Source of the DNA: a virus
Reading direction: 5' to 3' (one strand)
Virus record (IMG/VR): IMGVR_UViG_3300023242_000181
Coordinates: 1-27,823 of that record
Length of the DNA: 27,823 nt
Shown here: one piece after another, positions 1 to 27,823 of the stretch
Layout of the letters: every line of letters begins with the position of its first letter
Position numbering within the stretch: the first letter of the stretch is position 1
The notes under the pieces: generated by a model
Seen by the model: only the letters and a program-made list of their open reading frames with translations
Told to the model about the DNA's origin: nothing
Database searches by the model: none
Position numbers and translations under genes: made by a program

Positions 1-401
1 TAGTTTCGAACCTACACCATCATCCTGAGTCTTTTCTCTATAGCAGCCGATACAAGCTCATTACTTTCACCAGTGACCGATAGGCAGTCTAAGAATTGTT
101 GCTCTTCATATTTGTTAACTACTAAGGTTAACACAAAGCTGGTATGGATAGTTTTACACAGAACATAAGGTGTTGTCAAGCTTTATTTGTTATTAGCTGA
201 GCTGTCTGTTAGTATGGTTGTGCTAGTTGTTGATGGCTATGCATCCTACACCACAGGCTCTGTAAGCTGTTTAAATGGGTTAGGGCTATGTAGGTATGGG
301 TAAGGGCGGTAAAGCTGCCATAGGCTATTTAATTTGGTAACATGGTGTGTAGGAGAGTGTGTAGATGGTGTAGAGGGCATAGTGCTTTACAAGTTTAATT
401 T

Positions 402-430
402 ACTGATTTTTGTACGTGGCTGTATATAAT
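402..430 (+). promoter_or_regulatory. Possible sigma70-type promoter
   Basis: A perfect TATAAT hexamer lies at 425-430. Upstream, at the usual 16-17 base spacing, only weak -35 matches such as CTGATT are found. It points rightward toward the repeat array and the GP88-like gene. An exact -10 in AT-rich DNA is weak evidence. Confidence 0.3.
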
Positions 431-434
431 ATAC

Positions 435-467
435 GCCCCACCCCCCCATGGCCCACGCCCGCCCCCT
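435..467. other. C-rich tract in AT-rich surroundings
   Basis: About two thirds of these 33 bases are C, including a run of seven C at 441-447. The flanks are strongly AT-rich, so the tract stands out. It is non-coding as far as I can tell. It immediately follows the candidate -10 box, so it would lie at or just after a transcription start. Confidence 0.55.
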
Positions 468-484
468 GTAAATCAACGGGTTAT

Positions 485-550
485 CGCAGTATTAATAATG
501 CATGCCGATAGTTGCGCAGTAATAAATTAATTAATATAGGCGTTACTGCG
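485..550. repeat. CGCAGTA repeats, direct and inverted
   Basis: CGCAGTA occurs at 485-491 and 515-521, and its inverse TACTGCG at 544-550. The last two extend to a perfect 8-base inverted pair, CGCAGTAA (515-522) and TTACTGCG (543-550), flanking an AT-only-like core. Such spacing fits protein binding sites or an AT-rich unwinding element. Function is inferred only. Confidence 0.4.
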
Positions 551-627
551 TAGAATAAAATAATTAATGTAATCAATGGCTTAGATAAATAGAATAACTG
601 TTATAGAATCTGTTGATATTTCACTAT

Positions 628-662
628 TGACCAGCTGGTCAGTAATATTTCACCATGTGAAA
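628..662. repeat. Two adjacent palindromes (operator-like)
   Basis: A perfect 14-base palindrome, TGACCAGCTGGTCA, sits at 628-641. Seven bases on is a second inverted repeat, TTTCAC-CAT-GTGAAA (648-662). The word TATTTCAC also appears as a direct repeat (617-624 and 646-653). Dyads of this size are typical phage operator or initiator-protein sites. They lie immediately upstream of the 24-bp repeat array. Confidence 0.45.
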
Positions 663-708
663 CGATAGTATTAATGCGGTGGACACTATTAAAAATAATA
701 GGGGCATG

Positions 709-924
709 GCACAACAACAACAACAGCGACACCAACAACAACAACAACAGCGACACCAACAACAACAACAACAGCGACACCACCAACAACAACAACAGCG
801 ACACCACCAACAACAACAACAGCGACACCACCAACAACAACAACAGCGACACCACCAACAACAACAACAGCGACACCACCAACAACAACAACAGCGACAC
901 CACCAACAACAACAACAGCGACAC
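709..924. repeat. Nine tandem 24-bp repeats (CAA-rich)
   Basis: Nine head-to-tail 24-base units, each ending in CAGCGACAC (at 724, 748, 772, 796, 820, 844, 868, 892 and 916). The last six units (781-924) are identical, units two and three (733-780) share one variant, and the first is a third variant. The body of each unit is a CAA run. Because 24 is a multiple of three and the unit has no stop, several frames stay open; the longest forward frame (from ATG 706 to 948) would encode Gln-rich blocks punctuated by Arg-His-His. No good ribosome binding site supports translation. It could be an iteron array, a slippage-expanded repeat, or a low-complexity protein gene. Confidence 0.9.
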
Positions 925-1043
925 CTAGGGAAACCACCTATAAAATAGTGCCATGTGTGGTGTCCAAACAACACAATTCTATGCACAATGAAGGCATGCT
1001 ATGCAATACCGCAAAGCATACAGACCTACTAGGACACACTCTC

Positions 1044-1913
1044 ATGCGAATCAAAACATTTTCACCTACTGCTGCAGTTTACCCACATTTATACCGCTTA
1101 GCCCAAGCCGTACAGCACAGCAACAAGCCCACAATGCTAGCTGTATTAAATGACGTGCGAAGCTTGGCAGTATTCACAAACAAACCCGCATGGCGCACAT
1201 GCTTTGCCAAAGTAGAGGCATTGATAACCACCGGGCAAAGCCAAGCCACAATATTTAGCATGAGCGGTAACAGTAAACTACCGTTTATATCATTTTCAAG
1301 CTTACCCGGCGTTACATGCCCCGGCGCCGGTGACTGCCTTGCTTTTTGCTATTCTTTTAGCGCTTGGCGCTATCCCGCTGCATTCATGCGCCAATTGAAC
1401 AATGCATTTTTGCTGCGCTTTGAATCTAATCAAATTTCAGTAGCATTTGATGCAATAGATAATAAAATGCAGCAAGCCTATGACGTGCGCTTGTATGTAG
1501 ACGGTGATTTTAGTTCAACCGATGATGTATCTTTTTGGTTTGATTTGATAAAGACTAGCAGCAAAGCAAATGTGTATGGTTATTCAAAAAGCTTTGCGCA
1601 AATATTGTCCTACAGTGGCACATGGCCTACTAATTATGTCTTAAATATTTCAAGTGGTCACAATAGTGACACTGCCACAGTTGACGCTGTAAAAGCCTTA
1701 CCGATAACCCGGGGTGAGTTTATAGCGGTATCACTAGGCCGAAAAGTGCGCAGCAAAGAACACGGCACTGTAACGATCAACAAAGAACTACGCGCAGCAT
1801 ATGGTGCAAAGGCTTTCCCATGTCCCGGCGCTTGCGGTAGTTGCACTGGCAAAGGCCATGCATGCGGCATGCAGACACTTAAAGGCTTACCTATTATCAT
1901 TGCAGTGCATTAA
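1044..1913 (+). CDS. GP88-family cysteine-rich protein
   Basis: About 289 residues. The frame is open back to a GTG at 948, but ATG 1044 is chosen because AGGA lies nine bases upstream. Numbering from 1044, there are two cysteine clusters: C92-x5-C98-x3-C102 (in TCPGAGDCLAFCY) and C260-x3-C264-x2-C267-x6-C274 near the C terminus. Between them is a YVDGDFSSTDD segment followed by YGYSKS. This order of Cys cluster, GDF motif and C-terminal CxxxCxxC matches my recollection of the 'gene product 88' family (PF17338) found on phages and plasmids, whose biochemical role is not established. The cysteines suggest a metal or Fe-S centre. The gene uses more C-ending codons and GC-rich words than most later genes, a possible sign of separate origin. 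Confidence 0.65.
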   Translation: MRIKTFSPTAAVYPHLYRLAQAVQHSNKPTMLAVLNDVRSLAVFTNKPAWRTCFAKVEALITTGQSQATIFSMSGNSKLPFISFSSLPGVTCPGAGDCLAFCYSFSAWRYPAAFMRQLNNAFLLRFESNQISVAFDAIDNKMQQAYDVRLYVDGDFSSTDDVSFWFDLIKTSSKANVYGYSKSFAQILSYSGTWPTNYVLNISSGHNSDTATVDAVKALPITRGEFIAVSLGRKVRSKEHGTVTINKELRAAYGAKAFPCPGACGSCTGKGHACGMQTLKGLPIIIAVH

Positions 1914-1922
1914 TAGCATTCT

Positions 1923-1966
1923 ATAAAGCCATTAATGAATAGTGGCTTTATGGGCTTGTTTTTAAG
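1923..1966 (+). terminator. Hairpin with downstream T-rich tail
   Basis: ATAAAGCCA (1923-1931) pairs perfectly with TGGCTTTAT (1943-1951) around an 11-base loop, followed by GGGCTTGTTTTTAAG (1952-1966). The T run begins seven bases after the stem, so termination may be leaky. The layout recurs at 2401-2451, so it may be a regulatory cassette rather than a simple terminator. Confidence 0.5.
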
Positions 1967-1992
1967 TCAAACCCCTATAGGAAATAAACACA

Positions 1993-2184
1993 ATGAAAAC
2001 CATATACAAAGCCCTACATGCTGTGCTGTGCCGACACTTAGGCTTTACCGTTATCGGCATCGGCTATGGTAAACGCCATTACGCCATGCGCGAGCGCGAA
2101 GCACTAGCATGGGCTGGCTGCTATCATCACAGCGTCATAATAGTGCAAGGCGCTATTGTGGCACAGCATAAACACGCTGTATAA
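1993..2184 (+). CDS. Small hypothetical protein (63 aa)
   Basis: Not recognised. 63 residues, basic and His-rich, with a short hydrophobic stretch near the C terminus (HSVIIVQGAIV). It is preceded by the leader CTATAGGAAATAA (1975-1987), which supplies AGGAAA as ribosome binding site. It lies between the GP88-like gene and another small gene 12 bases downstream, so the two are probably co-transcribed. The N-terminal pattern MK-x3-K-x-LH-x2-L is shared loosely with the next protein (MKNWFKTLHEAL), which may mean a distant duplication, but the rest does not align. Confidence 0.55.
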   Translation: MKTIYKALHAVLCRHLGFTVIGIGYGKRHYAMREREALAWAGCYHHSVIIVQGAIVAQHKHAV

Positions 2185-2196
2185 CTGGGGCGCACA

Positions 2197-2391
2197 ATGA
2201 AAAACTGGTTCAAAACTTTGCACGAAGCGTTAGAGGCTGAATGCATCACACACATGTGGGACAATCGACACATCCCTTATGACACCACGTTATCACTAAC
2301 TTATGACGACAACACACGCTATGGGCATTATGTAAGCGTGTATCGTGATAACACTGGCATGTATGAGAGGCCAGTTCATTACAAACGATAA
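2197..2391 (+). CDS. Small hypothetical protein (64 aa)
   Basis: Not recognised. 64 residues, rich in aromatic and charged residues, no membrane segment and no known motif. It starts 12 bases after the preceding gene, with GGGGC as a weak ribosome binding site. A hairpin/leader cassette (2401-2470) follows. Confidence 0.5.
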   Translation: MKNWFKTLHEALEAECITHMWDNRHIPYDTTLSLTYDDNTRYGHYVSVYRDNTGMYERPVHYKR

Positions 2392-2400
2392 AATTATTCT

Positions 2401-2470
2401 TACAATGCTTTGTGGCACATGTTACAGAACATTGTAGGGCTTGATTTTAAGCTATGTATTCTATAGGAAA
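2401..2470 (+). promoter_or_regulatory. Second hairpin/leader cassette
   Basis: TACAATG (2401-2407) pairs with CATTGTA (2430-2436). It is followed by GGGCTTGATTTTAAG (2437-2451) and CTATAGGAAATAAA (2461-2474). The arrangement matches 1923-1988 closely: hairpin, GGGCTTG-x-TTTTAAG, eight or nine bases, then the same leader. The stems differ in sequence while the flanking words are kept. The loop contains a TGTGGCACA site (2411-2419). Confidence 0.5.
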
Positions 2471-2477
2471 TAAAACA

Positions 2478-2747
2478 ATGTCTAACTTTTTAGCTAATGC
2501 TTTGCAAAATTCTAACGGTAAATTTGTCACCGTCTCATTCATTAAAAACAATGGCAACAAGCGTATATTAAATGGGCGCTTAGGCGTGGTTAAACACTTG
2601 AAGGGCGGTAAGTCAACTGTAGACACTGCCAACTATATTAATATATACGACATTAAAACGGGTGGTTATCGTAATGTGAGCCGCGATAGCATTGTGGCAC
2701 TGGCTATAGAAGGTGTTAATGTTGTAAACAAACAACACATAGCATAG
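2478..2747 (+). CDS. SH3-like beta-barrel phage protein
   Basis: 89 residues from ATG 2478. An ATG at 2454 is in frame, but AGGAAA (2465-2470) fits the 2478 start. The body, with GKFVTVSFIKNNG, RLGVVKHLKGG and a YDIKTGGYRNVSRD segment, resembles small proteins annotated in marine phages as 'SH3 beta-barrel fold-containing'. From memory, their shared features are the NGRLGV-KHLKGG core and the YD...GYRN tail. Precise function is unknown; such folds often bind nucleic acid or protein. It precedes the regulatory spacer 2748-2993. Confidence 0.6.
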   Translation: MSNFLANALQNSNGKFVTVSFIKNNGNKRILNGRLGVVKHLKGGKSTVDTANYINIYDIKTGGYRNVSRDSIVALAIEGVNVVNKQHIA

Positions 2748-2993
2748 GGTTTCCCCTAGTAGCACAGGCTGTAAACTTGTGCCACACTATCAACAACGTT
2801 TGCTTTAACAGCTCGCAACATGCAACACCATGTGGCACAGGCTAACAGCTCATTAAAAATTTAGTATTGATAGATGGTGCAGTGTGACAGGCTGCACTAG
2901 ACAGGGCTTGTGCTTTGTGGCACAGGCTGCTGCCTTGTATGTTTTTAATAATGAGAGCATACAAACACAGCAATTTCTATAGGAAACAATCAA
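2748..2993 (+). promoter_or_regulatory. Intergenic control region with TGTGNCACA sites
   Basis: A 246-base spacer without an ORF. It contains TGTGCCACA (2778-2786) and TGTGGCACA (2831-2839 and 2916-2924), all copies of the 9-base palindrome TGTG-N-CACA. The 14-mer TGCTTTGTGGCACA at 2911-2924 is an exact repeat of 2406-2419. GCTTGTGC (2906-2913) can pair with GCACAGGC (2920-2927). TTGTGG (2915-2920) and TATGTT (2938-2943), 17 bases apart, could form a weak sigma70 promoter. The third copy of CTATAGGAAA (2977-2986) provides the ribosome binding site for the next gene. Confidence 0.5.
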
Positions 2994-3863
2994 ATGTCAA
3001 ACGTTATATTCTCACGCAAGAGCAGCAACACAGCGCTTAGCATTGACGACATCATTGCACGAGCTCCAGCAGTGTTAGCAACAACACAAAAAGAGACATT
3101 GTCACAGCGCTATCAGCCGCTGCACACACAGAGTCTTATACCAGTGCTAGCAGATTATGGCTACGTGCCAGTGTCAGCAGCACAGAAACGTACACGCAGC
3201 GCAGCTACAGCAGAGCACACGCAGCACATGCTGGCCTTTGCTCATGTTGATAGTGTAGGAGACAATACAGCTAGTGAACGTGGAGAAATTATTCTCTATA
3301 ATTCACATGATGGCACAGGAGCGGTGAAGCTGTTCGCTGGTGCATACCGATTCATTTGTAGTAATGGCATTGTAGCGGGTGATGGCTTTGCTAGTGCTAT
3401 GAAGCACAGCGCTAAAGGCTTGGCAGGGTTTGAAGAGATGTTGAGGGGCACAGTTGAGATGTTGCCGCAGACACTGCACACAATTCAACAACTAAAAGCC
3501 ATACATTTAGACCCTGAACAAATTGCTACCATCATTAAAAAAGCTGCTGCCACACGCTGGGGTATGCTTGAAGAACAAACCGAAGTGAAGGCTGGCACTT
3601 ACATGGTGCCACACCTCCTAAATGCGTTGCAAATGCCACAGCGTATTAATGATGTTTCCAATGATGCCAACACAGTGTTCAATCGTATACAGGAAAACAT
3701 TATTCGTGGTAATGCAATGGTGCTGTCTTTAACTAAGAACAAAGATATTCCAGACACTTACAACACAGCAACACGTAAGGCACGACCCGTTAACAGTGTT
3801 AGTGAAAACATTCGTATCAATCGTGAGTTGTGGGATATTACTACTGAAGTGGCAATGGCTTAA
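2994..3863 (+). CDS. DUF932 domain protein
   Basis: 289 residues. The central part (about 85-165) has the pattern expected of DUF932: histidine/valine strands, then a NSHDGTGAVKLFAGAYRFIC segment and SNGIVAGD. Family members occur widely on phages and plasmids; their biochemical role is unknown to me, and links to recombination or antirestriction are only suggestions. The start has a good binding site (AGGAAA) in the CTATAGGAAA leader. The C-terminal 100 residues look helical. The preceding spacer has multiple dyad sites, so expression is probably controlled there. Confidence 0.7.
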   Translation: MSNVIFSRKSSNTALSIDDIIARAPAVLATTQKETLSQRYQPLHTQSLIPVLADYGYVPVSAAQKRTRSAATAEHTQHMLAFAHVDSVGDNTASERGEIILYNSHDGTGAVKLFAGAYRFICSNGIVAGDGFASAMKHSAKGLAGFEEMLRGTVEMLPQTLHTIQQLKAIHLDPEQIATIIKKAAATRWGMLEEQTEVKAGTYMVPHLLNALQMPQRINDVSNDANTVFNRIQENIIRGNAMVLSLTKNKDIPDTYNTATRKARPVNSVSENIRINRELWDITTEVAMA

Positions 3864-3931
3864 ACAATAACACAGCAGCGTTTATGTATGTAATAGTACA
3901 TAGACTCTGCTGTTTAAGTAAAGGTGATATC

Positions 3932-4381
3932 ATGGATAATATCCTAAACAAAAAACTAATTCTGTTGTCTTTCATGGACAAAATGAAGCACAATATACTT
4001 AAACATAAACGTGTTAGAGAATTTAAATCAGGCGACCAAGTTGTTTTGTGTGATTTAAACTTAGTTACAGCAAAGGGAGATGGTGAGTTTGATTTAAATG
4101 GTTATGTTTTCTACAGGCATCCATTCGCTACACTGCCAGTGCTAAATAAAATTCCTGATAGTATTACAACACCAAGAGAATTAGAGGCTTTGTTTACTGA
4201 GTTGGAAGAGTCTAACAATCTCATTAAAGAACTAAGAGATGAATTAGATGTTGCAATAAGAGACAAGGACAGGGTGCAATGTATGCTTGTTAACATACAA
4301 CAGCATCGTAATAGAACACCAGAACAAAAGAAAAAAGATAAAGAAGAAATAAGTGATTTTCTTTCTAATGATTTTTATTGA
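3932..4381 (+). CDS. Hypothetical protein with C-terminal coiled coil (149 aa)
   Basis: Not recognised. The frame opens at 3884, but ATG 3932 has AAAGGTGA just upstream and gives 149 residues. The first 80 residues are mixed alpha/beta. From about residue 85 on, a Glu/Leu/Lys-rich segment (ELEESNNLIKELRDEL and onward) predicts a coiled coil, followed by a highly charged tail. This suggests an oligomeric or scaffold-like protein. Confidence 0.55.
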   Translation: MDNILNKKLILLSFMDKMKHNILKHKRVREFKSGDQVVLCDLNLVTAKGDGEFDLNGYVFYRHPFATLPVLNKIPDSITTPRELEALFTELEESNNLIKELRDELDVAIRDKDRVQCMLVNIQQHRNRTPEQKKKDKEEISDFLSNDFY

Positions 4382-4388
4382 CAACAAT

Positions 4389-4655
4389 ATGAAAACATTC
4401 ACCATTACATTCTACAGCGACCCATCACATGGTTGGGCTAAAGTGAAGCGTTCAATCTTAGAGACATTAGATATACCCCATCTCATTAGTAGCTACAGCT
4501 ACCAGCGTGGTGAATATGTCTACCTAGAAGAAGACAACGACTATAGCCTACTAGTAGATGCATTAGAAATGCATGGCACAGCCATCATTCTTAAATATAA
4601 ACACAACGACAATACCAGTCGAATCAGGAGCTATGAGCATTATGTACACAATTAA
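4389..4655 (+). CDS. Conserved hypothetical protein (88 aa)
   Basis: ATG 4389 lies eight bases after the previous stop; an in-frame ATG at 4353 would overlap that gene and add an unlikely hydrophobic leader. The product begins MKTFTITFYSDPSHGWAKV and includes SYSYQRGEYVYLEEDND. I recall a small family of phage and bacterial proteins with the 'DP-HGW-KV ... YQRG-YVYLEED' signature, but no function. No clear Shine-Dalgarno is seen, so translation may be coupled to the upstream gene. Confidence 0.55.
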   Translation: MKTFTITFYSDPSHGWAKVKRSILETLDIPHLISSYSYQRGEYVYLEEDNDYSLLVDALEMHGTAIILKYKHNDNTSRIRSYEHYVHN

Positions 4656-4812
4656 AAAAGACAGGTGTATGAGCTACACCATCATCAACGGAGCAGCAAC
4701 ACACAGGCATGTGGTGGCATATAAGCGTAAGGCCGATGCTGAGCTATCCCTGTTTAAAATTAACACAGGGCTTACACGTTTCATAGCTAAGCCCTTGATA
4801 GGCAATGTCTAA
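4642..4812 (+). CDS. Small hypothetical protein (56 aa)
   Basis: Not recognised; 56 basic residues. The start is uncertain: ATG 4633 is two bases after AGGAG, ATG 4642 is eleven bases after it, and ATG 4669 has a weak AGG. It overlaps the previous gene's end by 14 bases and the next gene's start by eight, which supports a translated frame in a coupled operon. Confidence 0.45.
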   Translation: MYTIKKDRCMSYTIINGAATHRHVVAYKRKADAELSLFKINTGLTRFIAKPLIGNV

Positions 4813-5236
4813 GCTAGTATTAGCTGTGCTGCTAGTAGGCTTCACAACCCTGTCAGTGGCACAGCCTTATAGCAAACAGGCTAAGTGCTTAGCAGACAAT
4901 CTATACCATGAAGCCAGAGGTGAGAGCTTAGCAGGCATCAAAGCTGTAGCGTCTGTGGTGCTTAATAGAGTTGCTAGCAAGCGCTGGCCTAACAGTATAT
5001 GCAAAGTTGTGTATCAAAAAAAACAGTTTAGCTGGGCTAATAAGCCAGAGTCTAGGCATCCTAGGGGAGTGGCCTACACCAGAGCTGTGCAGCGGGTAGT
5101 GTCACAGGCTATGATAGGTAGGCTAAGAGATAGGACACACGGTGCAACACATTACCACACCAAAGCTGTTAGGCCTTATTGGAGAAAGCATTTAACTAAA
5201 ACTATTGTTATAGGCTTTCATATTTTTTATAGATGA
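4805..5236 (+). CDS. SleB-type cell wall hydrolase (endolysin candidate)
   Basis: 143 residues. An N-terminal hydrophobic leader (about 1-19, ending SVA-Q) looks like a cleavable Sec signal peptide or signal anchor. The rest matches the Hydrolase_2/SleB family (PF07486): NLYHEARGES with the probable catalytic Glu36, AVASVVLNRV, QFSW at 74-77, GATHYH at 113-118 and a Trp126, ending with a strand that closes such domains (IGFHIFYR). This family cleaves peptidoglycan, acting as lytic transglycosylase/amidase-like enzymes. A signal-bearing endolysin can reach the periplasm without a large-hole holin. No holin neighbour is evident, although a one-helix peptide is encoded at 6691-6804. The gene is among early-looking genes near the integrase, which is unusual for a lysis gene. 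Confidence 0.8.
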   Translation: MSKLVLAVLLVGFTTLSVAQPYSKQAKCLADNLYHEARGESLAGIKAVASVVLNRVASKRWPNSICKVVYQKKQFSWANKPESRHPRGVAYTRAVQRVVSQAMIGRLRDRTHGATHYHTKAVRPYWRKHLTKTIVIGFHIFYR

Positions 5237-5248
5237 GAGATGTGTATT

Positions 5249-5407
5249 ATGATTGATGAACAAGAGCAATATAAACGAGGCTATATAGACGGCTACAGAG
5301 CACAGCTACCAGCTATGTCAGAGTGTAGCCATTACATGACAGGCTTTGCTAACGGTGTAACAGAACTAGTAATTGAGATAAGGAAACACAATGAACTATT
5401 TGCATAA
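5249..5407 (+). CDS. Small hypothetical protein (52 aa)
   Basis: An ORF reading MIDEQEQYKRGYIDGYRAQL and ending NELFA. It starts 12 bases after the hydrolase, with GAGAG about 11 bases upstream, and overlaps the next start by 17 bases. The YKRGYIDGYR...GFANG pattern recalls short soluble phage proteins of unknown role. No membrane segment. Confidence 0.45.
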   Translation: MIDEQEQYKRGYIDGYRAQLPAMSECSHYMTGFANGVTELVIEIRKHNELFA

Positions 5408-5579
5408 TTTGCAACAAGATGTAGCAGCACATTCGTCTAGGTCTTCACTGAGTTTGGAAAGACAGCTAGATATTGTTAACATCATCTTGCATGATGCTGC
5501 TATGTCATCAGAGCGTATTAGGCGTGACATAGTAGAGCAAGACTTAGAAGAGCTTTATAAAGTAGGAGGCACAGACTGA
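5391..5579 (+). CDS. Small protein immediately upstream of integrase (62 aa)
   Basis: 62 residues, helical, acidic C-terminal half (RRDIVEQDLEELYK). AAGGAAA lies seven bases before the ATG. Its stop overlaps the integrase start (TGATG), so the two are translationally coupled. Position suggests a recombination directionality factor or regulator, but I see no helix-turn-helix or winged-helix motif, so this is only contextual. Confidence 0.55.
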   Translation: MNYLHNLQQDVAAHSSRSSLSLERQLDIVNIILHDAAMSSERIRRDIVEQDLEELYKVGGTD

Positions 5580-6694
5580 TGACTGCAGAGCGCTACATGC
5601 AGACAGCTACTATGGCAGATGGTAGTGTTTGCTACCGTTACAACCCCCCAAAGGATGTTATAGAGGCTGGTGTAGTGGTGTCTAAGTATATTGGTAATGA
5701 ATATGATGTGGCACTGGCCTACTGTGCTGAGCAAAACTTAGCTATGGATGTGTGGCGTAAGGAGATGAAGAGGCTACATCACTTGTCTAAAGACAGTAGG
5801 GTAGAAGACATTGTTAAAGCATATATGCTTAGTCACATGTACACAACGCTAGCACCTAAGACACAGATTGATTATGCTTTATGTCTTAACAGTTGGAAGA
5901 CTGAGATAGTGGTGGGTACACTGTTACATAGGGCTAAGGCTTCAGCACTAACAGCACCAGCATGCCAACAGCTATACGACAGAGCCATAAGAAAAGGGAA
6001 GGTGTCACAGGCCAATCACACATTGGCAGTGTATAAGTTGGTGTTTAACTTTGCCATAAACAGGGGCTACATAACACATAATGTGTTTGCTGGTGTTAAA
6101 CGTACACAGACTAAGTCTAGGCGTGTGACATGGAATAGGGAGCACATCAGAGCCTTTCTCAATGTAGCCTACAGCAGGTATGAGTGGAGAAATATAGGTA
6201 TGATTGTAAATATGGCTTATGAATGGGGACAACGGCTAGGTGACATGCGTGTGTTGTTGTGGAGCAACTACAACTTTGACACTGGTGTGTTAACATTGAC
6301 ACAGAGCAAGAGGCGGGCTACGGTGAAGCTGCCTACATCAGAAGGCTTACAGGCTATGCTTAAGCAGCAGCATGATAGCTTTGGGTGGCAGCCATACATA
6401 GCACCATCCACAACTAAGAAGGCTGGAGGTGGTCTTAAAACCTATAACATCACTAGAATATCTGCTATTGGTAATAGCATTATGAAAGAAGCACAGCTGC
6501 CAGAAGAGCTGCAACTGATGGATTTAAGAAGGACAGCTATAACAGAGATGATAGAAGAGGGTGTTCCTGTCACCTCTATAATGGCATTGAGTGGGCATGC
6601 AACACCTAATAGTTTAACACCTTACATTAAGCATACACAAGCTGCTGCTCAGAGAGCACAGGATATGCGTAAGTTTCCAGAGAGATTGATATGA
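5579..6694 (+). CDS. int: Tyrosine recombinase / phage integrase
   Basis: 371 residues, usual length for a phage integrase. Residues about 70-175 form the SAM-like core-binding domain. The catalytic domain shows Arg219 in the box (GQRLGDMR), a beta-hairpin Lys244 (TQSKRR), Arg317 in MDLRRTAIT, His340 (LSGHATPNS) and nucleophile Tyr349 (PYIKHT). The usual HxxR histidine is replaced by Met314 (MxxR); from memory this also occurs in other marine-phage integrases. The enzyme would catalyse site-specific integration and excision between attP and a host attB. The start overlaps the preceding stop, and a small membrane-peptide gene begins inside its stop codon. No attP core can be identified here. 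Confidence 0.9.
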   Translation: MTAERYMQTATMADGSVCYRYNPPKDVIEAGVVVSKYIGNEYDVALAYCAEQNLAMDVWRKEMKRLHHLSKDSRVEDIVKAYMLSHMYTTLAPKTQIDYALCLNSWKTEIVVGTLLHRAKASALTAPACQQLYDRAIRKGKVSQANHTLAVYKLVFNFAINRGYITHNVFAGVKRTQTKSRRVTWNREHIRAFLNVAYSRYEWRNIGMIVNMAYEWGQRLGDMRVLLWSNYNFDTGVLTLTQSKRRATVKLPTSEGLQAMLKQQHDSFGWQPYIAPSTTKKAGGGLKTYNITRISAIGNSIMKEAQLPEELQLMDLRRTAITEMIEEGVPVTSIMALSGHATPNSLTPYIKHTQAAAQRAQDMRKFPERLI

Positions 6695-6804
6695 AAAGTA
6701 TAGAAGAGTATACAGAAGATCAGCTTAGGCGCACTAAGGCAGCAGCTGTAGTGGGGATTGTGTTTATGTTTGTTTTTGTAGGAGTGTGTGTATATGTTAT
6801 CTGA
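6691..6804 (+). CDS. One-helix small membrane protein (37 aa)
   Basis: It starts in an ATGA overlap with the integrase stop. The product is a short charged N terminus (MKSIEEYTEDQLRRTK) followed by about 18 hydrophobic residues (AAVVGIVFMFVFVGVCVYVI) running to the C terminus. That is an N-in or tail-anchored single transmembrane segment. GAGAG is placed about seven bases upstream. Possible roles include a pinholin-like or membrane-modulating peptide, but nothing proves it. Confidence 0.5.
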   Translation: MKSIEEYTEDQLRRTKAAAVVGIVFMFVFVGVCVYVI

Positions 6805-7000
6805 AATTGATATTAACGACATGTTAAATCTATACGAACTAGATAGAGATAGTTTGTTTAAGTTGTATAACCCTGATAAGAAGCAGGTTGAGGAACAGTT
6901 GTTTATGTTTCATTACATTGATGGTATGTATAGCTTGTGTAAGGATATGGCGGGGGAGGTTTATCACTTTGCTGCATGGACTAAGGTGTTTAAAGTATGA
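6794..7000 (+). CDS. Small hypothetical protein (68 aa)
   Basis: Start at ATG 6794, with GGAG nine bases upstream; an in-frame GTG at 6788 is less likely. 68 acidic residues rich in Leu, Tyr and Asp, no recognised motif. It overlaps the end of the membrane-peptide gene by 11 bases and the next start by four (ATGA), so it belongs to the same operon. Confidence 0.5.
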   Translation: MLSEIDINDMLNLYELDRDSLFKLYNPDKKQVEEQLFMFHYIDGMYSLCKDMAGEVYHFAAWTKVFKV

Positions 7001-7230
7001 CTGAGCGAATTGTTACAGACGCCAACGGGAGCAAGCACATCACCACGGAGCCAATGCCGATACAGGAAAAACGTGAATGGGTTGGGCTGACTGAGGAGGA
7101 GGTGGAGCAGATTGTTGATGGAAACACACATAACGCCGAAGGCTACCAATTCTGGTGTAGCGGTAAGGGTGTTGCTGAGGGTGTTGAGGCTAAGTTAAAG
7201 GAGAAGAATTATGAGCGGCGGACATTTTAA
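6997..7230 (+). CDS. Small protein with EWVGLTEEE motif (77 aa)
   Basis: The segment EWVGLTEEEVEQI (about residues 27-39) is a recurring motif in short phage proteins of unknown function that I recall. The C terminus, EAKLKEKNYERRTF, contains KEKNYE, which is encoded by the ribosome binding site and start of the next gene (AAGGAGAAGAATTATGAG). The same ending occurs in the 7492-7671 product, which also has a WVGLT motif, suggesting duplicated modules. Confidence 0.5.
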   Translation: MTERIVTDANGSKHITTEPMPIQEKREWVGLTEEEVEQIVDGNTHNAEGYQFWCSGKGVAEGVEAKLKEKNYERRTF

Positions 7231-7495
7231 TTACACACAGTATCAATTAACTCAAATTGCTGACGACATTGAGCAACTAATTGTAGATAATGATAATGAA
7301 GAAAAGAATGAGTGGGGGGATGTTACAGGTCGTCACTATACAGCAGAAACTATATCGGCATTTCAAACCGCAGTCGATATGTTGAGACAATCTTATACAT
7401 ATGTTAAACGGGTGGATTGGTTAGTGTCTGGGGATGATGGCGAAGAAGATTTTCATACACGCTTACGAAAAGAATTAAGGGAGAAGAACACATGA
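7211..7495 (+). CDS. Conserved phage hypothetical (MSGGHFNY family, 94 aa)
   Basis: 94 residues beginning MSGGHFNYTQYQLTQIADDI, a start I recognise from a common family of small phage proteins with no assigned function. The rest is acidic and helical, with a YVKRVDWLVSGDD segment. AAGGAGAAG supplies the ribosome binding site inside the preceding gene, which it overlaps by 20 bases. Confidence 0.6.
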   Translation: MSGGHFNYTQYQLTQIADDIEQLIVDNDNEEKNEWGDVTGRHYTAETISAFQTAVDMLRQSYTYVKRVDWLVSGDDGEEDFHTRLRKELREKNT

Positions 7496-7671
7496 GCAGC
7501 GACCCTGTTTCCGTCAAAGATATGTATGAAGGTGCACCGCCGGAAACACACAAGCCTTGGGTTGGACTGACGCAAATAGATGTTGATTCTTGGGATTTAC
7601 CAGACCGCCCAACTGTTTTTGAGTTTGCACAGTTTATTGAAGTTAAAGTAAAGGAGAAGAACTATGAGTAA
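7492..7671 (+). CDS. Small protein with WVGLT motif (59 aa)
   Basis: ATG 7492 overlaps the previous stop (ATGA), with GGGAGAAG upstream. The 59-residue product includes KPWVGLTQIDVDSW and ends IEVKVKEKNYE. Both the WVGLT core and KEKNYE end match the 6997-7230 protein, though the middle differs. The end is again written over the next gene's binding site (AAGGAGAAGAACTATGAG). Confidence 0.5.
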   Translation: MSSDPVSVKDMYEGAPPETHKPWVGLTQIDVDSWDLPDRPTVFEFAQFIEVKVKEKNYE

Positions 7672-7864
7672 AATAACACTGTTACCTAGGGATGTAGAAA
7701 AGATTAACGAAGTTGTTGAACTAAACAACATTGTATCTGACATAACCGTTGATTCTGATAGCAGCTCAGGTATCGGGTCTATCATAACAATGAGTTGGGT
7801 GACAGTGTACAATGGTCTTTGTACTACGATGACTGTTAATGTTGCTGATGAAAGTGAGTGGTGA
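7664..7864 (+). CDS. Small hypothetical protein (66 aa)
   Basis: 66 residues, acidic, beta-strand-rich (GIGSIITMSWVTVYNG). Strong ribosome binding site AAGGAGAAG. The first half has NNIVSDITVDSDSSSG, a Ser/Asp-rich loop. No family recognised. It is co-transcribed with overlapping neighbours. Confidence 0.45.
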   Translation: MSKITLLPRDVEKINEVVELNNIVSDITVDSDSSSGIGSIITMSWVTVYNGLCTTMTVNVADESEW

Positions 7865-7868
7865 GGTG

Positions 7869-8111
7869 ATGGACTATGAGGAAATAGGCGCTGAGATGCG
7901 TAATGAAAAGGATGCTTTAATACTGCAAGGGCTTGTTAAAGAACTCTTTGATAAGTATTTAAACAGAATAGAGGAAAGCGATAGCGGTACTGAGTTCAGC
8001 CCCATTACACTTAGCTGTTGTCGGGTTATGATGTTGGAGCCGTTGAATGATTTATTAACAAGGATGGCAAAGCTGTCCGGTGCAAAATCAAAGGTGACTT
8101 ATGGACTTTAG
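7869..8111 (+). CDS. Small hypothetical protein (80 aa)
   Basis: The frame begins at 7839, but ATG 7869, four bases after the previous stop, is the likelier start. The product is 80 acidic helical residues with CC at the centre (TLSCCRVMMLEPLNDLL). It overlaps the next start by 11 bases. No family is recognised. Confidence 0.45.
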   Translation: MDYEEIGAEMRNEKDALILQGLVKELFDKYLNRIEESDSGTEFSPITLSCCRVMMLEPLNDLLTRMAKLSGAKSKVTYGL

Positions 8112-8319
8112 ATTAACAATATGTGATGGTGACGCAGATAAGATTGTCGTGGCTGTACTCAAAGAATTAACAAAGGACTTAAAATCTCAACTAAAAAGGA
8201 GAAAAAGAAGTGAAGGTTGTGCTGTATTTGAGTTAGACCAAGCAGCAGACCTTATTGAAATAGAAAAAAGAATTGTTAACTTTAAATTGACGTTAGAATA
8301 TTTTGGGGAACTAGCATGA
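8101..8319 (+). CDS. Conserved phage hypothetical (72 aa)
   Basis: 72 residues; highly charged, starting with DFRLTICDGDADKIVVAVLK and carrying FELDQAADLIEIEKRI. I recall similar small proteins in cyanophages and other marine phages, in which a strand, a KDLK-rich helix and a D-x3-DI-EI segment follow each other, without a known function. The ATG 8316 of the next gene overlaps this stop. Confidence 0.5.
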   Translation: MDFRLTICDGDADKIVVAVLKELTKDLKSQLKRRKRSEGCAVFELDQAADLIEIEKRIVNFKLTLEYFGELA

Positions 8320-8663
8320 ATGATATTAATGGGACATCAAACGTAGTACTGTTAAAAGAAAACGAAGACGGCAGCGCTGTTTATCAATTTGACTTTCCGC
8401 AGGAAGCAGTATCAGCTTTGACAAGGCTAGGTATACTCACTGCAATAGAGGCAGGGCTGGCTATCGCTAAAAAGCTATCACCCGATTATGAAGCTGAAGT
8501 AGAGTTCACAGAGGAGATTAAAAACTTGGCTGAAGATGCTGGGTTTGCTATGTGGCGGGATGAGAGTTACAAGCCGGAGGGTGATGTGGTAGACTGGGCT
8601 TGTAAGTATGACAAAGAGTTAGTTAAATTCTATCATTTGGTTAAAGAGAAGTATGACAATTGA
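8316..8663 (+). CDS. Hypothetical acidic protein (115 aa)
   Basis: 115 residues. Residues 9-50 read VVLLKENEDGSAVYQFDF and then a helix with RLGILTAIEAGL, a block often found in phage proteins of unknown role. The second half, with AEDAGFAMWRDESY, may be a separate small domain. The end (KEKYDN) again overlaps the next gene's start with an AAAGAGAAGTATGAC signal. Confidence 0.5.
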   Translation: MNDINGTSNVVLLKENEDGSAVYQFDFPQEAVSALTRLGILTAIEAGLAIAKKLSPDYEAEVEFTEEIKNLAEDAGFAMWRDESYKPEGDVVDWACKYDKELVKFYHLVKEKYDN

Positions 8664-9096
8664 ATCATTAAACTTATGGCACAAACGTGCCCGACCAGCA
8701 CCGACAGAAGAATCTTTCAACGTGCAGCTAGGTTGTCACCTTGAAGAGGTGGTGGAGATGTTGGAGACGCTATACATTTCAGAAGACGGTGAAGATTCTG
8801 ATGAGGCGTGGAACGCAAGGGTATGGCTAAATAGATGTGCTGAAAAACTAAAAAGTGGAGAATATACAGCTACTATAAGTAATCGCAAAGAGTTGTTAGA
8901 CAGCCTAGCAGATCAGATTGTTACAGCGGTAGGTGTTGCACATTGTGCTCAAATGAACATTGTTGCTGCTTGTGAGGAAGTTAACACAAGCAACTGGAGC
9001 AAGTTTGATAGCAATGGTATGCCAGACTTTGATAGCAATGGTAAGGTAGATAAGCCACCTTCATATAAACCACCCAATTTAGATGGCATGTATTGA
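8653..9096 (+). CDS. MazG-like / PRA-PH NTP pyrophosphohydrolase
   Basis: 147 residues. Features of the all-alpha NTP pyrophosphohydrolase superfamily are visible: FNVQLGCHLEEVVEML (Glu-rich helix with EExxE-like spacing), LLDSLADQIVTAVG (D-x3-D), and EVNTSNWSKF followed by a Gly/Pro-rich tail ending in PPNLDGMY. The 'EV-x-SN-x-SKF' block is typical of phosphoribosyl-ATP pyrophosphohydrolase-like phage proteins. Such enzymes hydrolyse nucleoside triphosphates to monophosphates and pyrophosphate, adjusting dNTP or alarmone pools. The gene is last in the small-gene operon and lies before the replication block, which fits. Confidence 0.7.
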   Translation: MTIESLNLWHKRARPAPTEESFNVQLGCHLEEVVEMLETLYISEDGEDSDEAWNARVWLNRCAEKLKSGEYTATISNRKELLDSLADQIVTAVGVAHCAQMNIVAACEEVNTSNWSKFDSNGMPDFDSNGKVDKPPSYKPPNLDGMY

Positions 9097-9121
9097 AAAC
9101 TTGTGCTACACTACCAACGAC
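9097..9121 (+). promoter_or_regulatory. 25-base motif shared with 2773-2797
   Basis: Bases 9097-9121 match 2773-2797 at 22 of 25 positions. The core CTTGTGCTACACTACCAAC contains TGCTACACT, which looks like an extended -10 (TGn then TACACT, 9107-9112), but no good -35 is present at 17 bases. The 2773 copy contains the TGTGCCACA palindrome. It may be an operator or an activator-dependent promoter; it lies immediately before a foldable region. Confidence 0.4.
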
Positions 9122-9360
9122 CTACTGGGGAAGCCGACACCAAGCGGTAGGTTGTTTGTTTAAGGTTGATACTTGGGGCTACTGACAGATCAACCAGCGT
9201 GGGGACATAACCTCTAGAGCGCGTCAGGGAGACTACATCAAGTCTTAATAGTCTGGAGTGAAGAGTAAGCAGGATGCACAGCCGCTACTCATGTGACCGT
9301 CACAGGCACTGGTGTCCGAGCTAACACAACATGTGGTGGCTTGGTGAAACTATGTCTGTG
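9116..9360 (+). ncRNA. Candidate structured non-coding RNA or leader
   Basis: A 305-base spacer (9097-9401) without an ORF and with more G+C than its neighbours. Forward-strand stems: 9116-9125 with 9147-9156 (ten pairs, one G-U), 9164-9170 with 9189-9195 (GGTTGAT/ATCAACC), AGACTA with TAGTCT in 9230-9254, GAGTAaGC with GCTACTC in about 9263-9290, and the dyad TGTGAC-C-GTCACA near 9293-9305. It starts downstream of the 25-base motif and ends before the primase gene. Candidates are a stable phage RNA, a 5' UTR controlling replication, or an origin-proximal element. I do not recognise tmRNA, RNase P, or a group I intron core. Confidence 0.45.
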
Positions 9361-9401
9361 ATAATTGTTTTTAATTCTTTTATTCTTTTAACTAAGAAGC
9401 T

Positions 9402-11030
9402 ATGACCTTTGTCTCAACACATCATCCATGTGATAGCTGTGGTAGCAATGATGCTTTGTCTTATAACGAAGATGGTTCATCATATTGTTTCAGCTGTCAG
9501 GACTATCAACAATCAATTAACACAGAAGAGAAACAAAAGAATATGTTAACTAAGAAGCCATCTATTGCTACAGAAGCACAGATAAAAGAATTTAAACTAA
9601 TGTTAGAAGGTAATAGTGTTTCTATTAGCGATAGACGCATTAGCAAAGCAACAGCAGATAAGTATGGTGTTGTTAGGAATGAAAACAAAATGTTCTTTCC
9701 TTACACTGATAGTGACAACACAGTTGTTGGAGCTAAGGTTCGTAGTGTTAAAGATAAGGAGTTCTTTATCGCTGTTAAAGAAGGTAGTGATTGGAAGACA
9801 GCCACACTATTCGGACAACAACTGTTCACTGCTGGTGGTAAATATGTCACTGTTGTTGAAGGCGAGTTCGATGCGCTAGCAGCCTTTCAGATGTTAGGTA
9901 GTAAGTACCCTGTAGTATCTATACGTAATGGTGCAGGGTCTGCTCTGAAGGATTGCACTGAGCAGTATGAATGGTTGAATAGCTTTGAGAATATTGTTGT
10001 TCACTTTGATGGGGATAAGCAAGGCAAGGAAGCAGCTACTAAAGTGGCTGAGCTGTTTGGTGTTAAAGCTAAGGTGTTTAAGCCTGATGCTAATTACAAG
10101 GACGCATGCGACTGGCTCTCCGAGAGTAAGGAAGCTGCCTATGTTCAGCGTTGGTGGGGTGCTGAAGGCCATGTACCTGATGGCATCATTGCTGGTAGTA
10201 GTCTATGGGATGAAGTTTCTAAACCTGTTGCACAAGCTGATTGCTACTACCCTTGGGCAGGCTTGAATGACTTAACATATGGCATCAGGCATGGTGAGTT
10301 GGTTACACTAACAGCAGGTAGTGGCTTAGGTAAGAGCCAAGTGCTGCGAGAAATTGTGTGGCATCTGTTGAACCATAGTGAAGACAACATTGGATTAATG
10401 TTCTTGGAAGAGAGTGTTAAGAAGACAGCACTGTCGCTCATGTCACTAGCTGTTGACATCCCCCTACACCTACCTAACGAAGTGGATGACACAGAGAAGC
10501 GCAGGGCTTTTGATTTAACATTAGGCACTGATCGTCTGTATTTGTTTGACCACTTTGGTAGCACGTCTGCTGATAACATTGTTAATCGTGTACGCTACTT
10601 AGCTAAAGGCTTACAGTGTAAGTATGTAGTTCTTGATCACCTATCAATCATTGTGTCTGCACAGGATAATGCTGATGAACGTAAGGCCATTGATGAAATA
10701 ATGACTAAGCTACGTATGCTGGTACAGGAGACTGGCATCGCCTTGTTAGTTGTTAGTCACTTGAAGCGTCCTGTTGATAGAGGCCATGAAGAAGGTGCAG
10801 CCACTAGCCTTGCACAGCTACGAGGCAGTGCTTCAATTGCACAGCTCAGTGATATGGTGATAGGATTGGAGCGTAACGGGCAAGCTGTTGACATAGATAT
10901 ACGCAACACCACACAGGTTAGGGTGCTGAAGAATAGATTCAATGGCATCACAGGACCTGCATGTCAGCTTAAGTTTGATCACAAGACAGGTAGGATGTTT
11001 GAGACAGCAGAAATGGATGAAAGTTTATGA
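9402..11030 (+). CDS. Bifunctional primase-helicase (T7 gp4-like)
   Basis: 542 residues. N terminus: zinc ribbon C10-x2-C13...C29-x2-C32, used to recognise priming sites. TOPRIM core at about 148-225, with Glu153 (VVEGEFDAL) and Asp203-x-Asp205 (HFDGDKQG). A RecA-like DnaB helicase follows: Walker A 305-312 (AGSGLGKS), Walker B-like VVLDHLS (Asp412), SHLKRP (His453) and RGSASIAQLSD. This is the order of T7 gp4: it synthesises RNA primers and unwinds the fork as a hexamer. No strong Shine-Dalgarno precedes ATG 9402. An in-frame ATG at codon 48 would give a form without the zinc ribbon, as with T7 gp4B, but its binding site is poor. The stop overlaps the polymerase start (ATGA). Confidence 0.92.
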   Translation: MTFVSTHHPCDSCGSNDALSYNEDGSSYCFSCQDYQQSINTEEKQKNMLTKKPSIATEAQIKEFKLMLEGNSVSISDRRISKATADKYGVVRNENKMFFPYTDSDNTVVGAKVRSVKDKEFFIAVKEGSDWKTATLFGQQLFTAGGKYVTVVEGEFDALAAFQMLGSKYPVVSIRNGAGSALKDCTEQYEWLNSFENIVVHFDGDKQGKEAATKVAELFGVKAKVFKPDANYKDACDWLSESKEAAYVQRWWGAEGHVPDGIIAGSSLWDEVSKPVAQADCYYPWAGLNDLTYGIRHGELVTLTAGSGLGKSQVLREIVWHLLNHSEDNIGLMFLEESVKKTALSLMSLAVDIPLHLPNEVDDTEKRRAFDLTLGTDRLYLFDHFGSTSADNIVNRVRYLAKGLQCKYVVLDHLSIIVSAQDNADERKAIDEIMTKLRMLVQETGIALLVVSHLKRPVDRGHEEGAATSLAQLRGSASIAQLSDMVIGLERNGQAVDIDIRNTTQVRVLKNRFNGITGPACQLKFDHKTGRMFETAEMDESL

Positions 11031-12883
11031 CAGACATAGTTTATTTAGACATTGAAACCAACTTAAAGCACGACACCATCTGGATGTGTGCTACTAAAAA
11101 GAATGGAGTGATGAAGATATGGTATGACAGCGAAGGCTTACAACAATACTTAGACGGCTGTGAAGTTTATGCACATAACGGTGTAGGCTTTGACTACCCA
11201 GTGCTGCGTAGAGTGTGGGGTGTTGTTATAGAAGAGAAACACCAGCGTGATACATTGATATTGTCTCGGTTACATGACCCTGACATAGCCTTTGTTAAGA
11301 CACCAGAGCCTGAAGAAGGTGTGGTTAAGAAGACTAAATCGTATGGTCCACATAGCTTAGGTGCTTGGGGCATTCGCTTAGGCATGTACAAAGGAGACTT
11401 TGACGACTTCGATAGTGGCTGGTCACAGGAGATGGAAGACTACTGTGCTAACGATGTAGAGCTGCTAAAGATTTTACATAATCACTTGACATATGTACTC
11501 ACAGCTGACGGCTTTAGCCAGCGCAGCATTGATATTGAACACGAGGTGGCAATCATTTGCCAAAGGATGCATGAGAATGGTTATCAACTTAATGAACAGA
11601 AAGCTCAGATATTATTGGCACAGTTGTCAGGTAGGATGGCTGATATTGAACATCAATTGCAAAGTGTATTCCCGCCTACTGTTACAACAACTAAAACGCC
11701 GCAATACTACCAAGTAGTAACACCTGATAACACCCTTATCAGGACAGACACAAAGGGCGGTGTACGTGATGAAGTACGTAGGCTAGGTTATCCCCTTAAG
11801 CTAGCTAATGAAGCTGTTGCAGGCCCTTTAAAACAACGCTCAGAGCCTTTCAATCCCGGCAGCAGACAGCAAATTGCAGAGAGATTGATAGGTGCTGGTG
11901 TGAAGCTTACAGTGATGACTGACAAAGGCAACTACACCATTGATGAGGATGTGTTAGATGGTATAGATGTACCAGAGGCTAAGCTAGTTAGTGAGTATTT
12001 GATGGTGCAAAAGCGCATAGCACAGGTGTCTAGTTGGTTAGAGATGATGGATGATAATGGGAGGGTGCATGGTTCTATTATTACCAATGGGACTATAACT
12101 GGGAGAGCCTCCCATAATAGTCCCAACATGGGGCAGATTCCTTCCACGTCTAAACCATATGGTGCTGAGTGTAGGGAGATGTGGGAAGTGCCAAAGGGTA
12201 TGAAGCAAGTTGGTGTTGACTTATCAGGCATTGAGCTACGTTGCCTGTCACATTACATGCAGGATGAAGAGTGGCAGAAGGTGTTGTTGAGTGGTGATAT
12301 TCATTGGCTTAATGCTAAGGCTATGGGTGTTGCAGGTAAGGATGAAGTTTATGATGAACATGACAAAGAGCTAAAGGCTAAGCGTAACAAGACTAAGACA
12401 TTGACATATGGTGTACTGTATGGTGCTGGCCCTCAACGTGCTGCTGACATCTTCGGGTGTAGCAAAGCTAAGGGTAAGACAATCATAAACAACTTCATTG
12501 ATAACACACCTGCGCTTAAGAAGCTTAAGGAAAAGATAGGTAAGATTTATAAGAAGTCTGGAGCATTACCCGGCTTAGATGGACGCAAGCTGCGGGTGCG
12601 TAGTGAGCATGCTGCATTGAATGTGTTGTTACAAAGTGCTGGTGCCATCATTGCTAAACAATGGTTGATAGAGATAACAAAGTCTTTGAAAGAGAGAGAC
12701 ATCTATGTTAAACTATTAGCATGGGTGCATGATGAAGTGCAGATAGAAGTTAGAGAGGAAGATGCTGAACTAGTAGCGGCATTAGTTATTGAAGCAGCGA
12801 AGACTGCGGGTGAAGCGTTTAGTTTCCGTTGTCCTGTTGATGCCGAGTCTCATATTGGTAACAACTGGAAAGACTGTCACTAA
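11027..12883 (+). CDS. Family A DNA polymerase with 3'-5' exonuclease
   Basis: 618 residues. Exonuclease: Exo I Asp8/Glu10 (YLDIET), Exo II near NGVGFDYP (Asp56), Exo III YxxxD (Tyr139, Asp143). Polymerase: motif A Asp398 (GVDLSGIELR), motif B RNKTKTLTYGVLYG (Arg453, Lys457, Tyr461, Tyr465), motif C His568-Asp569-Glu570 (VHDEVQIEV). The 5' nuclease domain is absent, as in T7 polymerase, and is supplied by the gene at 13327. Tyr461 is equivalent to E. coli Phe762, giving a T7-like Tyr762 enzyme. Start is coupled to the primase stop. Role: replicative DNA synthesis with proofreading. Confidence 0.93.
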   Translation: MTDIVYLDIETNLKHDTIWMCATKKNGVMKIWYDSEGLQQYLDGCEVYAHNGVGFDYPVLRRVWGVVIEEKHQRDTLILSRLHDPDIAFVKTPEPEEGVVKKTKSYGPHSLGAWGIRLGMYKGDFDDFDSGWSQEMEDYCANDVELLKILHNHLTYVLTADGFSQRSIDIEHEVAIICQRMHENGYQLNEQKAQILLAQLSGRMADIEHQLQSVFPPTVTTTKTPQYYQVVTPDNTLIRTDTKGGVRDEVRRLGYPLKLANEAVAGPLKQRSEPFNPGSRQQIAERLIGAGVKLTVMTDKGNYTIDEDVLDGIDVPEAKLVSEYLMVQKRIAQVSSWLEMMDDNGRVHGSIITNGTITGRASHNSPNMGQIPSTSKPYGAECREMWEVPKGMKQVGVDLSGIELRCLSHYMQDEEWQKVLLSGDIHWLNAKAMGVAGKDEVYDEHDKELKAKRNKTKTLTYGVLYGAGPQRAADIFGCSKAKGKTIINNFIDNTPALKKLKEKIGKIYKKSGALPGLDGRKLRVRSEHAALNVLLQSAGAIIAKQWLIEITKSLKERDIYVKLLAWVHDEVQIEVREEDAELVAALVIEAAKTAGEAFSFRCPVDAESHIGNNWKDCH

Positions 12884-12915
12884 ACCATTGTTTATTTATT
12901 TAAAGGAAATTGAAA

Positions 12916-13323
12916 ATGAGTGAAGTAGTAGAAGCAGTTAAGGTAAAAGGTAAAGTGTATTGGGCACAGCTTAATAAAGTTAACGACATGTCAGGTAAGT
13001 ACCAAGTAAACATTGGTCAACTTAGTGCCAAGGCTGTAGATGCTTTGGAAGCTATGGGTCTGTCTGTGCTGGAGAAAGAAGGTATGGGTAAGTTCATCAC
13101 TTGTAAGAGTGACAAGCCCATTAAAGCTTTTGATGAAGATGGAGAGATTGATAGTGGTGTGTTGATTGGTAATGAAAGCGAATGCAAAGCTTTGATTAAG
13201 GCTTACGATTGGACGTATAAAAACAAGAAGGGTAAAAGCCCTAGCCTTCGTAAGCTTGTTATCACAGACCTGATTGAGTATGCAGGTGGTGATAAGATGG
13301 ATAATGACGAAGACATCTTGTAA
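12916..13323 (+). CDS. Single-stranded DNA-binding-like protein
   Basis: 135 residues from ATG 12916, where AAAGGAAAT stands eight bases upstream; a TTG at 12910 is in frame but less likely. The sequence (KGKVYWAQLNKVNDMSGKYQ, ITCKSDKPIKAFDEDG, YDWTYKNKKGKSPSLRKL) resembles a marine-phage family often annotated as SSB-like. The acidic end, KMDNDEDIL, is typical of SSB proteins that use it to recruit replication partners. Position between polymerase and exonuclease parallels T7 gp2.5. An OB-fold is inferred, not seen directly. Confidence 0.6.
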   Translation: MSEVVEAVKVKGKVYWAQLNKVNDMSGKYQVNIGQLSAKAVDALEAMGLSVLEKEGMGKFITCKSDKPIKAFDEDGEIDSGVLIGNESECKALIKAYDWTYKNKKGKSPSLRKLVITDLIEYAGGDKMDNDEDIL

Positions 13324-13326
13324 GAC

Positions 13327-14034
13327 ATGGAAGCGCTTGTCGATACAGACATAGTCTGCTACCGTATAGCGTTTGCCTGCAAAGAAGAAAGTTTGTTGAT
13401 AGCTCAGTACAGATTGGACAAAGCTATTACAGACATTCTTCTTAATGTGGATCACGACAGCCACTTCTATGATAGTTGGAGATTGTTTTTAACAGGTAGC
13501 AATAACTTCCGTCATGATGTGGCTGTTTCTTTCCCTTACAAAGGCAACCGCACTGCCCCCAAACCAGATCACTTAAAAGGACTACGAGCACATGCTGTTA
13601 AAGAATGGAACGCTATAGTATGTGAGGGCGAGGAAGCTGATGATGCTATAGGCATTGCATCAGCAACCCAGATAGACAGCTGCATCATAGCGTCTATTGA
13701 TAAAGACTTAGACCAGCTACAAGGCTGGCACTACAACTTCAATAAGAAGCTACACTACTATGTAGACAAGGCAGCAGCAGAGCGCTTCTTTTATAAACAA
13801 CTATTGACAGGTGACACTACAGATAACATCATAGGCTTGCGTGGTATAGGGGATGTCAAAGCTTTGAAGCTATTGACAGAAGCTGTAACAGAAAAAGAAA
13901 TGTATGATGTATGTGTAATTGAGTACACTGATAGAGACTTAGATGAAGCTAGAGTGTTAGAGAATGCTAGGCTGTTATGGCTACGTAGACATAAAGAACA
14001 GATGTGGTTACCGCCAGAGGAATTATATGCATAA
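13327..14034 (+). CDS. 5'-3' exonuclease / flap endonuclease (FEN/PIN)
   Basis: 235 residues. Metal-binding acidic residues of the FEN family are visible: Asp6/Asp8 (VDTDIV), Glu103/Asp105/Asp106 (GEEADDAIG), Asp125/Asp127 (SIDKDLDQL) and Asp163/Asp166 (TGDTTDNI). A helix-hairpin-helix-like GLRGIGDVKA follows. This layout matches T7 gp6/T5 D15-type enzymes that remove RNA primers and resect ends. Its stop overlaps the next gene's start. It complements the polymerase, which lacks such a domain. Confidence 0.85.
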   Translation: MEALVDTDIVCYRIAFACKEESLLIAQYRLDKAITDILLNVDHDSHFYDSWRLFLTGSNNFRHDVAVSFPYKGNRTAPKPDHLKGLRAHAVKEWNAIVCEGEEADDAIGIASATQIDSCIIASIDKDLDQLQGWHYNFNKKLHYYVDKAAAERFFYKQLLTGDTTDNIIGLRGIGDVKALKLLTEAVTEKEMYDVCVIEYTDRDLDEARVLENARLLWLRRHKEQMWLPPEELYA

Positions 14035-14374
14035 TGACAACCTAAAACCTAACGATGTAGCAATGGTGCTACGTCCTAACTTAGACGAAGAAGGAGACTG
14101 GGATGGATCTTTTGTTATTCTTAATAGTGTACATGGTCCTGTAACAATGAAGCAGGATGATCTTGAATCACTAATGGGGCTGTGTGTACTGGTGTCATCA
14201 GTGATTCAATACATGGATGATGACCCAGAAATAGCAGAGAAGGTGATGGAAAACTTCTCTCAGAATTACGGACATACACAACAAGATATGGTAGCCACTG
14301 TAAATCGTATGTATGAAGGTGATGATGTTGATGAACTAACAGCAGACAGCTTCACTGTAGGAGGTGTTCAATAA
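14027..14374 (+). CDS. Hypothetical acidic protein (115 aa)
   Basis: The frame extends back to 13964, but ATG 14027 has AGAGGAA just upstream and minimal overlap with the exonuclease, giving 115 residues. It is acidic; residues near 5-30 (PNDVAMVLRPNLDEEGDWDG) are followed by helices. Not recognised. Overlaps the next gene at TAATG. Confidence 0.5.
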   Translation: MHNDNLKPNDVAMVLRPNLDEEGDWDGSFVILNSVHGPVTMKQDDLESLMGLCVLVSSVIQYMDDDPEIAEKVMENFSQNYGHTQQDMVATVNRMYEGDDVDELTADSFTVGGVQ

Positions 14375-14547
14375 TGTTAATTAAGATAAGCTTAACAGCT
14401 GAGGCTGATAGAGACAGCACACCAGTGGACTACCTAGACCCTGAGACATTAGAGAATAGGGTTAAGGAAGAGATAGCAGCTGCTCTAAACAGCATGGACA
14501 TTGTAGATATTGAATGGCATTTTGTTGACGTGGAGAATGATTTATAA
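14374..14547 (+). CDS. Small hypothetical protein (57 aa)
   Basis: ATG 14374 shares its A with the previous stop and has a strong AGGAGGT eight bases upstream. The 57-residue acidic product (MLIKISLTAEAD...WHFVDVENDL) has a beta-alpha-beta look. No family is recognised. Confidence 0.5.
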   Translation: MLIKISLTAEADRDSTPVDYLDPETLENRVKEEIAAALNSMDIVDIEWHFVDVENDL

Positions 14548-14559
14548 ACCACACATATT

Positions 14560-14940
14560 ATGTTTAGAGATAGAGTTTATAACAGTGGGCAGTGGACAGC
14601 AGCACGGTTTAAAAGCTTTGTGGTGTCTGCTATACGCGCCGCCAGTAGACGTTGGCCTCCTAAGTATGAAGCGTTGAAAGAAGCTTTCACATCGAGGAAG
14701 ACTAACAAAAAAACTGGTAAGATGGCTATGCACTATAGGTGTGCTACTTGCACTGAACAGTTTGTAGCTAATGATGTACAGGTAGATCATATTGAACCAG
14801 CTGTAGACCCCATAAAAGGGTGGCAAGGATTTGATGTGTTTATTGATAGAATGTTTTGTGAGAAGGAAGGCTTTCAAGTTTTATGTAAGCCGTGCCACAA
14901 GACAAAAACAACAGAAGAGAGAAAGGCTAGAAAGAAATGA
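14560..14940 (+). CDS. HNH endonuclease
   Basis: 126 residues, basic. C-x2-C (YRCATCTEQF) and C-x2-CH (VLCKPCHKTKTTEE) zinc ligands bracket the HNH core, VDHIEPAVDP (His of the metal site). This resembles small phage HNH/endonuclease VII-like nucleases involved in packaging, recombination or branched-DNA resolution. It has weak translation signals and an ATGA overlap with the next gene. Whether it is a homing enzyme is uncertain; position in the replication block favours a housekeeping role. Confidence 0.8.
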   Translation: MFRDRVYNSGQWTAARFKSFVVSAIRAASRRWPPKYEALKEAFTSRKTNKKTGKMAMHYRCATCTEQFVANDVQVDHIEPAVDPIKGWQGFDVFIDRMFCEKEGFQVLCKPCHKTKTTEERKARKK

Positions 14941-15461
14941 ACGGTGTTAAATATGATAGTGGTAAGCCAGACTACACACTGCTGCCTCTTGATGCTTTAG
15001 AGCAGGTGGTAGAGGTGTTGACGTTTGGTGCAGCCAAGTATGATCGAGATAATTGGAAGAAGGTGGACAACTTGCACCAACGCTACTCTGCGGCTGCTAT
15101 GCGACATATAGTGGCGTACATGAAGCAGGAGGATATTGATGAAGAGAGTGGTCACAATCACTTAGCACATGCTATATGTTGCCTGATGTTTATGTTGCAG
15201 GATGATGTGGATAATAACAATATTGATGATGATATATATTCGCAACAAGAATATCACGAGGATAAGCCTGTCGTATTCTTTACAGGTGAGGCAGCGTTTC
15301 ATGGGACAACAGCAATAATACATGATGCAATTAATCATACTAAGCTGGGTAGTCAACCTACAATTTACACCAGCAAAGTGTTGTCAGGAAATCTAAATAG
15401 ATTTGAAACAGTTAACACAATCTATCAGAAGATTAGTAATGAAGAAGATTTGGAGTGGTAA
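14937..15461 (+). CDS. dATP/dGTP diphosphohydrolase-like protein (DUF5664)
   Basis: 174 residues. The first 90 match the phage dATP/dGTP diphosphohydrolase N-terminal family (PF18909, DUF5664): KYDSGKPDYTLLPLDALE, VLTFGAAKYDRDNW, AAAMRHIVAYMKQEDIDEES and HNHLAHAICCLMFML. The helix pattern with Glu/Asp/His residues agrees with an all-alpha NTP pyrophosphatase fold. The C-terminal 80 residues are an acidic extension without recognised motif. Likely role is dNTP pool balancing next to ThyX. Start is in ATGA overlap with the HNH gene. Confidence 0.7.
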   Translation: MNGVKYDSGKPDYTLLPLDALEQVVEVLTFGAAKYDRDNWKKVDNLHQRYSAAAMRHIVAYMKQEDIDEESGHNHLAHAICCLMFMLQDDVDNNNIDDDIYSQQEYHEDKPVVFFTGEAAFHGTTAIIHDAINHTKLGSQPTIYTSKVLSGNLNRFETVNTIYQKISNEEDLEW

Positions 15462-15462
15462 T

Positions 15463-16095
15463 ATGAGTAGTAAAGTAAGCTTAGTATGGGCAACACCAGA
15501 CGCTGAACGTCTCATTGCCTATATGGCCCGTGTGAGTAACCCAGCCAATCAAGATAATCCTAACAGTGAGAAGCTGTTGCAATATCTTATTAGGGAGAAG
15601 CACTGGTCTCCGTTTGAGATGGTTAACGTGTGTATGGAGATCGAGACAACCAGAGACATTGCCCGTCAGATGTTACGCCACCGCAGCTTCAGCTTTCAGG
15701 AGTTCAGTCAACGTTATGCAGTGGCTAATGACTACGCTCTGTCAGAGGTGCGGTTGCAAGATGATAAGAACAGGCAGAACTCGCTACCAACTGAGGACAG
15801 GGAACTACAGCGGTGGTGGGATGAGGTGCAACGCACTTTAGTAGCGCAGGTTAGAAGCGTCTATGGTGCTGCGCTTAACAATGGCATAGCTAAAGAGGTT
15901 GCTCGTAAGCTACTACCTGAAGGATTGACAATGAGTCGGATGTATATGAATGGTACATTGCGTAGCTGGATGCATTATGTAGACATCCGTTGTGATGTAG
16001 CTACACAGAAAGAGCACCGAGATGTGGCAGACAAATGTAAGGCTGTGCTAACTCAAAAGTTTCCATCATTGTTTAAAGGAGACAGTAATGTCTAA
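15463..16095 (+). CDS. thyX: Flavin-dependent thymidylate synthase ThyX
   Basis: 210 residues from ATG 15463, with GGAG upstream; an in-frame ATG at 15403 overlaps the preceding gene. The signature RHRx7S is exact (Arg72-His73-Arg74, Ser82), and KHWSPFEM and REVARKLLPEGL-type segments are present (here KEVARKLLPEGL). ThyX converts dUMP to dTMP with methylenetetrahydrofolate, FAD and NADPH. Phage ThyX supplies thymidylate during DNA synthesis and fits with the RNR genes that follow. Confidence 0.92.
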   Translation: MSSKVSLVWATPDAERLIAYMARVSNPANQDNPNSEKLLQYLIREKHWSPFEMVNVCMEIETTRDIARQMLRHRSFSFQEFSQRYAVANDYALSEVRLQDDKNRQNSLPTEDRELQRWWDEVQRTLVAQVRSVYGAALNNGIAKEVARKLLPEGLTMSRMYMNGTLRSWMHYVDIRCDVATQKEHRDVADKCKAVLTQKFPSLFKGDSNV

Positions 16096-16234
16096 GCAGT
16101 TTTATGTAGAATGTATCGACAGTGATACCAACGAAACAACAGAGAACATAATGTTCTTCTCTGATACGGAAGAGTTTGCTGCTAATGTTGTGGTAGAATT
16201 TATGTCCCAATGTTTTAACAAAGAAGAAGACTGA
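16088..16234 (+). CDS. Small acidic protein (48 aa)
   Basis: ATG 16088 overlaps the ThyX stop by eight bases and has a strong AAAGGAGA six or so bases upstream. The 48-residue product (MSKQFYVECIDSD...FNKEED) is acidic with no transmembrane segment. Not recognised. Its stop overlaps the next start (TGATG). Confidence 0.5.
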   Translation: MSKQFYVECIDSDTNETTENIMFFSDTEEFAANVVVEFMSQCFNKEED

Positions 16235-16389
16235 TGTTTATTTTAAATCGAGAAGCGCTAAAGACAGTGGAGGATGTGGCAGATGTGTTAGAGTTGTTAG
16301 GAGTTGTCATAATGAATGACCACCCACTAGCAGAAACGCATAAGCGGCTGTTGCTGGAATATGTACCACCACCAGAAGAAGAATCCTGA
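16234..16389 (+). CDS. Small acidic protein (51 aa)
   Basis: ATG 16234 shares its A with the previous stop. The 51-residue helical product (MFILNREALKTVEDV...VPPPEEES) ends in a Pro/Glu-rich tail. No own ribosome binding site, so it depends on translational coupling. A strong terminator follows within 25 bases. Confidence 0.45.
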   Translation: MFILNREALKTVEDVADVLELLGVVIMNDHPLAETHKRLLLEYVPPPEEES

Positions 16390-16410
16390 TATAACTATCT
16401 CTCCCTCTGT

Positions 16411-16434
16411 GGCAACTTCGGTTGCCTTTTCTTT
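16411..16434 (+). terminator. Rho-independent terminator
   Basis: GGCAAC (16411-16416), tetraloop TTCG, GTTGCC (16421-16426) and TTTTCTTT. The UUCG tetraloop and U tract are textbook. It ends the replication operon before nrdA. Confidence 0.9.
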
Positions 16435-16454
16435 CCCTTAAACATAATACAATA

Positions 16455-18221
16455 ATGAAAATTGATTACACACTAGATAGTTTGTTTGATTCTTTAGGAC
16501 TACAACGTCTTAAAGAAAGCTATATGATGGACAATGAGACCAGCCCCCAAGAAAGGTTTGCCTATGTATCGGAGAAGTTTTCAAGTAACCCTGAGCATGC
16601 TCAAAGACTTTATGACTATAGCAGTCAGCATTGGCTCAGTTACAGTACTCCTATTCTTTCTTATGGTCGTAGTAAGCGTGGACTTCCTATTAGCTGTTTT
16701 CTTAACTATATGGATGATAGTGCAGAGGGCTTGGTTGAAAATCTATCGGAGACGAACTGGCTAAGCATGCTTGGTGGTGGTGTTGGTGTGCATGTAGGTA
16801 TACGTAACAGTGATGACAAGAGTGTAGGTGTTATGCCACACTTGAAAATCTATGACAGTAGCAGCTTGGCCTATCGTCAAGGGCGCACAAGACGTGGGAG
16901 CTATGCAGCTTTCTTAGACATTAGCCACCCTGACATCATTCAATTCATTGAGATGCGTAAGCCAACAGGTGATCAAAACCTACGCACATTAAACCTGCAT
17001 CATGGTGTTAACATCACTGATAAGTTTATGAACCTTATTGAAGCATGTATGAAGGATGGTGATGTTGATGATACATGGGAACTAATTAACCCCTCTAATA
17101 GTGAAGTGGTGGATACCATCTCAGCTAAATATCTGTGGCAGAAGCTGTTAGAGTTGCGTATGCAGACAGGTGAACCTTATTTTGTCTTTATCGATGAAGC
17201 TAACCGACAGCTACCACAGCACTTGAAAGACAAAGGACTATCTATCAATGGTAGTAATTTGTGTACGGAAATTTTTCTTCCCACAAGTAAAGAACGTACA
17301 GCTGTGTGTTGTCTGTCTTCATTAAACTTGGAATACTACGACAACTGGAAGAACCATCCACAGTTTATTAAGGATGTGTTAGAGATGTTGGACAATGTGT
17401 TGGAAGTGTTTATCAAGGATGCACCAGCTGGTGTCATTGACAGAGCTACACATTCAGCCATGATGGAGCGTAGTGTAGGCTTAGGAGCACTTGGCTTTCA
17501 TGCATACCTACAGAAGAACACAATTCCTATGGAAGGTGTAATGGCTAAGATTATTAACAATGAAATATTCAAGCATATTAAAACACATGCTGATAAAGCG
17601 AATTCAGAACTGGCTACAGAACGTGGTAGTTGCCCTGATGCACTTTCTTCTGGGCTTCATAAGCGTTTTAGTCATACAATGGCTATTGCACCTAATGCAA
17701 GCAGTAGTTTAATTATGGGTAATACTAGTCCTTCTATTGAGCCTTACCGCGCTAACGTATTTAGACAAGACACTTTGAGTGGAGCACATGTATATAAGAA
17801 CAGATTTCTACAGGATGAACTACAACGCCTTGGCATGGACGATGATGACACTTGGGCATCAATCATTGCCAATGATGGTAGTGTGCAGCACCTATCTATT
17901 AACGATACATTGAAGGCTTCGTTTAAGACAGCTATGGAGATTGACCAGCGTTGGTTGGTAGAGCTAGCTGGTGATAGACAGAAATATATTGATCAAGGTC
18001 AAAGCTTAAATCTGTTCTTTCCACCTGACACATCCATCAAGTATTTACATACCATTCACTTCTCGGCATGGAAGAATGGACTCAAGAGTTTGTACTACCT
18101 GCGTAGTGATAAAGTGCGTAAGGCTGATAAGGTTGGTGCCGCTGTAGAGCGCAGAGCTATTGAAGATAATATTGATTTATCTTCTGTAGTTAACGGTGAT
18201 AGTTGTTTAGCCTGCGAATGA
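16455..18221 (+). CDS. nrdA: Class I ribonucleotide reductase large subunit
   Basis: 588 residues from ATG 16455; an upstream TTG-like frame start at 16422 would lie in the terminator stem. Redox pair: Cys81 (LPISCFLNY) and Cys285 (AVCCLSSLNL). Active-site N268-x-C270-x-E272 (NLCTEIF). C-terminal tyrosine pair is seen in SLYYLRSDK, and a CxxC tail (Cys584, Cys587) ends the protein. There is no N-terminal ATP-cone, so overall allosteric control by dATP is probably absent, as in many phage RNRs. It reduces ribonucleotides to deoxyribonucleotides with NrdB. No obvious Shine-Dalgarno is visible. Confidence 0.93.
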   Translation: MKIDYTLDSLFDSLGLQRLKESYMMDNETSPQERFAYVSEKFSSNPEHAQRLYDYSSQHWLSYSTPILSYGRSKRGLPISCFLNYMDDSAEGLVENLSETNWLSMLGGGVGVHVGIRNSDDKSVGVMPHLKIYDSSSLAYRQGRTRRGSYAAFLDISHPDIIQFIEMRKPTGDQNLRTLNLHHGVNITDKFMNLIEACMKDGDVDDTWELINPSNSEVVDTISAKYLWQKLLELRMQTGEPYFVFIDEANRQLPQHLKDKGLSINGSNLCTEIFLPTSKERTAVCCLSSLNLEYYDNWKNHPQFIKDVLEMLDNVLEVFIKDAPAGVIDRATHSAMMERSVGLGALGFHAYLQKNTIPMEGVMAKIINNEIFKHIKTHADKANSELATERGSCPDALSSGLHKRFSHTMAIAPNASSSLIMGNTSPSIEPYRANVFRQDTLSGAHVYKNRFLQDELQRLGMDDDDTWASIIANDGSVQHLSINDTLKASFKTAMEIDQRWLVELAGDRQKYIDQGQSLNLFFPPDTSIKYLHTIHFSAWKNGLKSLYYLRSDKVRKADKVGAAVERRAIEDNIDLSSVVNGDSCLACE

Positions 18222-18291
18222 ACTACGATAGAATTTAACAGGGTATAAAAGTATAACGAAATGCGAAGGTTAGTAAGACTATCTTTGGTAC

Positions 18292-18311
18292 GGTGGTTAG
18301 AAATAATCACC
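18292..18311 (+). other. GAAA-capped hairpin between nrdA and nrdB
   Basis: GGTGGTTA (18292-18299) pairs with TAATCACC (18304-18311), with one G-U pair, around GAAA. No T run follows, so this is not a normal terminator. The 143-base nrdA-nrdB spacer otherwise has no ORF. It may be a processing or mRNA-stability element setting subunit ratio. Confidence 0.45.
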
Positions 18312-18364
18312 TGCCTTCACATCATTGCCAACACATGGCGACATTGGTAACAAAGGAATAACTA

Positions 18365-19318
18365 ATGAAAAAAGATTTAACACAAGAGCGTAGTAGCTTC
18401 AAGCCATTTACTTACCCTTGGGCGTATGACGCTTGGTTACAGCATGAGCAGAGTCACTGGCTACATAGCGAAGTGTCTATGGGTGAGGATGTCAAAGACT
18501 ACCAAAAGAAACTAAATAAAAAAGAGCGTGAATTTCTATCAAAGATATTGCGCTTCTTTGTGCAGGGTGACTTAGACATTGGTGATGGTTACTACACCCA
18601 TTACATCCCTACGTTTAAGCAGCCTGAGGTAAGGATGATGATGAGTGGGTTTGCTGGACGTGAGGCGTTACATGTAGCAGCATATGCTCACCTCATTGAA
18701 ACACTTGGCCTACCTGAATCAACCTACAACGAGTTTCTAGAGTACGGGGAAATGGTGGATAAGCATGAGTATATACAAGGCTTAGACGACAAGCCTATGG
18801 CTGAAAAGATTGCTACCATCTCTGCCTTTGGTGAAGGCATGCAACTGTTCTCAAGCTTTGTTATGTTGTTAAACTTTGCACGTAACGGTAAGTTAAAAGG
18901 GCTGGGTCAGATTATCGCTTGGAGTCAGACAGATGAGTCTATGCATGCAGACGGTATGATTAAAGTGTACCGTGAATGGGTTAGACAGAATCCTAAAGAG
19001 TCTAGCTCGGATGCTATTAAAGAGATAGCTAAGAAGATGGTAGATCTTGAGGATGCTTTCATTGACCTAGCTTTTAACATGTGTACATTTGATGGGCTGA
19101 CAGCAGAGGACGTTAAACTATACATTCGTTACATTGCCGATAGACGTTTAATTTCTATGGGTATGAAGGGAATCTATAAGATTAAAAAGAATCCATTGCC
19201 GTGGGTAGACGGTATGCTGGGTGTTACCCACACTAGTTTCTTTGAGCAGAAGGTGACCGACTACAGCAAGGGGGCTACTAAAGGAGACTGGGCTGATGTA
19301 TGGGGAAAAGCTGCTTAA
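18365..19318 (+). CDS. nrdB: Class I ribonucleotide reductase small subunit
   Basis: 317 residues. Ligand spacing matches E. coli NrdB: Asp69 (QGDLD), Glu100 and His103 (GREALH), Glu157 (FGEGMQ), Glu191 and His194 (DESMHADG). Tyr107 falls exactly at the Tyr122-equivalent position (E-x2-H-x3-Y), so the subunit should carry a tyrosyl radical at its di-metal centre. AAGGA gives a good binding site before ATG 18365. It pairs with NrdA upstream and is followed by a terminator. It is shorter than E. coli NrdB, common in phages. Confidence 0.94.
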   Translation: MKKDLTQERSSFKPFTYPWAYDAWLQHEQSHWLHSEVSMGEDVKDYQKKLNKKEREFLSKILRFFVQGDLDIGDGYYTHYIPTFKQPEVRMMMSGFAGREALHVAAYAHLIETLGLPESTYNEFLEYGEMVDKHEYIQGLDDKPMAEKIATISAFGEGMQLFSSFVMLLNFARNGKLKGLGQIIAWSQTDESMHADGMIKVYREWVRQNPKESSSDAIKEIAKKMVDLEDAFIDLAFNMCTFDGLTAEDVKLYIRYIADRRLISMGMKGIYKIKKNPLPWVDGMLGVTHTSFFEQKVTDYSKGATKGDWADVWGKAA

Positions 19319-19331
19319 GTAGGCTATAATG

Positions 19332-19370
19332 AAAGCGTATGTGTTGTAATGATATATACGCTTTTTCTTT
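19332..19370 (+). terminator. Rho-independent terminator after nrdB
   Basis: AAAGCGTAT (19332-19340) pairs with ATACGCTTT (19356-19364), followed by TTCTTT. The loop is about 15 bases. Confidence 0.8.
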
Positions 19371-19390
19371 AACTAACAATCAGGAAACTA

Positions 19391-20149
19391 ATGGCTACTC
19401 GTAATAAGCGACAATCAGTTGATACAGCAGCAACAGAGACAGCTGCCTCTCCACAGCAACAACGTCTTAAAATTAAACTAAATGACATCTCCTTGGTCAA
19501 GCCTAAGACAGCTAAGCAAAAAGAGTTCTTTGATCAGTACCAACAAGGCAGCTACTTCGGTGCTCTGTCAGGTGTTGCAGGTACAGGCAAGACATACATT
19601 GCTTTTTATAAAGCTCTACAGGAAGTGATGGATAATACCAACCCTTATAAGAAGCTGGTAATTATTCGTAGCTCAGTTCAAAGTAGAGAGATGGGACACT
19701 TGCCCGGTGATGCTGATGAAAAGATGGGAATGTTTACAGAGCCTTATAAACAAATTGCTGCTGATCTGTTTAAACGTAAGGACGCATGGGATAGGTTGGT
19801 AGAACAAAACTATGTTGAGTTTCTATCTACATCATTCATTCGAGGCACAACATTTAACAATGCCATTGTGTTGTTAGATGAGAGCCAAAACTGTACCATG
19901 CATGAGCTAGATACAATCATCACTCGCATTGGTCATACATCTAAATTCTTTTTATGTGGTGACTACAGGCAGGTTGATTTGAAGAAGAAAGATGATAAGA
20001 GTGGATTGTTAGATTTCTTATTTATTCTTCGTAGCATGAAAGAGTTTATTGAGATTGAGTTTGGCATTGAAGATATTGTACGTAGTAGCTTAGTAAAGAA
20101 TTACATCATTGCCAAGACACGCTGGGAAGATAATAAGGAGAATAAATAA
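19391..20149 (+). CDS. phoH: PhoH-like ATPase
   Basis: 252 residues. Walker A GVAGTGKT at 61-68, Walker B IVLLDESQ (Asp163, Glu164), and FLCGDYRQVD further on: this is the PhoH P-loop NTPase core. An N-terminal Gln/Ala/Thr-rich extension of about 30 residues precedes it. PhoH homologues are very common in marine phages; their role (RNA helicase or phosphate-starvation linked) is unresolved. AGGAAA gives the binding site; the stop overlaps the next start (TAATG). Confidence 0.9.
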   Translation: MATRNKRQSVDTAATETAASPQQQRLKIKLNDISLVKPKTAKQKEFFDQYQQGSYFGALSGVAGTGKTYIAFYKALQEVMDNTNPYKKLVIIRSSVQSREMGHLPGDADEKMGMFTEPYKQIAADLFKRKDAWDRLVEQNYVEFLSTSFIRGTTFNNAIVLLDESQNCTMHELDTIITRIGHTSKFFLCGDYRQVDLKKKDDKSGLLDFLFILRSMKEFIEIEFGIEDIVRSSLVKNYIIAKTRWEDNKENK

Positions 20150-20334
20150 TGTCTATTAGTTTTGGTTTACGACAAGGTATTGGTCTTGATATTGAGTATA
20201 GTAATAGCGTCTATCACGTTGTTGATACAGGAGATGATGAGGAAGAAATGATGGCCTTCGAAGGTGTGATTATCAAACTACCATTCTGTTACTTTTACTA
20301 CGGGGACTTCTATACATTGGAGGATGTTCACTAA
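20149..20334 (+). CDS. Small hypothetical protein (61 aa)
   Basis: 61 residues, acidic middle (DTGDDEEEMMAF) and aromatic end (YFYYGDFYTLEDVH). The start and stop share bases with both neighbours (TAATG), so it is translated as part of the phoH operon. No family recognised. Confidence 0.5.
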   Translation: MSISFGLRQGIGLDIEYSNSVYHVVDTGDDEEEMMAFEGVIIKLPFCYFYYGDFYTLEDVH

Positions 20335-20831
20335 TGGTAGAAGTTATTATCACAGGAGAGATGCTGCTAGAGGCCAGAGACAAAGCAGCAGAGATGGGAC
20401 AGCTACGTAACTCCATCATCAGAGGAGCTGGTAATATAGCAGGCTTCTTAGGTGAAGCTATAGCACAGAAGGTGATGGGTGGTACACTAGCTAACACATA
20501 TGAATACGATTTAGTAATGGAGGATGGCGCCACTGTAGATGTTAAGACTAAGCAGACTTCTGTGAAGCCTCTTGAAACCTATGAGTGTTCTATTGCTGCG
20601 CTCAATGATACTCAAGAGTGTGACTTCTATGCCTTTGTTAGGGTGAAGAATGATTTCACTGTTGGGTGGTATTTAGGCGTGTATAATAAACACCAGTATA
20701 TTAAGGACAGTGTGTATATGAAGAAGGGTGACAAAGACCATAGTAACGGTTATGTGGTAAAATCAGATTGTCATAACCTAGCAATTTCACAACTTAAGGA
20801 AGACATTAATGCAGCCAAAGAGACAACATAA
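20334..20831 (+). CDS. PD-(D/E)XK-like nuclease
   Basis: 165 residues. FLGEAIAQKVMGG (a Glu near 40) is followed by YDLVMEDGATVDVKTK, giving the E...D...D-x-K arrangement of restriction-endonuclease-like folds; Asp and Lys of DVK fit the catalytic core. The remaining half is beta-rich (DFYAFVRVKNDFTVGWYLGVY). Phages use such enzymes for DNA degradation, junction resolution or end processing. The exact role here is unknown. Start overlaps the preceding stop (TAATG). Confidence 0.6.
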   Translation: MVEVIITGEMLLEARDKAAEMGQLRNSIIRGAGNIAGFLGEAIAQKVMGGTLANTYEYDLVMEDGATVDVKTKQTSVKPLETYECSIAALNDTQECDFYAFVRVKNDFTVGWYLGVYNKHQYIKDSVYMKKGDKDHSNGYVVKSDCHNLAISQLKEDINAAKETT

Positions 20832-21003
20832 TGGGGAACGCTCAGCACCTTTGAAGATTCAATATGGTCAAGGTGCTTATGCTTTTAGTAGAGGATGGTT
20901 GAGGAATCAATATGATCCTGATACCATTCAAGGTAAAGAATGGCAGAGAGGTTTTGATGCTGCGTTCTTTGATAACCAAGACAGACTACTTCAGCGTCCT
21001 TAG
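20809..21003 (+). CDS. RMF-like small protein (64 aa), 3' end in tRNA
   Basis: 64 residues, basic. The segment YDPDTIQGKEWQRGFDAAFF resembles the C-terminal half of the ribosome modulation factor family (W-x2-G-x2-x-A), and similar short proteins occur in marine phages; assignment is tentative. It overlaps the nuclease gene by 23 bases. The last three codons and stop TAG (20994-21003) lie in the acceptor/D region of the following tRNA, so the protein end is read through tRNA DNA. This may be a scar of gene insertion or tight packing. Confidence 0.55.
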   Translation: MQPKRQHNGERSAPLKIQYGQGAYAFSRGWLRNQYDPDTIQGKEWQRGFDAAFFDNQDRLLQRP

Positions 21004-21069
21004 CTCAGTGGATAGAGCAATGGTCTTCTACACCATTGGTCGGGAGTTCGAATCTCTCAGGACGCACCA
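20994..21069 (+). tRNA. tRNA-Arg (anticodon TCT)
   Basis: Full cloverleaf: acceptor GCGTCCT (20994-21000) with AGGACGC (21059-21065); D stem GCTC/GAGC; anticodon stem ATGGT/ACCAT with loop CTTCTAC (21025-21031), anticodon TCT at 21027-21029; T arm GGGAG-TTCGAAT-CTCTC (21042-21058). Discriminator A and encoded CCA follow. It reads AGA (and AGG by wobble). Its 5' end overlaps the upstream gene by ten bases. Confidence 0.96.
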
Positions 21070-21075
21070 ATAAAG

Positions 21076-21115
21076 AAAGCCAGCATTGTTATAAAACATT
21101 GCTGGCTTTTTCTTA
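21076..21115. terminator. Bidirectional terminator between opposed gene blocks
   Basis: AAAGCCAGCA (21076-21085) pairs with TGCTGGCTTT (21100-21109), with T run downstream on the forward strand and A-rich DNA upstream that gives a T run on the reverse strand. It lies between the tRNA and the stop codon of the reverse-strand gene. Confidence 0.88.
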
Positions 21116-24100
21116 TTTAGCTAGTAGCTTGTTAGTTTGAGAAACTAACCCACCACTGGCGAATGACCCTATATCTTTAGCTGTACTATATTCACCATCT
21201 ATTATGGATATCATATCATCTAATGTTGTAGGTTTAGTTCCATTCTCTTTAACAAATCTATCCTCAGCAGCTTGACGTTCCTTCTTAGACATTCCTTTAT
21301 ACCGCATAACAACGGAACCTTTTTCATCCTGCTCAGAATATAGATCAAGAGATTCTTCTCTAGTTTCTGCAAATGCATCACTGATACGTTTCTCTATTGA
21401 AACAACCTGCTCATTCTTAGACTGATCTTTATAATCAGGATCAGCTAACAAGTCTGTTACAGCCTCTCTAATAACAGGACCAGCAACTTTAACTCTTAGG
21501 TTGTCGTAGTTCCTATCACCACTTCTCTTATATATTCTGTACGGCTCGATGTTAAGACGTAACAGTTCATTCTGAATAGCGTCAGTAGGTTCTACTGGCC
21601 TTTCACCAGTTAGATAGCGGGTGAAGCTAGCCATTTGTGGTGTTTGTTCTTGGAACAACGAAGGCTTATCTTGTAAGAATTGTTTAACAGGTGGAACTTG
21701 CGAAGCAGCAGCAGCAATAGCAGCGTCAGCAAAAGCAGGTAGGTCTAATGTTGTAGGCGCTCTGCTATCAACCTGTCTGTAATCATCTGACATTAAGTTG
21801 TACAAGTCATACACAGGGTTTAAGAAGTTATCAAAGCGGCTAGCAAAGTCACCTACAAATGCACCAGCACTTCGGAGCGTTGAACCTGATGTAATGCTTT
21901 CTTCAAAAATATCCTTTATATTATCCAATATAGTTTTTTGTGTCCCCCCCATACGTCCCCAACCTGCTAAGATTTCCATGAACCTTGCACCATCAAAGTC
22001 TCTGATACGTTGTAGTTCTAATAGCTCTGCTTTGTTTATTAGGGCCTGCTTCTCTCCTATGACATCTGTCTTAGCTGCCTCATCTTTATACAGCTGAGCT
22101 TCTTTAACACGCTCTTCAGGTGTCATAGACATTGTGTAGTACAAGTCTTGAGCCATATCCTTCATTATTAAAGCAGCCTCTGCCATAGCGTATACAAAAC
22201 TGAAGGGAGCTAAAGTACCTATATCGGCAACCTCCCCCTTGGAATTTCTTGTTTTATCAAAAGAAAGGTCAGCGTTGTTTTCTCTATCCATCATAGCACC
22301 AGCAATAATACCCATACCAATACTAGATTCAATCATCTTACGCCTACCTTCGTAAGCTACACCAGCAGAAGCATATAAAGCTTCTTGAGCTTCTTTACCT
22401 TTACCAGCAGCAGCTAATTCAGTAGCTTGTCTTTTTAGAGAAGCAGATTTTTTAAACTCTAACATGCCACCCGCACCACTCATTGGTGTCATTCTATAAG
22501 AGTAGCGTAAACTGTTCAAACCAAATCTATAGAAAGGCATGACAATGTTAACACCAATCTTTAATAGTGTGTTTTCGTTTACTGTTCTAACAATAGAGGA
22601 GGCAGCTCCTTCGAAGACACCTTCAATACTCTTCTCACCAGTCTTTCTAAAACCACTACTAAATGTTAAAGCCAATGTATCATTAACAGATTGTTCAAGT
22701 AAAGCGGGAGGTATCGGCCTGTTATTGGCAACAAAATCATCGAAGCTTAATTCAAGATCCTGCATACGTGTACGCAAGCTAGAAACAAGCATAGGTTTTC
22801 TAACAAACATCTCCACTGATCTATTAGCTGCATTTAACATATCAACATACTTATTCATCCCAGCTCGATCTACGTCTGGGGATGTTTGAATAAGCATATT
22901 ATTTAGACGAGGATTAAACTTCATTACACTGTCGTACAATTCGTTGGAGTAACCAGAGTCAAATATACGTCCAATAGCATAGAAGCTGTCGGTCATAATA
23001 CCGTCTGTTGTTTCTTTTATACGTGATTTATTTATAGCTACATTACCCCGCATATCCCCAATCAATCTATCACTATGCCGTATAGTGGCATCAACAACAT
23101 CTACTAATGTGTTAAATGTTACAGCACCAACAAGACCAGCAGTGTTCAGAATAGTGGTACTAAGTGAGGACACAGCTAAACCAACAGAGGCATCTGTTAC
23201 ATTCTTTACACTAGTCATAAAGCTGCCCGTCATATACTCTTGCCCATGACTCCCTTCAGCAATGCGCTTCATAACTGCATCTAGTTCAGGATCTTGCCCA
23301 GCAATAAGCTTACCGATAGAACGGGCTAACGCGCTGCTATTTTGTAACACAGTACCTGCTTCTGACACTGTAACTTTAAAAGCATCAAAGAATTCTTTTT
23401 CGTTTACACCTGCAAGTTTAGCCGCTTGCTGTACACTATCTACACCAGACTTCTCCAGCGTATCAATAACAAGTTGAGTTATAGAGCGTGTATCGTTAAT
23501 ATCTGGTAACAAAGTGGGGTCATCTATGAACAGCTGCTTAGCTGTATCAAACAATCCTTTAATAGTTTCCTTATTAAGGACAGCATCTGTAACCTCCTGT
23601 GGTGTATCAATTACATCTAAGCTTCCTTGCCTAGCTTCTTGTCTAGCTTCTTTACTAGCAAACAAAGGGTCTGTATATATTTCTTTTTCTCTTGCTTGAA
23701 ACTTAGCAAGTAACTCTTGAGTAGCTGCATTAAGCTGTGTAGGTGTTTTTTTGTTCTTAGCAATCAAATCTGCCATTTGTTCTTTAGGATTCTTAGAAGC
23801 TTTAGCTAATCCCACTCCCTCAATACCACCAAATACAGCCCCCACTGCAGCTACAATAGCGGTCTGCGCATAGCTGTAATCTTGCTGTGCTCCTAAGTCT
23901 TTAAGGGTTTGTTGTGCTTCCGCTGTAGTTGCTCTACCTAAAGCTAAATCACCTTTCTGTGTGACAACATTTTGTAAGCCACTCACTACAGCCTCTGTGC
24001 CAGCAACTGTGACAGCTACAGTGATGGCTTTCTTAATACCTTGTGTAGCTGCCTTACGTACACCAAAGCCAGCCAGTCCACCCACGTATGTAGAAGGGCT

Positions 24101-24715
24101 TTTTAACGTAGCCACAACTTCATCGGATAGTTGTGTAGGGATATCCTTACCTATGTTGATTGCTTTCTGTGCTGCTATCTTTTGCTCATCGGTAGCATTG
24201 AGCGCCCAAGTTAAATCATTAGCTAAATCAAAATCACTCTTAGACAACGTACCTACAAAAGATTTAACAGCTTCTTTATCATCTTTAGGTATAACCATAT
24301 TAGGATATCTAACAGACATAAACTTACGTATATCAGCTACCTTTTCTTTATTAGTTGCTACCTCTGGTATAGTCGTGTAACTTCTTTTAGCTGTAGCTGT
24401 AGAGTCAAAAGAACCTACAGTTTGATACTCAGAACCTAAGCCCATTAAATCAACAGGCTCTTCCTCTGGTAACGGTTTGAAACCCCCTCTATCAGGGGCT
24501 TTTTTAGGGGCCAGAGAAGGTTGAGTTTTACTTTCTATAGGCAAAGCTTCATCTAATGTAGCAGGAAACATTAACTCAGGTTCAACCTTCATAGGCAAAG
24601 CTTCATCTAATGTAGCAGGAAACATTAACTCAGGTTCAACCTTCATAGGCAAAGCTTCATCTAGTGTAGCGGGAAACACCAATTCTTCTTCCTCTATTGG
24701 TTTTATTGTTGCCAT
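21113..24715 (-). CDS. Large structural protein, putative internal virion/DNA-ejection protein
   Basis: 1200 residues. The N terminus (about 10-60) has three copies of an 18-residue unit with FPATLDEALP. A Gly/Ala-rich membrane-like stretch lies near 205-300 (VGGLAGFGVRKAATQ, AIVAAVGAVFGG), and long helical regions follow, with another Gly/Met hydrophobic block near 800 (SIGMGIIAGAMM). Size, helicity and place at the end of a virion block fit internal-core or DNA-ejection proteins like T7 gp16, but I see no lytic transglycosylase motif. It lies two bases after the upstream gene's stop, so is probably coupled to it. Function is inferred from context. Confidence 0.5.
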   Translation of the reverse strand: MATIKPIEEEELVFPATLDEALPMKVEPELMFPATLDEALPMKVEPELMFPATLDEALPIESKTQPSLAPKKAPDRGGFKPLPEEEPVDLMGLGSEYQTVGSFDSTATAKRSYTTIPEVATNKEKVADIRKFMSVRYPNMVIPKDDKEAVKSFVGTLSKSDFDLANDLTWALNATDEQKIAAQKAINIGKDIPTQLSDEVVATLKSPSTYVGGLAGFGVRKAATQGIKKAITVAVTVAGTEAVVSGLQNVVTQKGDLALGRATTAEAQQTLKDLGAQQDYSYAQTAIVAAVGAVFGGIEGVGLAKASKNPKEQMADLIAKNKKTPTQLNAATQELLAKFQAREKEIYTDPLFASKEARQEARQGSLDVIDTPQEVTDAVLNKETIKGLFDTAKQLFIDDPTLLPDINDTRSITQLVIDTLEKSGVDSVQQAAKLAGVNEKEFFDAFKVTVSEAGTVLQNSSALARSIGKLIAGQDPELDAVMKRIAEGSHGQEYMTGSFMTSVKNVTDASVGLAVSSLSTTILNTAGLVGAVTFNTLVDVVDATIRHSDRLIGDMRGNVAINKSRIKETTDGIMTDSFYAIGRIFDSGYSNELYDSVMKFNPRLNNMLIQTSPDVDRAGMNKYVDMLNAANRSVEMFVRKPMLVSSLRTRMQDLELSFDDFVANNRPIPPALLEQSVNDTLALTFSSGFRKTGEKSIEGVFEGAASSIVRTVNENTLLKIGVNIVMPFYRFGLNSLRYSYRMTPMSGAGGMLEFKKSASLKRQATELAAAGKGKEAQEALYASAGVAYEGRRKMIESSIGMGIIAGAMMDRENNADLSFDKTRNSKGEVADIGTLAPFSFVYAMAEAALIMKDMAQDLYYTMSMTPEERVKEAQLYKDEAAKTDVIGEKQALINKAELLELQRIRDFDGARFMEILAGWGRMGGTQKTILDNIKDIFEESITSGSTLRSAGAFVGDFASRFDNFLNPVYDLYNLMSDDYRQVDSRAPTTLDLPAFADAAIAAAASQVPPVKQFLQDKPSLFQEQTPQMASFTRYLTGERPVEPTDAIQNELLRLNIEPYRIYKRSGDRNYDNLRVKVAGPVIREAVTDLLADPDYKDQSKNEQVVSIEKRISDAFAETREESLDLYSEQDEKGSVVMRYKGMSKKERQAAEDRFVKENGTKPTTLDDMISIIDGEYSTAKDIGSFASGGLVSQTNKLLAK
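24541..24680 (-). repeat. 54-base in-frame tandem repeat in the 1200-aa gene
   Basis: Two exact 54-base units (24541-24594 and 24595-24648) and a partial, diverged third (from 24649). Each encodes 18 residues with FPATLDEALP in the N terminus. Exact DNA identity points to recent duplication or recombination-maintained homogeneity. Confidence 0.9.
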
Positions 24716-24717
24716 TA

Positions 24718-26217
24718 TTATTGACCAATCCTTTTCAAGTATTCTTGTGCTTCTTTAGAGCCTCGCTTAGCAGCCGCCCTTAACGATTGCAAACCTTTTT
24801 CTATGTTCCTAGCCCCTCCCCTACCTTCATAAAGAATTCTGCCAAGCCCATAGAGACTTTCTGGATTATTTTGATCCTTAGCAAATTGTCTGTATGCTTC
24901 ATTAGTGTCTCCTTCAATAAGTTTTTGAAGTGCGAAAGAAGAGTCTGCTGTTACATTTTTATCTATGTCTTTAAAATCTGGAATTGGGTTAGATTCTTTT
25001 ACAGGTTGTTTAGGTTGTCCTGCTGTTGGGGCAGTTTCAGTTTGTGTTGTTGGTTTGGGCGTACCTTCAACAGTAGGAGCAGGTACGCCTCTAGAGGTCA
25101 TAATTCCTCTAACTAAATCGTTTATAGGTGTACCGTCTGGATTTAATAAATTGTTATTTTTTAGAAAATTATTTACAGCGTCTTGCGCTGCTTGAATTAA
25201 AACGTCTGCATCTCCTGCCCTCGGCTTTCTACGTTTTACAGTTCCATCAGGTAAGGTTATATCAAGGCTAGCACTTCCTTCTACTTTACCTAATGCAGTA
25301 TCAATAGATATATCAACACCATCATTTAAAGAGGACCATGTCCAGTCTATACCTGTTTTATCTTTCACTTCTTTTAGCTGTGCCTGAGCAGCGTTATTAG
25401 ACCTAATCCTAGCATTGGTAGAATTAATCTCGGTCTGTATGCGTGAGCGTTCAGTAGGGTCTGAAGTTTTTCTGTACTGCATCTCCAATTGCTGTACCAC
25501 CTTCTCTAGAGTTTCTACAGGTGTAGATAATGCTAATGATGCATTAATGCTTTCAATTTTTTCCTGAGCTGCTTCTTTTTCTTCAGGTGTGCCAGCATCA
25601 TTATATTCAATAGTAGCTGCGTCCAGTCTTTCCTTCATAGATTTAACCTGCTTAAAAGCACCTTCAGCAAACGAGGCCATAGGTGCTATATCAGGAGCTT
25701 CTGCACCTTCATAAGGTAACAACCCTTCTAACGTATCACCATAAGCTGTAGCAGCTGACTGTGCAAAGTCTGTGCTCTTAGACAGGATGCCAGTGCCTAG
25801 CTGCTTCATCTGTTCAGACACATCACGAGTTGGTGCAGTTGTGCCAAAGCCTTCAACAAAAGACTGTGCAGACTGTGTAGCCTCTGGTGTTTTAAATTTA
25901 TAACGAGTGGCAACATCAAACACATTACCAGTTTGTGCTTGCTTTAAGAAATCAGCAGCAATAGTAGGAGACTTAAGAATGGATACTTGCTGATCGTCTG
26001 TTAGATTGTTGAATACTTCATGTGAAGATAAATCTCTGTAAGTAGACTTAACCTCTTCACGTTGTGCTTCAACTTTCTTATTGTACAAAGCTTTAGACTC
26101 AGCAGCTTTCTTAAGTCGCATAGCAACAATTTCTTTTTGCTGAGCACGTTCTTCATCAACAAGAGTGTTAGCTTGTTCAGCAGCACCACCTATAAAAGCA
26201 GATAAATTAAATCCCAT
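24718..26217 (-). CDS. Virion protein with coiled coil and Sel1-like repeats
   Basis: 499 residues. N terminus: MGFNLSAFIGGAAEQANT, then a long Lys/Glu/Ala-rich helix (about 20-65). The centre is coiled-coil-like with Gln/Glu-rich helices (about 180-290). A Pro/Thr-rich linker (about 370-410) precedes a C-terminal stretch with ESLYGLGRILYEGRG and AAKRGSKEAQEYL, which resembles Sel1/TPR-type repeats. These repeats mediate protein contacts. Reads as an internal-core or ejection protein partner of the 1200-aa gene. AAAGGAAA gives a good binding site before ATG 26217. Confidence 0.5.
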   Translation of the reverse strand: MGFNLSAFIGGAAEQANTLVDEERAQQKEIVAMRLKKAAESKALYNKKVEAQREEVKSTYRDLSSHEVFNNLTDDQQVSILKSPTIAADFLKQAQTGNVFDVATRYKFKTPEATQSAQSFVEGFGTTAPTRDVSEQMKQLGTGILSKSTDFAQSAATAYGDTLEGLLPYEGAEAPDIAPMASFAEGAFKQVKSMKERLDAATIEYNDAGTPEEKEAAQEKIESINASLALSTPVETLEKVVQQLEMQYRKTSDPTERSRIQTEINSTNARIRSNNAAQAQLKEVKDKTGIDWTWSSLNDGVDISIDTALGKVEGSASLDITLPDGTVKRRKPRAGDADVLIQAAQDAVNNFLKNNNLLNPDGTPINDLVRGIMTSRGVPAPTVEGTPKPTTQTETAPTAGQPKQPVKESNPIPDFKDIDKNVTADSSFALQKLIEGDTNEAYRQFAKDQNNPESLYGLGRILYEGRGGARNIEKGLQSLRAAAKRGSKEAQEYLKRIGQ

Positions 26218-26219
26218 TA

Positions 26220-26678
26220 TTATTTTCCTTTAGACATTAGACCGCGAGATGTAGGTTCTTTAACAACCTCTTTCATTTTAGTCCTAGCTTCTTCTACAAC
26301 TTCTTTAACCATCTTAGTAGGCATCTCTGTCATCTCTTGTACATCATCCATTGATTCGACATATCCAATATCATAAATGGCTGCGATAGATTTAATGAGT
26401 TCTACAACAACTGGTGTAGCTAAGAAACCAGTATCAACAGAATGAACACCATTCATTAGTCCATTCTTAATTAACACATTAGCAATATTAAGAGCAGGCA
26501 TACCTTCTTCTAGCAACGTAGCAATGTTATCCATCACCTCAGCTGTTGTTATCTTATCAGAGTAGAAGTCAATAACTTCACCAACTTCAGTAAACTTAGG
26601 AGGCTGCTCCCAAGGTCTATTGCCGGGTTCTGTAGTTAGTGACATGCCGGGGATGGGTGCTAATAGTTTATTCTGCAC
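26220..26678 (-). CDS. Conserved virion-block protein (GTG start, 152 aa)
   Basis: A longer frame reaches 26765, but GTG 26678 has AAAGGA eight bases upstream and minimal overlap with the previous gene, giving 152 residues. N terminus LLAPIPGMSLTTEPGN and PWEQPPKFT recalls proteins of marine T7-like and T4-like phages with a 'PIPG-SLT ... PWE-PP' start, next to structural genes, of unknown function. The middle is helical with KNGLMNGVHSVDTG. Confidence 0.6.
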   Translation of the reverse strand: MQNKLLAPIPGMSLTTEPGNRPWEQPPKFTEVGEVIDFYSDKITTAEVMDNIATLLEEGMPALNIANVLIKNGLMNGVHSVDTGFLATPVVVELIKSIAAIYDIGYVESMDDVQEMTEMPTKMVKEVVEEARTKMKEVVKEPTSRGLMSKGK

Positions 26679-26874
26679 GAGTAAAATCCTTTGTTTGTTG
26701 TCTGATAGCTTCAATGTAATCAGCAATGTCTTCTTCAACAGACATGCCTCTGGTAGGTCCAACATACTTACTACGGGATAACAATCCTGATACGCCCATT
26801 GTAGACTTAGTTTTCTTTTCTCTATTCTCTATAATAGAGTTGATGTTCTTCATCACTGAGGAATAGTTTTTCAT
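26668..26874 (-). CDS. Small hypothetical protein in virion block (68 aa)
   Basis: 68 residues, basic N terminus (MKNYSSVMKNINSII), then GLLSRSKYVGPTRGMSVEEDI. It starts in an ATGA overlap with the preceding stop and overlaps the next gene by 11 bases, consistent with a polycistronic reverse-strand operon. The 'VGPTRG' loop is notable but I cannot name a family. Confidence 0.55.
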   Translation of the reverse strand: MKNYSSVMKNINSIIENREKKTKSTMGVSGLLSRSKYVGPTRGMSVEEDIADYIEAIRQQTKDFTRAE

Positions 26875-27823
26875 CCGAAGATACCTTTAACAATACTACT
26901 AATAGGATCAGACAATACATTAACTGCTAACTGTCCTAGCCACTTAGAAGAAGAAGCATCTGAAGCTGCTGCTGATTCTTTATCAACCTTAACCAAGCCG
27001 CCAGCAATAACCATCTCTTGTTCTAATATAGAAACAGCCCTATCAGCCCCCTTCTCATAACTAGACCAAGCCATTTCAATCTGATCTCTATACAACTGAG
27101 TTTCATTATTATACTCTGTTAATGTCATCTGTTGCATATTCTGTGCATTCAAATAATTAGCAGCATTAGTAGCAGCTGTGTTAGCTGTGCTAATCTCTCT
27201 TCTCCATTGTGCATTAGACTGATCAATAACTAAACGTTGTGAGCTATTGAATTGATCTCTTTGATTCTGTGTCTCCGCATTAAACTTCTCTATTGCATTA
27301 GCTTGATCAACATTAAACTGCTTAAGAGCATTCTGCTGAGCAGCATTAAACTGACCAGTCTGACTAGTTAAGTTTGCCATAAACTGATCACGCTGATTAA
27401 CAGAGCTAGCATTAAACTGCTTAGAAGCATTATCAGCAGCAGCATCAGTTAACAAGCTCTGGCTAATCTGCTGTGCTTTAAACAAAGCTGTCTGCTGTTC
27501 ATTACCTAAATTAGCCATGTCCATAGCTAAAAAACTCTGTGCATTCTGTGTCAGTGTTTTTTGTCTGTTATCTAAATTAGCCATATCCATAGCTGCATAA
27601 GTAGCAGCATTGGAAAGTATTGTTGCTTGCTCATTACTCATATCTGCTAATGATACCTGCTGTAACAACTGTGCATTAGCCAACGCATTCTGCTGATCAG
27701 CAGTAAAATTTATATTAGCAATCTCTGATACACGGGCAGCATTAGTAATATTAACTTGCTGCTGATTACTAAGCTCTTGCCCTTTTATAGCTGCTTCTAT
27801 TTGTGCATTAGCCAACGATGTCT
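26871..27823 (-). CDS. Hendecad-repeat structural protein, 5' end beyond window
   Basis: At least 314 residues visible; the frame is open to the right edge, and the first Met-like codon is a TTG at 27815, so the start is probably off-window. Most of it is built of Asn/Gln/Ala-rich units of 22 residues (SNEQATILSNAATYAAMDMA, then a DNRQ... copy) and later 11 residues (QFNAAQQNALK, QFNVDQANAIE, KFNAETQNQRD), i.e. hendecads of a right-handed coiled coil. The C terminus, LAVNVLSDPISSIVKGIFG, is more hydrophobic. I recall similar repetitive proteins near structural genes of marine phages. A fibrous internal or tail part is likely. Confidence 0.65.
   Translation of the reverse strand, partial: TSLANAQIEAAIKGQELSNQQQVNITNAARVSEIANINFTADQQNALANAQLLQQVSLADMSNEQATILSNAATYAAMDMANLDNRQKTLTQNAQSFLAMDMANLGNEQQTALFKAQQISQSLLTDAAADNASKQFNASSVNQRDQFMANLTSQTGQFNAAQQNALKQFNVDQANAIEKFNAETQNQRDQFNSSQRLVIDQSNAQWRREISTANTAATNAANYLNAQNMQQMTLTEYNNETQLYRDQIEMAWSSYEKGADRAVSILEQEMVIAGGLVKVDKESAAASDASSSKWLGQLAVNVLSDPISSIVKGIFG

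What the first reader, a model, noticed from the sequence alone, without database searches (positions are those of the whole stretch)
9097..9401. Possible undescribed structured RNA upstream of the primase gene
A 305-base gap in an otherwise overlapping gene block carries a ten-pair stem (9116-9125 with 9147-9156), a perfect 7-pair stem (9164-9170 with 9189-9195), further stems, and a dyad near 9293-9305, with higher G+C than neighbours. It starts right after a motif shared with another intergenic region. Phages rarely keep 300 bases idle.
Basis: partly seen in the sequence, partly recalled or inferred. Interest (0 to 1): 0.75.

Follow-up and report, generated by a model that had tools for sequence, protein, structure and literature searches.

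The report
New structured RNA family in phages
The untranslated gap before this phage's primase gene encodes a folded RNA that recurs, with matching base-pair changes, in at least 35 different phage lineages, matches no catalogued RNA family, and probably acts as an RNA control element at the start of phage operons.

Summary
The 305-base spacer carries a conserved RNA (about 9116-9362). Homologues were found in 75 other IMG/VR virus contigs and one GenBank phage (MW202713.1), 35 distinct after clustering. Helices P2, P3 and P4 covary (P3 pairs 6-7, not used for selection: 62 of 70 canonical, all four Watson-Crick types). A P1-loop/P2-loop kissing pair also covaries in the window's branch. Three motifs hold the core together: CGUGG, UAGAGCG, AAUAGUCU. 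Rfam 15 has no match, even at E 10. The pattern scan of 84,980 bacterial and archaeal species and a model scan of 398 Pseudomonadota genomes gave only chance matches, so the family looks phage-borne. It sits upstream of unrelated genes (primase, replication initiator, Erf, helicase, TerS, RNase H-like); the next gene is co-directional in 32 of 40 cases, against 20 of 37 for the upstream gene. Many copies have a sigma70-like promoter. An unexpected feature is a pair of identical 7-10-nt words flanking the last stem; the word differs between phages, but the two copies agree. My best explanation is a cis-acting leader with a conserved core and a strand-exchange platform. This is inferred, not shown.

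The parts
9104..9112 (+). extended -10 promoter-like TGCTACACT; predicted transcript start about 9118-9120, at the foot of P1
   Evidence: sequence; weak -35 (ATGGCA, 18 spacing); consensus scan found no sigma70 match with both hexamers; relatives L092, L098, L105 have better promoters with the -10 at the same distance from the core
9098..9121 (+). motif AACTTGTGCTACACTACCAACGAC shared with 2774-2797
   Evidence: 0 expected by chance
9116..9156 (+). P1 hairpin: 9116-9125 pairs with 9147-9156; loop 9126-9146 holds CACCAAG
   Evidence: G9119 is A in L086-L091, turning G-U into A-U; P1 in other lineages only weakly supported as a class (z 2.0)
9140..9144 (+). kissing strand CCAAG in the P1 loop, pairs with 9172-9176
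   Evidence: covaries in relatives: CCGAG/CTCGG, CCTGG/CCAGG, CCTTG/CAAGG, CCAG/CTGG
9164..9195 (+). P2 hairpin: 9164-9170 pairs with 9189-9195; loop ACTTGGGG...CAG
   Evidence: swap test z 10.6; all four Watson-Crick types at pairs 2-5, three at pair 1
9172..9176 (+). kissing strand CTTGG in the P2 loop, pairs with 9140-9144
9198..9204 (+). conserved single-stranded motif CGTGGGG (CGTGG was part of the search pattern)
9212..9258 (+). P3: 9212-9218 (CTCTAGA) pairs with 9252-9258 (TCTGGAG), enclosing UAGAGCG (9215-9221), P4 and AAUAGUCU (9247-9254)
   Evidence: RNAalifold finds it unaided; covariation score 0.461 vs 0.149 shuffled, 0 of 500; z 15.3; helix ends at pair 7
9229..9246 (+). P4 hairpin: 9229-9234 pairs with 9241-9246
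   Evidence: z 3.5, diverse pairs in 24 RNAs; lost or shortened in the L129 branch
9263..9290 (+). P5 hairpin (9263-9267 with 9286-9290), tentative
   Evidence: predicted; not supported by substitutions: G9265A in L086 breaks a pair
9292..9296 (+). copy 1 of the repeated word (TGTGA), can pair with 9300-9304
   Evidence: weak in this genome, strong in relatives
9299..9362 (+). P6: GTCACAGGCA 9299-9308 pairs with TGTCTGTGAT 9353-9362; followed by U-rich 9366-9385
   Evidence: predicted; same layout in L005 and L029; class of helices after P3 z 5.3
9357..9361 (+). copy 2 of the repeated word (TGTGA), inside the P6 3' strand
9402..11030 (+). downstream gene: DNA primase-helicase
   Evidence: PHROG 239, E 2.7e-173
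8653..9096 (+). upstream gene: MazG-like NTP-PPase
   Evidence: PHROG 671, E 5.9e-29

Best explanation
A previously uncatalogued phage RNA family, most likely a cis-acting leader RNA. A host-type promoter starts the transcript at or upstream of P1. A conserved folded core (P1 kissing P2, then the P3/P4 unit with invariant UAGAGCG and AAUAGUCU) forms first and binds something shared by many hosts: a small ligand, RNA polymerase or a Nus-type factor. The state of the core decides which of two mutually exclusive pairings forms downstream: the 5' strand of P6 (or, in some relatives, the RNA's 5' end) pairs with word copy 1 or with word copy 2. That choice sets read-through or translation of the operon that follows, here primase-polymerase. 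Shown: conserved covarying structure, phage distribution, position at the head of co-directional genes, co-varying repeats, promoters in many members. Inferred: transcription in this phage, the switch, the partner and the effect.
For: Covariation. Downstream gene co-directional in 32/40, upstream gene in 20/37. Downstream genes are operon heads: primase, replication initiator, Erf, helicase, TerS, RNase H-like. Promoter score 9 or more in 17/35 vs 6-9 in control segments. Repeated words: 28/50 RNAs have a repeat of 7 nt or more vs 6.3 (maximum 15) when 3' halves are swapped; L106 and L143 share both flanks yet differ in the word at both places. In L005 and L029 both copies pair with the same P6 5' strand, and in L029 the P6 alternative is followed by a U run. 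In L137, L147 and L153 the word pairs with the predicted RNA 5' end, and in L145 with a segment close to its likely 5' end.
Against: No complement of the word was found in cis in most members; the in-cis signal at the 5' domain is driven by a few members and fails in L166. In the window the repeat is only 5 nt. In about a dozen members a strong terminator-like hairpin lies upstream of the core, between promoter and core, which a simple leader switch does not explain. Some members (L097, L105, L107, L110) have no close co-directional gene. No terminator or two-hexamer sigma70 promoter passes the consensus scan in the window's spacer. No expression data.
Confidence: 0.4

Rival explanations
1. 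A free-standing trans-acting noncoding RNA: transcribed from its own promoter, processed or ended near word copy 2, acting on host or phage RNA, protein or DNA through the core and the repeated word.
For: No fixed neighbour gene; own promoters; conserved cassette edges at the -10 box and at copy 2 with different flanks on both sides; some members lack a close co-directional gene.
Against: Strong bias to co-directional downstream genes; no clear terminator after copy 2 in most members; in L098 and L143 copy 2 lies where a ribosome-binding site would be.
Confidence: 0.25
2. A put-like processive antitermination RNA: the nascent core binds RNA polymerase and lets it read through terminators in the following operon, with no phage protein needed.
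For: Heads of replication and late operons; no universal protein partner; terminator-like hairpins next to the core in about a dozen members; put needs only RNA and RNAP (PMC9378689).
Against: put is about 70 nt with two stem-loops, this RNA is 250-400 nt with a different core; the terminator-like hairpin lies before the core, not after it; some members are followed by short or opposite-strand genes.
Confidence: 0.15
3. An origin or primer RNA for DNA replication: the transcript forms an R-loop near copy 2 and is cut to prime synthesis.
For: Frequent neighbours are primase, replication initiator, Erf, helicase and an RNase H-like gene.
Against: TerS-adjacent members; the nearest cultured primase relatives (Pelagibacter phages) lack it; no direct sign of replication start.
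Confidence: 0.1
4. Chance folding of an idle spacer.
For: Single-sequence fold z only -2.3 to -2.6.
Against: Covarying homologues in 35 distinct lineages.
Confidence: 0.01

Closest known systems
HK022 putL/putR antitermination RNAs
   Same: phage RNA read at the head of operons from a sigma70 promoter; could work with host RNA polymerase alone
   Different: put is about 70 nt with two stem-loops (PMC9378689); this RNA has P1-P2 kissing loops, a P3/P4 core with UAGAGCG/AAUAGUCU and a repeated word; no direct sequence comparison was made
Riboswitches and transcription-attenuation leaders (general kind)
   Same: conserved core followed by a variable region in which two strands compete for one partner (seen in L005, L029)
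   Different: no ligand known, follows many unrelated genes, and in most members no competing partner was found
GOLLD and ROOL large phage RNAs
   Same: large structured RNAs without a known protein partner, carried by phages (from general knowledge)
   Different: no Rfam family matches, these included if held; this RNA is shorter and not in a tRNA cluster in the window
Lambda pR'/tR' late leader (6S RNA) region
   Same: promoter, short leader, terminator, then a downstream operon, as in the L129 branch (lambda layout from general knowledge)
   Different: no Q gene shown at most loci; in MW202713.1 the RNA lies upstream of the annotated antitermination gene
RNA-guided systems with short guides (bridge RNA, TldR, CreA type)
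   Same: a 7-10-nt word in the RNA identical to another nearby site
   Different: no effector protein shared; the second copy travels with the RNA cassette rather than with the flank

Membership tests
Any Rfam 15 family | score above the curated gathering threshold | tested here: not met
   no match to the RNA in the window or in 15 homologous loci; nothing meaningful at E up to 10 for window, L131, L104
tRNA / tmRNA | ARAGORN detection | tested here: not met
   only the tRNA-Arg at 20994-21069 in the window
put antitermination RNA | about 70 nt, two stem-loops | tested here: not met
   about 250-400 nt, P1-P4 plus P6; put features from PMC9378689
put antitermination RNA | suppresses termination with host RNAP alone | not testable with these tools
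   needs in vitro transcription or a reporter
Riboswitch | conserved aptamer in the 5' leader of genes | tested here: inconclusive
   conserved covarying core upstream of co-directional genes 32/40, but the genes share no pathway
Riboswitch | direct small-ligand binding | not testable with these tools
   needs in-line probing or binding assays
Riboswitch | mutually exclusive expression-platform pairings | tested here: inconclusive
   present in L005 and L029, weak in the window, not found in most others
Trans-acting small RNA | own promoter and defined 3' end | tested here: inconclusive
   promoter enrichment 17/35 vs 6-9; 3' end unknown

The most novel reading that the evidence does not exclude
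A phage RNA class that carries a short programmable word used as a guide: the internal copy recognises a nucleic-acid partner defined by the second copy at the RNA's 3' end, so that the word can change freely as long as both copies change together.
Probability: 0.12. Interest if true: 0.92.

Novelty: categorically new. Interest (0 to 1): 0.8.

Why it matters
Large, conserved phage RNAs without a known function are few. This one recurs in many phage lineages of differing base composition, has strong covariation, and matches no entry of Rfam 15. Its presence at the head of replication and packaging operons suggests a common RNA-level control of phage development, possibly through host RNA polymerase or a widespread ligand. 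The co-varying repeated words are a puzzle with a direct experimental test.

Tried and rejected
Known RNA family: rejected by Rfam at gathering and at E 10. Coding: no ORF of 50 aa or more in the spacer. Primase-specific leader: rejected, most members precede other genes, and a model search of 69 sources, mostly primase loci, finds it in only the window and L029 besides L126; L005-type loci also have it. Presence in bacterial genomes: 14 pattern matches in GTDB genomes have P3 of only 3-5 pairs and look like chance; eight weak model hits in 398 Pseudomonadota genomes appear to be gene sequence, not the RNA. Motif-only matches in a repeated viral gene (most of L173-L198) have P3 of 4 pairs and were discarded. 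Flank-determined guide/target model: weakened, because L131, L152, L156 and L160 keep the same word with different flanks, and substitutions between copies show no direction expected for RNA-DNA wobble. A partner for the word in cis: found in some members only. Blastn of the RNA against GenBank phages: one hit only. Literature searches found no description.

Full report
The object. The window is a 27.8-kb virus record. Between a MazG-like NTP-PPase ORF (8653-9096) and a primase-helicase ORF (9402-11030) lies a 305-base spacer without an ORF of 50 aa or more. The stretch 9114-9362 is 51% G+C against 41% for the window, a value reached by 5 of 552 windows. The + strand folds somewhat better than shuffles, the - strand does not.

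Homologues. nhmmer with the spacer against 80 primase loci from IMG/VR found one relative, L005, upstream of its primase. Two motifs shared by both, CTAGAGCG and TAATAGTCTGG, were used as a gapped pattern; three further viral scans with relaxed patterns followed. Keeping only matches whose P3 helix extends, 77 places remain: the window, 75 IMG/VR contigs and MW202713.1 from GenBank, an uncultivated lambdoid podovirus. Clustering left 35 distinct RNAs. A covariance model built from the first 18 scored the MW202713.1 copy, not in its training set, at 59.9 bits.

Structure. RNAalifold, unaided, found one helix, P3: 96% of cells paired, covariation score 0.461 against 0.149 in shuffles, and 0.175 or less when the partner is slid. 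Over the 35 distinct RNAs, P3 pairs 6 and 7, which were not used in selecting hits, are canonical in 62 of 70 cases with all four Watson-Crick types, while pair 8 falls to chance (11 of 35). Exchanging 3' strands between RNAs lowers the stem score sharply for P2 (z 10.6) and P3 (15.3), and clearly for the helices after P3 (5.3) and for P4 (3.5); P1 is only weakly supported as a class (2.0). P2 and P4 were located by best stem, so their pair counts alone are not independent, but the swap test is. In the window's branch the P1 loop pairs with the P2 loop with five different sequences. The same test over all RNAs is not significant, so the kissing pair is claimed for that branch only. The U-G pair held in P3 (28 of 35) points to RNA rather than DNA as the working form.

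Distribution. No Rfam family matches. A scan of the GTDB species collection gave 14 matches, all with P3 of 3-5 pairs, that is chance. A model search of 398 Pseudomonadota genomes gave eight weak hits that look like gene sequence. The nearest cultured relatives by primase, Pelagibacter phages HTVC115P, HTVC103P and HTVC104P, lack it near that gene. So the RNA looks phage-borne and optional.

Context. The downstream genes are unrelated: primase-helicase (window, L005, L029), replication initiator (L106, L128), Erf (L145), helicase (L159), terminase small subunit (L147, L149), RNase H-like (L096, with similar proteins in L104 and L108), an HNH protein (L161). The next gene is co-directional in 32 of 40 cases, the upstream one in 20 of 37. 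Promoter-like sites score 9 or more in 17 of 35 upstream regions against 6-9 in control segments. Two layouts occur: promoter directly before P1 (window, L092, L098, L105), and promoter, about 160-nt leader with a strong terminator-like hairpin 82-97 bases before the core, then the core (L129 branch, L096, L104 and others). In the L129 branch the conserved unit runs from the -10 box to the second repeat, with different flanks outside, e.g. 100% identity between L156 and L160 over that unit only.

The repeated word. After P3 most RNAs carry a 7-10-nt word that recurs 60-82 nt downstream, the two copies flanking P6. 28 of 50 RNAs have a repeat of 7 or more, against 6.3 on average (maximum 15) when 3' halves are exchanged. 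Words differ between phages (AAGGGAAA, TAGAGAAA, AAGAGGAA, AAAAGCACC, TGGGTCA, GAAGCATTG, AAGCTAATC, AGGGTGATA, CCATGAAC and others) but agree within one. L106 and L143 share both flanks and nearly all of the RNA yet differ in the word at both places. In L005 and L029 both copies can pair with the 5' strand of P6; in L137, L147 and L153 the word can pair with the predicted 5' end of the RNA, and in L145 with a segment close to its likely 5' end. Elsewhere no partner was found. The window itself shows only a 5-nt version (TGTGA at 9292 and 9357, with TCACA at 9300).

Mechanism. The most economical reading is a leader RNA with a conserved core and a downstream strand-exchange region, placed by a host-type promoter at the head of an operon. 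The competing strands explain why two words must stay alike while their sequence drifts. Steps shown: structure, conservation, location, word covariation. Steps inferred: transcription here, the switch, its partner and outcome. Rivals are a trans-acting RNA, put-like antitermination (put facts from PMC9378689) and a replication primer RNA. A guide/target reading is kept as the boldest case but is weakened because the second copy travels with the RNA and not with the flank, and because copy differences show no direction expected of RNA-DNA wobble.

Limits. All members outside the window come from pattern scans that require the two or three core motifs, so the true spread and the variability of those motifs are underestimated. 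Promoter and terminator statements rest on consensus matches. Text searches of the open-access library found no description of this RNA; papers outside that library were not seen.

Noticed in passing
window 700-930: 24-bp tandem repeat (CAACAACAACAACAGCGACACCAC), about nine units, ahead of the 321-aa ORF.
   Followed up: no
window 1975-2006, 2459-2492, 2975-3008: Shared leader motif CTATAGGAAA-N-ATG before three early genes; may be a common ribosome-binding or promoter element.
   Followed up: no
window 2770-2797: Second copy of the promoter-like motif AACTTGTGCYACACTAYCAACRAC, followed by a spacer of about 200 bases that does not carry the RNA core.
   Followed up: partly
window 24537-24698: Three tandem 54-bp repeats inside the 1200-aa minus-strand ORF.
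   Followed up: no
window 5579-6694 and 20994-21069: Integrase gene and a tRNA-Arg gene: the phage may be temperate with a tRNA attachment site.
   Followed up: no
L126 (MW202713.1 2572-3021): The annotated 'hypothetical protein' lies over the RNA and is probably a spurious gene call.
   Followed up: partly
L105 and L136, just after word copy 2: Conserved CTAGTGCGAGGATTCCATCCGAGCTAA downstream of the RNA in these two, unexplained.
   Followed up: no
L131 versus L160/L152, downstream of the RNA: A small gene present right after copy 2 in L160 and L152 is missing in L131, where the sequences part at the end of copy 2.
   Followed up: partly
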